A program made the translations under genes and the position numbers. Shown piece after piece: positions 1 through 64,000 of a stretch of DNA of 64,000 nucleotides; position 1 is the stretch's first letter; each line of letters starts with the position of its first letter. The notes beneath the pieces were generated by a model. The model saw nothing but the letters and a program-made list of their open reading frames with translations. It did no database searches and was not told where the DNA came from. The DNA comes from Lysobacteraceae bacterium NML93-0793 (GTDB lineage: Bacteria; Pseudomonadota; Gammaproteobacteria; Xanthomonadales; Xanthomonadaceae), in assembly GCA_002324875.1 (NCBI GenBank), contig NTJG01000009.1, forward strand, positions 62,001 through 126,000, read 5' to 3'.

Positions 1-1106
1 GCCTCTTCCAGGCCGCGTCGATCGCGCACGAGCAGGCCGTTCCGTGCGCCAATCGTGGTCGAGATGGCGGTCACCAGCGGGATGGCCAAACCCAGCGCAT
101 GGGGACAGGCGATCACGAGCACGGTCACTACGCGCTCGATCGTGAAGCTCCACGGTCGACCGAGGAGTGGCCAGACAATGGCGGTAACCGCGGCGGAGAC
201 GATGGCGATGATCGTGAGGTAGAACGCCGCCCGGTCCGCCAGGGCCTGGGCGCGCGAGCGCGACGTCTGGGCCTGCTCGACGAGCCGCATGATACCCGCG
301 AGCGCGGTCTCGTCGCCGGTTCCCGTCACCTCGACACGCAACGAGCCCTGTCCGTTGACGGTGCCGGCGATCACCCGGTCGCCCGTCGACTTGTCCATCG
401 GCTTGGACTCGCCGGTGATCATCGCTTCGTTGACGGCGCTGGTCCCTTCCTTCACGACGCCGTCGGCGGGAATGCTCGCGCCGGGCCTGATGAGCAGCAG
501 GTCGCCGCGCTTCAGTTCCGCGACAGGGACTTCCTTCGCGGTACCGGCCTCATCCAACCGCACCGCCATATCAGGCAGCAGCTTCGCGAGTTCCTTGAGA
601 GCGCCCTGTGCCTGGTTGATCGAACGCATCTCGATCCAGTGGCCGAGCAACATGATCGCCACCAGCGTCGCCAGCTCCCACCACAGGTCCAAGCCCTCGA
701 CAACGCCGAGCGTGACCAACGCGCTGTAAAAGAAGGCGACGGTGATCGCAAGCGAGATCAGCGTCATCATGCCCGGCAGGCGATTTCTCAGCTCGTGGTA
801 TCCGCCGCGGACGAACGGCGAGCCGCCGTAGAAGTACACGATCGTGCCGAACACCGCCGGGATGTACGCCGACCCCGGGAACTGTGGTGCGGTGTAGTCG
901 AACCAATGCTGGATCATCCCGCTCCAGATCAGAGTGGGGATGGTCAGCAGCAGCGTGAGCCAGAACTTGTCGCGGAAGCTCGCCACGCTGTGGCCGGCGT
1001 GCTTGTCGTGCCCGGCATGGACGTCACCTTCAGCACCCGTGCGGGGATGCGGCGGTTGCTCGCCGTGCGCCTGATGATCTTGATGATGATGATTGTGTTG
1101 CGTCAT
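1..1106 (-). CDS. Metal-translocating P1B-type ATPase (CopB/CPH type), N-terminal part, cut by window edge
   Basis: Reading frame open from ATG at 1106 to base 1, so about 368 residues are visible and the phosphorylation (DKTGT) and ATP-binding regions lie outside. The N-terminus is His-rich ([17 protein letters not shown], then more His), as in CopB-type copper/silver exporters. Transmembrane segments follow, then the actuator domain with '[11 protein letters not shown]', then the ion-channel motif [14 protein letters not shown], rather than CPC, is the signature of the CopB-like subgroup (Cu/Ag export, inner membrane). It lies 63 bp downstream of the UbiB-like gene on the same strand and is probably the last visible gene of the MerR-led operon. 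Substrate is inferred from family only. Confidence 0.9.
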
Positions 1107-1169
1107 GGGTCTGCCTTCCTGGATGCACTGATGCGCCGGGCACCAGCGGGGAGATAGATCAGTGTTCTG

Positions 1170-2762
1170 TTACAAGTGTCCCGATCTGGCGATGGCCATC
1201 ACCAGCCGCAGTGAGAGCAATCCCGCAGCAGCGAAAGCCACCATAGCCAGGAAAGGCATGTGACCGAACACTTGCGGGCCGTCGGAATGCAGGCTCAACA
1301 GCGCACCGCTTACGTACAGGCCCAAGGTGACCAGGGCCAACGCCAGCCGGTTGCCCGTGCGCGCGATTGCCTCCTGCGTGGAACTCAGGCCATGGTGGTG
1401 TACGGAGAAGGCGGGTCGTCCGTCGCTCAGTTGCGCCTGCCGCAACAGGTCGGTGGCGATCTGTGGCAATTGGCGCGCAGTGCGGGCCAGCCGCATGGCA
1501 AGCGGCCTGTTGCCGCTGGGGCGGCTGGCTTCGGCAATGTCGGCGATCGCGGCCGCCTGCGCGGACAGCGTCCCCAGCAGGTCCAGATCCGGATCCAGCG
1601 CCCGCAGCGTGTTCTCGACCAGGAACAGCGTCCGGATCAGGGACAGCAGGTGGGCCGGAAGCCGGAAGCCAGCGCCCTGCCCAATGCGTGCCACGCGCCA
1701 GATTGCCTCGGCAATGGACCACTGCGCCAGCGGACGGCTGGCCATCTCGGCCAGGATCAGGTGGATCTCGCGCACATGCGAGCGGCGGTCGACCTGCGGC
1801 GGGAAGAAGCCCATGGCGATCGCTGCATCCAGCACGCCCTCGGCGTCGTCGGCCGCAATGGCCTCGACCATGCCGCCGAGCGCGAGCCGGGATGCAGGGA
1901 CGAGCACGCCGATCGAGCCAAAGTCATGCAGGCACAGGCGACCGTCGTCAAAGAAGAACAGATTCCCCGGGTGCGGGTCGGCATGGAAGACGCCGGCGCC
2001 GAAGAGCTGATGCACGTAGGCACCGAGCAGCGCCCTTGCCAGTGCGGGAGCCGCCGCCGTTCCATAAGCGGCTTCCAGGCGGGTGCCGTGGCTACGATCC
2101 TGGACCAGCACGTCGCGGGTGGCGTAGGGCTCAACGACATGTGGCTGTGTGATGCCGGGCAGGGCATCGAGCACCTTCGCCATGCGGCGCATGTTCTGCG
2201 CCTCGTGACGCATGTCGATTTCATCGCGCAGGAATGCGCCCAGCTCGTCCACCAGTTCGAGGGGGCGGTGTCGCTTGAGGGGCGGCCAGATCCACTGGGC
2301 CACGCGCATTGTGCGCCGCAGGAGCCGCAGGTCGGCCTGCACTTGAGCGTGGATGCCGGGCCGGGTGACCTTGACGACCACGTCGCGACCGTCATGCATG
2401 CGTGCCGGATGGATCTGAGCCACCGACGCGGCGGCCAGCGGATGGTCATCGAAGCTGGCGAAAAGCTCTTCGACGGAGGCGCCGAACGCCTGCTCGACCA
2501 TGTGTCTGGCCTGGTCAGCAGGAAATGCCGGCACGTCGCTGTGCAACCGCGACAATGCCTCGCGATAGGGCGCCGGCAGCAGGTCCCAGCGCAGGCTCAA
2601 ACCCTGGCCCAGCTTGACGAAGGTGGTACCCAGCCCCACCAGGGTGGCGCTGACGTACGCGGGAAGCCGTTCGGGTCTGCGTCGGCGCAGGCGCAACACC
2701 GCGACCCCGAGAGTCAGTCCGGCCCAGGCGATCTGGCCTCCGCGGCGCACCGTGCCCGCCAT
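1170..2762 (-). CDS. UbiB/ABC1 (AarF) atypical kinase-like protein
   Basis: About 530 aa from ATG at 2762. A longer frame exists upstream but overlaps the phosphoketolase, and the chosen ATG is preceded by AGGA. It contains the UbiB hallmarks: a KLGQ motif in the N-terminal extension, the 'AAASVAQIHPA' Ala-rich nucleotide loop, invariant Lys in VVKVTRPGI, ADPHPGN catalytic loop and HDFG metal-binding motif. Two hydrophobic segments at the C-terminus suggest an inner-membrane anchor, as in UbiB. Family members support ubiquinone biosynthesis or lipid homeostasis by ATPase activity. In this position, inside a metabolic/metal operon, it is likely an accessory paralog rather than the housekeeping ubiB. 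Starts 25 bp after the phosphoketolase stop. Confidence 0.85.
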   Translation of the reverse strand: MAGTVRRGGQIAWAGLTLGVAVLRLRRRRPERLPAYVSATLVGLGTTFVKLGQGLSLRWDLLPAPYREALSRLHSDVPAFPADQARHMVEQAFGASVEELFASFDDHPLAAASVAQIHPARMHDGRDVVVKVTRPGIHAQVQADLRLLRRTMRVAQWIWPPLKRHRPLELVDELGAFLRDEIDMRHEAQNMRRMAKVLDALPGITQPHVVEPYATRDVLVQDRSHGTRLEAAYGTAAAPALARALLGAYVHQLFGAGVFHADPHPGNLFFFDDGRLCLHDFGSIGVLVPASRLALGGMVEAIAADDAEGVLDAAIAMGFFPPQVDRRSHVREIHLILAEMASRPLAQWSIAEAIWRVARIGQGAGFRLPAHLLSLIRTLFLVENTLRALDPDLDLLGTLSAQAAAIADIAEASRPSGNRPLAMRLARTARQLPQIATDLLRQAQLSDGRPAFSVHHHGLSSTQEAIARTGNRLALALVTLGLYVSGALLSLHSDGPQVFGHMPFLAMVAFAAAGLLSLRLVMAIARSGHL

Positions 2763-2787
2763 CAGCGCGAGGTCCTGGCCGGCCGGC

Positions 2788-5250
2788 TCACGATGCCGGC
2801 CCCGCTTCCGCGCGCAGGATGGCGGTCGGATCGCCGCGACCATCCACGGCCGCGAGCTCCGCTTCGGACAGCAGGTTGTCGCGGGACTCGCCGAGGACGC
2901 CCGCAGCCGCGTCAACCACGTGCGCCCAGGTGCTGCGGTTGGCGAACAGCAGGCCCGGCACGTCCAGTGTGCCGCCCCGGTTGACGAAGCCCAGCGCCGC
3001 GGTGGTGGTGGGGCCGGTGTCGAGTCGGCGCAGCGCACCGAGGAAGGGCTCCGGACGGGTGTGGGTAACGAATACGCGCGGCCGGCCCACCGGAAACAGC
3101 GCTTGGACCGCACTGTCGGAGTGCACGTACCTTGCCTCCTCCGGATCGCGCGGGGCGCGAAATCGGCCGGGTTCGGCGAGATAGACGATCGCGGCCGACA
3201 TTCCGCGTGCGGCCAGACGCGCCTGTGCGCGGCGCACTTCCTGCAGCTGGTACGCGCCGGTGGCCACCAGCAGGATCGCCGCCGTCTCCGGATCGCCGGC
3301 GAGGCATGTTGCGCCGGTCTCGGCCAGTGCCTGGGCCTGCTGCGGGGTCAGCTCATGAGGCACCGGACGCTTGGGAACGACCAGTGTGGTGACCGTGCCC
3401 CGTTGCGCGTAGGCGCGGGCGAGGGCGGCGGCAGCGCCATTGGCGTCCGGCGGGAACACCACGCGCGAAATGTCGGCCATTTCGCCCATGAGTGCCTCGG
3501 CCATGGTCGGATCCTGGTGGGACTGTTCGTTCTTCGCGTTCTCCCACGTGTGCGAGGTCAGCACCAGGGGCACGCCCAGCCAGCCGGGTGGGCGCCCGGC
3601 CTGGGCTTGGTGGCGGGCGAAGATCAGTTCCTGACGTACGGCGCCGAGCATCTTCGGCGCAAACGCCTCGTAGGTGACCACCAGGTTTAGCCCGCCCTTG
3701 TTGCCGAGCGCCGCGCAGACCACGGCTTCTTCGTTGAGCGCAGTGATGACCGCGCCGGTTGGCGATTCGGCGACGCCGGGCTCGGGCTCGTGCACCCGGT
3801 GCTTCATCGCGTCCAGGGTCCGGTCGAGCTTGTTGCTGCGCAGCTCATCGGGATTGCCCACGCGCACCCGCAGTCCCGGATTCGCCTCGGCGATGGCGAC
3901 GAACTGCTCGTCGAGTGCGGTCATTGGCGAGCTCTCACCGCCGGCGCCGCGGTCGGCGATCGCCGGGACGCGGGGCGGTTCCACCTGGCGATCGGCCAGC
4001 GCATGGTCGCGCTCGCGCACCCGCTGCTGGAGATCGTGGCTGTTGAGTGCGGCAACGGCCTGCTCGAGCTCCGACGCGGCCACGAACAGCGCCGCTGCGC
4101 CTTCATTGAAGAGCGTGCGCGCCGCGGCATCCTTCGCCGGATTCCCCGGCAGCGGCAAGTTGTGCGAGGCGTTGGTCCCGGCGCCGGGGAAGCCGAAGCC
4201 CTTGACGGTTTCGGCGATGCCATAGGGCAGCCGCACGTCGGCGGGAACAGCGGCGCCCGCTTGCAGGCGCGACTCCATCACGTGGATGCCCCACGCGATG
4301 CTGGCCGGATCGCGCCCGTCCAGCGCGATCGGATCAAAGCCGTTCAATCGCAGGTGCCGGTCCAGCCACCGCTCGCCGCCCTGCTGGGTGATCTGGCTGC
4401 GCTGTTCGATGCGGCGCCCGTTGAGGATGATGATCGGGCTGACCAGTCCGCTGTCCTCGGCGCGCCACCAGCGTGGCGCCCAGTCGCTGCCACGCTGTTC
4501 CTCGAACGCACCGTCGCTGAGGAAGGCGACCAGGCGTTCATCCTTGAGCGGCGCATGCACGTACTGCAGCTCGGCAAAGCCGAGATAGCCGCCTTCCATC
4601 ACGCCCCCGGCGGTGTGCGCATTGACGTGGGAGCCGAGGGGCGACGCCGGCGTTCCGTCCGGATTGAGGGTGTAGGCATAGAAGTCGCTTACGAACCGGC
4701 TCAGCCCTTCGCCGGTGCGGTCGTAACGTTCGGCGTGCCGGTCGGTCATGTTGCCAACCAGCACGTTCAGCGCGTCGATGGCGGCCACGCAGTGCCCCTG
4801 GCCCATCATCCACGCGCGGGTGACGCCATCCAGGGAATCTATCAACAGGTAGCCGGCGTAGGCGGGCACCATGTTGAGGGACCCGCCGGTGTGGCCTTCA
4901 GGCGTGGTCTTGAAATCATCGACCTCCAGGGCCGCGCCGTCGGTACGAACGCGCTGGCTGTAGGTCATGTGCGCCACCAGCCACATGCCGGCGCTGGTGA
5001 CGCGGTCGGCCGCGGCGAGCCGCTGCCATGCGGTGCCGGCATCCGGCGTGCGGCCCAGGGCGACCAGCTCGTGCACCATCTGGCGGACCCGGAGCTGGGT
5101 AAGCGGGTCATGTCGGATCACCCCGTAGCCGGCCGCCCAGTGGGCGAACGCGGGATCGGCCTGCCGGTGGGCGTCGGCGAGTTCAAGGATCCGCTGGCGC
5201 TCGGCGGCCGACAGCTGGTCGGCGGTGCAGCAGTTGAGATGCAGGTTCAT
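2788..5250 (-). CDS. Divergent TPP-dependent phosphoketolase (XFP-like)
   Basis: 820 aa, the usual size for xylulose-5-P/fructose-6-P phosphoketolase, which splits a ketose phosphate with Pi into acetyl phosphate and an aldose phosphate. Family blocks are visible: GHTGGSLNMVPAY (119-131), GQGHC (150-154), GSHVNAHTAGGVMEGGYLG (206-), and in the second half 'TSHTWENAKNEQSHQDP' and 'PPDAN'. Compared with textbook XFP, several active-site stretches differ: the GDGEAETGP-type TPP/Mg loop reads SDGAFEEQ, and GPGHGAPA reads GQGHCVAA. Such proteins are sometimes annotated as xylulose-5-phosphate epimerase. Overlaps the PRPP synthetase stop by ATGA, implying translational coupling. The exact substrate cannot be read from sequence. 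Confidence 0.85.
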   Translation of the reverse strand: MNLHLNCCTADQLSAAERQRILELADAHRQADPAFAHWAAGYGVIRHDPLTQLRVRQMVHELVALGRTPDAGTAWQRLAAADRVTSAGMWLVAHMTYSQRVRTDGAALEVDDFKTTPEGHTGGSLNMVPAYAGYLLIDSLDGVTRAWMMGQGHCVAAIDALNVLVGNMTDRHAERYDRTGEGLSRFVSDFYAYTLNPDGTPASPLGSHVNAHTAGGVMEGGYLGFAELQYVHAPLKDERLVAFLSDGAFEEQRGSDWAPRWWRAEDSGLVSPIIILNGRRIEQRSQITQQGGERWLDRHLRLNGFDPIALDGRDPASIAWGIHVMESRLQAGAAVPADVRLPYGIAETVKGFGFPGAGTNASHNLPLPGNPAKDAAARTLFNEGAAALFVAASELEQAVAALNSHDLQQRVRERDHALADRQVEPPRVPAIADRGAGGESSPMTALDEQFVAIAEANPGLRVRVGNPDELRSNKLDRTLDAMKHRVHEPEPGVAESPTGAVITALNEEAVVCAALGNKGGLNLVVTYEAFAPKMLGAVRQELIFARHQAQAGRPPGWLGVPLVLTSHTWENAKNEQSHQDPTMAEALMGEMADISRVVFPPDANGAAAALARAYAQRGTVTTLVVPKRPVPHELTPQQAQALAETGATCLAGDPETAAILLVATGAYQLQEVRRAQARLAARGMSAAIVYLAEPGRFRAPRDPEEARYVHSDSAVQALFPVGRPRVFVTHTRPEPFLGALRRLDTGPTTTAALGFVNRGGTLDVPGLLFANRSTWAHVVDAAAGVLGESRDNLLSEAELAAVDGRGDPTAILRAEAGPAS

Positions 5251-6161
5251 GGGTCCTCCGGGGAATCGGTCGAAGCGGTCATCAGGGTCGATGCCGCGGC
5301 GGCGAGGTCCGCACCCAGCGCGATGGCGTTGGAGGGGTGGGAAATGGTGTCAGTGCTGACGATGCGGGCCAGGCCCGCCTCCTGCAGGCGGGCATAGGCG
5401 TCGCCTGCGAACACCGGATGGATGGCGACCAGCAACGGCGACGGCAACGACAACCGGCGCAGGTGTGCGAGGGTCTCCAGGATCGTGTGGCCGGACGACA
5501 CGATGTCGTCGATCAGCACCGGAGTCCGACCAGCCACGGCTGCCGGGTCGGGCAGGCTGACGCGCACGTCGTAGTCGCCGTGCCGCTCCTTGGCCAGCAC
5601 CTGGTAGGGCATGCTGGACAGGGCGGCGATGTCCGCTACCCACTGCTCGCTCTCGCTGTCAGGGCCGATCAGCACAGCGTCGGGGACGGTCTCAGCGATC
5701 CAGCGGGCCACGGCCGGCGTCGCCGATACGTGGACCGTCGGAATGCGGTAGAGCGACTGCAGGCGCTCGACGCGGTGCAGGTGCGGGTCCACGGTCACCA
5801 GCCAGTCGAAAGCCTCTTCGAGGAATTGCGCAAACAGCGGTGTACTGACCGCCTCGCCGCGATGGAAGCGGGTGTCCTGGCGCATATACCCCAGGTAGGG
5901 TGCGATGAGGCCGACCGAACGAGCCCCGAACTCGCGCGCGGTCCGGGCGGCGAAGCGCAACGGGAGGGCCGTGGCATCGGCGTTGCGCAGGCTGGCCAGG
6001 AGCGCCACATCGGCTCCGGCCAGTGCGTCGTCCAGGGTGACCAGCGACTCGCCATCTGGGAAGTGCCGCCAAGCCACGGGTGCAATGCGCGCCTGCAGGG
6101 GCTGGTTGATGTTGCCGGCCAACACTGCATCGGCCGGGAATGGCATCAGCACACGGGTCAT
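5247..6161 (-). CDS. Ribose-phosphate pyrophosphokinase, class III-like
   Basis: 304 aa. Makes PRPP from ribose-5-phosphate and ATP (reversible). Motifs present: FPDGE (34-38), YMRQDTRF (92-99), DPHLHR metal-binding (125-130) and the PRPP-binding loop LIDDIVSSGHT (216-226). The short length and divergence from the housekeeping ~315-aa PrsA resemble archaeal/class III enzymes found in accessory loci. It overlaps its upstream neighbour (nucleoside/AMP phosphorylase) and its downstream neighbour (phosphoketolase) by 4 bp each, so the three enzymes are probably made in fixed proportion. Direction of the reaction in this pathway is inference. Confidence 0.9.
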   Translation of the reverse strand: MTRVLMPFPADAVLAGNINQPLQARIAPVAWRHFPDGESLVTLDDALAGADVALLASLRNADATALPLRFAARTAREFGARSVGLIAPYLGYMRQDTRFHRGEAVSTPLFAQFLEEAFDWLVTVDPHLHRVERLQSLYRIPTVHVSATPAVARWIAETVPDAVLIGPDSESEQWVADIAALSSMPYQVLAKERHGDYDVRVSLPDPAAVAGRTPVLIDDIVSSGHTILETLAHLRRLSLPSPLLVAIHPVFAGDAYARLQEAGLARIVSTDTISHPSNAIALGADLAAAASTLMTASTDSPEDP

Positions 6162-7675
6162 GGAACCTCTCCAAGCACAAAAGGTTGCAGCGTCACGGCG
6201 TGCTCCAGGGCGTAGGCCAGTTCTCCCGGCGACTCCGCATGCAGGGTGAGCAGAGGTTGTCCCCGCTCGACCGTATCGCCGATCCGCAGACCGGTTTCGA
6301 GGCCGGCGGTGGGGGATGTCGGTGCGCCGGCCAGCTTGGCCAGTTTGGCCAGCCTGCGGTTGTCGATCACCGCGATCCGACCCGATGCGGTTGCCGGGAC
6401 GTCGGCGGTGAATGCTGCCCGCCGCGGTTCGCGGAAGCCCCCCTGGGCCTCGCAGATCGCCAAGAACTTGGCCAGCGCCGCCCCGGAATCCAGCACGCCG
6501 CGCGCGCGCTCCAGTCCGGTGCCGGCGTTGCTGCCCGCTGCCATGTCCAGCAGCGCCGCGGACAGCGCAAGTGCGCGTTCGCGAAGGTCGGCGGGTGCAT
6601 CGGCCGCGTTGCGCAGCACCTTGAGCACGTCGTGCGCCTCGAGCGCCGGGCCGATTCCCCGACCCACCGGCTGGGTGCCGTCAGTGCGATGGATCCCCAA
6701 GTGCAGTCCAAGCGCAGCGCCGGTGTGTCCAAGCCGCGCGCCCAAGCTGTGGGCCGCGGCCTCGCCACGCACCTTGGCGGTCGGACCCACTGGCATGTCG
6801 ATCAGGACGTGGGTTGAACCCGCGGCGATCTTTTTTGACAGCACGCTGGCAACCAGTTGGCCGTCGCTGTCGAAGTCGAGTGGCCGTTGGACCCGGATCA
6901 GGATGTCGTCGGCCGGGCTCAGGCGCACGTTGCCACCCCAGACGATGCAGCCGCCCTCGCGCTCCACCACCCAGCGCATCGCCGCCAGATCGAGCGCCAC
7001 CGGCGCCATGACCTCCATGGTGTCGGCGGTGCCCGCGGGCGACGTGATCGCGCGCGAGGACGTCTTCGGGATGCGGTAGCCCAGCGCAGCCACGATGGCC
7101 ACCACGATCGGGGTGGTGCGATTGCCCGGCAGGCCGCCCACGCAGTGCTTGTCCAGCACCGGCCCTTCGCCCCAGTCCAGGCGCTGGCCGACGGCGATCA
7201 TGGCGCGCGTCAGCGCGGTCGTCTCCGCGTGGTCCAGGCGGTCGCCGGCGCTGGCTGTGACGAACGCGGCAAGCTCCAGGTCCGACAACCTGCTTTCCAT
7301 CACGTCTTGCACCAGGGCAAGGTACTGCGCGTCGTCCAGCCGCGCGCCGAATACCTTGGCCCGGAGCGCGCCTGCCGACGACGCGGGTTCCGCATGCCCG
7401 ACCCAGGCCAAGGCATCGGGCATGGGATCCAGCAGCGTCCACGCGGCCTCCGACAGGGCTATCTCATCCAGGCCAAGCCGATCGTCGACAACCACGTTCA
7501 GCGTCGCCACCAACGTGCGGGCGTCCACGTCCAGCCTCACGCGTGTCATCGCGGCAAAGCCCTCCGAGCGGCAGACTTCGCAGTCGCGATGCATGTAGAC
7601 CACCGGCTGCTGGTAGGTGTCGATGCCGGCACGGGTGACGCGCAGGCGGGTATGGCCTGCGGCCTGCCCGGTCAT
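6158..7675 (-). CDS. AMP phosphorylase / thymidine phosphorylase family protein
   Basis: 505 aa, longer than bacterial thymidine phosphorylase (~440 aa) because of an N-terminal extension of about 85 residues; this length and the block DKHCVGGLPGNRTTPI (175-190) match archaeal-type AMP phosphorylase. The second conserved stretch is KTSSRAITSPAGTADTMEV (204-222). These enzymes use Pi to remove the base from (d)nucleosides or NMPs, giving ribose-1-phosphate or ribose-1,5-bisphosphate. A HxDCxxC cluster in the extension (around 29-35) is unusual. ATGA overlaps on both sides join it to the beta-CASP nuclease and the PRPP synthetase. Whether the substrate is a nucleoside or a nucleotide is not decided by sequence. 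Confidence 0.88.
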   Translation of the reverse strand: MTGQAAGHTRLRVTRAGIDTYQQPVVYMHRDCEVCRSEGFAAMTRVRLDVDARTLVATLNVVVDDRLGLDEIALSEAAWTLLDPMPDALAWVGHAEPASSAGALRAKVFGARLDDAQYLALVQDVMESRLSDLELAAFVTASAGDRLDHAETTALTRAMIAVGQRLDWGEGPVLDKHCVGGLPGNRTTPIVVAIVAALGYRIPKTSSRAITSPAGTADTMEVMAPVALDLAAMRWVVEREGGCIVWGGNVRLSPADDILIRVQRPLDFDSDGQLVASVLSKKIAAGSTHVLIDMPVGPTAKVRGEAAAHSLGARLGHTGAALGLHLGIHRTDGTQPVGRGIGPALEAHDVLKVLRNAADAPADLRERALALSAALLDMAAGSNAGTGLERARGVLDSGAALAKFLAICEAQGGFREPRRAAFTADVPATASGRIAVIDNRRLAKLAKLAGAPTSPTAGLETGLRIGDTVERGQPLLTLHAESPGELAYALEHAVTLQPFVLGEVP

Positions 7676-9057
7676 TGCGCATCCTCCAGTCCCACGCGCT
7701 CCAGGTGCTCGGGCACGCGCGCCCGCCAGCCCAGCTCGCGCTGCACGCGCCCGCGCAACGTGTCGGCTGCATCGGGCTCGCCGTGGGTGAGATAGACGAC
7801 GTGCGGCGCGGACGGTGCGGTACGCATCCAGTCCAGCAACTCCCCGGCGTCGGCGTGGCCGGAGAAGCCTTCCAGCTGCACCACCTCGGCGCGGATAGGC
7901 ACCTCGCGACCGAACATGCGCAAGGTGCGCTTTCCTGCCGCCAGCGCGGCACCGCGTGTTCCGCCGGCCTGGTAGCCCGCGAGCAGGATCGCGTTGCGGT
8001 CATCGGGGCCAAAGGCCTCGATGTGGTGCAGCACGCGCCCCCCGGTCGCCATCCCGCTGGCGGAGATGATGATCATCGGCCCGCGCTGGCGGTTGAGCGC
8101 CTTCGACTCTTCCACCGTGTTGACGAAGGTGGCCACGTCGAACATCCGCTGGCAGTCCTCTTCGGACACGTGGTGCTCGGCATGGTGGGCGTGGTAGTGC
8201 CGGGTGGCGTTGATCGCCATCGGGCTGTTGAGAAAGACCGGCACGCGAGGGATGTCGTTGCGTTCAAGCAGCCGGGCGATATGCAGCATGAGCGCCTGGG
8301 CGCGACCGATGGCAAAGGCCGGAATGACGATTACGCCCCCACGGGCAGCGACGCGGCGGATGATGGGGGCCAGCTCCGCCTCCTGGTCGATCGGAACGTG
8401 TTCCCGATTGCCATATGTGGATTCGCAGACCAGTACGTCACAGGCGGGCAGGGGCGTGGGTGGATTCATCAGAGACTCCTGCTGCCGGCCGAGGTCCCCA
8501 CTGAAGTGCAAGCGCTGGCCTTCGATGTCCAAGCTGACGTGGGCAGCGCCCAGGATGTGGCCAGCAGGATGGAAGCGAATCGTTACGCCGGGCGCCACCT
8601 CGATGTCGCGCTCGTAGTCATGCCCCTTGAGCTGTTTCAGGCTGCGTCGGGCGTCTTCCTCCGTATACAGCGGACGTGGCTCCTTGTGCTTCGAAAAACC
8701 CTTGCGCGCGGCGTACTTCGCCTCTTCTTCGAGCAGGTGCCCACTGTCGGGAAGCAGCAGGCCACACAGGGCCACGCTACCGTGCGTGCAGTGGATCCGG
8801 CCGCGGAAGCCCTGCTTCACGAGAGCTGGAAGGTAGCCCGAGTGGTCGAGGTGGGCGTGGGTAAGGACCACCGCGTCGATGGACGCCGGGTCAACGGGAA
8901 ACGGCGCCCAGTTGCGCTCGCGCAGTTGCTTGTAGCCCTGGAACAGGCCGCAGTCGACAAGCACGCGCTGGCCGTTGCCCTCGACCAGGTAGCGTGAGCC
9001 GGTAACGGTGCCCGCAGCGCCGAAAAACTGGAGCGTGGGACTGGTTCCATTGTTCAT
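7672..9057 (-). CDS. Metallo-beta-lactamase / beta-CASP / RMMBL RNase-like protein
   Basis: 461 aa. Carries the HAHLDH metal motif (67-72), the downstream GDLG motif, 'CESTYGNREH', a beta-CASP region with NSPMAI, and the C-terminal RMMBL motif LEGFSGHADAGELLDW. This is the domain set of CPSF-73/YSH1-like ribonucleases, which cleave RNA with two zinc ions in the cytosol. The start at 9057 is 150 bp after the methyltransferase; the stop overlaps the next gene by 4 bp. Co-transcription with a nucleotide phosphorylase suggests a role in RNA turnover, but family members without a known substrate are common. Confidence 0.9.
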   Translation of the reverse strand: MNNGTSPTLQFFGAAGTVTGSRYLVEGNGQRVLVDCGLFQGYKQLRERNWAPFPVDPASIDAVVLTHAHLDHSGYLPALVKQGFRGRIHCTHGSVALCGLLLPDSGHLLEEEAKYAARKGFSKHKEPRPLYTEEDARRSLKQLKGHDYERDIEVAPGVTIRFHPAGHILGAAHVSLDIEGQRLHFSGDLGRQQESLMNPPTPLPACDVLVCESTYGNREHVPIDQEAELAPIIRRVAARGGVIVIPAFAIGRAQALMLHIARLLERNDIPRVPVFLNSPMAINATRHYHAHHAEHHVSEEDCQRMFDVATFVNTVEESKALNRQRGPMIIISASGMATGGRVLHHIEAFGPDDRNAILLAGYQAGGTRGAALAAGKRTLRMFGREVPIRAEVVQLEGFSGHADAGELLDWMRTAPSAPHVVYLTHGEPDAADTLRGRVQRELGWRARVPEHLERVGLEDAQ

Positions 9058-9091
9058 GATCTGTTCCTGGGATCTGCGGCGGGGCCGCGCG

Positions 9092-9208
9092 TCAAAAGGG
9101 GAAAAGCAGCTTGGGTTGCGAGGCTCGCCCGCGGTGCGCTCCTAATCCAGCCGCGCGATGGATCCAAGGCGACTTCCCGGCGGCCCGCGATGCAGTAGGC
9201 GTGCTCAT
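9092..9208 (-). CDS. Possible 38-aa small ORF in the operon gap
   Basis: In the 150-bp gap between the methyltransferase and the beta-CASP gene there is an ATG at 9208 that overlaps the methyltransferase stop (TGATG) and has AAGGAG about four bases upstream. It encodes 38 residues beginning MSTPTASRAAGKSPW, basic and without a recognisable domain. The ribosome-binding site and coupling are the only support; it could equally be untranslated spacer. Confidence 0.25.
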   Translation of the reverse strand: MSTPTASRAAGKSPWIHRAAGLGAHRGRASQPKLLFPF

Positions 9209-9870
9209 CAAACTCCTTCTTGCGTTGCTGCTGGGCCAGACCGACGTCGCGGGATGAAGGCCGGGACCTCCTGCATGTAGCGAGCGTAGTCGTCGCCAAA
9301 GCGGCTCAGGCAGTCCTTTTCCTCCCGACGAGCGAGGCGGGCGTAGGCCCACACGAGCACCGGATAGCTGGCGAGCGTGAGCAGCGTGGGCCACTGCAGG
9401 AGGAAACCAGTCAGTACGAGTACGAAGGCGACGTACTGCGGGTGACGCATGCGTGCATACACGCCCTCCCGGGCAAGCCGACCCTCACGCTGTGCCCGAT
9501 ACAGCACGGGCCAGGCTGCCGACAGGAGCCAGAACCCGCCGCCGATCAGGATGAAACTCGCCAGGTGGAATGGACCGAAATGCGGATTGGCGCGCCAGCC
9601 AAACCACATCTCCAGCAGATGGCCGGCGTCGTGGCTGAGCCAGTTGACCTGCGGATAGTTGGCGCTGAGCCACCCGCCCAAGACGTACAGCGTCAGCGGG
9701 AAGCCATACATTTCCGCGAACAGGGCCACGACGAAGGCGGAGAACATACCGAACCCACGCCAGTCCCAACGGGTCAGCGGTTTGTAGAAGCTCCAGGCGA
9801 AGAAGATGAAGAACGCGGCGTTGATGGCGGCGAGGAGCCAAAGACCGTAGCCGGAGTCAGGTGCGTGCAT
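9208..9870 (-). CDS. Isoprenylcysteine methyltransferase-like (ICMT/NnrU-type) membrane protein
   Basis: 220 aa from ATG at 9870 (GAAGGA upstream); upstream in-frame codons belong to the DUF2933 gene read in another frame. Several hydrophobic helices, then the hallmark C-terminal segment GVYARMRHPQYVAF (the RHPQY motif of the ICMT/PEMT fold, which binds S-adenosylmethionine) and RREEKDCLSRFGDDYARY. Likely an inner-membrane methyltransferase of unknown substrate; such genes often sit beside DUF2933 and metal-resistance genes. It overlaps the DUF2933 gene by 14 bp. Confidence 0.8.
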   Translation of the reverse strand: MHAPDSGYGLWLLAAINAAFFIFFAWSFYKPLTRWDWRGFGMFSAFVVALFAEMYGFPLTLYVLGGWLSANYPQVNWLSHDAGHLLEMWFGWRANPHFGPFHLASFILIGGGFWLLSAAWPVLYRAQREGRLAREGVYARMRHPQYVAFVLVLTGFLLQWPTLLTLASYPVLVWAYARLARREEKDCLSRFGDDYARYMQEVPAFIPRRRSGPAATQEGV

Positions 9871-10186
9871 GTCGGTGTCCTTCCTTCGAGGTGTCGGACG
9901 TTTCGTCGTTCCATGCCCGGTTCCGACGGCTCTGATGGTGGCCATGGGGTGGGTCGTCGGCATTGCCGTCGCGCCCATGACTTCCGTCGCCTCCATGACC
10001 GCCATGCCCTTTGTGCATGAACACATGCATCAAGGGACACAGCAGCAAGATGGCCAGCGGCAGCCAGCGGAGCGTCCCCGCAAGGTGGGCGCGGTGCTCG
10101 ACGCCGAGATAGAACAGGGCCAGCGCCAGGAAGATCCAGAAGACCCAACGTCGGGACCCTGAGGTGGCAGGACCAGGAACAGTCAT
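9857..10186 (-). CDS. DUF2933 family small membrane protein
   Basis: 109 aa. One or two hydrophobic helices (about 14-52: WVFWIFLALALFYLGVEH and PLAILLLCPLMHVFMH) followed by a His/Gly-rich tail with several GHGGHGG-like clusters. This matches the DUF2933 pattern, common in copper/mercury resistance neighbourhoods. Function unknown; the His-rich tail may bind metal. Start overlaps the MerR stop by ATGA. Confidence 0.75.
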   Translation of the reverse strand: MTVPGPATSGSRRWVFWIFLALALFYLGVEHRAHLAGTLRWLPLAILLLCPLMHVFMHKGHGGHGGDGSHGRDGNADDPPHGHHQSRRNRAWNDETSDTSKEGHRHART

Positions 10187-10695
10187 GGCAAGTTCTCCTG
10201 AGTGGGGCGGCGTCCAAGGAGTCGCCCCGGGGTGGACCTGACGAATCCGCCGCCCTCAGCGGCGGCAACGGATTCGATCAATGCGCAGACATCGTCGCCA
10301 GTCGGGATGGAGTCCGGCAGCGAAGTCCAGGCGTGGACGGCATGCTCCATCCGCCCGTGCATGGCCAGCAGGTTGTCCAGTTGCTGGCGGGTGTCTTCGA
10401 GTCTGCGTCGGATGATGTCGCGCACCAGCGGGCAGGGACTCCTTCGCAGAACACTGTGGCGGACGATTTCCTCGATCTCCGCCAGCGTGAAGCCGAGCTG
10501 CTGGGCGGTGCGAATGAAGCGCAGGCGCTGGAGCTCCGAAGCCGAGAACAGCTGGTAGCCGCTCTCGGTGTGCCTCGCCGCCTGCAGCAGGCCGCGCCGC
10601 AGATAGTTGCGCACCACATGCACCGTGACGTCGCCCTGTCGGGCCAGCTGGCGGACCGTCATCAGCGGCGGTACTGCTTTGTCCGTGGCCTTCAT
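10183..10695 (-). CDS. MerR-family metal/thiol-responsive regulator
   Basis: 170 aa. An N-terminal winged helix (about 12-80: MTVRQLARQGDVTVHVVRNYLRRGLL, GYQLFSASELQRLRFI, LGFTLAEIEEIV) is followed by a long dimerisation helix. A Cys near its start (SPCPLVRD) and another near the C-terminus (DDVCALIE) are placed like sensor Cys in metal-responsive MerR proteins. It differs from CueR, which is separately encoded at 14850-15341. First gene of the operon reaching the left window edge; it sits ~30 bp downstream of a MerR-type promoter, so it likely controls itself and the whole operon. The inducer cannot be told from sequence. Confidence 0.88.
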   Translation of the reverse strand: MKATDKAVPPLMTVRQLARQGDVTVHVVRNYLRRGLLQAARHTESGYQLFSASELQRLRFIRTAQQLGFTLAEIEEIVRHSVLRRSPCPLVRDIIRRRLEDTRQQLDNLLAMHGRMEHAVHAWTSLPDSIPTGDDVCALIESVAAAEGGGFVRSTPGRLLGRRPTQENLP

Positions 10696-10722
10696 TGGCG
10701 CACTCCCGGCAGGGTGTAGGTC

Positions 10723-10753
10723 AGGCTAGACCTGTGTCTCGCACACAGGTCAA
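10723..10753 (-). promoter_or_regulatory. MerR-type promoter/operator of the left operon
   Basis: On the minus strand a -35 TTGACC (10748-10753) and a -10 TAGCCT (10723-10728) are separated by 19 bp, the overlong spacer that MerR activators correct by DNA distortion. The spacer region carries a perfect 8-bp inverted repeat ACCTGTGT-N5-ACACAGGT (10730-10750). Expected transcription start is ~20-25 bases before the merR ATG at 10695. Confidence 0.8.
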
Positions 10754-10864
10754 CCTGCATGAGCGTGGTCGCAGTCACAAACGCCCGAGACTGTCGCCAA
10801 CGGGCGCAAGTCCACGTCCGCGCGTGCGCGGACGATCCGTCCGTGCATGTGTTGAACGGCCGCA

Positions 10865-12200
10865 TCACCGCATCTCCACGGGCAGCGCAGTGGGTGCCGG
10901 CGGCTTCCTGGCCAGTTGCCGCTGCTTGATCAGCGAGTACAGCGCCGGGATCACGACCAGGGTCAGCACCGTCGACGAGACCATGCCGCCCACCATCGGT
11001 GCGGCGATTCGGCGCATCACCTCCGAGCCGGTGCCGCTGCTCCACATGATCGGCAGCAGGCCGCAGCGTGTTCTCGATCAGCCCGCGGCGCTCGCGTGCG
11101 CTGGTCCACTGCGACCAGGCGGAGGCGCCGCGTTCTTCGACGGCGCGGAGCGTGGCGTCCCGGCGGGCCAACGCCGCGTCTTCGAGCAGGCGCGATTCGC
11201 GCTCGCGTTCGCGGCGGGCGCGCTGCTGGAACGGGATCTCGACCTCGAGCATCAGCTCGGTGCTCTCGATGCCATTGCCGTACTGCATCGCACCCACGCC
11301 CACGGTGATATCCGGGAAGCGGTTGCGACGCTGCAGCACCACGTTCGTGCGCGCGGCCTCGGCACGGGCCTGCTGCGAGCGGACCGCGGGGTGCGCATCG
11401 GCGTTGTCCAGGGCCTCGGCGAGCGAGGCGCTGTCAACGGCGAGCCGCGGCGCCCCGTCGGGCGTCGCCAGCAGTGCATCGGAGCGGCGCCCCAGCACCG
11501 CGTTCAAGGTGGCGGCCGCCTCCTGCTTGGTCGCGAGGCGTTCGATCCGCTCGCGCTGCAGGCTGGTCTGTTCGACCTGGGCGCGGATGGCATCCTGCTG
11601 TGCCGCGCGGCCCAGGGCGTAGCGCACGCCGGCCATCTCTTCGACTTGGCGAAGCAGGGCGATGCGGCGATCGAGCACGGCCACCGCCTGATCGGCGTGC
11701 CAGTAGCGTGCGTAGGCCGCCTCGGCGTCGGCTAGCAGGTCGCGCGCCGTGGTGAGGCGATCGAGTCCGACCGCTACCGCGTTTTGGCTGGCCGCGGTCC
11801 GCGCCAGGCCGCGCTTGCCCCAGAGCGGGATCTGCTGACGCAGCGCGTAGTCGATCTCGCGCTCGGAACCGGCGGTACGCCAGGGCCCGTCTGGATCGAG
11901 GCCGCGGAGTCCGATGGAGGCCGTCGGGTCGGGCAGGGCGCCGGCCGGCTGGATACGCGCTTCGGCAGCCTGGGCCTCGAAGTCCATGGCCCGCAGCTCG
12001 GGGTTGTGTTCGAGGACCCAATCGCGGATGGACTCGAGGCTGTGCCCTGGGATGGGTTCGGTGGCGGTCGCGGACAGCGCCAGTGCCCACACGGCGCCGG
12101 CGAGCACGCCGGCAGACAGGTGCCCGAGCGGTGGCCGACGGCGGAACAGCGGGCGAGGGTGCAGGCACCTAGCCTGCAATCGGTCGAACAGGGATGCCAT
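10865..12200 (-). pseudogene. cusC/czcC outer-membrane factor fused by deletion to the 3' end of cusA/czcA
   Basis: From ATG 12200 a TolC-family efflux protein reads normally for ~378 residues (signal peptide to ATA, then LESIRDWVLEHNPELRAMD and coiled-coil repeats) up to GLIENTL. At about 11060-11070 the DNA switches to the end of an RND pump: in a different frame it encodes [19 protein letters not shown] followed by the last transmembrane segment, ending VEMR at 10865. The last ~70 residues of cusC, the whole adaptor gene (cusB/czcB) and roughly the first thousand residues of the pump are missing. The cusC frame stays open out of frame to 10692, so a chimeric protein of about 500 aa might still be made, but a working tripartite pump cannot. 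Confidence 0.85.
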
Positions 12201-12327
12201 ATCAGTGTCCTTGGGCCGCCGCGACGCAGGTCGCTCGGACGAGGCAGGAACACATGCCGTGACGCGCACGGCACGAACGCACAACACTGCGCCGCACATG
12301 TCGTGCGGAACAGTCAGCGTTCGGGCA

Positions 12328-12747
12328 TCAGATCAGCAGGAGTGATGCGGGATGGGCGGTCGGTCCGTGCCAGGCAGGCCTGGGTGGAGAATCCACCCAT
12401 GTGGAAGTGACGCCGGGTCCACTGTCGGCGGCTTCAGCGATCACGAACCAAGAGAACAACGCGCCGATGATCAGCGGCGGGACCGGAGGGATGCGCCCAC
12501 TGTCCGCCGAAATGCTCCCCTCGCTGCAATGTGCGACGCACAGGGTCTTGTCTGACGAGGGAAGTTCGGCGTCACAGCCGTGGCCGTGCTCGTGGAAGGT
12601 GTCTGCGGCGGCTCCGACTGCGGTCGGTGTGCCCGGAAGATCCAGGCACCCGCCATGACCGGCGAGCGCGAACTGGGACCAGAGCAACGCCGCCATCGCG
12701 ACGAGGGCGGTGCGCTGAAACCAGCTCCGGTGGCGACGGCGGATCAT
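12328..12747 (-). CDS. Small secreted Cys/His protein at head of the former cus operon
   Basis: 139 aa with an N-terminal signal sequence (RTALVAMAALLWSQFALA) and scattered Cys/His residues (HGGCLD, HEHGHGCD, KTLCVAHC) that could bind metal in the periplasm. It precedes the cusC remnant on the same strand by ~130 bp, where small periplasmic metal-binding proteins (DUF2946/CopL-like) often precede efflux operons. No firm family assignment. It may be the only intact survivor of the deleted efflux operon. Confidence 0.55.
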   Translation of the reverse strand: MIRRRHRSWFQRTALVAMAALLWSQFALAGHGGCLDLPGTPTAVGAAADTFHEHGHGCDAELPSSDKTLCVAHCSEGSISADSGRIPPVPPLIIGALFSWFVIAEAADSGPGVTSTWVDSPPRPAWHGPTAHPASLLLI

Positions 12748-12837
12748 GACTTGAGCTTACCTCGTGTCCTGTCCGATGCAACTGATCCAGATCAATCCCG
12801 GGCCAACACCGGCCTTGGGTCAGGCGCCATCGCATTC

Positions 12838-13200
12838 GACCTCGCCATAACCTGGGCCGAACTGGCCAAGCGAAGCGCATTGGCCACGACCGACACCGAG
12901 CTCAGTCTCATCGCACGCCACGCCATAGTTGTAGACGAACGCAAAGGTGAGGTTCTGCCTCATGTTGGCCACCAACGGCGCCTTCCCGCCGCGACGCACG
13001 GACAGGTGATCGCCCTCATGCACGTGGGTCAGAGGCATGTCCTCCTCGGGTCCACGGGCATTGACCCGCCGCGCTTCCTTGGGCGCCAAGCCAAACCAAG
13101 CCGACCTTATCGCTGCGTATGCTTTGGAGCGCACCGCAGCTCCGGCATCTGACCGAGCAGGTTCAGCGATACGATCACCGCCGCCTCGTCGTACACGCAG
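12838..13200 (-). pseudogene. Degraded Cu/metal P-type ATPase fossil
   Basis: On the minus strand, three frames together spell out parts of a P1B ATPase: VYDEAAVIVSLNLLGQMPEL (from ~13196, transmembrane helix before the actuator), then GLAPKEARRVNARGPEEDM and 'VHEGDHLSVRRGGKAPL' (start of the actuator domain). It then jumps directly to MRQNLTFAFVYN (the C-terminal helix after the P-domain) and, in another frame, LSSVSVVANALRLAS (the conserved end). The remaining actuator, CPx helix, phosphorylation and nucleotide domains are deleted and at least two frameshifts remain. Matches are from knowledge of family blocks, not a database search. Confidence 0.75.
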
Positions 13201-13329
13201 GATGTGACGGACAATGGACGAGGGCGAAGTCATGCCGGTGCCCGTTGAGGTGGGATGGACTATCAGGTCGGTGTGCCGCACGGATTTGAGAGCTGGACGG
13301 ACAACTTGATCGACAAGGGAGGACTGGCG

Positions 13330-14415
13330 TTGCCGGCCACGCATCTGCCGCGGATGTCAGCGCCATGCGCCATGCGCCATTACATCGAGGGTGACGCGCT
13401 CTACGCCGATCTGCGCGCCGATATCGCGGCGGCCCGTATCGCTATCCGTGCGGAGTTCTACATCTTCGCGGACGATGAGGCCGGAGAACCGATCCTCGAC
13501 CTGCTGGCCAGTGCGGCGGCGCGCGGCATATCGGTCTGGTTGCGTATCGACGCAGTCGGCTCTTGGGGCATGCTTTCGAATGCAAGGCTGGCCGCGTTGC
13601 GGTCCGCCGGTGTCGAACTGCAATGGAGCCGCCCCTGGTCGTGGAGCCGGCCGTGGGCGTTCCATCGGCGCAACCACCGCAAACTGTTGGTCGTAGACCA
13701 TACGGCAGCCTATCTGGGCGGTTTCAACATCCATCGGGACAATTCGGCCGCAGCCGTCGGTCCCGGACGATGGCGCGATACGCACCTGCGGTTCCAGGGT
13801 GAACTCGTGAAGGATGCCATTCGCCACTTCGATGCATACCCGCGTGCGCCTTGGCCACGCGTTACACACTCCGGCCGGGGACTGGTGCCCAACAGCAACC
13901 GCCGCTGCCGGCACGTATTGCGCTGCACATTCGCCAATGCGTTTCGTGCAGCGCGTCGCCGGATCTGGCTGACCACTCCGTACTTCGTTCCAGACCAGCG
14001 CAGCCAGTCAGCGCTCCGCGATGCGGCAAAGCGAGGCTTGGACGTGCGTCTGCTGGTGCCGGGCAAGAGCGACGTCGCCATCACCCAGTGGGCGGCGCGC
14101 GCCGCCTATGGCAGCTTGCGGGCGGCGGGTGTTCGGATCTGGGAGTACCAGTCCCGCATCCTTCATGCGAAAACCGTCCTGGTGGATGACGACTGGGCCA
14201 CGGTGGGTACCGCCAACTTCGATTACCGAAGCTTCTTCGTCAACGATGAGCTCAATCTGTTCGAACACGGGCCGGCGCTGAACGGGCAGCTTGCCGAGCA
14301 GTTCGCGCGGGACCTGTGCGACGCCGCAGAAGTCACCGATGACTGGCAGCGGCGCAGGCCATGGCACTCACCGTTCACGCAGCTTGTCGGCTGGTGGGCA
14401 CGCCGTTGGCTTTGA
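13330..14415 (+). CDS. Cardiolipin synthase / phospholipase D-like protein
   Basis: 361 aa if started at TTG 13330, which has AGGGAGG seven bases upstream and is in frame; ATGs at 13354 and 13372 lack a comparable site. Two HKD motifs mark the PLD superfamily: HRKLLVVD near the middle and LHAKTVLVDD in the C-terminal half, each with the catalytic His and Lys. In bacteria two-HKD proteins of this size condense phosphatidylglycerol to cardiolipin at the inner membrane. No N-terminal membrane helices are seen, as in ClsB-type enzymes. It is the only plus-strand gene between the copper island and the efflux fossils. Confidence 0.88.
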   Translation: MPATHLPRMSAPCAMRHYIEGDALYADLRADIAAARIAIRAEFYIFADDEAGEPILDLLASAAARGISVWLRIDAVGSWGMLSNARLAALRSAGVELQWSRPWSWSRPWAFHRRNHRKLLVVDHTAAYLGGFNIHRDNSAAAVGPGRWRDTHLRFQGELVKDAIRHFDAYPRAPWPRVTHSGRGLVPNSNRRCRHVLRCTFANAFRAARRRIWLTTPYFVPDQRSQSALRDAAKRGLDVRLLVPGKSDVAITQWAARAAYGSLRAAGVRIWEYQSRILHAKTVLVDDDWATVGTANFDYRSFFVNDELNLFEHGPALNGQLAEQFARDLCDAAEVTDDWQRRRPWHSPFTQLVGWWARRWL

Positions 14416-14502
14416 AGGCCGCGCAAACGAAGCACGACCGGCAAGTCGGCGGCACATTTGCTGGTCTGACCCCACCGCCGCAGCGCCGGGGTCATGCGGC
14501 CA

Positions 14503-14709
14503 TTACTTCAAAATCGGCCGCTGGTCCGGGTACCCAGCCTCGCCGAGCGCTGAGAGGAACGCGCGCTCGTCAACGCTGCTTTCGACCCTCACCTCGCGCG
14601 TCGGCAGCTCGATTTCGATGCGGGCTTGCGGGTCGATGCTCAGCAGCGCCGTAGTGACGGTCTTGGCGCAGCCGCCGCAGGTCATGTTTGGAATATGGAA
14701 ACGAAGCAT
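14503..14709 (-). CDS. copZ: Copper chaperone, heavy-metal-associated (HMA) domain protein
   Basis: 68 aa, a single ferredoxin-like HMA domain with the MTCGGC Cu(I)-binding motif (9-14). Such CopZ/Atx1 proteins carry Cu(I) in the cytosol to P1B ATPases, here most likely the one at 15449-18022. It lies downstream of cueR on the same strand and has its own CueR-like promoter (14741-14771). Confidence 0.9.
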   Translation of the reverse strand: MLRFHIPNMTCGGCAKTVTTALLSIDPQARIEIELPTREVRVESSVDERAFLSALGEAGYPDQRPILK

Positions 14710-14740
14710 CTTGATCTCGTGATCGTCTGGGTTGTTCGGT

Positions 14741-14771
14741 GAGTACAGGTTGGACAGCGTGGCAAGGTCAA
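14741..14771 (-). promoter_or_regulatory. Probable CueR-type promoter upstream of copZ
   Basis: Minus strand: TTGACC (14766-14771), 19-bp spacer beginning TTGCCA as in the ATPase promoter, then a poor -10 GTACTC (14741-14746). The right half of the dyad is imperfect (TGTCCAA), so this would be a weaker site than 18055-18085. Confidence 0.5.
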
Positions 14772-14849
14772 GCAGTCATCAGCTAAATATTTGCGCTGTG
14801 CGTAGCTGGCTTGGAGTAATGCCGAGCGCTCTTGCGAACCCACGTTCGA

Positions 14850-15341
14850 TCAAGAACGAGTCATCTTGACGCGGCGACTGCGCGACGAGGCGGGCGTGTC
14901 GACCCCGAATCGACGCGTCCTATGTGGACCCTGCGAACGCGACTCCGCCGCTGTTGGCTCGGCCAGATCCGCAAGGATCGGGCAATCCGGTCGATCATCG
15001 CCGTGGCAGTGGTCGGCCAGATGTTCAAGGGTTTGCGTCATCGCCTGCAGTTCGGCGACCTTCGCCTTCAGTCCGGCAGCATGGGCGAGCGCCATCGCCT
15101 TCACGTCCGCACTCGCGCGGTCGCGGTCACGCCACAGGAGCAGCAGCTCCGAGATCTGTTCGACAGAGAAGCCGAGGTCACGTGCGCGACGGATGAAGCG
15201 AAGGCTATGGACATCCGGCGAACTGTAATTTCGGTAGCCGGCCTCGGAACGGGTAGCTTTCGGGATGAGGCCAATCTGTTCGTAGTAGCGAATCATTTTC
15301 GCCGAGAGGCCTGAAAACTTTGCTGCTTCACCGATATTCAT
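14850..15341 (-). CDS. cueR: Cu(I)-responsive MerR-family activator CueR
   Basis: 163 aa. Winged helix MNIGEAAKFSGLSAKMIRYY at the N-terminus, dimerisation helix, then the metal loop with Cys112 and Cys120 (HCHGDDRPDC), the positions used for linear Cu(I)/Ag(I) binding in CueR. The tail beyond ~130 is longer than in E. coli CueR (135 aa). It sits ~110 bp downstream of the Cu+-ATPase and upstream of copZ. Predicted targets are the two 19-bp-spacer promoters at 18055-18085 and 14741-14771. Confidence 0.93.
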   Translation of the reverse strand: MNIGEAAKFSGLSAKMIRYYEQIGLIPKATRSEAGYRNYSSPDVHSLRFIRRARDLGFSVEQISELLLLWRDRDRASADVKAMALAHAAGLKAKVAELQAMTQTLEHLADHCHGDDRPDCPILADLAEPTAAESRSQGPHRTRRFGVDTPASSRSRRVKMTRS

Positions 15342-15448
15342 TGGTTTTCCTTCTGGTCACCGAAGGGTTTTGGTGCGGCACGCAACGTCGGTGTCCACCA
15401 ACTCGCTCCCGGTCTTGGTGCTCAGTCAGGCGGCACGTTGTGCCGGGA

Positions 15449-18022
<2,574 letters not shown>

Positions 18023-18054
18023 GGAACTAGCTCTTCAGCGAGGACGTGGTACCA

Positions 18055-18085
18055 AGCTTAAAGATTGCCACGATGGCAAGGTCAA
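18055..18085 (-). promoter_or_regulatory. CueR-type promoter of the Cu+-ATPase gene
   Basis: Minus strand: -35 TTGACC (18080-18085), 19-bp spacer (18061-18079), -10 TAAGCT (18055-18060), with a perfect dyad TTGCCA-TCG-TGGCAA inside the spacer. This is very close to known CueR-regulated copA promoters. The -35 overlaps the stop codon of tatB (18082-18084). Confidence 0.85.
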
Positions 18086-18348
18086 GGACTGAGGCGGCCC
18101 GACAGCTCGGCACGTGCTACCCGCGCGGCCAGGCCGCTGCGTTCCTCGCGCGCCTGACTCAGGCTGCGCCGGAGCTCCTCTTCGCCCAGTTCGCGCTCCA
18201 GCTCGGACTTCACCGAATGCCATTGCGCGCGCGCGCGCCGGACCCACAGGCCGGCGAACCTTGCAGCGTTCGGCAGGCGCTTGGGGCCCAGCACCACCAG
18301 AGCGACCACCGCGATGACGAACAGCTCGGAAAAGCCAATGTCGAACAT
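18082..18348 (-). CDS. tatB: Sec-independent translocase TatB-like protein
   Basis: 88 aa. N-terminal helix [20 protein letters not shown] with the TatB-type Glu8, LGPKRLP hinge, then an amphipathic helix and a charged tail. Shorter than housekeeping TatB. Follows tatA on the same strand inside the copper island, where the exported multicopper oxidase CopA has a twin-arginine signal. No tatC is present in the window. Confidence 0.87.
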
Positions 18349-18381
18349 GCCTTGAGTCGGGCTCGGACCGGTGTCGCGTGC

Positions 18382-18615
18382 TCAGCGCGGGACACTTTCG
18401 TCGTGGTGGCTGCGCTCGGCGTCATGGCTGCCAGCGTTTCGTGCGTCGATGCTCAACTGGGCTGGCGGCGTCACTTGATCGTCGCTGACACCCTGCTTGA
18501 AGCCCTTGATCGCTTGGCCAATGTCGTGCCCGGCGTGCTTCAGCCGCTTGGTACCAAACACGAGCACCACGACTGCAAGCACGATCAGCCAGTGCCAGAT
18601 ACTGAAGCTTCCCAT
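18382..18615 (-). CDS. tatA: Sec-independent translocase TatA-like protein
   Basis: 77 aa from ATG 18615. Begins [20 protein letters not shown], the usual TatA membrane helix, then [20 protein letters not shown], the amphipathic helix of the pore-forming subunit. The tail is His/Asp-rich. 33 bp before tatB. Likely an extra TatA serving copper-protein export with the chromosomal TatC. Confidence 0.9.
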
Positions 18616-18719
18616 AAGAGCCCTCTCAATGGTTGATGAAAAGAACACCTGCTCCGAGACAATGAGTACTGGTAGCTGCGGAGCGCTTGGATAATCAGTG
18701 ATGCACAACGGTTGCAGCG

Positions 18720-19649
18720 CTACATGGGACTGAGGGTCCCAAGCACGGAAACAACGCCCACGATCGACGTGGCCAATATGGCCTCCGCCGCCAGACTCTG
18801 CCGCAGGGCGCGCACTTCCTGCGCAGGGTTTCCGCTGGCCAACGCCCGTCCCAGGCGTGGCACCAGCGCCCAACGGTGCAGCGCTCCCAGTCCGAGCATT
18901 CCGCCGAATAGAGCGAGCTTGACCAGCAACAGGTTTCCGTAGGTGCTTTGCACCAGCGTCGGCAAGGACCAAGCGGTGAGATCACCGTAGTGCGCGATAC
19001 CGGACACGATGAGCGCAGCTACGAAAATCGTGCCCAGCGTCGAAAAGCCATGTAGAAAATCATGCGTGGATCGCAGGCGGTCGTTGCGGGAGGCTTCCTT
19101 GCCTTGCAGGAGCATCCCCAAGAACATCAAGACCGCTGCGACCCAGCCGCCTGCTGCGAGAAGGTGGACGAGACCCGCGACAAGCCGGACCGCGCCTGCG
19201 ACGCCTTCGCCCGCGGCGGCGTGACCGTTCCATGCCAGCGAAGCGAGTGCGCCGCCCGCCAGCGTCGCCGCCAGCGGGAAGGCGGACTCCACCTTTCCGC
19301 GGCGGCGATGCCATCCGAGCACACACACCATGGCGATCAGCAGCGCGCCTCTCGCCATGGCTGCGCGGCCTGCGGACGTCTCAAACAGATACCAGCCAAG
19401 CGATTCGCGATCAACGTCGGCGACCGGCATTCCCATGATGCCGGCGGTCTTGAAGACGACATCGGCCCCGGTCAGCACGAGCCCGACGGCGGCACTCACC
19501 AACAGAACGCCCATGAATGGCCACCCGGCCAGGGCGTCGGCGAGTGCCGGTCGACGCGAACCGTACCAACCGAACAGTGGAACCCCGAAAAGAACCATGA
19601 GAACCAGATATTCGAGGAATCTCAGTGCATAAGCCGACAGGTCGAACAC
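18720..19649 (-). CDS. copD: Copper resistance protein CopD (inner-membrane)
   Basis: 309 aa starting at GTG 19649 (GGAG just upstream, 10 bp after copC). Eight or so hydrophobic segments with conserved His/Asp spaced among them (e.g. [33 protein letters not shown]), the pattern of CopD, which works with periplasmic CopC in copper handling, probably import or delivery. Ends [11 protein letters not shown]. Confidence 0.9.
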
Positions 19650-19659
19650 TCGCGACTCC

Positions 19660-20043
19660 TCAGCGCACCGTGAAGCTGAAGCTGCCCGGCATGGGGTGGT
19701 TGTCACCACCGACCGCGCGGTACTCCACGGTGTAGACGCCCGGAGCAAGCGGACCAGTCAACCTGGCGCGCAGGGTCTTTCCGTTGTTGACGATCTCGGT
19801 GGTGAAGTTCTCGATCGGCATGGCGGAGCTGCCGTGCTTCATGAGCAACTTGAGACGCGACGCCCGCGGAATCAGTGTTTCGTTGAACACGAGATCGATC
19901 TGGCCTGGAGAGGCCACCACCGCATCTGCCGCCGGTGTGGACTGCTGCAGCGCAGCGTGGGCATGCGCGATCTGCAGCGAGAACTGCCCTGCAGCGATCG
20001 CCAGGACGAGCGCGAAGGAGCGGAAAAGGTTTGACGACTTCAT
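19660..20043 (-). CDS. copC: Periplasmic copper-binding protein CopC
   Basis: 127 aa: signal peptide to about residue 28 (cleavage near AHA), then the mature protein beginning HAALQQSTPAADA with the N-terminal His used for Cu(II), and the terminal DNHPMPGSFSFTV block with the second His. A small cupredoxin-like beta barrel of the periplasm. Directly upstream of copD. Confidence 0.93.
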   Translation of the reverse strand: MKSSNLFRSFALVLAIAAGQFSLQIAHAHAALQQSTPAADAVVASPGQIDLVFNETLIPRASRLKLLMKHGSSAMPIENFTTEIVNNGKTLRARLTGPLAPGVYTVEYRAVGGDNHPMPGSFSFTVR

Positions 20044-20180
20044 GGATTGTCCTCTTTGCGAGTGTGATGCAAGGTCCCGTTCCTGGGGCCGTGCAGTGGT
20101 GGACCCGACAGCGTTGGCTGCCTGCTTGTCAGTGAAACAACGGTTCGTCGACTCTTGATGCTTGTGGTTTCGCGAAGTGA

Positions 20181-20206
20181 GGATCCCGCTGGTTACGGCG
20201 GGATCC
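20181..20206 (-). terminator. Hairpin downstream of the Cys-rich copper protein gene
   Basis: Inverted repeat GGATCCCGC / GCGGGATCC with an 8-base loop, just beyond the stop at 20215. It lacks a clear T-run on the minus strand, so it may be an mRNA-stabilising or weak terminating structure between the csp-like gene and copC. Confidence 0.4.
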
Positions 20207-20214
20207 CCGACGCA

Positions 20215-20565
20215 TCAGGCTGCCATGGCACTACAGCTTTCCGCACAGCGGCGACAGGCATCGGCGCAGCCCTTCATCTCCGGGTCGTTCATGGCATCGC
20301 ATGCATCGGCGCACTGGCGGCAGATCTCCGCGCAGGCACCGCAAACCACGTCGTGAACGCTGGCACCGCGCAGCATCGCGTCGGCACTGGTTGCGCAGAT
20401 ATCGGCACACGTCGCCAACAGGGCTATGTGTTCCGGCGCTGCGTGGGCACCTCCTTTGGTCAGACAGTAGTTAATGGTCTCCAGGCAGATCGCATGGCAT
20501 TGCGTGCAGTTGTCGATGCACGTGTTCATGGCCTGGGACCGGTGGGCTGCGGAATGGTGAGTCAT
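20215..20565 (-). CDS. Four-helix-bundle copper-binding protein (Csp / DUF326-like)
   Basis: 116 aa with 16 cysteines arranged as CxxxC and CxxC pairs along amphipathic helices (CIDNCTQCHAICLE, TCADIC, CGACAEICRQCADAC, CADACRRCAESC). This is the architecture of copper-storage proteins that hold many Cu(I) ions inside a four-helix bundle. No signal peptide is seen, so a cytosolic (Csp3-like) location is more likely than periplasmic. Sits between the DUF411 protein and copC. Confidence 0.88.
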   Translation of the reverse strand: MTHHSAAHRSQAMNTCIDNCTQCHAICLETINYCLTKGGAHAAPEHIALLATCADICATSADAMLRGASVHDVVCGACAEICRQCADACDAMNDPEMKGCADACRRCAESCSAMAA

Positions 20566-20635
20566 GTGGATCTCCTACTTCCTGGCGGGCGAGAATCGGC
20601 GCGCCCGCAACACCGCCCCCTGTTCCTGCACCGGA

Positions 20636-21157
20636 TCAGTACTGTGCGAACGGCTCAGTGGTTCCGTCGCGATGGACCAGCTCGACCGTGTACGGCTGCT
20701 GGCGTCCCTCCGGAACCTCCATGCCCGGCGAGCCGAGCGGCATTCCCGGCAGGACCAGGCCGCGTGCGTCCGGCTTTTCTTCGAGTAGGCGCTTGATGTC
20801 CTCGGCCGGGACATGGCCTTCGATGACGTATCCGCCGATTTCGGCGGTGTGGCAGGAGCCCTTTGCATAGGGGACACCCAGACGCTCCTTGACCGGACCC
20901 AGGTCATCCATGTCGTGCACATCCACCGTGAAGCCAGCTTTCTGCACGTGCTCGATCCAGGCACTGCAGCAGCCGCAGGTGGGGGTCTTGTGGACGGTCA
21001 TGCGAGGCAGGGCAGCGGGAGTCGCGGCGGCTGTTTCCGGGACGACCTGTGCAGCGGGCGCAATGGTGGATTGCGCGGGTGTAGCCTGGGTGCAGGCACC
21101 CAGGCCAGCGACCGCAAAAGCCGCCCACGCCAGTCGGTTCAATCTGCAGGTTTTCAT
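20636..21157 (-). CDS. DUF411 lipoprotein, putative metal-binding
   Basis: 173 aa. Lipobox LGAC near residue 22 predicts an envelope-anchored lipoprotein. The DUF411 core starts MTVHKTPTCGCCSAW (CGCC metal-binding motif) and continues with GSCHTAEIGGYVIEGHVPAEDI. Found widely in copper-resistance clusters; function not established. On the same strand between the NTF2-like gene and the Csp-like gene. Confidence 0.87.
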   Translation of the reverse strand: MKTCRLNRLAWAAFAVAGLGACTQATPAQSTIAPAAQVVPETAAATPAALPRMTVHKTPTCGCCSAWIEHVQKAGFTVDVHDMDDLGPVKERLGVPYAKGSCHTAEIGGYVIEGHVPAEDIKRLLEEKPDARGLVLPGMPLGSPGMEVPEGRQQPYTVELVHRDGTTEPFAQY

Positions 21158-21170
21158 TTCGATTCTCCGC

Positions 21171-21680
21171 TCAGCGCTTGCTCCGCGAGGACCAGTGGAT
21201 GTGGACGATCCGCCAGCCGTCGGCGGTCTGCTTCAGCACCATCGTCTCGGTGCTCTGGACGGTCAGTGGCTTGCCGTCCTTCTGGGCGTGCAGCTCGCTT
21301 TCGGTTCCGACCCACGCGAACTCGCCAACGGTTCGTGCACGCTGACGGAGCAGCTGGCGATGGGTGCCATTAAGGAATGCTGCATCGCTGACTGCGTGAT
21401 GGCCCATGTATTCCTCGCGGCTGCGCTCGGCGCCTCCGGATTCCAGGATGAGAACGTCGGCAGCGAGCAGGTCTTCGACCGTGGCCAGGTCGCCGCTGGA
21501 CAGGGCGGTGTTGAACCGTTCCGCCACGGCGACGGCAGCCTCTGCGGTGGTCGGGACGTCCATGTCCGCGGATGCCGCGGCGGCGGGGTGATGTGCATGC
21601 GACTGTGTCGCCTGCGCCATCGCGGGGGATACGACGGCCAGTGCCAGTGCGAGGGTAAAGGAGGTTGCTATTGCGTTCAT
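21171..21680 (-). CDS. Secreted NTF2/SnoaL-like (DUF4440) protein
   Basis: 169 aa with a signal peptide (LALALAVVSPAMAQA). The body fits the small cone-shaped NTF2-like fold: AVAERFNTALSSGDLATVEDLLAADVLILESG, REEYMGHH, ADGWRIVHIHWSSR. Members of this type recur in copper operons next to CopB; activity unknown. Ends 13 bp before the DUF411 gene. Confidence 0.8.
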   Translation of the reverse strand: MNAIATSFTLALALAVVSPAMAQATQSHAHHPAAAASADMDVPTTAEAAVAVAERFNTALSSGDLATVEDLLAADVLILESGGAERSREEYMGHHAVSDAAFLNGTHRQLLRQRARTVGEFAWVGTESELHAQKDGKPLTVQSTETMVLKQTADGWRIVHIHWSSRSKR

Positions 21681-21780
21681 GCATGGACTCCAGGAAATCA
21701 GTGGTGTGTGCTTTGCCTGTGGAAACGCCGCCTAGCCAGGCGTGCCTTGGATATGTCGGGTTTCAATGTCCTGTTTCCTG

Positions 21781-22938
21781 TCAGAACCAGATTCGAACGC
21801 CGGCCACGACCCGGGTGTCGTCGATGTCGCCGGACTGCCCGCGACGCTGGTCCGCCGTTCCCCCGTAGGCACGCTCCCAGACCACGCCGACATAGGGGGC
21901 GAACTGCCGATGGAACTCGTAGCGCAGGCGGAAACCGGCTTCAACCTTGCTCAGTCCGCTGCCGATTCCGACGGCCGGATCATCCTTGCTCCAGGCTTCG
22001 CCCTCGACCAGCCACTGGCCGATCAGCCGGTTGGTGAACAGCATTTCGTACTCGGCTTCCGCGGCGAGCCCGACCTGGCCTGACTCGCCCAGATAGGCAG
22101 TCGCCTCGACTTCAAACTTGTACGGGGCAAGGCCGATGACGCCGAGCGCGGCATAGGTGCGCGACGGGCCGCCGCCAAAGCCGAGGTCATGGCGCACACC
22201 GGCGACTGCGTCCCACCATGGTTCGATCGCACGGCCGTACAACACTTCCACATCCGCCGACTCGGTGGTTCCGTCCGAACGCTCACCCCCGCTGCGGAAC
22301 CAGATCTTGTTCAAGTCGGATCCGATCCAGCCTTTCGCTTCCCAGGCCATGCCGGTGCCGTCTTCATCCGCGTCCCACGCCTCAAGCCGGTCAAGCGCCC
22401 AGTAGGAGTGGATCGACGTGCCGTGCATCACGTGGTCGTCGAGGTTCTTGAACGCCGCGGCGCGATCCGCCGGGGTGATGACAGGAATGGGCTCGTGCGG
22501 CTCCGCCGTCGCCGGGAGATCCTGGCTGGCAGCAGGCTGATGGCCCATGGACGCGTGATCCATTCCGGAGTGATCCATTCCGGAGTGGTCCATCCCGGAA
22601 TGATCCATCTTGGAGTGATCCATCGTGGAGTGATCAATCTTGGAGTGATCGTTGCGGGGAGTGTCCGCAGCCCCGTGCTTCATGGCGCCGTGGTCCATGT
22701 TTCCGTGGTCCATCGTCCCGTGATCATCGGAACTCTTGTCTGGCGGAGTAGGCGCATGGTCGGCGTGCGGGTCAACAGGCTTGGCCGGCGGCTGGGTTGC
22801 AGCCGGCTTCGCTTCCTGGTGGTGCGAGGTGTGGTCCGTCTCCTGCGCCCAAGCCGGCGCGAAACCGGCGGCAAGAGACAGTGCGGAGGCCATGCCGATG
22901 GCCAATGGATGGCGGCTGGAACGGATCATGGCGCTCAT
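21781..22938 (-). CDS. copB: Copper resistance outer-membrane protein CopB
   Basis: 385 aa. Signal peptide (to AWAQA region), then a Met/His/Asp-rich domain with tandem MDHS-type units (about residues 70-135), then the conserved CopB barrel from ~150: HGTSIHSYWALDRLEAWD, WIGSDLNKIWFRSGGE, ending VVAGVRIWF, whose terminal Phe suits outer-membrane assembly. Binds and sequesters copper at the outer membrane with CopA. Start overlaps the CopA stop by ATGA, showing translational coupling. Confidence 0.93.
   Translation of the reverse strand: MSAMIRSSRHPLAIGMASALSLAAGFAPAWAQETDHTSHHQEAKPAATQPPAKPVDPHADHAPTPPDKSSDDHGTMDHGNMDHGAMKHGAADTPRNDHSKIDHSTMDHSKMDHSGMDHSGMDHSGMDHASMGHQPAASQDLPATAEPHEPIPVITPADRAAAFKNLDDHVMHGTSIHSYWALDRLEAWDADEDGTGMAWEAKGWIGSDLNKIWFRSGGERSDGTTESADVEVLYGRAIEPWWDAVAGVRHDLGFGGGPSRTYAALGVIGLAPYKFEVEATAYLGESGQVGLAAEAEYEMLFTNRLIGQWLVEGEAWSKDDPAVGIGSGLSKVEAGFRLRYEFHRQFAPYVGVVWERAYGGTADQRRGQSGDIDDTRVVAGVRIWF
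22548..22730 (-). repeat. Tandem 15-bp repeats coding MDHS/MDHG units in CopB
   Basis: Successive near-identical 15-base units (plus strand: TGATCCATTCCGGAG and variants) encode (K/G)MDHS repeats that likely bind copper through Met and His. Copy number is prone to change by slippage. Confidence 0.8.
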
Positions 22939-24788
22939 TCCTCCACCCGCACTTCGCGGAACATGCCGGCTTCCATGTGGTAGAGCAGGTGGCAGTGGTA
23001 GGCCCAGCGGCCCAGTGCGTCGGCACGCACCCGGTAACTGCGTCGGGTGCCCGGGGGCATGTCGATGGTGTGCTTGCGCACCATGAAGTTGCCGGCCTCA
23101 TCCTCGAGGTCGCTCCACATGCCGTGGAGGTGGATCGGATGCGACATCATCGTGTCGTTGACCAGCACGATCCGCAGACGCTCGCCGTAGTTGAGGCGCA
23201 GCGGCTCCGCGTCAGCGAACTTCACTCCGTCAAAGGACCACGCAAAGCGCTCCATGTGGCCGGTCAGGTGCAACTCAACCGTGCGCCCGGGTTCGCGGCC
23301 GTCGGGATCGCGGAAGGTGCTCCGCAGATCGGCGTAGGTCAGCACGCGGCGACCGTTGTCGCGCAGGCCGATGCCCGGATCATCCAGCTTGGGCGCGGGT
23401 GACATCGTCTGCATGTCGACGAGGGGGTTTCCGGTTTCGCTGGCAGGGTGTTCCTGCATCCCGCCGGCGCCATGATCCATCCCGGCCATGCTTCCGCCGG
23501 CCATGGCGCCTCCGGCCATCGACGACATGTCGTGGCCGCTGTGGCCCATGCCAGCCATCGAGCCGCCGGCCATCGCACCGTGCGACATCGAGGACATGTC
23601 GTGACCGCCGCCACCCATCCCGCCGTGGCCCATGTCGTCCATGGTGAGGAGTGGCTTGGGGTCGACGTCCGGCACCGGCGCCCGCAAGCCTTCCCTGACG
23701 GCGAGTGTTCCGCTGATGTATCCCGTGCGGCCGCTGTCCTGGGCAAAAATGGTGAACGCATCCTGCCCGGTCGGCTCGACAATGACGTCGAACGTTTCAG
23801 CGGTGGCGATGCGGAACTCGTCGACCGTGACCGGATGCACGTACTGCCCATCGGCCGCGACCACCGTCATCTTCAGGCCCGGGATGCGCACATCGAAGTA
23901 CGTCATTGCCGACCCGTTGATGAAACGGAGGCGGACCTTCTCGCCCGACCGGAACAGCCCGGTCCAGTTGCCGAGCGAGGTCGTGCCGTTCATGAGGAAG
24001 GTATAGGTGTTGCCGTTGACGTCCGACAGGTCGGTCGGCGTCATCCGCATCTGGCCCCACATCTTGCGGTCCTCGACCGTAGCGGCCAGGCCGTGCTGCT
24101 TCACGTCGTCGAAGAAGTCGCCGACCGTCTGCTTGGAGAAGTTGTCGAAGTCAGACCGCTTCTTGAGCCTGGCGAACAGGCGCTTCGGATCGAGGTCGGT
24201 CCAGTCGCTGAGCATGACCACGTAATCGCGGTCATAGGCGAAGGGCTCGGGTTCCAGCGGCTCGATCACCAGTGGCCCGTAGACACCGGCCTGCTCCTGG
24301 AAGCCGGAATGGCTGTGGTACCAGTAGGTGCCGCCCTGCACGACGTTGAAGCGGTACTGGTAGGTCTCGCCACGGTTGATGCCGTTGAAGCTCAGCCCGG
24401 GCACGCCGTCCATGTCGGCCGGCAGCAGGATGCCGTGCCAGTGGATCGACGCCTGCTCGCCATGGATCGAGCCGCGGGGCAGGGCATTGCGGACCCGCAG
24501 GTTGACGGTGGTGCCTTCCCGCCAGCGCAGCAAGGGTGCGGGAATCGATCCGTTGACTGTGATCGCGGGGCGCGTGGCGCCGGTGAAGTTCATCGGCGTC
24601 TCGCCGATGGTCAGGTCGAATTCGGTGCCCGAGAGCACGTTGGGCAGGCCCTCGGCCTTGACGGCCCAGCTGGAACGGGGCCACAGGCCCAAGGTTGCGA
24701 CGGCCCCGCCAACAGCAAGGCCCTGGACGAAGCGGCGGCGCGACGGGGCAGACAGCCCCTCGGCACGGCCGAAAGAATCGGATGACAT
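22935..24788 (-). CDS. copA: Multicopper oxidase CopA (periplasmic, Tat-exported)
   Basis: 617 aa. Twin-arginine signal SRRRFVQG (16-23) followed by a hydrophobic stretch. Cupredoxin domains carry the copper ligands HWHG, WYHSHSG, HPIHLHG and HCHLLYHMEAGM (T1 Cys with axial Met). A Met/His/Gly-rich insert before the last domain holds two copies of a HDMSSM...GAMAGGSMAGM block. Oxidises Cu(I) to less toxic Cu(II) and binds copper in the periplasm. Preceded by copL and overlapping copB, giving the copLAB order known in Xanthomonas. Confidence 0.95.
   Translation of the reverse strand: MSSDSFGRAEGLSAPSRRRFVQGLAVGGAVATLGLWPRSSWAVKAEGLPNVLSGTEFDLTIGETPMNFTGATRPAITVNGSIPAPLLRWREGTTVNLRVRNALPRGSIHGEQASIHWHGILLPADMDGVPGLSFNGINRGETYQYRFNVVQGGTYWYHSHSGFQEQAGVYGPLVIEPLEPEPFAYDRDYVVMLSDWTDLDPKRLFARLKKRSDFDNFSKQTVGDFFDDVKQHGLAATVEDRKMWGQMRMTPTDLSDVNGNTYTFLMNGTTSLGNWTGLFRSGEKVRLRFINGSAMTYFDVRIPGLKMTVVAADGQYVHPVTVDEFRIATAETFDVIVEPTGQDAFTIFAQDSGRTGYISGTLAVREGLRAPVPDVDPKPLLTMDDMGHGGMGGGGHDMSSMSHGAMAGGSMAGMGHSGHDMSSMAGGAMAGGSMAGMDHGAGGMQEHPASETGNPLVDMQTMSPAPKLDDPGIGLRDNGRRVLTYADLRSTFRDPDGREPGRTVELHLTGHMERFAWSFDGVKFADAEPLRLNYGERLRIVLVNDTMMSHPIHLHGMWSDLEDEAGNFMVRKHTIDMPPGTRRSYRVRADALGRWAYHCHLLYHMEAGMFREVRVEE
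23478..23610 (-). repeat. Two-copy ~72-bp direct repeat in the Met-rich insert of CopA
   Basis: The segments encoding HDMSSM..GAMAGGSMAGM occur twice in tandem, so the Met-rich copper-binding insert was enlarged by an in-frame duplication. Confidence 0.7.
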
Positions 24789-24891
24789 GGGAACTCCGGG
24801 AAAGGTCGAAGGCTCGCGGGACGAGCGTTACCCTGTCAGTGCGGAGCAGCGGACAGGATCCATCAGCGCCTCGGAAGGCGCGCAGGGACAC

Positions 24892-25308
24892 TTAGCCGAT
24901 CGGAGGTCGGAAGAGATTGGTCAGGGCCGCGGACGCGTGCACCGACAGGAACGGTTCGGCGGTGTGCCGGTACCGGATGGTGAAATCGGCGAGTGCCGAC
25001 CCGGCGAGCGCCGCTGCGCAATGGAGCATGCAGGGGCAGCAATTATCCGCCTCAGAGCAGTCGTCCCACGGCGATACCGCTCCGGCCTCGTCAGTGGCCT
25101 GGGGGTGATGGTGTTCATTGGCCCCCGTAGCAGCCGCTGCTCCTCCATGGCAGGCCGCCATGGCCTCGGCTGCTGTCGGTGCCGAGGTGACGTCACCGGC
25201 GGAGTCGCGCACGTGCTCCATGTGCATGGACGCGCCAGCGATGCCCGGACCGTTGGCGAGCAAGGCAACGACCAGGAACAACCGCATCAGGAGCGCGCGG
25301 AAAGGCAT
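24892..25308 (-). CDS. copL: CopL-family copper-responsive/metal-binding protein
   Basis: 138 aa from ATG 25308 (the longer frame to 25362 runs into the promoter). N-terminal hydrophobic signal (LLMRLFLVVALLANGPGIAGA), then His/Met/Cys clusters: MHMEH, CHGG, NEHHH, and CSEADNCCPCMLHC. Located directly upstream of copA-copB, as in Xanthomonas copLAB, where copL is needed for copper-induced expression. Assignment rests on position and composition because the family is poorly conserved. Confidence 0.75.
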   Translation of the reverse strand: MPFRALLMRLFLVVALLANGPGIAGASMHMEHVRDSAGDVTSAPTAAEAMAACHGGAAAATGANEHHHPQATDEAGAVSPWDDCSEADNCCPCMLHCAAALAGSALADFTIRYRHTAEPFLSVHASAALTNLFRPPIG

Positions 25309-25328
25309 GCGCCTTAGTATACGTGCGG

Positions 25329-25357
25329 ATATAAACTCCGGATGAATACAGTGACAA
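25329..25357 (-). promoter_or_regulatory. Sigma70-like promoter of copLAB
   Basis: Minus strand: TTGTCA (25352-25357), 17-bp spacer, TTATAT (25329-25334), about 20 bp before the copL ATG. No MerR-type dyad is seen, so copLAB is probably not under CueR. Confidence 0.6.
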
Positions 25358-25423
25358 CGCACGGGGGATCGAGCCGCGGGTCTTCGTCGCCTGCCTGACC
25401 CAACGTCGCCTCCCGCTTTTCGG

Positions 25424-26343
25424 CTACAGGGCCATGTCTTCGTAGCTGCGGGGATCGGAGACCGGTTCTAGGTGCCCGGTCACGCGCATGGCGGGAAACT
25501 CCGCCACGATCTTCTCCACCAGGTCTTCCATGGCGTCATGCCCGCGCAGCACCGTCCAGTCGCCGGGCACCAGCATGTGCATCTCCATGAACTGGCGGGC
25601 CCCGGACTCGCGCGTGCGCACGGCGTGGAATTCGATCCGGCCCGGTTCGGCGTGCGCGTCCAGGATGGCCTGGATCCGGGCGTTGTCCTCGGGGGACAGG
25701 GTCGCGTCCATCAGGCCGGAGGCGGATTCGGACATCAGCCGGTAGCCGACAACCAGGATGTTCACGCCCACCAGGATCGCGATCACCGGATCCAGCCAGT
25801 TCCAGCCTGTCAGCCACGCCAACCCCAGGCCCACCACGACCCCGACCGAGGTGTACACGTCGGCCATCAGGTGCTTGCCGTCGGCGCGCAGGGTGATGGA
25901 GCGGTGGCGCGTGCCGACCTTGATCCGATCCGCCCGACGATGCCGTTGAGGACGGCGGCCATGATCGAAACGGCGAGGCCGATGCCGAGCGATCCCAGCG
26001 GCCGGGGGTTGAGCAGGCGATCGATGCCCAGGTAGATGATCGAGGCCGCGGCGACGAAGATCATGATCCCTTCCAGCGCGGCGGAGAAATACTCCGCCTT
26101 GCTGTGGCCGAAGTGGTGGTCGTCGTCGGCCGGCCGGGCGGCGATGGTCAGCGAGACCAGGGCGACGATGGCGGCCACCAGGTTGACCATCGATTCGGCG
26201 GCGTCCGGCAGCAGGCCCACCGAGCCGGTGATCGCCCAGGCGCTGCCCTTGAGCAGCACCGTCAGCACCGCGGTCACGATGGCCAGCCAGGCGTATTTCC
26301 TCAGGTCCGGCGTGGCTTCGGCCGGTCTGTCGCGGGGTTTCAT
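25424..26343 (-). pseudogene. Cation diffusion facilitator (CDF/FieF-like) transporter, frameshifted
   Basis: The first part (start ATG 26343, or 26352) gives KYAWLAIVTAVLTVLLKGSAW, the DAAES and HHFGHSKAE metal-site motifs and four helices, ending normally at VLNGIVG. The rest continues in another frame from IKVGTRHRSITLRADGKHLM with DVYTSVGV and the C-terminal cytoplasmic domain (EFHAVRTRESGARQFMEMHML). The frames meet at about 25925-25940 and the total length is not a multiple of three, so a one-base indel separates them. CDF proteins export Zn/Fe/Co. Either a recent pseudogene or a sequencing error. Confidence 0.85.
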
Positions 26344-26352
26344 GGCGACCAT

Positions 26353-26928
26353 TGTCTGCTGTGCGCGGGTCCGGCCAGCCGAAGCCTGTCGCCTCACGAT
26401 CACCAGGGTCGCCCGGAATCTCCACGTGGCCCGTACGTACACGTTGTCATTGCGGCGCGCGCCGGGCGATTTCCTCGCGCGGCGGAGGATGCCCCCGTTG
26501 GTCATGGTCTACCACACCCACCGCATCCCGAGCAGTTCGTCGCTGACCTGAAATCGCTCAGCAACAGCTAGCCGTTGGGGCGCCGAGTAAACGATACCGG
26601 CGCCGTGATCGTAGGCCGCTTTGGCCGGAAGCGAACATCGATAGGGCAGGGGATTAGGGATTTTTATCGGTGGTAGGGAGGGGCACCTTCCGACCCATAG
26701 CAGACATCGGTATCGCCGACGCATCCTTAGCGCGACATCGCGCTCTGCCGAGCCAAATTGCCTTGGATCACCAGCACGCAGATCGACACGGCATCTTGGG
26801 CAATTAGCCGTCGGAAGATTCCAAGGCTGACAGCAGGTAGCTACGGGTACTGTGGCGGATTTTACTGGCGAGGATGAAGGGAAGCACGTCAATCCTTGAT
26901 CATTTCCTGAAACAACCAAAAGCCCGGC
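26353..26928. other. Intergenic stretch without convincing gene
   Basis: Between the CDF gene and the end of the giant helicase gene. The only sizeable frame (26509-26919, minus) has no recognisable domain and unlikely composition. Composition drops in GC toward the right, so the edge of the accessory region probably lies here. No tRNA, terminator with T-run or clear repeat was found by eye. Confidence 0.5.
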
Positions 26929-29900
26929 TCAACGCAAGCGTCCGGACACCAATACTGCATACCCCCAACCACGGGCACGGACACCCGGCGCCAGGCCTTG
27001 ATCTGTCAATTCAGGCCTGAATCTGACAACGGCACTGACCTTCAGATCCGCATCGGGAGCGCCGACATCATGTTTCCTGGCCAGGAAGCCAACCTGTCGC
27101 CTTTGCCCGCTGCGTCCCTGGTGCATGAAGGTCTTGTTGAAACCACCGCCACGCCCGCCGAGGATGATGCGATCCCCAACCACCACTTCGGTTTCGATGT
27201 AGCGTTGCAGAGCATCCTGGTCGGTTTGATAGGCGTTGTTGATCATTGACCAGCCCAGCGACACATCTTCCATCGATCCGGTCAGCACACGCCCATCCGT
27301 GGAGCTGCCTTCAAACGGCACTGGCACGCTGCGGCCCCAACTCAGCTCGCGGTCACCACGGAAGTAATCCAGGCGCCGCTTTGCACGTGTCATCCCCACA
27401 TACAGCAAGCGGGCTTCTTCACAGGCATCACCCGCCAAATCCGCCTCCTTCCAGCGACTGGGTGCTTTCCCGAAAGGAATCGACGAAGGAAGTATCAACA
27501 CATTGTCGTATTCCAGACCCTTCACCTTGTGCAAGGTGGAGACAACAGCCGTGGTTGCACCCTCTTCCAATCCGGACAATCGAACCAGCTCATCGGTCTT
27601 GAGCTCTTCAACAAAGCGGATCAGCGAAGACAAATAGGGAAAGGACTGCTCCCGACAGCACAGGGCCCAAAGATGGTCGAGATCGACATCCACAGAAGCC
27701 GGCGCGCTCCATTCCGGAATACTGGCCCGCTGCAGCATCGTCTGGCGGACACGCTCACGCAGCTCATCGGTCAACTTTTCATCGAACTGCTCGGCCGCAT
27801 CGCGCAGACAATCCAGCCAGACAGCCACATGGCGAAGATCTGCAATGTTCAGATTGGCTGCGCCCTGGATGGCCAGATGGGGGAAATGCTGACTGAGCCT
27901 TCTGTGCGCATCAGCCACCTCGGCATTGGAGCGGCACAGGACAGCCGTTGTCTGACCCGGAACAGACAGCATCTCCCGCAACAATGGGATGGAAGACTCC
28001 ACAGCATTGCTCCAGCTTCCGCCTTTCCAGTCAATACCTCGACATGTACCCTCAATCGCCGCGCCACGCGCGCGCAGCCTTCCCTCCTTCAGTCGTCTTG
28101 ATCGATCAGTACGTTTGAAGAAACCCGTTATCATGTCCTGACTGCGCTCCACAATCAGGCTTCCCGACCGGAAGTTGACCGCCAGCAGGTGCTTGCTGAA
28201 ATTCTCTCCGCCGAAGTCCCTCTCGAAATCATCGAAGTATTTTTCCGAGAAGTTGGGAGCACCATTTTCCTTTCTGTTCCAGCGCAGGATGTCCTGGTCA
28301 TCATCACCGATGACCATCACACCAGCCTTTCGATCAGTCCCTTCATACAGGCTGCGGATGATCGAATAGACCCCATCGTTCATATCCTGGAATTCGTCCA
28401 CCAGGATGCAGCGGGCACCAGCTGCCACGCGCACGGCAAAGGCCGGATCACTGGCAAGACGCTTGGCAAAGACGTCCACAACGTTGGACATCTCCACACC
28501 CGTCAGATCCACACTCTCACGTGCCAATGAGCGCAGCGCAAAAGAATGGAAGGTAAAGACGCGCAGACGTCCCACATAGGACGCATACCCCAGTGACTTG
28601 AACAAGTCTCGGATACGCCGGCGGATTTCGAACACCACTGCCCTGTTGAATGCCAGAACCACGATCTGCGACGGATCAACGCGATGCTCTCGAATGAGGT
28701 GAGCGATTCGCCCGACGAGCACGAAGGTCTTGCCGGCCCCCGGCCCGGCATTGACCAGGATATTCTGGTCCGCCGGCACACTGGACACGGCCCACTGGGC
28801 AGGCTCTTCGGATGTCCTGAATCGATCGAAGAACTCGGTTGCCTTGGTCGCACGCACCTTGTCGCGCATACTGGACAACAGCATCGACCCACCCGCGGCA
28901 TCGTCTCCGTCCAGTATCAGCTCTTCCAGCTGCGTGCCCAGGAATGCCTTGACCTCTTCGGCATTACGGGTCTTGAAATATCCTGTGATGAATGCTGTTT
29001 GCGCCTCCACCTTGAGGTTGGCGAACACCTCCATCGCCAGGTTACGTGCTTCGGCAAGGTCGTTGACCTGCTTAAGTTCCTCCCAGACTTCCTCGTGATC
29101 TTCCATGCTGGCCGGACCCGGGGAAATGGCCACTATGTGCGAGGGTGGCACCAGATCAGAAACCATACTGGCCAGTCCCGTTGCTGACATCAGACCTGCC
29201 AGCTTCTTCAAATCCGAATCGCGGAAGCGACGATCCTCGTACAGGGCACGCACCTGATCCACCGCATCAGCCAGACTGATCTGATGTTTGTCACCAATGA
29301 CACGTCGCAGGGCCCTAATCCCCCTGACATAACACTCACGTCGTTCATTGACTTTCCACCTCAACTTCTTGGGCATCTCCGCTTCCCAGAGAAGCCTGCC
29401 ATCGGTCTTGATCAACTGCCGGGTCTTGATGCCAGAAGCTCGCGCCAGATAACGGAAGCCATTGATGAAGGAGCGCTCATAGGCCCTGAGTGACTTCTGG
29501 TCTACCTTCGGCCCTTCTAGGTCCTGGACCATCTCAAAAGGATTGAATTCCAGCCGGCCGCTCTCTGAAAGACGCCGCAACAACTCCTCGACAGCACCGT
29601 CGATATAGGCGATCTGTTTTTCAATCAGCTCTGGCGTCTCTTTGGAAAGCCAGCGGGGAACCACATCCAACACCCGGCTGAGAGACAAACCGCCTCGTCG
29701 CTCCAGATCCACCAGCATGGCCAGAACCGTGCTCAACGGCCTCAGCTCACTGTCATGCAGCCTCAAATAGGAAAGGTTGAGAACGATGCAGCGATCGCAA
29801 ACGCTCTTATCCTCATCCGCTCCATTCAACCAGCTGTCAAAAGGATCCTGTTTTTCCTGCCTTTTCTGCGTTCCAAAGAAAGTTCCGACAGACTCCATCA

Positions 29901-32900
29901 AGGCTGAAAAGATGCTGCTCACTGCCTCAATAGCGCCGTATAGAAGCCCGCTGTCGGATACCCGGTTGGCACTTTGATGCTGCACTTGATCAGCAGGCAG
30001 ATAAATATCTTCGTCCGGCTTGATTGACAGAATGCGGCCCGCCAGTTCCGCCAGATCACCTGATTCGGCAGCAATGCGGGTCAACACGGAAACATTCACC
30101 ATCATCGACATCAGATCGGGTGATGTACCGCATAGCTTGCTCAACTTCGCCCGCTCCAGCCAGTACAACTGCATGCGCACACGTGTAGCTGCCGCACGGC
30201 GGGCACCATCGGTCATTGCGGGAGGACCGTAGCCCTGCTCGGGCACCACCACCATCTGCTGGCCCTTCACCCGCTGACTACGCTTCTTCAACTCATTAAG
30301 GAAATTCTTAACGTCACCACGGGAGATGGCGCTGCTTGCACGCATAGTACGGATGCTGCCAAAATCTTCCTCCGAAAAAAGCAAGCGGGCAGTCAGCTTC
30401 TCCAGTCCGGCACGGTCACGTTCCTTCTGACCACGGCCGATGCGTCCCACTTCCTGCAGGTAGTCTTCCAGATAGCCCGGTGGCCCCAAGTGGATCACCC
30501 AGTGGATATCAGGAATATCCATACCCATGCCGAAGGCCTTGGTTGCCACTAGGACATCCAGCCCTCCTTCCTGATCACGCCCGCCGTCCAGGAAGCGGGC
30601 GTAGATCTCCTCACGCGTACCGGCATCCAGACCGGCGTGGTAGTAGTCCACCTGACACTGACAGATTTGGGCCAATCGCTGGGCCAGCATTTCGGCCTGC
30701 CTGCGGCTGAAGACAAAAACAATCACCGCACTGCGCTGACCCGTATCAACACGATTGGCCTGCGCCTGGCTGATGGCTTGCTGAATATAGGGGAGCCGCT
30801 CGACAAGGGCCTGCTCGAACTCACGAAGATTGTTGATATCCCCCACCACCGGTTGCGGCACCACCTGGATATGCGAACGCAAGGGGTTGGAGAACTTCTC
30901 CATCTGCGGTCTTACCACCAACGGCAGAGGCGAGCTGGCATCTCTCCTCTCGCCCCCCAGCAAGGCTTCCAGTCGTTCCTTGTCGGTCGTGGTAACCGTG
31001 GCCGAAAGCAGCAGGAACTGCGTGCGCTCGCCCTTGTCCATGTGCTGGCACTTTTCCAACAGCACCTGCAGTGCGTGGAAGTAGTCCGGGCGGAACTGAT
31101 AGCCCCACTGGTTCACACAGTGGGTTTCGTCAAAGACCACGTGTTCCAGACCGTTGTCGGCCTTCATGCGCTTGTGCAGCACATCCAGAAAGACTTCACT
31201 GCGCAGTCGCTCGGGGGCGACATAGAGCAGAACGATCCGATGATCGAGAATGCCTTGGATGATCTCCTCCAGTTCGCCGCGGGTCAGGTCGCTGTTGATG
31301 AAATCCGCAGACTCGGCAAACCCCTGCTCACGCAGGCGCTCGACCTGATCCCGCATCAACGCTTTCAATGGCGACAGCACCAGGGTCAGGCGTCGATTGC
31401 GCAGACCGCGGCACAAAGCCGGCACCTGGAAGAGCACTGACTTGCCCTCGCCCGTGGGCAGGGGCACCAGCACATTGGCATTGCGCTGGCAGATGACCTC
31501 CATGGCTTGAGTCTGTGACGGTTTGAAGCCAGTCACCGCGTTGCCGGTGGTCGCGTCCTTGGGTTGCCAATGGCGAACCAGGAACTCCTGCATGGCCTCC
31601 AGGCTGGATGGCGCCACCTCACGCTCCAGCTTGAACGGCGCCAGCACCACTTCCAGGGCCTGGACTTTGTCATCAGGCAGCGGCATTTCAGGCAGCCTCA
31701 CCGTCTCGACAAGACCCGAGAGCTGGCTAACCACACCGCTCACGCGCGGATCAATGCAGATCATGGCCTGATCGGCCGCGGCAAGGCCTGTCTGCGCCAT
31801 CCAGGCAAACAGGTGTGCCTTGACCAGCACCGGTACGGCCTCGAGCAATTCCGCTTTGCTGATCACTTTAAGCAGCGCTTGCGGTGCAGCTGTCCCCTCG
31901 GATACATCAAGCTCTGCGTCACCTGTCTTATCCGCTGTCTGAAGCGCCAGCCGGGTTTGTTCGCAGGCATGCCACTGCTCCAGCGGCAGGGCTTCGACCA
32001 CCGGTTGCAGCTCGATTCCGAGTGACTGCCCGTGGGCCTGCCACTGTGACCAGTTTGCCAGCGTATCGACCACCACCCATCCGCGGTCAGCGGCCCGACG
32101 CAGATGTTCACGCTGGCTACGGTGTTCCGGGCGCGACTCGCCCAATCCTAGTTCAGCCAGAGCGGTAGCCAGCATGTCCAGCAAGGTCTTGCTGCCGCTG
32201 CTGCCCACCAGCAGCACACGCACCGCCTGAGCGCCCTGTCCGCCCACGGCATGAACCGTGCGCAGCACCTCGGCCCAATAACTTCCCTGGTCCTCTGCGC
32301 GCGGATGCAGGACATGGAATTGGCGCTTGAGGAACTTCGGCCGCGTCAGAGGTGCTTGGGATCCTGCCGGACTGCACAGCGAGTCCTCGGCCACTGGCAG
32401 CGTGGCAAAGGTTTCCAGACCGCCCTGCGGGTCGAGCACCTCGCCGGCACGATCGGCCAGCAACCATTGCAGGGTCGCGCCGTCGTGTCCCAACTGGATG
32501 AACGATGCGTTGGGGAGATCCGGATGGGATTGTGAAAAGGCAGATACCGAAGCTGTCTGATGATCCAGCAGCAGCACGTCCTGGCTGCGACCAATGACCA
32601 CGTACTGCTCCGGGTCGGCGGCCTGCCACCAGCTCGTCTGCGTGGGCAGGCTGGCCAGACGTGCCCCCTCACGTGCCTGCGGCTGCTTGCAGGCCGCATC
32701 CACGGCCGAGCGCACTGCCGGCTGCCGTTCCAGCAGCCACACCGGCACCATGTTCCGGCGCAAGGCGATGCCCTGCGCTGTGGTGGCACGCGCCACGGCC
32801 AGCAGCAGCTGGGCTTCGGGCACGTGCGCCAGCTCATCGTGCAACTGGGCAGCCAGCAAGTCGGCATCGACCTCCAACCAGTCAAGTGACAGGCTTAGGG

Positions 32901-34674
32901 AAGTATCGGCTGCTACTACGCTTGTACCGGGCACCCAATCTGTTTGACGCAGAAACTCCGCATCGGCCAGCAGCAAGCGCGTCGGAGGATTGCCGGCTTC
33001 ATCGAGGAAGGCCGGTGGCTTGCGCGTCAACTTGATCTTGCCTTCCAGTGCCGGGAGGGCATCGGCCAGCAACTGGGAGAAATCGGCATAGCGGCCCAGC
33101 AACACGCGGGCAGCAATGTCTTCGGGCAGACTCTTGAGCTGCTTCTCGAACAGCTTGGCTGCCGCCTTGGCGTCCTTGTCGGCGTGGTGATTGCTGCCCA
33201 GGGCATGGGAAGCGGACTGCGGCGCCAACAGGTACTCCATCAGAAGCGTGTCCCACAGCAGCGCAGAGCCAGGCATACCCGGCTGCCGGCTGAGGATGGG
33301 CCAATCCCAAGCGATGAGGTTGTGGCCCACCACCAGTGGCGCAACCTGCAGCTTCCCTGCCAGCTCGGCCAGGGCTTGCTCGCGGTCGGTCCCCTTGCGC
33401 TCATCGTGCAGCAGCTGCGCCTGGCCATTGCGGGCGCAACCGATCTCCCAGATGCGCTCGCCGTCGGTTTCCAGGTCCAGGCTCAGTGCTGTACTCAGCA
33501 ACATCGTCTTGCCTAATGTTGGATCCCTTGCCAGCGCCGTCGCCAATGGCTGAGGCTCTTGCCGCCATGTTTGGAGCAATTCGTCCTGCCGCCCCTGCGA
33601 CAACTGATCAAATTGGAAGAACGGAACCCATGAGCTATGACGACTGCACTGTTCCAACTGTTCGTCGGTAAGCTTCTTATTCTCCGCCAATCGTTGCAGC
33701 CAGCCTTCTACAAACGTATCTGGCTCAATCCCTATCTCCAAGTAGCGGCTTGCCAGCACAGCCTCCTTCTCCGTCGTTCCGGGGAAGAATTGCGTCCAGT
33801 ATCCATGCGGCTCAAACAGAGCGCGACTGAGCAGATGCCACTCCAGCAATTGTTGGCATTGCTCCTGGGTCAGACGTGGGTCATCCAGCCATTGGGTACT
33901 GGGCGCCTGCAAACAAGCCAGTTGTTGCGATTGAAACTTCGCCAACAACAACTTGAAATTACAGCCCGGCATCCCTGGCGAGAGAAGCGATATAGACCGA
34001 AAAGAGGAAACACTCAACCAAGAGCTGATTGGCTTGGCAGCCAATTCTTCAGCCGAAAGTTCAGCCAAACGTGACAGTACAACCTGCTGGAGAACAGCAT
34101 CCTCCAGATCGGCAGGAGCGTCCGTGACGCTGGACCACCGTTTGGCATACCAATCTGCACGCACCAGTGACCACAATTGATCCCACGACAGCGCCATCAA
34201 TTGATCGCGTCTGATGCCATCCAGGGATGGCTGATCTGCAATGGGCATTCCAGTCACACCGGCGGCCATGGCGGCCGGCATCCAGGCAATCACGCTCTGG
34301 CGGGAATCGTCCGGTCGCTTGGGATCGCTGCCTATGATATAGAGCACGTCCGTGCCAACCGGCGGCAGTTTCTGTCCATCGGGAAGACGGCCGTCGAAAC
34401 CGCTGACGTGGAAGAAGACATCTTCCTTTGCAGAAGCTGTGATGAAACCAAAGCCGCGTTCTTCCTCCAGCTGCTTCACCTTGCCGATGCACGGCAGGCG
34501 CAAGAGCATCTGCACCGGATTCACGGCAGGGGGCCTCCCGTTGCCGCGGCCTTTGGGATCACGTGGTCTGTTGCGGGGCTTGTCGGATCGTAGCGTATCG
34601 CGGAGAGGAACCCTGGATTCTTCCTGACCCAAGTCCAGACCTAGGGCCCTCAACTGATCCGACAAATCATTCAT
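26929..34674 (-). CDS. Giant cold-shock / DEDDh exonuclease / RecQ-like / UvrD-like helicase fusion
   Basis: 2581 aa. Domains in order: basic, disordered N-terminus; cold-shock OB fold (~58-130: GKVKQLEEERGFGFITA, DVFFHVS); uncharacterised region; DEDDh 3'-5' exonuclease (~395-510: SLDLETDG, GHNLIAWDWPIL, NHHADKDA); uncharacterised region; SF2 RecQ-type helicase (~1055-1450: PLPTGEGKS Walker A, FDETHC, LLLSATVTTTDKE, GMGMDIPDIHWVIHLG); linker; SF1 UvrD-type helicase (~1960-2480: NAGPGAGKT, VDEFQD, GDDDQDILRWN, VNFRSG, TLHKVKGLEYDNV, LYVGMTRAKRRL). All helicase and nuclease motifs appear intact. GC is visibly lower than in flanking genes. It overlaps the upstream DUF3883 gene by ATGA. Likely acts on DNA ends or foreign DNA; the defence role is inference. 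Confidence 0.9.
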   Translation of the reverse strand: MNDLSDQLRALGLDLGQEESRVPLRDTLRSDKPRNRPRDPKGRGNGRPPAVNPVQMLLRLPCIGKVKQLEEERGFGFITASAKEDVFFHVSGFDGRLPDGQKLPPVGTDVLYIIGSDPKRPDDSRQSVIAWMPAAMAAGVTGMPIADQPSLDGIRRDQLMALSWDQLWSLVRADWYAKRWSSVTDAPADLEDAVLQQVVLSRLAELSAEELAAKPISSWLSVSSFRSISLLSPGMPGCNFKLLLAKFQSQQLACLQAPSTQWLDDPRLTQEQCQQLLEWHLLSRALFEPHGYWTQFFPGTTEKEAVLASRYLEIGIEPDTFVEGWLQRLAENKKLTDEQLEQCSRHSSWVPFFQFDQLSQGRQDELLQTWRQEPQPLATALARDPTLGKTMLLSTALSLDLETDGERIWEIGCARNGQAQLLHDERKGTDREQALAELAGKLQVAPLVVGHNLIAWDWPILSRQPGMPGSALLWDTLLMEYLLAPQSASHALGSNHHADKDAKAAAKLFEKQLKSLPEDIAARVLLGRYADFSQLLADALPALEGKIKLTRKPPAFLDEAGNPPTRLLLADAEFLRQTDWVPGTSVVAADTSLSLSLDWLEVDADLLAAQLHDELAHVPEAQLLLAVARATTAQGIALRRNMVPVWLLERQPAVRSAVDAACKQPQAREGARLASLPTQTSWWQAADPEQYVVIGRSQDVLLLDHQTASVSAFSQSHPDLPNASFIQLGHDGATLQWLLADRAGEVLDPQGGLETFATLPVAEDSLCSPAGSQAPLTRPKFLKRQFHVLHPRAEDQGSYWAEVLRTVHAVGGQGAQAVRVLLVGSSGSKTLLDMLATALAELGLGESRPEHRSQREHLRRAADRGWVVVDTLANWSQWQAHGQSLGIELQPVVEALPLEQWHACEQTRLALQTADKTGDAELDVSEGTAAPQALLKVISKAELLEAVPVLVKAHLFAWMAQTGLAAADQAMICIDPRVSGVVSQLSGLVETVRLPEMPLPDDKVQALEVVLAPFKLEREVAPSSLEAMQEFLVRHWQPKDATTGNAVTGFKPSQTQAMEVICQRNANVLVPLPTGEGKSVLFQVPALCRGLRNRRLTLVLSPLKALMRDQVERLREQGFAESADFINSDLTRGELEEIIQGILDHRIVLLYVAPERLRSEVFLDVLHKRMKADNGLEHVVFDETHCVNQWGYQFRPDYFHALQVLLEKCQHMDKGERTQFLLLSATVTTTDKERLEALLGGERRDASSPLPLVVRPQMEKFSNPLRSHIQVVPQPVVGDINNLREFEQALVERLPYIQQAISQAQANRVDTGQRSAVIVFVFSRRQAEMLAQRLAQICQCQVDYYHAGLDAGTREEIYARFLDGGRDQEGGLDVLVATKAFGMGMDIPDIHWVIHLGPPGYLEDYLQEVGRIGRGQKERDRAGLEKLTARLLFSEEDFGSIRTMRASSAISRGDVKNFLNELKKRSQRVKGQQMVVVPEQGYGPPAMTDGARRAAATRVRMQLYWLERAKLSKLCGTSPDLMSMMVNVSVLTRIAAESGDLAELAGRILSIKPDEDIYLPADQVQHQSANRVSDSGLLYGAIEAVSSIFSALMESVGTFFGTQKRQEKQDPFDSWLNGADEDKSVCDRCIVLNLSYLRLHDSELRPLSTVLAMLVDLERRGGLSLSRVLDVVPRWLSKETPELIEKQIAYIDGAVEELLRRLSESGRLEFNPFEMVQDLEGPKVDQKSLRAYERSFINGFRYLARASGIKTRQLIKTDGRLLWEAEMPKKLRWKVNERRECYVRGIRALRRVIGDKHQISLADAVDQVRALYEDRRFRDSDLKKLAGLMSATGLASMVSDLVPPSHIVAISPGPASMEDHEEVWEELKQVNDLAEARNLAMEVFANLKVEAQTAFITGYFKTRNAEEVKAFLGTQLEELILDGDDAAGGSMLLSSMRDKVRATKATEFFDRFRTSEEPAQWAVSSVPADQNILVNAGPGAGKTFVLVGRIAHLIREHRVDPSQIVVLAFNRAVVFEIRRRIRDLFKSLGYASYVGRLRVFTFHSFALRSLARESVDLTGVEMSNVVDVFAKRLASDPAFAVRVAAGARCILVDEFQDMNDGVYSIIRSLYEGTDRKAGVMVIGDDDQDILRWNRKENGAPNFSEKYFDDFERDFGGENFSKHLLAVNFRSGSLIVERSQDMITGFFKRTDRSRRLKEGRLRARGAAIEGTCRGIDWKGGSWSNAVESSIPLLREMLSVPGQTTAVLCRSNAEVADAHRRLSQHFPHLAIQGAANLNIADLRHVAVWLDCLRDAAEQFDEKLTDELRERVRQTMLQRASIPEWSAPASVDVDLDHLWALCCREQSFPYLSSLIRFVEELKTDELVRLSGLEEGATTAVVSTLHKVKGLEYDNVLILPSSIPFGKAPSRWKEADLAGDACEEARLLYVGMTRAKRRLDYFRGDRELSWGRSVPVPFEGSSTDGRVLTGSMEDVSLGWSMINNAYQTDQDALQRYIETEVVVGDRIILGGRGGGFNKTFMHQGRSGQRRQVGFLARKHDVGAPDADLKVSAVVRFRPELTDQGLAPGVRARGWGYAVLVSGRLR

Positions 34675-35096
34675 TCGCTTTCATCCTGGAACATTGCCAC
34701 ATCTACTTCCCACACCACGGCACGGAAGCGTTCCATGTCCAGGTTGGCCATCGTGTCCTGCAACCGCATGACAACCGCGCCGTTTTCACCAGCGCTCAAA
34801 TCAACGCGGTACAACCAAGCATCTCTGGCCAGTTTACGCAAAGTTTCACATTCATTGGCGGTGATGTAGAACTGATCCCTGCCCGTGTCTGTGGTCTTGA
34901 CTTCCATGCAGTGACGCTCGCCATCCCACTCAGACAGCAGGTCATAACCGGTCCGGAGCGTTGCGTCAGGACTGTCCGCTTTTGGCCGAAAGCCGTCGCT
35001 TAGATCCTGCGAATTACCGCCGACCTGCAGATGTCTGGGCTCGCTTCTAGTTATCAGCCCCCGTCTCCAAGCGTTGCGATCCGCGGTCCGTTTGCA
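34671..35096 (-). pseudogene. DUF3883 (NO VEIN C-terminal, PD-(D/E)xK-like) protein, 5'-truncated
   Basis: The minus-strand frame is open from just after a stop at 35097-35099 to 34671 (142 codons). It reads GYDLLSEWDGERHCMEVKTT, QFYITANECETLRKL and WLYRVDL, the core of DUF3883, whose E-V-K resembles a restriction-nuclease active site. The first ATG (34907) falls inside this core, and no GTG or TTG start is available upstream in frame. The true N-terminus therefore seems lost. If translated from 34907 only 78 aa would be made, but translation through it could still couple to the helicase gene. Confidence 0.65.
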
Positions 35097-35457
35097 TTAG
35101 GACAGGGCGCCGACGCCGCCTATGGCGCTGCTCGGGATGCCCAGCCGGCACAGACCCAGGAAGCCGGTCTGTGACAAGCCCAATGGGGCCCTCTTGGCCT
35201 TGAGGGTCGCCGTGTCGGCCATGGCGGCTTTCGGGCGGCATCCGCCCGCCGCTGCCTGCAACTCAGGCACGCCAACGTGGCGGTGGAGCGCGAGGCCAGG
35301 CCCTAGCTGTTAGCCACATCGACTGCTCCGGGAAGCGGGGGCGCGGCGGAAATAGCGATTGAACGATTTCTCAAACACATATCACCACATTGAAGCCGGA
35401 CAGAGCCAGCTTCGCGCCTGACGCATCCGCTCCGATGTGTCGAATCGAGGAGTGAAC

Positions 35458-35562
35458 GTGATTCGTGAGAGTCTGAACCCCTTCTACTGCGTGCTTGTCG
35501 TGACTGCGGCTGTCCTGGTCAGCATCGCCAGGTGCACCTGCGGTAGCCCCGACAAAATCTGA
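35458..35562 (+). CDS. Possible 34-aa membrane peptide
   Basis: GTG start at 35458 with GAGGAG six bases upstream; encodes 34 residues with a hydrophobic core (FYCVLVVTAAVLVSIA) and three Cys (FYCV, RCTC). Lies just before the hairpin leader of the DUF932 gene on the same strand. Support is the ribosome-binding site and composition only. Confidence 0.4.
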   Translation: MIRESLNPFYCVLVVTAAVLVSIARCTCGSPDKI

Positions 35563-35577
35563 TCCCATCACGCGCGA

Positions 35578-35614
35578 AACGCACAAGGCCCGGTACCCCC
35601 GGGCCTTGTGCGTT
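35578..35614 (+). promoter_or_regulatory. Perfect 16-bp leader hairpin before the DUF932 gene
   Basis: Inverted repeat with arms 35578-35593 and 35599-35614 and a 5-base loop (TACCC), ending with GTT and ATG-proximal sequence; an AAAGGAG Shine-Dalgarno follows at ~35627 and the gene starts at 35643. Could be a terminator of upstream transcription or an mRNA-stabilising leader. Confidence 0.75.
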
Positions 35615-35642
35615 TATGCCGTCATCAAAGGAGTAAGCGACC

Positions 35643-36599
35643 ATGCATTTGGTTGAGACAATGGCCTATGCCGGCGATCGGCCATGGCACGGGCTTGGCA
35701 ACAAGCTGGCACCGAAGCAGTCGATCGACGTCTGGCGCAAGCAGGCGGGGATGGACTGGGAGATCGAAGAGTCCGAAGTTCGTTACGTCGTCGGCAGGAA
35801 CGGCATCGGCTCGATCAACGCCTTTCCGGCGCAGAAGGTGCTGTACCGCTCGGACAACCACAAGCCGCTGTCGGTGGTGTCCAAGCGCTACCAGGTGGTG
35901 CAGCCCGGCGAGATCCTCGAGTTCTACCGAGATCTGACGGAAGTTGGAGGCTTCGAGCTTGAGTCGGCTGGCGTGCTCCGCGAGGGGCGTAAGTTCTGGG
36001 CGCTGGCCAAGACCGGACAGAGCACCGTCCTGAAGCGGAGGGACCGCGTGGATGGCTATCTGTTGCTGGCGACGGCCTGCGACGGCACCTTGGCCACAAC
36101 GGCCCAGTTCACCTCGGTCCGGGTGGTCTGCAACAACACGCTGTCCATCGCCCTGGGTAGCAACGCCGGGGCCGTGAAGGTGCCCCATCGCAGCCAGTTC
36201 GATCCCGACGTGGTGAAGCGCCAGCTCGGGATCACCGTGGCCACATGGGACTCGTTCGTCGCCCGCATGAAGGCCTTGGTCGACTGCCCCGTGGATCCCG
36301 ACTCGGTCGATGGTCTGCTTCGTCGGGTGCTCACCTATCCGAACCCGGACGGGGAGGGCGTGGCGGTCAAGGAGCAGGCGTTCAGGACCGCTCGCGCCCT
36401 GTACGACGGCGCAGGCAAGGGGGCCGAACTGGCGAGCGCCAAGGGAACGGCTTGGGGAGTGCTGAGCAGCGTCACCGAGTTCGTCGACCACCATCGGCGT
36501 GCCCGGAGCGACGATCACCGCAGGGATGCGGCGTGGTTCGGTGCAGGTGCCCAGATCAAGCAGCGCGCGTGGGATGAAGCGCTCAAGCTGGTGGCCTGA
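35643..36599 (+). CDS. DUF932 phage/plasmid-like protein
   Basis: 318 aa, the family's usual size. Conserved blocks: MAYAGDRPWHGLGNKL at the N-terminus, VVSKRYQVVQPGEILEFYRDL, CDGTLATTAQFTSVRVVCNNTLSIAL and TWDSFVARM. DUF932 proteins are typical of plasmids, phages and integrative elements and are of unknown function. First gene of a plus-strand module with yqaJ- and radC-like genes; good AAAGGAG site upstream. Confidence 0.9.
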   Translation: MHLVETMAYAGDRPWHGLGNKLAPKQSIDVWRKQAGMDWEIEESEVRYVVGRNGIGSINAFPAQKVLYRSDNHKPLSVVSKRYQVVQPGEILEFYRDLTEVGGFELESAGVLREGRKFWALAKTGQSTVLKRRDRVDGYLLLATACDGTLATTAQFTSVRVVCNNTLSIALGSNAGAVKVPHRSQFDPDVVKRQLGITVATWDSFVARMKALVDCPVDPDSVDGLLRRVLTYPNPDGEGVAVKEQAFRTARALYDGAGKGAELASAKGTAWGVLSSVTEFVDHHRRARSDDHRRDAAWFGAGAQIKQRAWDEALKLVA

Positions 36600-36602
36600 G
36601 CG

Positions 36603-36920
36603 ATGGCAGTCGATCGTCTCGATGTGGCCTATATCGCCATCGGTGCCAAGCAGGTCCTCGACAAGAGCCTAACCCCCTATTCGGACATGCCTTTCAAGGG
36701 GGAGCGGGGCTATATCCAGGCCTGCATCGACCAGGTGGATCTGCTGGGACGGACTTGGCAGGAATGCAGCGAGATGTTTCCAGGCCTGTGGTGCTACGAG
36801 GTAGCGGAGCCCTTCGGTCAGGCTTTTGGCCGGCATCTGCTGGCAGGAGGGTCCGTTGATCTTGCCCCCGCCATCCTGGATCGCATCGTTGCCACCGCAA
36901 TGAAGGTCTCGCCGGCCTAG
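36603..36920 (+). CDS. Hypothetical protein of the DUF932/YqaJ module
   Basis: 105 aa, starting 3 bp after the DUF932 stop. Acidic, soluble, no transmembrane segment; blocks such as KGERGYIQACIDQVDLLGRTWQEC and GLWCYEVAEPFGQAFG. I do not recognise a family. Tight spacing argues that it is co-translated with the DUF932 protein. Confidence 0.75.
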   Translation: MAVDRLDVAYIAIGAKQVLDKSLTPYSDMPFKGERGYIQACIDQVDLLGRTWQECSEMFPGLWCYEVAEPFGQAFGRHLLAGGSVDLAPAILDRIVATAMKVSPA

Positions 36921-36958
36921 AAGCCAGCACTCGTCAAGCCGTTCAGCAGCAACCCATA

Positions 36959-36987
36959 GGCCCGGCCTCCGAAAGGAATGCCGGGCC
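36959..36987 (+). promoter_or_regulatory. Leader hairpin before the YqaJ gene
   Basis: GGCCCGGC (36959-36966) pairs with GCCGGGCC (36980-36987) around a 13-base loop, 20 bp before the yqaJ-like ATG; TTTGGAG follows as ribosome-binding site. Confidence 0.6.
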
Positions 36988-37008
36988 GTCTTCTTTGGAG
37001 AAACCGTA

Positions 37009-37986
37009 ATGAGCAGATCACCGGCATTGCGCCTGATCGACACGCGCGAGATGGCGCGTGAGGAGTGGTTGGAGGTTCGCAAGCGGGGAATCGGCAGTTC
37101 GGACGCCGCCGCCGCAGTGGGCTTGTGCCCTTACAAGAGCCAGCTGGAACTGTGGATGGAAAAGACCGGCCGGGTCGTTCAGGACGAGGAGCCGGGCCAG
37201 GACTCGCCCATGTACTGGGGCACCTTGCTGGAGCCCTACGTGGCCTCGGCCTACACGGAGCGGACAGGCGTCAAGGTCCGCCGGCTCAACGCCGTCCTGC
37301 AGCACCCCACCTACAGCTACATGCTGGCCAACATCGACCGCGAGGTCGTGGCCAACCCGCACGTCCAGATCCTGGAGTGCAAGACGGCCGGGGAGTTTGG
37401 ATCACGTCTGTGGCGCGACGGCGTGCCCGAGTACGTCCAGCTCCAGGTCCAGCACCAGCTGGCGGTCACGGGCAAGGATGCCGCCGACGTGGCGGTGCTG
37501 CTGTGCGGCCAGAAGCTGGAGATCCACCGGGTCGAGCGGGATGAGGAGATCATTTCCCGCCTGGTCGTGCTGGAAGCCCGGTTCTGGGAGTACGTCACCC
37601 AGGATGTCCCGCCACCGGCCGACGGCAGCGAATCGGCCGCCAAGGCGCTCAGGAGCCTGTACAGGGGCAATGACACCACAGTGGACCTGAGGGAGGACCG
37701 GGTGCTCTCCGAGGCCTTCAGGGATCTTGTCGCGCTGAGGGACGAGATCGAGGAGAAGGCCAAGCAGGCCGAGGGCCTTCGCCAGCAGCTGCAGGAGGCG
37801 ATGGGGGAAGCCTCGAAGGCGGTGTTCCCCACCGGTGAGATTACCTTCCGCCGGTCCAGGGACAGCTCCAGCGTCGACACCAAGAAGCTGGCCGAGGCGC
37901 ACCCCGAGCTCGTTGCCGAGTTCACTGTCACCAGACCCGGGAGCCGCCGCTTCCGGATTGTCACCCCCTCACCAGAAGGAGCATGA
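37009..37986 (+). CDS. YqaJ-family viral recombinase/exonuclease
   Basis: 325 aa. N-terminal YqaJ domain with RKRGIGSSDAAAAVGLCPY (25-42), WGTLLEP (70-76), Asp110 in NIDREV and the catalytic ECK (123-125), then QLQVQHQL. These are the PD-(D/E)xK residues of lambda-exonuclease-like enzymes that resect DNA ends for phage-type recombination. The C-terminal ~100 residues include a coiled coil (EEKAKQAEGLRQQLQEAM). Overlaps the next gene by 4 bp. No RecT-like annealing protein is obvious, unless the downstream gene serves this role. Confidence 0.9.
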   Translation: MSRSPALRLIDTREMAREEWLEVRKRGIGSSDAAAAVGLCPYKSQLELWMEKTGRVVQDEEPGQDSPMYWGTLLEPYVASAYTERTGVKVRRLNAVLQHPTYSYMLANIDREVVANPHVQILECKTAGEFGSRLWRDGVPEYVQLQVQHQLAVTGKDAADVAVLLCGQKLEIHRVERDEEIISRLVVLEARFWEYVTQDVPPPADGSESAAKALRSLYRGNDTTVDLREDRVLSEAFRDLVALRDEIEEKAKQAEGLRQQLQEAMGEASKAVFPTGEITFRRSRDSSSVDTKKLAEAHPELVAEFTVTRPGSRRFRIVTPSPEGA

Positions 37987-38882
37987 CCATGCTGAAAGGC
38001 CTGGCTATCACGCCGCCCGTGGTTGGGCGGATCTCGATCGGCCGCGTGGTCGAGCGCAACGGCAAGCGGCTGCCGGAGAAGGACGACCAGTTCACCCTGA
38101 CCAGTCAGGTGCATAACAGGGAAGGGTGGATCCTGCACCCGCTCGACGAGGCTCTGCGCAAAGGTGCCGGCGGCAAACTTCAATCGATTCCGGTCCAATT
38201 GCTGTTCGACGACCCGGCGTTGAACCTGAGGGCGGACTACTCCCTGTTCGACCGGAGTACGGGCAGGCCGGTGTGCGTGGGCAATGGAGAGACCAGCCGC
38301 CGGATGGGCAAGGAGGGCGTCACCCAGGAGTCCTGTCCGGGTCCGGACGCCTGCGCGTTCGCCATGGGCGAATGCAAGGCCTATGCCCGGCTCAACGTAC
38401 GGGTGGGGGAGGAGGACGAGCTGGGCAGCTTCGTGCTGCGTACCACGTCCTACAACACCATCCGTACGCTCGCAGCCCGGCTGCAGTACTTCCACGCCGT
38501 GTCGGGCGGCAGGCTGGCCTGCATGCCCCTGGAGCTGAAGCTGCGGGGTAAGTCGACGACGATGAGCTTCCGCTCAGCGATCTACTACGTCGATCTGGTG
38601 GTCCGCTCGGGACTGACGCTGGAACAGGCCATTGCCCAAGCCCGGGAGGTCAACCAGAGCCGCAGGAACGCGGGGTTCGATCAGGAGGCCTTGGACGAGG
38701 CCGCTCGCCGTGGGTTCGCCAATGGAGCGTTCGAGGACTTGGCCGAGGATGTTCCGGCGGTCGTGGAAGAGTTCCACCCGGATAACCAGGAGCCGGGTCC
38801 AGGTGGTCAAGCGCCGAGCAGCGACACCGTCAGCTTGCACGAGCGCCTTCAGAAGAAGGCCGCTCGTGCAGGCACTGCCTGA
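37983..38882 (+). CDS. Putative recombination directionality factor-like / metal-binding protein
   Basis: 299 aa starting at 37983 (ATGACC; a second ATG lies at 37989). Distinct blocks: GRISIGRVVERNGKRLPEKDDQFTLTSQ, LRADYSLFD, VCVGNGE, ESCPGPDACAFAMGECK (a Cys cluster that may bind zinc) and LRTTSYNTIRTLAARLQYF. The layout resembles Bxb1 gp3-like directionality factors, often annotated 'hydrolase or metal-binding protein' in integrative elements. Role inferred from context: the preceding YqaJ exonuclease suggests a DNA-processing pair. Confidence 0.65.
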   Translation: MTMLKGLAITPPVVGRISIGRVVERNGKRLPEKDDQFTLTSQVHNREGWILHPLDEALRKGAGGKLQSIPVQLLFDDPALNLRADYSLFDRSTGRPVCVGNGETSRRMGKEGVTQESCPGPDACAFAMGECKAYARLNVRVGEEDELGSFVLRTTSYNTIRTLAARLQYFHAVSGGRLACMPLELKLRGKSTTMSFRSAIYYVDLVVRSGLTLEQAIAQAREVNQSRRNAGFDQEALDEAARRGFANGAFEDLAEDVPAVVEEFHPDNQEPGPGGQAPSSDTVSLHERLQKKAARAGTA

Positions 38883-38903
38883 CGCCAAACAAAGGAGGGT
38901 GAG

Positions 38904-39035
38904 ATGACGAGGGTGATTGGTGCGGTGGTCGTCTACGGCTTCGCACTGTACGGCTTTGGCCGCTTCCTGGCGTGGATGTACACCGCGACGCGGACGCAGT
39001 ATTCGCCGGGACACGGGGCGTCTTCTCGCGGCTGA
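38904..39035 (+). CDS. Small membrane protein, 43 aa
   Basis: ATG at 38904 preceded by AAAGGAGGGTGAG, a near-perfect ribosome-binding site, 21 bp after the previous gene. Encodes one hydrophobic helix (VIGAVVVYGFALYGFGRFLAW) with a short polar tail. No known family. Confidence 0.6.
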   Translation: MTRVIGAVVVYGFALYGFGRFLAWMYTATRTQYSPGHGASSRG

Positions 39036-39057
39036 GCAGATGGGCATAAACAGTGAT

Positions 39058-39083
39058 CGAAGGGGCGCATAGGCGCCCCTTCG
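39058..39083 (+). promoter_or_regulatory. Leader hairpin before the RadC gene
   Basis: 11-bp stem (CGAAGGGGCGC with GCGCCCCTTCG) around ATAG, then a short T-rich stretch; the radC-like gene starts 43 bp downstream. Third hairpin of this kind in the module; could also act as a terminator. Confidence 0.65.
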
Positions 39084-39125
39084 TCGTTTCTGGCCCTGCG
39101 GGGCCATCTGATAGATGAGGGAGCA

Positions 39126-39629
39126 ATGGACAAAAACCCGCCAGAGCACTTGTCGCTCTACGTGAGGAGCAAGACGCGCAGGTACAAGGTCGCCAGCGGC
39201 GACGAGATCGTGGAAGCGGCACGGGCCGTCGTCGGACAACGGATGAGCCGGGGGGCGCCTTTCACCGATCCCAAGACAGCGAAAGATTTCTTTCGGGACA
39301 AGTTGTCAGGGCTCCAGCGGGAGGTGTTTGCCGCAGCTTTCCTCGACAGCCGTCACCGTCTCATCGAGTACGCGGAGCTGTTCCAAGGGACGATCGACGG
39401 GGCGGAGGTGCATCCGAGGGAGGTGGTCCGGCAGGCGATCCAGACGAACTGCGCAGCGATCATCATTGGGCACAACCATCCGTCCGGGTCGGTTGAACCT
39501 TCGGCAGCGGATCGAGCCGTCACGGCGCAACTCAAGCAGGCGCTTTCCCTGGTGGATGTGCGCCTGCTCGACCACATCATTGTGGGCGGCCACCAGACGA
39601 CGGCCTTGGCTGAACGTGGCTGGGTATGA
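39126..39629 (+). CDS. RadC-like JAB/MPN domain protein
   Basis: 167 aa. The JAMM zinc site is complete: HNHPSG (His116, His118) and Asp129 in PSAADR; preceding VFAAAFLDSRHRLIEYAELFQGTI and later LLDHIIVGG are typical RadC blocks. Short form without the N-terminal helix-hairpin-helix region, as carried by mobile elements. Despite the name, RadC has no proven repair role. Confidence 0.92.
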   Translation: MDKNPPEHLSLYVRSKTRRYKVASGDEIVEAARAVVGQRMSRGAPFTDPKTAKDFFRDKLSGLQREVFAAAFLDSRHRLIEYAELFQGTIDGAEVHPREVVRQAIQTNCAAIIIGHNHPSGSVEPSAADRAVTAQLKQALSLVDVRLLDHIIVGGHQTTALAERGWV

Positions 39630-39871
39630 TGGCTACAGGCTGAAGCCCTTGGAGTGCAACGCAACCGTTTCGCCTGCCAGCCGGCAGCGGCTGGGAGGCT
39701 GTGGTCGCCCTGTTGTTTTTTGGCATCTTCGAAGCGGTTCCAGCGTCGCCGCGCGCTCCTGAAACCCAGGCACGGCATCGGTTTGACGAGAACACGCGCT
39801 ACAGCGGAGGATCCTGCTTTTTACGGCGGGCAGGCGACCCGTGTGAAACGCTGAAAAGGGCCAGGCCGTCG

Positions 39872-41374
39872 TCAGAGCCGAGAGTGATTGAGGCGCGAGA
39901 AAGGGTCTGGATGACCATAGGGCGCCATGATGCGTAACCGCGCTCCGGATCCCTTCTCCGTCTCCAGGACCACACCCTCGTCAACCAGCCGCATGAGCGC
40001 GGTGCGGAAACGGGCGTTGTACAGCCCGCTGCGGATGAAAACGTTTGATTTAAGCGCATCCGGCTCACGGTTGCGCGCACATGCGTCGGCAATACAATCC
40101 AAGATGGTCTGACAGTCGTCGACTTGGCGTTGTTGGCGCTTCTGCTGGGGACTCAGCTTCGGCATTTCGACAGGCGGCAGGGGCTTGGGCGGGAATATCC
40201 GAGCGAACTGCGACAAGCTCCATTGGACGATCGCCCACGCAGCCCTGAGCGATTCGATGGAAATATCGTCTCCATGATCGCAGTAGCAATGAATGATGCC
40301 TGCGAGGCGAGCGACATTTTGCATCGATCGGTTGGCTGCATCCCGGGCGTGCCAGTAGTCCGTTGCAGCGAGCCGCCGCTGCTCGGCTGCCAACTGGAAC
40401 CAGAGCTGAGTCGCGGCCGGAGAGAAGCAGATTGCTCCGGCCTCGCTGCCGCCGGACTCCAATTGCACAAGCCGAGCTTCAAGGAACGCGGACGCCTTCG
40501 CGTGATACGCGTCAAGGCAGCCTTCAGGGGGCTGCACTGGCTCCGCGATCCATTCAGCAAACGCCGGCAAAGTGGTGAAAAGACAGCGCGCGAAAAAACC
40601 CACTCCGCGAGCCACTGCCCCATGCTTCGCCAAGTACGCCTCGAAGACATCAGGCTGCACCATTACGAGGATCGTCAGTGAAGCACCGTAGGCGGCGAGC
40701 ACGTCGCCGTTGCCCCGCCTCAGCATAACCTTACCCGCTCCGTCATAGAGACTATTGAGCGTTGCCAGCTGCCGTCGAAACAGCGAGGTCTCCAGCACCC
40801 GCTCCCCTTCGTCGACCGAGATTGCCGTCGACTCCCCCACGCCGTCCAAGGCTTCAAGCAGGCCGCGGTTGGTGGTGTCTTGCAGGATAATTGAGCGCAG
40901 CCGAGCCGCGGGGTCACGCATATCCAGCGCTCCTTCCAGATTCGACTTCGGGTTTTCGCAGACCATCGAACGGCGCTTGCCAGCGCGGTATGACTGATAG
41001 CGCCTGATGTCGTGCGCGTTGTGCACCTGGTGGACGAGTCGGTGCGTACGAGTCTTGCCTGTAGTGGGGCCGGCAAGAATGAAGCTGAAGTGGGCAAGTG
41101 GCTCATCGCTGCCCTGTGGTGGGCGGACCGTCCGGGCACCCTGTACCGCGGAGCCCATTCCTGAGAGCAGCGTGGACAGGGCAAGGCCCCGGTCCACCCC
41201 AAGCTCACACACGATTGCCTGAACCCAATCGCGCAGCGTTCCGGGAAGTTCCGACATGACACGAGGCAGATCGTACCGGTCGCTATATTCCATCTGCACC
41301 CGGGATGGTGCGGGAAGGTCTGTGGGGGCCAAGAAACACTGGTTGGCGGGCCATTCTGAGAAATGGTGGTGCAT
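39872..41374 (-). CDS. DUF3987 (YfjI-like) ATPase-like protein
   Basis: 500 aa. Walker A AGPTTGKT (101-108), preceded by LALSTLLSGMGSAVQGA, and 'ISVDEGERVL' as probable Walker B. DUF3987 proteins sit in replication/primase modules of P4-like satellites and integrative elements. Start at ATG 41374 is the longest; M28 is an alternative. Oriented against the radC-like gene, separated by a ~240-bp spacer in which no further gene is seen. Confidence 0.8.
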   Translation of the reverse strand: MHHHFSEWPANQCFLAPTDLPAPSRVQMEYSDRYDLPRVMSELPGTLRDWVQAIVCELGVDRGLALSTLLSGMGSAVQGARTVRPPQGSDEPLAHFSFILAGPTTGKTRTHRLVHQVHNAHDIRRYQSYRAGKRRSMVCENPKSNLEGALDMRDPAARLRSIILQDTTNRGLLEALDGVGESTAISVDEGERVLETSLFRRQLATLNSLYDGAGKVMLRRGNGDVLAAYGASLTILVMVQPDVFEAYLAKHGAVARGVGFFARCLFTTLPAFAEWIAEPVQPPEGCLDAYHAKASAFLEARLVQLESGGSEAGAICFSPAATQLWFQLAAEQRRLAATDYWHARDAANRSMQNVARLAGIIHCYCDHGDDISIESLRAAWAIVQWSLSQFARIFPPKPLPPVEMPKLSPQQKRQQRQVDDCQTILDCIADACARNREPDALKSNVFIRSGLYNARFRTALMRLVDEGVVLETEKGSGARLRIMAPYGHPDPFSRLNHSRL

Positions 41375-41953
41375 CTAAACCTCTTCGTGGACATGGAGTG
41401 CTCAACCGCCCGGTCGATCCTGGCGGTTCACCTGTGTGACCGGTTGCCCCGTAGGAAGCAGCGTGGTGGCGACCGGACGATGGGCAGCCTGAGTCGCTTT
41501 CCAGGCCGGTGCCACGCTTCGTTTGGGCACCGAATAGCTTTTCCATTCGACGGCGGCTTGGGGTCGCTGGAGTGATGGCGAGTGACCTCGACCTCCGACA
41601 TCCGTCCACCTGTCACCGCTACCAGGAGGAGAGCCACGCGGTCTTCGAGCCAGTTCCCAAGTCCCGCGGGCACTGATTTTTTTCCTTTGGAGTTAGTTCG
41701 ACTCTAGTTAAATCAAGCGCTTAGCTGGAAAAAAAGGCCGACAGGCTTGGTTTCCCACGCTTGCGACGGATGCGGAAGCGGCGAAGCGGCATCGTCTTGG
41801 GCGACGTCACCCGGGCGGCTTACAGGTCAGCTGGAGCGCAGTAGTGACCGCGGTTGAGTGAGTGAAAGTGAATCGCTTTCGAAACGAAGCTTGGACGCTA
41901 ATCACGCTTCGCCTGCACTCTGGCGCCGCTCTCACTGACGGAGCTCGGGGAAC
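41375..41953. other. Intergenic region between divergent DUF3987 and HTH genes
   Basis: About 580 bp. A minus-strand frame 41428-41673 (81 aa) could be a small gene upstream of the DUF3987 gene, but has no recognisable domain. An AT-rich patch at 41670-41745 probably holds the promoters of both sides. No terminator or repeat seen. Confidence 0.4.
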
Positions 41954-42253
41954 ATGACCGCGCACCGCGCAAACGAAATCGAACCAGCAGCGCAAACGGC
42001 CTTTGACGGCAAGCAGTACTTGCTGGGCCGCTATGGCATGCGCATGAACAAGAAGGAGGTGTGCTTCGAATCCAAGAAGAGTCGCGCCACGATCGATAAC
42101 CTGCGGAACCCGCGTCACAAGAGCTTCGATCGCCTACTCGCCGACGCCGAAGTGTGCGTGGGAGGGAAAGGAGAGAACGGAGTGCCGGTGCTCTTTCATA
42201 CCGTGCGGATTGCCGAATGGCTCGATGGGCCTGCGATAGGTGGCACGCAATAA
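41954..42253 (+). CDS. Small helix-turn-helix/excisionase-like protein
   Basis: 99 aa. The middle resembles a MerR/AlpA-type winged helix: KKEVCFESKKSRATIDNLRN followed by a basic stretch and a C-terminal 'VLFHTVRIAEWLDG', similar to the end of AlpA/excisionase domains. Such proteins control integrase genes in P4-like elements. Family assignment is tentative; coding potential looks good because the frame ends cleanly and composition matches. Confidence 0.6.
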   Translation: MTAHRANEIEPAAQTAFDGKQYLLGRYGMRMNKKEVCFESKKSRATIDNLRNPRHKSFDRLLADAEVCVGGKGENGVPVLFHTVRIAEWLDGPAIGGTQ

Positions 42254-42500
42254 CGGTTAACACTAACTCAGCGCATGTATCGGCTTTCCATCTATTCCGG
42301 CATAGCCAGAGAACTGTCGCCACCTGGCCTGGAATACAGGCTATTTGCTGGGCGGAACTTCCGGTTCTTATGTTATCTGATCTATATCCCTATCTATCTG
42401 TGTTGTAGGGCTGTCAGTTCGTAATGCTCAAGCGAGGAGGTTAATAGTGGTCGGATTCAAAAGAGTGCCAAGTTGGCTTGTCTGTATATAGAGAGAAGGA

Positions 42501-43724
42501 ATGATGACGTTTACGGAAGAGGACTTCCTGGAGGCTCAGGAGGGGGAGCGAAAGCTCGAGTTGCTATCGCGGGGATGTACTCACCTTCCTAGCGGGAAGT
42601 CTGTAATAACGCATGAATACGATTCGGTGATCTACCTGGATCGGGTAATGAGGATTGCGAAGCGGATCCGATTCTTCAGGGGCGACGTGTGCAAGATGGT
42701 TGCCGGATGGAGGAAGGCTCGCATTGTCCGCCTGAACCGCCTGGGTCACTCGCTTCTGCTGATTTGCAGGCAGTACCGTGCGGTTATAACTGTCGGGATC
42801 GGCAAGGACGAGTGCCCAAGGTTCGGGCACCATAAGTTCCATCCGTATCTCGATGTCGCTCTCAAGGCAGTAGCCGAGGCGGAGGCGTCGATCAATGAGG
42901 CACTGGGCAACAAGGATCATGAACGCCTGTGCACTGCTGTCTCGAATCTGGCAGTCGAGATTCACATCCAAACCAATACCGAGGTCTTTAAGGCTTCGGT
43001 GAGGAACTTCGAACGAAACGCGGAAGCGAAGCTCCGTCGAGCATTGAGCTACCTGGCGAGTCTGTTCGGAAAGCGCTCCCGCCTGCTCGTTCTCCGCGTG
43101 GATCTGTACGTCAGAGAGAAGGACAGGCTATGGAGCTATACACCAGAGGCAGAGGCTGCTTTCGACAAATTCGCGTCTGCCTTGTCCGGCTGCAAGATCG
43201 TTCCAGATGTCCTGGGATGGATGAGCGCACGTGAGGACGGTCTCGAACGAGGAAGGCACTACCACGTGATGGCGCTTCTGGACGGTCATGAGCGCCGCGC
43301 AGGCGTCAACCTGGCCAAGATGCTTGGGGAGTACTGGATGACGGAATGTGTCGGATCAGATCGGGTTGGGAGCTACTTCAACTGCTTTGCATTGGCGAAG
43401 AAGTACAAACATCTCGGCATCGGGACAATTCACTGCTCCGACGCGAAGAAGCTCCTGGGGCTATTCTACGCAACCCGGTACCTGTGCAAGAGCAATGTTC
43501 AGCTCGTCGCGACGGGGGAAGGGTCGCGCAACTTCAGGCGCGGCGTTGTAGACAAGAGCTACGTGCGTCGTGGAGCACCTCGGGTAGGGGGCGACTGTCT
43601 TTCGACTGTAAAGCAAACCCTTTTTGGCCAGATGAGGCAGGTAGCGGCCCGGAGGAGGTCGGTTGATGAGGCTGGGATCCGAGTGGATGCAACAGACGCG
43701 CACGCACATTCGCCATGGCTATAA
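42501..43724 (+). CDS. YagK/YfjJ-domain protein, inovirus Gp2-like putative replication initiator
   Basis: 407 aa. The C-terminal half has LLVLRVDLYVREK, then GRHYHVMALLDGHERRAG with an H-x-H pair like HUH replication initiators, then MLGEYWM, GTIHCSDAKKLLG and FYATRYLCKSNVQL, characteristic of the YagK/YfjJ family. The N-terminal half is not recognised. Start ATG 42501 or 42504 follows GAGAAGGA closely. GC content is lower than the chromosome. Role in replication or mobilisation of the element is inferred. Confidence 0.78.
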   Translation: MMTFTEEDFLEAQEGERKLELLSRGCTHLPSGKSVITHEYDSVIYLDRVMRIAKRIRFFRGDVCKMVAGWRKARIVRLNRLGHSLLLICRQYRAVITVGIGKDECPRFGHHKFHPYLDVALKAVAEAEASINEALGNKDHERLCTAVSNLAVEIHIQTNTEVFKASVRNFERNAEAKLRRALSYLASLFGKRSRLLVLRVDLYVREKDRLWSYTPEAEAAFDKFASALSGCKIVPDVLGWMSAREDGLERGRHYHVMALLDGHERRAGVNLAKMLGEYWMTECVGSDRVGSYFNCFALAKKYKHLGIGTIHCSDAKKLLGLFYATRYLCKSNVQLVATGEGSRNFRRGVVDKSYVRRGAPRVGGDCLSTVKQTLFGQMRQVAARRRSVDEAGIRVDATDAHAHSPWL

Positions 43725-43750
43725 GGCATTGCTGAGCTGGGTTGGCTGAA

Positions 43751-44107
43751 TCGACCAGGCTTTCCTAGACACCTCGGGGCCGGAAGTCAGCATTGGCGGT
43801 CGCCCGTTCCTCATGCGCCAGTCCGGCCCCACGCCCTATGACCTGCTTGCGGCCGTGCTGGGGGCGTACACGGCCATGACCCTCCGCATGTATGCGCGGC
43901 ACAAACAGATTCCGCTGGACCAGGTGTCCGTTGCCGTGGCCATAGTCGCAGCCCGGGCACGTAGCCCGCGGACTTGTTAAGCCGGCGTCTGAGTCTTACC
44001 GGCAACCTGTCGAACCAGGAGCGGCAGCGGCTGGCGGAGATCGCCGATAAGTGTCCTGTGCACCGGACGCTGGAGCGCGGCGCGGCGGTGGGAACCGAGA
44101 TCGGGGG
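43751..44107 (+). pseudogene. OsmC-family peroxidase remnant
   Basis: First frame from ~43755 reads [39 protein letters not shown] and IPLDQVSV up to a stop at 43978, which is the N-terminal half of OsmC/YhfA including the active-site region, though the usual GxCTAM reads GAYTAM (peroxidatic Cys replaced by Tyr). A second frame then gives RRLSLTGNLSNQERQRLAEI and ADKCPVHRTLE, the C-terminal half with the second Cys. About 20 residues are missing and the frame is shifted. Non-functional on both counts. Confidence 0.8.
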
Positions 44108-44390
44108 GGAGATGCCTGATGAAGCCGTCGAAAGGCCTGGACGCGACATGTCGCACGATGCCGAGCCGGGAATGACCTTGCCTGCGTAAGGCATCAATGG
44201 GAGGGAACTGCAGGTGCTGCGCGGAACGAACTGCCAATGTACGCCTCCTTACGAATGCAAACACCAGCTGCAGCCTGATCAGAGCATCCCACGACGGCGT
44301 TCGGTACGGCAGAATGCTTGTGCGCGCTCCCGACTGGAGCGAGAGAGTGCGTCGTACGCGAATGGGCGAAGGGCTGCAAGGGAGCCGTAA

Positions 44391-45614
44391 ATGTCGAAAG
44401 AAGGCGCCGAGCGAGTTCGGCTATCACCGTTGCTTGAAGCGTGCGCTGATTTTGACGGGCTATTGGAAGGCGGCTCGCGTGAGGTCGCGGATCTGCTGCT
44501 GAGTCTCTGTCTTGAAAGGTCGATCCGCGCCTACTTCCGCGTACCTGAGGGTCTGGTTGCCGTCTCCTACAGACACGTCACAAGAGATTCCGGCCGAATG
44601 CTCTTGGGCCCAGGAAGGGGTGAGATTACGTACAAGCATGAACCAATGGCTTATCGGAGTATCAAGTATGTTGGTCTCGATAAGGTCCACGTTCAGGCCG
44701 TCAGGGATGCCGGATACACAACCATATCGAGTTTTCAGAACGGTGGTCTGACTGTCGTTGAAGAGGGATTGCATCCGATCAGCGTTGAGTACGGTGTCAT
44801 TCGGAAAGACGTGGTCCCCTATTCTCATCGGGTGCTCTTCGGCATGTACTCACTTCGGGAACGGGAGGTTGATCCGATCACCGTATCGCTTCGCGTGACC
44901 GACGTGCTTGTTTCGATTCAAGACGTGGCAACGCTTCGAGACCTGATTGGAAAGCGACATGTCGATGACAAGTGGGGACACCGAGAGGCCGCGCCGAGCG
45001 TATTTCTTGCCTACCGCTTGTCTCAGGATCCGTATGATTTCGACGGGGTGATGAAGGCACTGATTGATGAGGATTCGGAAGGCTTCTTCAATCGAGCCAT
45101 CGCGACCACGATGGCGCGGATCATGAAGATCGACGTCCGGCCAGGTGCGGAGCGTGGAATCGTGGTCGGAAAAATAGCCGACAACGAGATGGAGAAGGAT
45201 TACTCCGATCCGACCTTGTCGAAACGAATGAGCCTCCTGCTTCTTGCAACCGACTGTTGGATCCACGACGAAGCATTGCGCGCCGGGACGGAAGCCCGGC
45301 TAGCCCCAGTCCGCGAGGAAGCCGCCAAGCAACGCGAGTTGTTGTCGCAGAAGCAGCGAGACGAGTTGGATCAGCGTGTTTTTCAGGCCGAGCAGCTGGA
45401 GCGGTCGGCACTTCAGGCACGGCTCAAGATGCCATCCGGGTTGCGGGACTATTTGAGGAGCTTGGGGTTCCGCGCGAACCAGGCGGACCACCTGTACCAC
45501 GTAATCACCCGTACACAGACTGGGCGGAGGCATGTCCAGACTGAAACGGACGCGGCCGCAGCGCGCGTTCTAACAAAGGCACGTCGACTCAGGAACTTGG
45601 GCGACAATAGATAG
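44391..45614 (+). CDS. Unknown 407-aa protein beside the integrase
   Basis: Begins with AGGGAG six bases before ATG 44391. No domain recognised: a mixed alpha/beta body (IRAYFRVPEGLVAVSYRHV, RSIKYVGLDKVHVQAV, HPISVEYGVIRKDVVPYSHR), a C-terminal coiled coil (EEAAKQRELLSQKQRDELDQ) and a basic tail (GRRHVQTETDAAAARVLTKA). Its stop overlaps the integrase 3' end by 26 bp in convergent orientation. Low GC and position as a cargo gene at the element end suggest a transferred gene, perhaps defence-related. Confidence 0.75.
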   Translation: MSKEGAERVRLSPLLEACADFDGLLEGGSREVADLLLSLCLERSIRAYFRVPEGLVAVSYRHVTRDSGRMLLGPGRGEITYKHEPMAYRSIKYVGLDKVHVQAVRDAGYTTISSFQNGGLTVVEEGLHPISVEYGVIRKDVVPYSHRVLFGMYSLREREVDPITVSLRVTDVLVSIQDVATLRDLIGKRHVDDKWGHREAAPSVFLAYRLSQDPYDFDGVMKALIDEDSEGFFNRAIATTMARIMKIDVRPGAERGIVVGKIADNEMEKDYSDPTLSKRMSLLLLATDCWIHDEALRAGTEARLAPVREEAAKQRELLSQKQRDELDQRVFQAEQLERSALQARLKMPSGLRDYLRSLGFRANQADHLYHVITRTQTGRRHVQTETDAAAARVLTKARRLRNLGDNR

Positions 45615-46887
45615 CCCAGTCTCGCATGAGCAACTTCCTGGGTTCGAGTAGGGCATCTCGCGCATAAGCCGCCCGCGTCGAGTCGCTATTAACGTGCGCC
45701 AGCGCCAGTTCTGACACCTCGTCGGCGTACTGGGTCAGGTTTCGTGCCCAATCCTTGAAGCTGCTGCGGAATCCGTGTGGCACGGCGATCTTGTTGTAAG
45801 CCGGATCCAGGTAGCCTGCTCCCCCTCTCTTTATACTGGAGTCGTGCATCCGCTTGACCAAGACACTGAGTGCCATGTCGCTCAATGGGCCTCCCCGTCG
45901 GTTGGTGAACGGATGGGCGTGACCATTCGAGTGTTGGCGTTTAAGCAGCTCGATTGCTGGTTTTGATAGCGGGACGGTATGGTCTCGTCCCCGCTTCATG
46001 CGGCCGGCTGGGATAGTCCACAGTCCTCGTTCGAAATCGATTTCAGTCCAAGTAGCGCTCCTGACCTCATCGGATCGGGCTGCTGTCAGGATCACGAACT
46101 CCAAGGCGCGAGCGGCTTCTGTCTCCTGCGCACGGAGTGCGGTCATGAACTCCCCCATTCGTTCGTAAGGGAGCGAGGGAAAGTGCGTCTTGTTGTGGCT
46201 CACCTTACCCAGCAACGGCTCAAGTGCCTCACTCTTCGCAGGGTTGTCGCCGGTGTAGAGCTTTTTGGCCTTGGCGTAGCGGAACACAGCCGCCAAGTCG
46301 TGGAGCAGCTTCTTGGCAGTGGGGTATTTGGTCCGCCAGATCGGCTCCAGCACGGCAGCCACGTCTTCCACGGTAATGTCCGAGATGAGCCGGTTCCCGA
46401 TGACCGGGAGGACGTACAGGTCCATTCGGGTGCGCCAGCCCGCCTTGGACTTCAACTCGTCCTTGTAGCCGGGAGCCTTGGCTTCAATCGTCTGCTGCTC
46501 GCAGTCTTGAAACGTGCGCATTCGGGCTTGGGCGGCTAGTGCCGCACTCACAGCAGCTTTGCGCTCGGCATTCGGGTCGATCCCTTGGGATACCTTGATG
46601 AGGTACGCAGTTGCCTTGTCGCGCGCAGCCTGTAGGCTGACGATCGGGTACTTGCCGAGGCCGAATTCGCGGCGTATCTGGTTCAGCGTGCCTGGACGCG
46701 TTGGATGGGGTCGGTTGCCGGTGGTGACACGAAGCAGCCAGGACTTCGCGCCGTTCGGAGTCACTTGGATATAGAGGCCCGGAGGTTCGCCGGCCACGGC
46801 ATAGCGGGCAGGGTGCTTCTGGCCGGCCTGAGGCTTGAGCTTTCGAATGGCCAGATCAGATCCGAGCCTTGTTGGGATCCTGGGCAT
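45589..46887 (-). CDS. P4-type tyrosine integrase
   Basis: 432 aa. N-terminal DUF4102 arm-binding domain (about 1-110: GLYIQVTPNGAKSWLLR, FGLGKYPIVSLQAARDKA), core-binding domain, and catalytic domain with Arg271 (TAARSDEVR), His371/Arg374 (HGFRSSF), His398 (ALAHVN) and Tyr408 (AAYAR). All five catalytic residues are present, so it should be active. Reads away from the right-hand chromosome block and marks the right end of the mobile region; the attachment site should lie within 46888-47070. Confidence 0.93.
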   Translation of the reverse strand: MPRIPTRLGSDLAIRKLKPQAGQKHPARYAVAGEPPGLYIQVTPNGAKSWLLRVTTGNRPHPTRPGTLNQIRREFGLGKYPIVSLQAARDKATAYLIKVSQGIDPNAERKAAVSAALAAQARMRTFQDCEQQTIEAKAPGYKDELKSKAGWRTRMDLYVLPVIGNRLISDITVEDVAAVLEPIWRTKYPTAKKLLHDLAAVFRYAKAKKLYTGDNPAKSEALEPLLGKVSHNKTHFPSLPYERMGEFMTALRAQETEAARALEFVILTAARSDEVRSATWTEIDFERGLWTIPAGRMKRGRDHTVPLSKPAIELLKRQHSNGHAHPFTNRRGGPLSDMALSVLVKRMHDSSIKRGGAGYLDPAYNKIAVPHGFRSSFKDWARNLTQYADEVSELALAHVNSDSTRAAYARDALLEPRKLLMRDWAIYCRPSS

Positions 46888-47532
46888 AGCTACCCCCCTA
46901 AATACCCCCCTACGAGCTCTGGATTGTATTGGTTTGCGTTAGGCGGCGCTAGTAGGGTCCGCACGCGCAACTATCTGTGCTGAAAGGAAAAATAGGGGCA
47001 GCCCCCGACTATCCTTGACTAAAGATTCCTTCGCTTGGCGCCTTCCGGGCGCGCCAGAACACACAGGAAAGCCAGCGATCCGTCGCTGGCTTTTTTGTAT
47101 GCGTGTGGTTCGGCTGAGCGGGTTGGCTGGACGTGCACGCGGTGGCGCATGCGGCGAAGCGATCCGGTCGGCGTCACCGGGTGTCGTGGTCTCGCATCCG
47201 ACGCAGTGCTGTGCGAGACGCGTGACCACCCCTCGTGCGCGGCCCCACGCTGCGCGAGCAATGCGTTGTGCGCCGTCGGCCGTTGCGCGCGATGCAGGCA
47301 CCGCTGTGTGGGGTCGTCGTGGCAGTCTGCGTGCAGCCTGCCCACGCAGGGCGCTCGTCATCGCGCAGTGGCGTGAGCCGGTCCGCAACGCAGGACGGCA
47401 TCGCCGTCACGACGGCGCGGTCTGCGCGCTGGAGCAGGGATACATGCTGGCGCAGGCATCGGCACCCGGCACGGGCATGATCACCGATGGCGCTCGAGAG
47501 TGCGCGCCGGCCCGGCAGGCGGACAGCGGCGC
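46888..47532. other. Probable integration junction and non-coding spacer
   Basis: Upstream of the integrase start. Contains a C-run pair (CCCCCC motifs at ~46893 and 46905), an orphan plus-strand terminator (47068-47096), then ~430 bp of GC-rich DNA without a convincing gene before the nucleotide-sugar dehydrogenase stop. No tRNA or tmRNA fragment is visible, so the integration target is unknown. Confidence 0.45.
47068..47096 (+). terminator. Strong rho-independent terminator without a gene
   Basis: Stem GCCAGCGA/TCGCTGGC (47071-47078, 47083-47090), loop TCCG, followed by TTTTTT. It reads on the plus strand, where no gene lies immediately upstream. Confidence 0.85.
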
Positions 47533-48816
<1,284 letters not shown>

Positions 48817-48885
48817 TGCGTCGGTTCACCATCAAAAAGGGCCGGCGCAGTGTAGCGGACGCGGTCAGCGCCCGGCCGCGCGGCG

Positions 48886-49731
48886 TCAGTCGCGTGCGGT
48901 CAGCCATGCGGTGACGGCATCGGGTCGCTTCATCCATGCGAAGTGATCGGCCGGCACGCCCAGCGCCGCCGTGTCCAGCGATGTGACCGCCGGTGCGGCC
49001 GTTGCAAGCTTCGACAGCAGGAAATGCAGCGACGAGGGCGGCCCGAGCCAGTCGGCCTGCAGGCAGGCGGCGCGCACCGGGACGTCGACGCGCGCGAGAT
49101 CCGCGTCAAGATCCGTATCCATCCCCGCTGCCCGGTAGCGCCCCGTGAGTCCGCTGCGGCTCCAGTCGTCGATCACGCCAGGCGCCTCGTTGCCGGCAAA
49201 GCGCAGGCGGCGGCCCGGCAATACGCCGCGCACGCGCGACAGCCACGCCATGAAGCGATACAGCGGTGGCAGCGCATAGCGCTGCGGCGCGGGGAAGGCG
49301 GCCCAGTACGGGGCGCCGCTGGCCACCAGCCACAGCGCCTGGGCGCTTTCGGGGCGGCGCGCGAGGTGACAGCAGGCCAGCTGGCCACCGAGGCTGTGGC
49401 CGCCGACGATGGCGCCGAGCCCGGCGGTGGCCACCTGCATCGCCTGCGCACTCGTCGCGATGTCCTCGTCGAGCAGTTCGCGATATCCCCAGTCGGTGCC
49501 GCGGCCGGCGCGCAGCGCGCTCGAACCGATCCCGCGCCACTCGTGCAGGAACACCGCGATCCTGCGCGCGGCGAGTTGCTCGGCGAAGGGGAGGTAGTGC
49601 TTCGCAGGCACGCCCATCGCCGGCAGCCAGAGCAGGGCGCGATCGGCGGCCTCGGGAATCCGTGCGATCAGCTCGTAGCGGTGGCCGTCGCCGGTGACCA
49701 GCGCTTCGATACGCGGGGCCGACGCCGTCAC
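48886..49731 (-). CDS. Alpha/beta hydrolase
   Basis: 281 aa from GTG 49731, which overlaps the thiD stop (GTGA). Nucleophile elbow GGHSLGGQL, preceding HEWRGIGSS and a C-terminal DHFAWMKRPDAV with the probable catalytic His. Substrate unknown. Coupling with thiD is conserved-looking but of unclear meaning. Confidence 0.85.
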   Translation of the reverse strand: MTASAPRIEALVTGDGHRYELIARIPEAADRALLWLPAMGVPAKHYLPFAEQLAARRIAVFLHEWRGIGSSALRAGRGTDWGYRELLDEDIATSAQAMQVATAGLGAIVGGHSLGGQLACCHLARRPESAQALWLVASGAPYWAAFPAPQRYALPPLYRFMAWLSRVRGVLPGRRLRFAGNEAPGVIDDWSRSGLTGRYRAAGMDTDLDADLARVDVPVRAACLQADWLGPPSSLHFLLSKLATAAPAVTSLDTAALGVPADHFAWMKRPDAVTAWLTARD

Positions 49732-50540
49732 TGGATCCGCGCAGCGAGGTGGCCGAGCACGCTGATGTCGCTGCGTCCGGGCCGGTAGGCGGCGCGCATC
49801 GCCGCGTGCACGTAGGCGATCGCCGCCCCGCACGCCTCGGCCGCCGATGCGCCGCCTGCGATGCGCGCGGCGATCGCCGACGACAGCGTGCAGCCCGTTC
49901 CGTGCCCGTCGACCGCCAGGCGCGGCCCGCGATGCGCGAGACGCGTATCGGGATCGGCATAGCGGTCGATGACGGTGTCGCCCTCGTCCAGATGGCCGCC
50001 CTTGAGCAGGACCCCCTGCGCACCCAGCGCACGTAGCGCATCGAGCGCGGCATCGGCGGCGGCCGCATCGACGATCGCGTGCCCGAGCAGCAGTTCGGCC
50101 TCGGGAATATTCGGCGTCAGGACCGACGCCCGCCGGACCAGCCGCGTGCGCAGCGCGTCGAGCGCGTCGTCGTCGAGAAGCTTGGCGCCCGAGGTCGCAA
50201 TCATCACCGGGTCCAGCACGGCGGGCACATCGGGGTGCGCATCGAGCGCATCGGCGACCGCATGCACGATGTCGGCGGTCGCGAGCATTCCGATCTTCAC
50301 CGCACGGATGTCGAAATCGTCGAAGCAGGCATCGATCTGCGCCCGCAGGAAGGCGACCGGCGGCGCGTGGACGGCGGTGACGCCGCGTGTGTGCTGCGCG
50401 GTCAGCGCGGCGATGGCGGACAGACCGTGGATGCCGTGCGCGGCGAAGGTCTTGAGGTCGGCTTGGATACCGGCGCCGCCGCCGGAATCGGAGCCGGCGA
50501 TGGTCAGCACGGACGGGGGACGCGATGAAAGTGCGCTCAT
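49728..50540 (-). CDS. thiD: Hydroxymethylpyrimidine/phosphomethylpyrimidine kinase
   Basis: 270 aa from ATG 50540. Ribokinase-fold signature: [20 protein letters not shown] at the N-terminus, [18 protein letters not shown], and the anion hole [15 protein letters not shown]. Phosphorylates HMP and HMP-P in thiamine pyrimidine synthesis, cytosol. An upstream extension of the frame was rejected since the MSALSS start fits the family. Confidence 0.92.
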
Positions 50541-50577
50541 CCGCGCATTGTGCCTGCTCGGCGCCGATCTTCGACGC

Positions 50578-51252
50578 TCAGCGGCTGCGCTCGGGCGCAA
50601 CGCCTCGCCAGTGCCGGTACACGGCGTAACCGATGCCGGTGGCGCCGGTGAGCGCCGCCGGCACCAGCAGCGCGTGGTAGCGCATCTGCCCGAACAGCCA
50701 CGCGCCGATCAGGCCGCCGACGAGGAAGCCGCCGATGATCAGCGCGCTCAGCGACAGCCGCCGCACCGGCAGCGGAAGACCGCGCAGCAGATGGCCGAGG
50801 CCGATGCCGAGGTCGGTGAACATGCCGCTCAGATGCGTCGTGCGCACGAGCGCACCGCTGTACGTGGTCACCATCGCGTTCTGCAGGCCGCAGGCCATGG
50901 CCGCGAGCAGCGCACCGAGAAGATGCACCCGCTCGAAGGCGGGCACCGCGGCGGCGAGCAGTGCGGCCTCGAGCGCGAGCGCCACACCGTAGCGCCGGCC
51001 CAGGCGCAGGGTGTCGTCCTGCAGGATCAGCCCGCTGATCGTGGCGCCGGCACAGAACGCCAGCACCACCGCGGTCAGATGCGTCGCGGTGCGCCAGTCG
51101 TGCTGCACCAATGCCGCGCCGAGCAGACTGGTCGTGCCGGTCAGGTGGCTGACTGCCTGGTGCTCGAAACCGAGATAGCCGACCACGTTGACCATGCCCG
51201 CGACGCAGGCCAGCGCGACCGCGCCGATCCACACCCACGCCGGCAGCCGCAT
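50578..51252 (-). CDS. DUF1275 (YoaK) membrane protein
   Basis: 224 aa from ATG 51252. About six transmembrane helices; N-terminal [21 protein letters not shown] and [28 protein letters not shown] are the DUF1275 hallmark blocks. Function unknown. The stop lies 37 bp before thiD. Confidence 0.87.
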
Positions 51253-51456
51253 GCCCACGTCAGCGGTGCCGCTGTGGGTCGACCGCCGAACGGGTGCGCG
51301 GATAGTCCCGACGCGCGACGTGCGCCCTCGTACGTGCACCGCCCGGCGCCGTGACACGTGAGCCCGCGCAATCGCAGCGATGACGCCGCTGCGTGCGGCA
51401 TCGCCTCGCTGCACATGGACCCTGCGGCCCTCCGGCCGGCCGCAGGGCCCGTTCCA

Positions 51457-52860
51457 TCACAGCACCTCGGACGCGAAATCGGCCAAGCGCGAACGCTCGC
51501 CGCGGCGCAGCGTGATGTGCGCGCTGTGCGCCCAGTGCTTGAAGCGGTCGACCGCGTAGGTGAGGCCCGACGTCGTCTCGGTGAGGTAGGGCGTGTCGAT
51601 CTGCTCGACGTTGCCCAGGCACACGATCTTGGTGCCGGGGCCCGCGCGCGTGACCAGCGTTTTCATCTGCTTGGGCGTGAGGTTCTGCGCCTCGTCGAGG
51701 ATCAGGTACCGCGACAGGAAGGTGCGCCCGCGCATGAAGTTCATCGAACGGATCTTGATGCGCGAGGCCAGAAGATCGTTGGTCGCCGCGCGGCCCCAGC
51801 TGCCGCCGTCCTGGTTGTGGGTGAGCACCTCGAGATTGTCGGTCAGCGCACCCATCCACGGCGTCATCTTTTCCTCTTCGGTGCCGGGCAGGAAGCCGAT
51901 GTCCTCGCCGACGCTGACCGTCGCGCGGGTCATGATGATCTCGCGGTAGCGCTGCTGGTCCATCGTCTGCGCCAGGCCCGCGGCCAGCGCCAGCAGGGTC
52001 TTGCCGGTGCCGGCGGTGCCGAGCAGGGTGACGAAATCGATCTCCGGATCCATCAAGGCGTTGAGCGCGAAATTCTGCTCGCGGTTGCGCGCCAGGATCC
52101 CCCACACCGCATGTTGGTTGTGACGGAAGTCGTCGACGATCTGCAGCGTCGCACGGCCGTTCTCCACCCCGACCACGCGGAACTCCGACTCCTCGTCGCC
52201 GGGCAGGTAGAGGAACTGGTTGGGATACCAGTCGTCACCCGCATCGGCCGCCAGTTCGTAGAAGGTGCGGCCGCGGTCGGTCCACGAGCGCAGATCCTTG
52301 CCGTGACGTGCCCAGAAATCCTCGGGCAGGGCAGTGGCGCCGGTGTAGAGCAGGCTGAAATCGTCGAGTGCGCGATCGTTCTCGTAGTCCTCGTTCGGAA
52401 TGCCGGCAATCGCTGCCTTGATCCGGAGGTTGATGTCCTTGGACACGAACACGACCGGGTAGTCGGGCTCGCTGCGCTGCAGGTCGAGGATCGCGCCGAG
52501 GATGCGGTTGTCCGGCGCGACCGCACCGAACGAGGTCGGATCCTCGCTCGGCGTCGTGGTCTGGAACCTCAGGTTGCCGGCACTGTGCGCGCCGCGCAGC
52601 TGCAGGCCGTTGGGCCGGGCCAGCGGCAGCCCGGACGCGATGTGATCGCTGCCCGCTGCTTCGATCAGTTCATTGATGAAACGGCTCACTTGCCGCGCGT
52701 TGCGGCTGGCCTCGCTGGTGCCCTTCTTGCCGTTGTCGAGTTCCTCGATCACCTGCATCGGCAGATAGACATCGTGCTCCTCGAACTTAAACAGCGCGGT
52801 GGGATCGTGCATCAGCACGTTGGTGTCGAGAACGTAGACGCGCTTGCCTTGGGTCATCAT
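51457..52860 (-). CDS. PhoH-like PIN-domain ATPase (PhoH2 type)
   Basis: 467 aa from ATG 52860. N-terminal PIN nuclease domain (YVLDTNVLMHDP; Asp12 and further acidic residues) followed by a PhoH ATPase domain with GTAGTGKTLLALAAG, 'RATVSVGEDIGFLPGTEEEKM', ILDEAQNLTPKQMK and the C-terminal RGERSRLADFASEVL. Homologs are RNA helicase-nucleases. Monocistronic between DUF1275 and bcp. Confidence 0.92.
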   Translation of the reverse strand: MMTQGKRVYVLDTNVLMHDPTALFKFEEHDVYLPMQVIEELDNGKKGTSEASRNARQVSRFINELIEAAGSDHIASGLPLARPNGLQLRGAHSAGNLRFQTTTPSEDPTSFGAVAPDNRILGAILDLQRSEPDYPVVFVSKDINLRIKAAIAGIPNEDYENDRALDDFSLLYTGATALPEDFWARHGKDLRSWTDRGRTFYELAADAGDDWYPNQFLYLPGDEESEFRVVGVENGRATLQIVDDFRHNQHAVWGILARNREQNFALNALMDPEIDFVTLLGTAGTGKTLLALAAGLAQTMDQQRYREIIMTRATVSVGEDIGFLPGTEEEKMTPWMGALTDNLEVLTHNQDGGSWGRAATNDLLASRIKIRSMNFMRGRTFLSRYLILDEAQNLTPKQMKTLVTRAGPGTKIVCLGNVEQIDTPYLTETTSGLTYAVDRFKHWAHSAHITLRRGERSRLADFASEVL

Positions 52861-52933
52861 CGGCGTGTCGGAAATCCGTGAGAGAGGGAAGGACGCGGCG
52901 TATCGGCGCCGCACAACACACACGCACACGCCC

Positions 52934-52968
52934 GCATCGCCTGACCCCGTGATGCGGGGTGGCGATGC
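52934..52968. terminator. Hairpin between phoH-like and bcp genes
   Basis: Arms GCATCGCC (52934-52941) and GGCGATGC (52961-52968) with an inner CCCCG/CGGGG stem. No T-run, but it sits just past the bcp stop on the minus strand, so it may end or protect that transcript. Confidence 0.4.
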
Positions 52969-52987
52969 CGGCGGGTCGGGGCGGCTG

Positions 52988-53470
52988 TCACTGGGCCGTG
53001 GCAGCCTTCAGGGCATCGAGCACGGCCTGGGCATGGCCCGGCACGCGCACCTTGCGCCATTCGGCCGCGACGCGGCCGTCGGGATCGATCAGGAACGTGC
53101 TGCGCTCGACGCCAAGCACCGTTCGACCGTACATGTTCTTTTCGCGAATCACGTCGAACGCACAGCACAGGGCCTCGTCCGCGTCGCTGACCAGCGGGAA
53201 CGCGAAGCCCTGCTTGGCGCAGAAGTTGTCGTGCGATTTCACCGAGTCACGCGAGACGCCGAGGACATCGGCGCCGAGCGCGGCGAACTCCGGCAGCAGC
53301 GCGTTGAAGTCCAGGCCCTCGGTGGTGCAGCCGGGCGTGGAATCCTTCGGGTAGAAATACAGGACGAGCCAGCGTCCGGCGTAGTCGGCCAGTGTGGCCT
53401 TCGCGCCGCCCGACAGTGCCAGCGGCAACTGCAGGGTGGCTTTCGCGAGCTTCGTGCGTGTTCCGCTCAT
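52988..53470 (-). CDS. bcp: Thioredoxin-dependent thiol peroxidase (Bcp/PrxQ)
   Basis: 160 aa from ATG 53470. Peroxidatic Cys48 in YPKDSTPGCTTE, and resolving-type region VSRDSVKSHDNFCAKQG. Reduces hydroperoxides with thioredoxin in the cytosol. Follows the gcvR-like gene on the same strand by ~80 bp. Confidence 0.93.
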   Translation of the reverse strand: MSGTRTKLAKATLQLPLALSGGAKATLADYAGRWLVLYFYPKDSTPGCTTEGLDFNALLPEFAALGADVLGVSRDSVKSHDNFCAKQGFAFPLVSDADEALCCAFDVIREKNMYGRTVLGVERSTFLIDPDGRVAAEWRKVRVPGHAQAVLDALKAATAQ

Positions 53471-53552
53471 CGTTCGAACGGGCGTTCCCTTGCGACGGTC
53501 GTGATCACAATGCGCGCGTGCTGTTGCTTTCGCAAGCACCCGCGCGCTCACC

Positions 53553-54119
53553 TCAGAACTTCATCGGATCCATGATCGCGTCGAGGTTGAGGTGATCGCA
53601 GAATTCCAGGAAATCGTCGCGCAGGGCGGCGATGTGCATGTTCGAGGGAATCCCGATCGTGATCTGCGCCGAGAACATGTCCGCGCCCGTCTGCATCGCG
53701 CGGTAGCGCGAGGAGTGCAGGCTCTCGATCGTGATGCCCTGGCGGTCGAAGAAATCCGCCAGCTGGAACAGGATGCCGGGCTTGTCGGCCGCGACCACTT
53801 CGACCACGTACGGCAGCAGATTGGACTGCACGGGTTTCGGGCCGGTGCGGTACCAGACCAGCTTGAGGTCTTCCTCGCGCTCGAGCCGTGTGAGCATGGC
53901 CTCGAGCTTGGCGACCGCATCCCACGGGCCGTTGGCCAGCGCGGTCACCGAGACGTCGCGGCCCACCGTGGACAGGCGGGTGTCGACGAGATTGCATCCG
54001 CTGTCGGCGATCCGGCGCGACACCGACAGCAACGGCGACGCCGGATGCGTGGTGTAGGCGTTGATCAGCAGGTAATTCTCGTTCGGCGACGGACGGGAAG
54101 CGGTATCGGTATCGGTCAA
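53553..54119 (-). CDS. ACT-domain protein, glycine cleavage repressor (GcvR)-like
   Basis: About 188 aa from a TTG at 54119, before [20 protein letters not shown]; an ATG at 54203 would add 28 residues of unlikely composition. Two ACT domains: [20 protein letters not shown] region, and [29 protein letters not shown]. GcvR modulates glycine cleavage gene regulation. Divergent from dapA across ~215 bp, the order seen in related genomes next to bcp. Start uncertain. Confidence 0.8.
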
Positions 54120-54334
54120 GGCGGGGTCCGCGGCGGGAAAACGGTGCGGCAACGTGGATCGGCTGCCACTGGAGGGTGAACGGCAGCCCGACCCGGGGTG
54201 CACGCGGGGTCAGCATACTTGCCCGTACTTCACGGCCGCAAGTAACATCGGCCGGCGTTTTTCGCGTCATTCCGCCTTCCGCGCGCGCCCGACCGGCGCC
54301 GTCGTCGCCCCGTCCTTCTTCCTGGAATCCCGCC

Positions 54335-55237
54335 TTGCGTCTCTCCGGCAGCATCACCGCACTCGCGACCCCGTTCACCGTCAGTGGCGATCTCGATCGC
54401 GCGGCGTGGAAACGCCTGGTGGCCGCGCAGCTCGAGGCGGGCACCCAGGGCCTGGTGGTGGCAGGGTCGACCGGCGAGGCGGCGATGCTCGACGATGCGG
54501 AATACGACTGGCTGCTGTCGTCCGCCCTGGAGCTGGTCGCGGGACGCGTGCCGGTGCTCGCGGGCACCGGGCAGTCGTCGACCGCCCGTACGGTCGCGGC
54601 GACCCGTCGCGTTGCGGCGCTCGGTGCGGATGCGGCGCTGGTGGTGGTGGCTCCGTACGTCCGGCCCACGCAGGCCGGTCTGGTCGCGCATTTCCGCGCC
54701 GTGGCCGATGACGGCGACGTGCCGGTCGTGCTGTACAACGTGCCCGGCCGCACCGGCACCGACATGATGCCCGAGACCGTCGCCGCACTCGCGTCGCACG
54801 CGCGCATCGTCGGCATCAAGGAGGCGCACAACGGCGTGGAGCGCATGCAGGCGCTGCTTGCACTGCGCGACGACGGCTTCGCGGTCATCAGCGGCGACGA
54901 TCCGACCGCGGCGCGCGCGATGCTGGCCGGCGCCGACGGCACCATCTCGGTGGTGTCCAACATCGTTCCGGCCGCGTTCCGGCATCTGTGCGATCTCGCA
55001 CGCGACGGCCGCGCCGACGAGGCCAACGCCTGGGATGCGCGTCTGCAGCCGATCCATACGTTCTCCGGCATCGAACCCAATCCGATTCCGGTCAAGGCGG
55101 TGCTCGCACGGCAGGGCTACGGCCACGGCCTGCGGCTGCCGTTGACGACACTGGCCGACGCGCATCGCGCGCAGGCCGACGATGCGGCGCGACTCGCGGC
55201 GGACCTCGAAGCGTCCTGCCGCGCCCGCGCTGCCTGA
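54335..55237 (+). CDS. dapA: 4-hydroxy-tetrahydrodipicolinate synthase
   Basis: About 300 aa from TTG 54335 (GGAA upstream); the frame is open further to 54176 but the family starts at [14 protein letters not shown]. Motifs: [18 protein letters not shown], '[16 protein letters not shown]' with the catalytic Tyr, and the Schiff-base Lys in [14 protein letters not shown]. Condenses pyruvate with aspartate semialdehyde in lysine/diaminopimelate synthesis. Followed by a BamC-like lipoprotein as in enterobacterial dapA-nlpB. Confidence 0.9.
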
Positions 55238-55258
55238 TTTCCCAGGAGACCCGTACCG

Positions 55259-55771
55259 ATGCGTCCATCCAATTCCTTCCTTCGCCCTGTCGGCATCGCC
55301 GTGCTGGCGGTCGCCGTCGCGGGCACCGCCGGATGCAGCTGGCTCAAGCGCGACAACGCCCTGTACGCGCAGAGCCCGGAGAGCCGTCCGCTCGAAGTGC
55401 CGCCGGACCTCGACCAGCCGCGCACCGATGGCGCCATGGCGCTGCCGCCGGCCGCAGGTTCGGTGACGCGTTCGGGCATGGCGGCTGCGCCGGCGGCGTC
55501 GAATGTCGCGTTCACCGTGCCCGGTCAGCGGGACGAGGTGTTCACCCGGGTGGGTGAAGCGCTCGCCGGTACCGAAGGCGCGACGGTGTCGAGCCAGTCG
55601 CAGGCGCTGGGCACCTACGAGGTGGCGTACGCGGGCAGCCAGTTCCTGGTGCGTGTCAGCACGGCCCAGGGCGGCGTGGCGGTCTCGGCGGTCGATCCGC
55701 GCGGTGTCGCGGCGACCGGCGATGCGCCGGTGCGCCTGATCGCCATGCTGCAGGCGGCGCTCGCGCGCTGA
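55259..55771 (+). CDS. BamC/NlpB-like outer-membrane lipoprotein
   Basis: 170 aa with a lipobox AGC (Cys26), then LKRDNALYAQSPESRPLEVPPDLDQPRTDG, which is the typical BamC start. Shorter than E. coli BamC, having only one helix-grip domain (VPGQRDEVFTRVGEALAG to LIAMLQAALAR). Part of the beta-barrel assembly complex in the family. 21 bp after dapA. Confidence 0.78.
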   Translation: MRPSNSFLRPVGIAVLAVAVAGTAGCSWLKRDNALYAQSPESRPLEVPPDLDQPRTDGAMALPPAAGSVTRSGMAAAPAASNVAFTVPGQRDEVFTRVGEALAGTEGATVSSQSQALGTYEVAYAGSQFLVRVSTAQGGVAVSAVDPRGVAATGDAPVRLIAMLQAALAR

Positions 55772-55796
55772 GTGCGCGAGGCGGTGGGTGCGGAAC

Positions 55797-55826
55797 GGAA
55801 ACGGGCGCCAGCGGCGCCCGTTTTCA
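55797..55826. terminator. Bidirectional terminator between bamC-like and fdxA
   Basis: GAAACGGGCGCC-AGC-GGCGCCCGTTTTC: 12-bp stem with a 3-base loop, followed by T-run on both strands. Serves the plus-strand lipoprotein gene and the minus-strand ferredoxin gene. Confidence 0.88.
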
Positions 55827-55843
55827 TGTGCGCGACGGGTGGG

Positions 55844-56167
55844 TCAGCGCTCGAGCAGCGGCAGCTTGTCGGGCTTGCCTTCCCAGTCCTTGGCATCGGG
55901 CGCAGGGTCCTTGCGCGTCGTGATCACCGGCCAGGCGCGTGACAGCTCGGCATTGAGCGCAACGAAGGCCTCCTGGCCGGCGGGCACGTCGTCTCCCGGA
56001 TAGATCGCATTGATCGGGCATTCGGGCTCGCACAGCGTGCAGTCGATGCACTCGTCCGGGTCGATGACCAGGAAGTTCGGGCCTTCGTGGAAGCAGTCCA
56101 CCGGACAGACTTCGACGCAGTCGGTGTATTTGCACTTGATGCAGTTTTCGGTGACGACGAACGGCAT
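55844..56167 (-). CDS. fdxA: 7Fe (3Fe-4S/4Fe-4S) ferredoxin
   Basis: 107 aa from ATG 56167. Cys pattern [17 protein letters not shown] and later [13 protein letters not shown] ligates one 3Fe-4S and one 4Fe-4S cluster, as in Azotobacter FdI-type FdxA. Electron carrier in the cytosol. The long in-frame extension to 56485 overlaps the tRNA and is not coding. Confidence 0.93.
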
Positions 56168-56397
56168 GATCTGTGGGTCGGTGGCGATGCGAAGGCGGGG
56201 GAGTGTACGGCAGGCGCTTGCAGGACTGTGCGAAGTGTTCGCATCCGCCGTCGTCGTCCAGCCCGGATCCATGCGGCCGGCACGGGTGATCGCATGCTCC
56301 GACGCCCGGATCCTGGGGTCGCGGCGATCTGGAGCGGGCGGAGTGCGCGGCGTTCGCAAGCGGGCGCGGCCGCCGCAGTCCGCTGTCCTGCAATGCA

Positions 56398-56427
56398 AAT
56401 GGCCCATGTCTTTCGACATGGGCCATT
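56398..56427 (-). terminator. Perfect 13-bp hairpin just after tRNA-Glu
   Basis: AATGGCCCATGTC / GACATGGGCCATT around a TTTC loop, ending 8 bp beyond the encoded CCA of the tRNA on the minus strand. Probably terminates tRNA transcription; only a short T-rich tail follows. Confidence 0.65.
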
Positions 56428-56435
56428 GCGTGATG

Positions 56436-56511
56436 TGGCGCTCCCTACGGGATTCGAACCCGTGTTTTAGCCTTGAGAGGGCCACGTCCTAGGCCTCTAG
56501 ACGAAGGGAGC
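56436..56511 (-). tRNA. tRNA-Glu (anticodon CTC)
   Basis: 76 nt including the encoded CCA. Acceptor GCTCCCT/AGGGAGC with G discriminator, D-arm GTCTAGAGGCCTAGGAC, anticodon loop CTCTCAA (CTC), T-arm GGGTTCGAATCCC. Reads GAG codons. Confidence 0.95.
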
Positions 56512-56636
56512 AATGTCGACCGCGAGGCGGTCACCGGTTGGACGACCGGCCTGCAAACGTTCGGCGACGTGTGCAGCTTGCTAGTATATCAGGCTTGCGG
56601 GCGCCGCAACGCCGCCTTTTGGAAAATTTTCGCTTG

Positions 56637-57959
56637 ATGGACAACGCCGCATCCCTGCCCGCCGCTGACTTGCGGATCATTCCGCGCGACCAGCATTCGA
56701 TCTCACGTCGCCAGATCAGCCAGAACGCATTGCGCGTGCTCTACCGGCTGCACGAGGCCGGCCACCAGGCGTATCTGGTCGGTGGTGCGGTGCGCGATGT
56801 GCTGGTCGGTCTGGCACCGAAGGATTTCGACGTCGCCACCGACGCCACGCCGGAGCAGGTCAAGGCGCTGTTCCGGAATTGCCGGTTGATCGGACGCCGG
56901 TTCCGCCTGGCGCACGTGGTGTTCGGGCGCGAGATCATCGAGGTCGCGACCTTCCGCGCCAACGTCGACGACGGCAGCGGCGACCGAGAGGTCCACGACG
57001 GCGGGCGCCTGTTGCGCGACAACGTCTACGGCACGGTCGAAGACGACGCGATCCGCCGCGACTTCACCGCCAATGCGCTGTATTACGCGATCGCCGATTT
57101 CTCGGTGCGCGATTACGTGGGCGGGTTCGAGGACGTCGAGAATCGCGTGCTGCGGCTGATCGGCGATCCGGACACGCGTTACCGCGAGGATCCGGTGCGC
57201 ATGCTGCGCGCGGTGCGACTGGCCGCGAAGCTCGGCTTCACGATCGAGTCCGGCACCGCCGAGCCGCTTCCGCGCCTGGCCGGGCTGCTCGGCGAGGCGG
57301 CGCCGGCGCGGCTGTTCGAGGAGTGTCTGAAGATGTTCCTGGCCGGGCACGCGGTGGCCAGCTTCGAGGGGCTTGAGCGCCACGGTCTGCTGGGCGCGTT
57401 GTTCCCCGAGACCGCAGCGGCGATCAAGAGCAATCGCAGCGGCGCACTGCGCGCGGTGGTGCTCGCCGGCCTGCGTTCCACCGACGCCCGCGTCGCCGCC
57501 GACGAGCCGGTATCGCCGGCGTTCCTGTTCGCCACGCTGCTGTGGCCGGCGTACTGCCGCGCGCTGATGAAGTTGCAGGCCGAAGGCGTGCAGCCGGTCG
57601 ACGCCCAGCGCCGCGCGGCCGACCGCGTGACGCTGCACCAGCTGGCCACCGTCGCGCTGCCGCGCCGGTTTTCGCTGCCGATGCAGGAGATCTGGCTGCT
57701 GCAGTCGAGGTTCCCCCAGCGCCAGCGCAAGCGGGTGACGCGGATGCTGGCGCATCCCCGCTTCCGTGCGGCGTTCGATTTCCTGGTCCTGCGCCAGACC
57801 GCGTCCGACGAGCACACCGCCGACGTGGCCTTCTGGCAGGAGGCCCAGAACGATCCGGACCACGCCATCGCGCTGTTCCCGGGCGACGAAGACGGCGGCG
57901 ACGAAGGCCGCGCACCCCGCCGACGTCGGCGTCGCCGGCGCACGGCGCCGGCCGGTTGA
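56637..57959 (+). CDS. pcnB: Poly(A) polymerase I
   Basis: 440 aa from ATG 56637. Nucleotidyltransferase signature AYLVGGAVRDVLVGLAPKDFDVATDATPE with catalytic Asp pair, RRDFTANALYY and DPVRMLRAVRLAAKLGF. Ends in an Arg-rich tail (RRRRRRRRTAPAG). Adds 3' poly(A) to RNA for decay. PcnB and CCA-transferase share these motifs; the basic tail and the folK neighbour favour PcnB. Confidence 0.9.
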   Translation: MDNAASLPAADLRIIPRDQHSISRRQISQNALRVLYRLHEAGHQAYLVGGAVRDVLVGLAPKDFDVATDATPEQVKALFRNCRLIGRRFRLAHVVFGREIIEVATFRANVDDGSGDREVHDGGRLLRDNVYGTVEDDAIRRDFTANALYYAIADFSVRDYVGGFEDVENRVLRLIGDPDTRYREDPVRMLRAVRLAAKLGFTIESGTAEPLPRLAGLLGEAAPARLFEECLKMFLAGHAVASFEGLERHGLLGALFPETAAAIKSNRSGALRAVVLAGLRSTDARVAADEPVSPAFLFATLLWPAYCRALMKLQAEGVQPVDAQRRAADRVTLHQLATVALPRRFSLPMQEIWLLQSRFPQRQRKRVTRMLAHPRFRAAFDFLVLRQTASDEHTADVAFWQEAQNDPDHAIALFPGDEDGGDEGRAPRRRRRRRRTAPAG

Positions 57960-57987
57960 GGCACGACTGCGGCCCGGGCCAGCCGTC

Positions 57988-58476
57988 GTGAACCCGCGCG
58001 TCTTCATCGGCCTGGGCGCGAACCTGGGCGATGCGCCGACCACGCTGCGTGCAGCGGTCGATGCGCTGGCTGCGCAGCCGGACCTGGCCGACGTGCGCTG
58101 CTCCTCGCTGTACCGCACGCCGGCATGGGGTCGGGAGGACCAGCCCGACTTCATCAATGCGGTGGCGACCTGCACGACCGTAATGGCGCCGGCGGCGCTG
58201 CTCGCGCGCCTGCTGGAGATCGAGCGCGGCTTCGGGCGCGAACGGTCGCTGGAGGCGCGCTGGGGCCCACGCACGCTGGACCTGGACCTGCTGCTGTATG
58301 GCGATCGCTCGATCGCGTCGCCCGAGCTGACCGTGCCGCATCCGTATCTGCACGCCCGTGCATTCGTACTGGTGCCGCTGCTGGAACTCGCGCCGGATGC
58401 GGTGATCCCCGGCATCGGGTCCGCGGCCGCGGCGCTCGCGCGCGTGGATCGCGGCGGCATCGAAGCGCTACGCTAG
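57988..58476 (+). CDS. folK: HPPK, 6-hydroxymethyl-7,8-dihydropterin pyrophosphokinase
   Basis: 162 aa from GTG 57988. Motifs [38 protein letters not shown] and [14 protein letters not shown], the HPPK signature. Transfers pyrophosphate in folate synthesis. 28 bp after pcnB and 4 bp before panB; the pcnB-folK-panB order is widespread in gammaproteobacteria. Confidence 0.93.
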
Positions 58477-58480
58477 CGCG

Positions 58481-59296
58481 ATGGACACATCCCACTCCGC
58501 GCCGGTCACCGTACCCGCGCTGTTCGAGGCCCGCGCCGCCGGCCGCCGACTGGCGATGCTCACCGCCTACGACGCCGGTTTCGCCCGCGTGCTCGACGCG
58601 GCCGGTGTCGACCTGCTGCTGGTCGGCGACTCGCTCGGCATGGTCGTGCAGGGCCACGGCTCGACCCTGCCGGTGACCGTCGACGACATCGCGTACCACA
58701 CCGCCTGCGTCGCCCGCGCGGTGCGGCGCGCACTGGTGATCGCCGATCTGCCGTTCCAGGCCGATGCGACCCCCGAGCGCGCGCTCGATGCCGCCACGCG
58801 CCTGCTGCAGGCCGGCGCCGGCATGGTCAAGCTGGAGGGCGCGACCCCCAACAAGTGCGAGGTCGTGCGCTTCCTCGTCGAGCGCGAGATTCCGGTCTGC
58901 GCGCACCTGGGCCTGACGCCGCAGTCGGTGCTGCGCTTCGGCGGGTTCAAGGTGCAGGGACGCGGTGATGCGGCCGCGCAGGCGCTGCGTGTGGAAGCGC
59001 ACGCCATCGCCGAAGCGGGCGCTGCGCTGATCGTGCTCGAAGGCGTGCCTGCGCCGCTGGCGGCCGCGATCACCGCGACATCGCCGGTGCCGACGATCGG
59101 TATCGGCGCCGGCCCGGACTGCGACGGCCAGGTGCTGGTGCTGCACGACATGCTGGGTCTGGACAGCGGCCATCGCCGGCCGCGCTTCGTGCGCGACTTC
59201 CTCGCCGAGGGCGGCTCGGTCGACGGCGCGGTGCGCGCCTATGTCGCCGCCGTGCGCGATGGCGGTTTTCCCGGGCCCGAACACAGCTATCGTTGA
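58481..59296 (+). CDS. panB: 3-methyl-2-oxobutanoate hydroxymethyltransferase
   Basis: 271 aa. [29 protein letters not shown], then [30 protein letters not shown] and [22 protein letters not shown]. First step of pantoate synthesis, using methylene-THF; usual length. Confidence 0.95.
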
Positions 59297-59317
59297 TTCC
59301 AGCCCGGAGCGCCGGCG

Positions 59318-59701
59318 ATGCCGAGTGGATCCTGCCTGTGTGGTGACGTGCGGTTCGAGGTCGCGGCGCCGCTGGCGCCGCCCGATGCCTGCCACTGCGT
59401 GGCCTGCCGGAAGTGCTCGGGCCACGTGTTCGCGTCCAGCGACGTGCCGGTGGAGGCGCTGACGGTGCGCGATCCGCAGGGCGCATTGCGCTGGTACGCG
59501 AGCTCGCCGAAGGTACGGCGCGGGTTCTGCGGGCGCTGCGGCGCATCACTGTTCTGGGCGCCGGTCGGCGGGTCGAAGATCGCCGTCGCGATGGGGGCGT
59601 TCGACACGCCGACGGCCACCCGGCTGCACATGCACATCTTCGTGGCCGAGCAGGGCGACGACTACACGATCGACGACGGCCTGCCGCAGCACGCGCGCTG
59701 A
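59318..59701 (+). CDS. GFA-domain (glutathione-dependent formaldehyde-activating enzyme-like) protein
   Basis: 127 aa. Zinc-binding Cys set: CLCGDV, CHCVACRKCSG and FCGRCGASLFW. Inserted between panB and panC on the same strand; a thiol-dependent zinc enzyme of unknown substrate. Confidence 0.9.
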   Translation: MPSGSCLCGDVRFEVAAPLAPPDACHCVACRKCSGHVFASSDVPVEALTVRDPQGALRWYASSPKVRRGFCGRCGASLFWAPVGGSKIAVAMGAFDTPTATRLHMHIFVAEQGDDYTIDDGLPQHAR

Positions 59702-59755
59702 CGCGCGGGCCTGCGGATCTGCGAAAATCGCGCACTCCCCGCAAGCGGATCCGCC

Positions 59756-60616
59756 GTGATCGACATCGTGCAAGACCTGGATGCGCTGCGCGCGCGCGTG
59801 GCCGGCTGGAAACGCGAGGGGCTGCGCGTGGGTCTGGTGCCGACGATGGGCAACCTGCATCCCGGGCACTACACGCTGATCGAGGCGCTGAAGCCCCACG
59901 TGGACCGCATCGTCGCGAGCGTGTTCGTCAATCCCACGCAGTTCGGTCCCAACGAGGATTTCGACCGCTATCCGCGCACGCCCGAGGCCGATGCGCGTGG
60001 GCTCGATGCCGCCGGCTGCGATCTGCTGTGGATGCCGTCGGTCGAGACGATGTACCCGCTGGGTGTGGCGCGCACGGTCACCGTGCGTGTGCCGGGCGTC
60101 ACCACCATCCTCGACGGCGCGCATCGGCCGGGCCACTTCGACGGCGTGGCCACCGTGGTCGCGCGGCTGTTCAACCAGGTGCAGCCGGACGTCGCCGCAT
60201 TCGGGCGCAAGGATTACCAGCAGGTCGCGGTGATCACACATCTGGTCGCCGACCTCGCGTTCCCGGTGCGGCTGCTGCCGGTGGCGATCTCGCGCGAGGC
60301 CGACGGACTGGCCCGCAGTTCCCGCAACCAGTACCTCGATGCGGATGCGCGCGCGCGCGCGCCGGCGCTGTATCGCGCGCTGGTGTCGTTGCGCGATGCG
60401 CTCGTTGCCGGGCAGTCCGCCGCGGCGGTGGAAGCGGAAGCGGCCGATGCGCTGCGCGCGGCCGGCTTCGAGGTGGACTACGTCGAGCTGCGTGCGCCGG
60501 ATCTGGCGCCCTATGCGGGGGGGGACGGCGTGGCGCTGGTCGCGGCCCGGCTCGGGGGCACACGCCTGATCGACAACCTCGAATTCAGCTTGAGCGCGGG
60601 CGACGGCGCCGGCTGA
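59756..60616 (+). CDS. panC: Pantothenate synthetase
   Basis: 286 aa from GTG 59756. VPTMGNLHPGHYTLIEAL (HxGH nucleotide motif), SVFVNPTQFGPNEDF, FGRKDYQQVAVI, ISREADGLARSSRNQYL. ATP-dependent joining of pantoate and beta-alanine. Next to panB and panD. Confidence 0.95.
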   Translation: MIDIVQDLDALRARVAGWKREGLRVGLVPTMGNLHPGHYTLIEALKPHVDRIVASVFVNPTQFGPNEDFDRYPRTPEADARGLDAAGCDLLWMPSVETMYPLGVARTVTVRVPGVTTILDGAHRPGHFDGVATVVARLFNQVQPDVAAFGRKDYQQVAVITHLVADLAFPVRLLPVAISREADGLARSSRNQYLDADARARAPALYRALVSLRDALVAGQSAAAVEAEAADALRAAGFEVDYVELRAPDLAPYAGGDGVALVAARLGGTRLIDNLEFSLSAGDGAG

Positions 60617-60727
60617 ATCCGCGGCGGCCTACGGCGCGGGGCGTGTTGCGATGCCGCATCCCGTCCCTATACTTGCCGGTTCCTGCGGGACTTTCCGCGT
60701 TTCCCGATGCCTCCCGGCCGTATCGCC

Positions 60728-61108
60728 ATGCAACTGACCCTGCTCAAAGCCAAGATCCATCGCGCCTCGGTGACCCATGCCGAACTGCACTACGAAGGGT
60801 CCTGCGCGATCGACGCGAACCTGCTCGAGCTGTCGGGCATCCGCGAGTACGAGCGCATCGAGATCTACAACATCAACAACGGCGAGCGCTTCGCGACCTA
60901 CGCGATCCGCGGTGAAGCCGGCAGTGGTGTGATCTCGGTCAACGGCGCAGCCGCGCACAAGGCGGGCGTGGGTGACCTGGTGATCATCTGCGCCTACGGC
61001 GCGCTGGACGAGGCCGAGGTTGCGGCGTTCAAGCCGAAGCTGGTGTATGTCGACCGGCAGAACCGGATGACGCACACCAACGACTCCATCCCGGCGCAGG
61101 CCGCCTGA
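60728..61108 (+). CDS. panD: Aspartate 1-decarboxylase proenzyme
   Basis: 126 aa from ATG 60728. Self-cleavage site Gly24-Ser25 in HYEGSCAID creates the pyruvoyl group; Lys9, Tyr58-like region and INGAAAH typical. Supplies beta-alanine for panC. Its TGA overlaps the pgi ATG. Confidence 0.95.
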
Positions 61109-62640
61109 TGGCGACGGCGGCGCAGCGGATCGATTCCACGCTGGCGCCGCATGCGCGGCGCCTCGCCGAGGCCCGTATCGACGCGCTGGTGTCCGCGGAC
61201 GCCGGGCGTTCGCACGACTACGCGCTGCGCATCGGCGGGCTCTATGCGAGTTTCGCCCGCCAGCGCCTGGACGGCGAGGCACGTGCCGCGCTGCTCGCGC
61301 TCGGCGAGGCGGCGGGAGTGCCCTCGGCGTTCCGGCGCCTGTTCGACGGCGCCACGGTCAACACGTCCGAGGGTCGGGCGGCGTTGCACGTCGCGCTGCG
61401 TTCCGCGCTGTCGGACGCCGCGGTGGCGCGCGACGCGCATGCCGAGGCCGCCGCGGCGCGCGCGCGGATGGCGGAGCTGGTCGCGGGTCTCGACGCCTCG
61501 GACGTCACCGATATCGTCAACGTCGGCATCGGCGGTTCGGACCTCGGCCCGCGTCTGGTGGTCGATGCGCTCAAGGATTTCGGCACCGGCCGGTTCCGCG
61601 TGCACTTCCTCACCAACGTCGACGGCAGTGACGCGCAGCACCTGCTGAAGGGGCTGGATCCCGCGCGCACCGCGGCGATCCTGGTGTCGAAGACCTTCAG
61701 CACCCAGGAAACCCTGCTCAACGGCGCCGTGGTCCGCGACTGGCTCGGCGGCAGCGAGCGCCTCTATGCGGTCAGCGCCAACGTGCCGCGCGCCGAGGCC
61801 TTCGGCGTCGCGCCCGAGCGCGTGCTGCCGATGTGGGACTGGGTGGGCGGGCGCTATTCGCTGTGGTCGGCGGTCGGGTTCTCGATCGCGCTGGCCGTGG
61901 GCATGGACGGCTTCGAGGCGCTACTGGCCGGCGCGGCCGAGATGGACGCGCACGTGCTCGAGGCGCCACTGGCGCAGAACCTGCCCGTGCTGCACGCGTT
62001 GACCGCGATCTGGAACCGCAACGCCCTGGGCCTGTCCACGCATGCCGTGCTGCCCTACGACGAGCGCCTGGCGCTGCTGCCGGCCTATCTGCAGCAGCTG
62101 GTGATGGAGAGCCTCGGCAAGTCGGTCACGCCGGACGGCGTGGCGGTCGACGTCGACACCGTGCCCGTGCTCTGGGGCGGCCCCGGTACCAACTCGCAGC
62201 ACAGTTTCTTCCAGGCGCTGCACCAGGGCACGCAGACCGTGCCGGCCGATTTCATCGGCGTGGTCAATCCGGCGCACCCACACGCGGACAACCACGCCGC
62301 ACTGCTGTCGAACCTGCTGGCCCAGACCGAAGCGCTGGCGAACGGGTATCGGGCCGACGATCCGCAGAAGTCCTATCCGGGAAATCGCCCGTCGACGCTG
62401 CTGCTGCTCGACCGCCTCGATCCGCGCAGCCTCGGCGCGCTGATCGCGCTCTACGAGCACAGCGTCTACGCGCAGTCGGTGCTGTGGGGCATCAATGCCT
62501 TCGACCAGTGGGGCGTGGAGCTCGGCAAGCGCATCGCCGGCGAACTGCTGCCGGCCGTGCAGGGCGAGCCTGTCGCAGTGGCCGATCCGGTCACGCGCGC
62601 GCTGCTGGACGAGATCCGCGCCCGCACCACGCGCGGGTGA
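61108..62640 (+). CDS. pgi: Glucose-6-phosphate isomerase
   Basis: 510 aa. [12 protein letters not shown] (phosphate-binding), [28 protein letters not shown] with catalytic residues, and [14 protein letters not shown] near the end. Interconverts glucose-6-P and fructose-6-P. Translationally coupled to panD. Confidence 0.95.
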
Positions 62641-63140
62641 GCGCGGACATCCGCATCCGCCACGCCGAGCCGGCGGATGCCGCCGGCCTGCACGCGCTGT
62701 TTTCGGAACGCCCGGCCTACGCCGGCACGCTGCAACCGCCGTATCCATCGCTGGATGCGTGGACGCGGCGTCTGTCCGGGATGCCGGCGCACGTGGTCCA
62801 GCTGGTCGCCGACGACGCCGGCACGGTGGTCGGCGCCGCCGGATTCGAGGTGCTCCAGCATCCCCGGCGCCGGCATGTCGCGAACCTCGGCATGGCCGTG
62901 TCGGAGACGCGTCGCGGCGAAGGGATCGGCCGCGCCCTGCTGGCGGCGGCGCTCGACACCGCGGAGCGCTGGCACGGGGTGCGCCGGATCGAACTCGAGG
63001 TGTATCTCGACAATGCCGCCGCGATTGCGCTCTACACCGCGCACGGCTTCGAGCGCGAGGGCATCGCCCGCAGCTACGCGCTGCGCGACGGCGTGTATGT
63101 CGATGTCGCCTTGATGGCCCGGCTCGCTGCCGACGCCTGA
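62637..63140 (+). CDS. GNAT acetyltransferase (YhhY-like)
   Basis: 167 aa from GTG 62637, overlapping the pgi stop by [37 protein letters not shown], then [18 protein letters not shown] (acetyl-CoA loop) and [18 protein letters not shown]. Likely acetylates an amino acid or small molecule; substrate unknown. Confidence 0.87.
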
Positions 63141-63171
63141 AACGCAGGGGGCATTCGCGTCGCGCGCCGGT

Positions 63172-64000
63172 TCACGCCATGCCGTGCTGCGCCAGCGCCC
63201 ATGCGATGTGCTCGTCGACCAGCGCATCGCCCGAATGCCGGCGGCTGTGCAGCGCTGCGATCGTGCCGGGCGTCGTCGGCGCATTGCCCAGCGCGATGGC
63301 GATGTTGCGCAGCCAGCGCCGATGTCCGCTGCGGCGGATCGGCGAGCCCTCGGTGCGCTGCAGGAACTCGTCCTCGTCCCAGGCGAACAGGTCGGCCAGG
63401 CGGGCGGTGTCCAGCGCGTTGCGCGCGCGGAAGTCCGGCTCGTCGGTGCGCCTGGCGAACTTGTTCCAGGGACACACCAGCTGACAGTCGTCGCAGCCGA
63501 AGATGCGGTTGCCGATCAGCGGTCGCAGCGCGGGATCGATCGCGCCCTCGTGCTCGATCGTCAGATAGGCGATGCAGCGGCGCGCGTCCAGCCGGTGCGG
63601 CGCGATGATCGCCTGCGTCGGGCAGACGTCGATGCAGCGCGTGCACGTGCCGCAGTGCGCGGTGGCGGGGGCGTCGACCGGCAGCGGGATGTCGACGTAG
63701 ATCTCGCCGAGAAAGAACCACGAGCCGCCGTCCTTGTCGATCAGGCAGGTGTGCTTGCCGATCCAGCCCAGGCCCGCATTGCGCGCCAGCGCGCGTTCGA
63801 GCACCGGCGCCGAGTCCACGAACACGCGATGGCCGAAGGCACCGAATTCGCCGGCGATTCGGTCGGCGAATTTCTGCAGCCGGTTGCGCATCAGCTTGTG
63901 ATAGTCGCGGCCCAGCGCATAACGCGCGACGTAGGCGCGGGTGCCGTCGGCGAGCGTGGTCCAGGCGCTGTCGTCGTCGTTGCGGCCGTAGTCCAGGCCC
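63172..64000 (-). CDS. queG: Epoxyqueuosine reductase, C-terminal part, cut by window edge
   Basis: Frame open from base 64000 to 63172, 276 codons. Cobalamin/Fe-S enzyme signature: AYVARYALGRDYHKLMRNRL, WIGKHTCLI, then two 4Fe-4S clusters HCGTCTRCIDVCPTQAI and GCDDCQLVCPWNKF, and the HEAT-like end. Performs the last step of queuosine synthesis on tRNA. Confidence 0.93.
   Translation of the reverse strand, partial: GLDYGRNDDDSAWTTLADGTRAYVARYALGRDYHKLMRNRLQKFADRIAGEFGAFGHRVFVDSAPVLERALARNAGLGWIGKHTCLIDKDGGSWFFLGEIYVDIPLPVDAPATAHCGTCTRCIDVCPTQAIIAPHRLDARRCIAYLTIEHEGAIDPALRPLIGNRIFGCDDCQLVCPWNKFARRTDEPDFRARNALDTARLADLFAWDEDEFLQRTEGSPIRRSGHRRWLRNIAIALGNAPTTPGTIAALHSRRHSGDALVDEHIAWALAQHGMA

Follow-up and report, generated by a model that had tools for sequence, protein, structure and literature searches.

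Many immune effectors of bacteria belong to one major class, proteins that join a helicase to a nuclease, with Gabija, Hachiman, Hna and Cas3 among them. The RecQ and UvrD helicase families both move 3′ to 5′, and in WRN an exonuclease is followed by a RecQ core within one chain. Hna, in which one chain carries an SF2 motor and a 3′-5′ ssDNA exonuclease, is a complete single-gene anti-phage system according to PMC13381803. Exonuclease-helicase chains can also serve repair instead of defence, since S. aureus DinG (ExoDinG), as described in PMC12345164, repairs mitomycin C damage and requires both of its activities to do so.

Here we describe a gene in a 64,000-nt stretch of DNA from Lysobacteraceae bacterium NML93-0793 (contig NTJG01000009.1, positions 62,001 to 126,000; hereafter the window). 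Its predicted product contains, in order, a cold-shock domain, a helical region, a DEDDh exonuclease, a possibly DinG-like region, a RecQ-type SF2 helicase, a linker, a UvrD-type SF1 helicase and a C-terminal beta region. The first-pass annotation had noticed two helicases, an exonuclease and a cold-shock OB fold with intact motifs in one chain; our analysis confirmed this, with the gene on the minus strand. The gene and its parts are as follows.

26929..34674, minus strand (34674 to 26929): helicase-nuclease gene, 2581 aa
34318..34488, minus strand: cold-shock (OB) domain, residues 63-119
33490..34275, minus strand: mostly helical region, residues 134-395 (secondary structure from the model)
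33040..33507, minus strand: DEDDh 3′-5′ exonuclease domain, residues 390-545, with D400, E402, D457, H496 and D501
31645..33042, minus strand: possible decayed DinG/XPD-type helicase region, residues 545-1010
30235..31530, minus strand: RecQ-type SF2 helicase core, residues 1049-1480, with GEGKS at 1075-1079 and DETHC at 1182-1186
27325..28842, minus strand: UvrD-type SF1 helicase core, residues 1945-2450, with GAGKT at 1979-1983 and DEFQD at 2093-2097

The window protein resembles Hna in that an SF2 motor and a 3′-5′ exonuclease are predicted in one chain. In contrast, Hna is given in PMC13381803 as 845 aa long with a PD-(D/E)XK nuclease, while the window protein has a DEDDh nuclease, two motors and a cold-shock fold. 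Likeness to Gabija GajB, DpdF, PsyrT and SngC is limited to the UvrD or RecQ core; the score against the DpdF family is 159.2 bits, far below the NCBIfam equivalog cut-off of 550, and none of the partner genes of these systems was present among the neighbours scanned, which are a part of all neighbours. In the open-access literature we found no paper recognisable as describing the long layout.

We believe, with a probability of roughly 0.55, that the protein is a self-contained, single-protein helicase-nuclease that attacks foreign DNA and is carried as accessory cargo by an integrative element at tRNA-Arg. The cold-shock OB fold and helical N-terminus would hold on to single strands where these are exposed, the motors of RecQ and UvrD type would open and travel along forked, gapped or tailed DNA while removing bound proteins, and the DEDDh exonuclease would digest the freed 3′ strand. 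Here we infer the substrate, the polarity of the motors in this particular protein, their coupling to the nuclease, the sparing of self DNA and defence as the outcome. If the protein does act in defence, its architecture, which combines a cold-shock fold and an exonuclease with two motors in a single chain, would be an undescribed one. If it does not, we would be dealing with a mobile repair enzyme of an unusual kind, whose modules are ordered as in WRN or ExoDinG.

The cold-shock domain was assigned from a match to Pfam PF00313 above the cut-off together with a cold-shock fold, and the exonuclease domain from its RNase H-like exonuclease fold. The RecQ-type core contains the SF2 Walker A and B motifs and motif VI and matches PDB RecQ chains (down to 1.6e-36); it scores below the NCBIfam cut-offs for RecQ orthologues of DNA repair (TIGR01389, 210.3 versus 640.2 bits; TIGR00614, 179.9 versus 219.8). 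The UvrD/PcrA-type core has the SF1 motifs and a fold of two RecA lobes. A Pfam scan of the entire protein matched no family to the helical region 134-395. The structure model of residues 1400-2581 has a mean pLDDT of 64, and consequently the linker and the C-terminal beta region were left uninterpreted.

For both motors the best-matching families are DNA helicases, which argues against an RNA-directed role. In such a role the cold-shock fold would bind RNA and the protein would act on RNA-DNA hybrids or transcripts, a mode of action that is conceivable for the cold-shock-fold proteins in conflict systems of the TOTE-like kind. Cold-shock domains do commonly bind RNA besides ssDNA, a point in favour of this idea. 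Another is a TPR-cold-shock fusion that is a component of TALON systems and common to TOTE, as set out in PMC12458937. However, no TATA-binding or TPR partner was found among the neighbours scanned with Pfam, again a part of all neighbours, and we consider an RNA-directed role quite improbable.

In order to compare the protein with its relatives, we used a protein search in which scoring was confined to the 7,990 candidates with the most words in common and which gave 200 homologues at E ≤ 0.001. Among the 120 homologues listed of these 200, the window protein being one, 112 span 2,340-2,776 aa. An alignment (A1) was made of 19 proteins picked to span the homologue list, including the window protein; their identity to it is 34-71%. 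The long layout is not a one-off fusion, judging from these relatives of ~2,500 residues, which retain it at such identities. Adding the 12 genome loci with a whole gene (of 15 loci found) gave 31 rows, which represent 27 distinct proteins, window protein included, because four pairs are the same protein entered twice. D400, E402, D457, H496 and D501 are identical in 31/31 rows and 27/27 distinct proteins, as are the 19 motor residues checked. Because these catalytic residues are invariant, the exonuclease and both motors look maintained in working order by selection. One relative, in an element resembling that of Stenotrophomonas sp. RAC2 (L010), has a split gene.

G157:C1:3939438-3947125 (L051 9436-17126): split gene of the G157 relative, present as two ORFs (2258 and 299 aa)

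The ~500 residues between the exonuclease and the RecQ core may be a decayed DinG helicase. The top structural match is S. aureus DinG (8zef), over residues 387-997, and D975 and R977 are invariant in 19/19 rows of A1. A canonical, conserved Walker A is absent from the region (GSSGSKT in the window protein, GSSRSKA in P0003). When profiles of residues 545-1045 and 770-1015 were compared with a profile of 23 DinG proteins, the alignments were in order over 213 and 168 columns and extended to D975-x-R977; the scores were equalled by 52/60 and 28/100 column shuffles, so that they are not above those of shuffles, and the real profile (17.2) scored lower than a reversed one (21.5) and than the linker region (18.5). 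For region 545-1010 there was no trusted match in a Pfam search (five families, one member each, best E 0.042) or in a PDB sequence search (one chain at E 0.98).

Alternatively, the protein could be an accessory DNA repair enzyme, a bacterial counterpart of the WRN or ExoDinG exonuclease-helicase fusions that removes cross-links or stalled-fork structures. The order of exonuclease and then RecQ core is that of WRN; the window protein differs in that neither RQC nor HRDC is among its Pfam matches and in its additional UvrD and cold-shock parts. With S. aureus DinG it has in common a DEDDh exonuclease followed by a similarly ordered region, and this enzyme, the closest fold match over 387-997, repairs mitomycin C damage (PMC12345164). 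In contrast to S. aureus DinG, the window protein lacks the canonical Walker A in the DinG-like region and adds RecQ, UvrD and cold-shock parts. An occurrence in ~1/150 to 1/400 genomes and the mobile or defence contexts of the gene are unlike housekeeping repair, and we regard this explanation as unlikely.

The first-pass annotation had stated that RecQ-UvrD fusions exist. This understates the precedent, as the exonuclease-RecQ-UvrD order found in the window protein also recurs in a commoner layout of ~1,700 residues, present in 13/299 genomes of a phylum sample. These ~1,700-aa proteins, named 'RecQ family ATP-dependent DNA helicase', are both plasmid-borne and chromosomal (e.g. Sulfitobacter faviae, Cereibacter azotoformans, Rhizobium ruizarguesonis and Thiothrix fructosivorans). 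Their RecQ and UvrD parts were colinear with those of the window protein in 4/4 cases and the exonuclease part aligned by BLAST in 3/4. Acidic residues 400, 402, 457 and 501 are shared in 17/17, as are the tested motor residues save for gaps at 2388 and 2430 in some; the column of H496, where the alignment is uncertain, does not hold H in any of the 17. The short proteins have neither the cold-shock/helical N-terminus nor most of the ~500 residues that separate the exonuclease from RecQ. The window protein, which has the extra N-terminus and these ~500 residues, represents the long form. A tree of the RecQ region, rooted with a single outgroup, divides the 31 long-form rows from the 17 short forms; the short group has a support of 0.975 and the long group one of 0.435. 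The core layout offers a smaller, testable version of the protein. The four ~1,700-aa proteins inspected (L064-L067) all have, by eye, a C-x4-C-x2-C cluster before the RecQ core, a possible zinc or iron-sulphur site, which the window protein lacks.

The gene sits in a ~61.9-kb element inserted at tRNA-Arg, bracketed by the tRNA-Arg gene (C44:47079-47155) and a 16-nt repeat of its 3′ end. The element features in the window, and a small ORF adjoining the gene, are listed here.

47041..47056, plus strand: right end of the element, 16 nt that repeat the tRNA-Arg(acg) 3′ end (the left copy lies outside the window, at C44:47140-47155)
46892..46915, plus strand: arm-site-like 24-nt direct repeat (other copy at C44:47212-47235; just inside both element ends)
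45589..46887, minus strand: tyrosine integrase of the element
35643..38882, plus strand: element backbone, with DUF932 at 35643-36599, YqaJ recombinase at 37009-37986 and Gp3-like recombination directionality factor at 37983-38882
34671..34907, minus strand: 78-aa ORF with a partial NOV_C (DUF3883), overlapping the helicase start by 4 nt

Relatives G009 and G001 show the empty site, in which the tRNA-Arg gene runs directly into the sequence found right of window 47041; the empty-site evidence is these two, as L041 and L042 show only the flank right of the site and are hence uninformative. The 24-nt direct repeat just inside both ends suggests a single element served by the one integrase at 45589-46887. 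This repeat contains two ACCCCCCTA units, resembling arm-type integrase sites. Given the integrase, the duplicated att site and the empty site in relatives, the gene is cargo of an integrative element, as the first-pass annotation had proposed. The right part of the element contains DUF932, YqaJ, recombination directionality factor, RadC and DUF3987 genes, and the left part metal-related genes (CopB, CopD, a multicopper oxidase and a cation efflux gene); the family-library scan of the element covered ORFs to the right of window position 18,700. By eye, an ORF in the left part resembles an RND pump. Two tandem 407-aa ORFs lie at window 42501-43724 and 44391-45614, the first with a weak, below-cut-off match to YagK/YfjJ_C and the second with none.

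NOV_C domains probably have a nuclease-like fold. The 78-aa ORF matches PF13020 with 38.9 bits (cut-off 22.1) over profile positions 27-82 of 91 (window 34794-34958); it lacks the first 26 profile positions, the N-terminal part of the domain, and is probably a gene remnant. It adjoins the gene in the window only; a search of 14 relatives' genomes found no NOV_C next to the gene. Elsewhere in those genomes NOV_C occurs in 5/14, in G706 ~15 kb from the gene.

It had also been proposed that the protein processes DNA ends for the element. Under this explanation it would be a partner of the element's YqaJ recombinase and of host recombination functions while the element is replicated, recombined or integrated. 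In its favour, the gene in the window, in L010 and in L051 is part of an element that also has an integrase, RadC, YqaJ and a recombination directionality factor, and the DUF932/YqaJ/recombination directionality factor backbone adjoins the gene in both of these relatives. However, the backbone families of the window are common only to L010 and L051 in flanks of up to 10 kb, some ending at contig ends, and to our knowledge most integrative elements manage without such a helicase-nuclease. The third-position GC of the gene (0.679) also differs from that of DUF932, YqaJ and the recombination directionality factor, three adjacent backbone genes (0.83-0.87), though the integrase and DUF3987 (0.70) are close. 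The explanation is thus weakened, and we think it rather unlikely. Composition had in addition been read as a sign of cargo. The difference from the adjacent backbone agrees with this, but three other element genes have values of 0.67-0.70, and composition alone is therefore weak evidence for cargo.

Genome surveys counted matches at E ≤ 1e-100, with centre genomes included among the finds. In the window's own family the gene was found in 2/297 genomes (that of the window and G157, with its split gene), in a phylum sample in 1/398, the carrier being the window's own, and in the family of G709 in 2/295 (the centre G709 and G715, both already-known carriers). The gene is rare, patchy and not core. 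Stenotrophomonas sp. RAC2 and G157 have a 16.9-kb stretch including the gene in common at 91.7% identity, which points to transfer of the element. Among viral contigs, a C-terminal profile found 86 relatives, and the 80 retained of these match inside profile residues 505-1124, a span taken up almost entirely by the UvrD part; two N-terminal peptide patterns of limited reach gave 97 matching stretches, none confirmed. Of 31 phage records with a match none covered 80% of the query, and the 15 listed match the RecQ part only. One of 739 matching plasmid records covers 80% of the query, and the stretch there is annotated as three CDS. On a plasmid of Rhodobacter sp. CZR27 (L063 20031-27432) a relative carries three CDS annotations in a row, for a cold-shock protein, a hypothetical protein and a UvrD-helicase protein, and would be either a split gene or a broken one.

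A bolder version of the defence reading can be put forward only tentatively. It would make the 2,580-residue chain an undescribed single-protein immune machine in which the cold-shock fold is a sensor, the DinG-type part a retired scaffold, and two 3′-to-5′ motors accompany the exonuclease. This machine would be derived from the wider exonuclease-RecQ-UvrD family, which would in turn be a defence family that has gone unrecognised, and integrative elements would have carried it between distant proteobacteria.

The neighbours of the gene were partly scanned at 14 of 17 loci, the window and 13 of the 16 others (L019, L023 and L051 were left out). Recognised defence genes lie near the gene in four of the 14, a description of these loci from which we claim no enrichment. 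L012 has the Druantia III genes DruH and DruE, the latter with its end ~0.3 kb before the gene. In L015, DruE (Druantia III) is ~4.7 kb away and a DrmD-like helicase and a type IIG methylase-nuclease are on the opposite side. L022 has a McrBC component on one side and ZorD (~0.4 kb) and ZorC of Zorya I on the other, and L009 has Mrr directly upstream. The other 10 have none recognised. In the window the scanned neighbours are the element backbone and copper-resistance genes, with only the NOV_C remnant besides; at other loci they are integrases, recombinases, a transposase, regulators, metabolic genes or genes of no assigned role. The anti-phage or anti-plasmid role that the first-pass annotation had suggested is supported only indirectly, by the known systems near some relatives and by the rare and patchy occurrence of the gene. 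The defence reading is favoured by the invariant catalytic residues, the position in a mobile element, the rarity of the gene and the defence neighbours of some relatives; against it count the 10/14 partly scanned loci, the neighbours in the window and the copy in G157 split into two ORFs. The setting fits satellite-borne defence islands, as Druantia III and ARMADA ride satellite-like mobile elements according to a preprint (PMC12458937), in which RecQ has 0 occurrences.

We also counted DruE3 and ZorD1 genes, the former with 5 copies in 4/14 carrier genomes and the latter with 4 copies in 3/15 searched. Of the nine, three lie within 5 kb of the gene, two within 50 kb on the same contig (G703) and four on other contigs (G711); both families were chosen after being seen beside the gene, and the count is consequently a description, not a clean test. 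In three places (G711:C28 and C31; G703:C8) DruE3 and ZorD1 are at most ~5 kb apart, as paired Druantia III-Zorya islands. A conserved partner gene was rejected, since the ORFs directly upstream vary among loci; weakly shared upstream ORFs in L015, L018, L020 and L022 resemble chance or non-coding frames. L009, L013, L014 and L017 (partly L016 and L023) have a recurrent set of a ~690-aa AAA ATPase, with IetA-like matches in L009, a WYL regulator and a ~850-905-aa PDDEXK_1 protein. In L009 and L013 this set, which may be a separate defence or recombination cluster, has an additional ~1060-aa protein, UvrD-like in L009.
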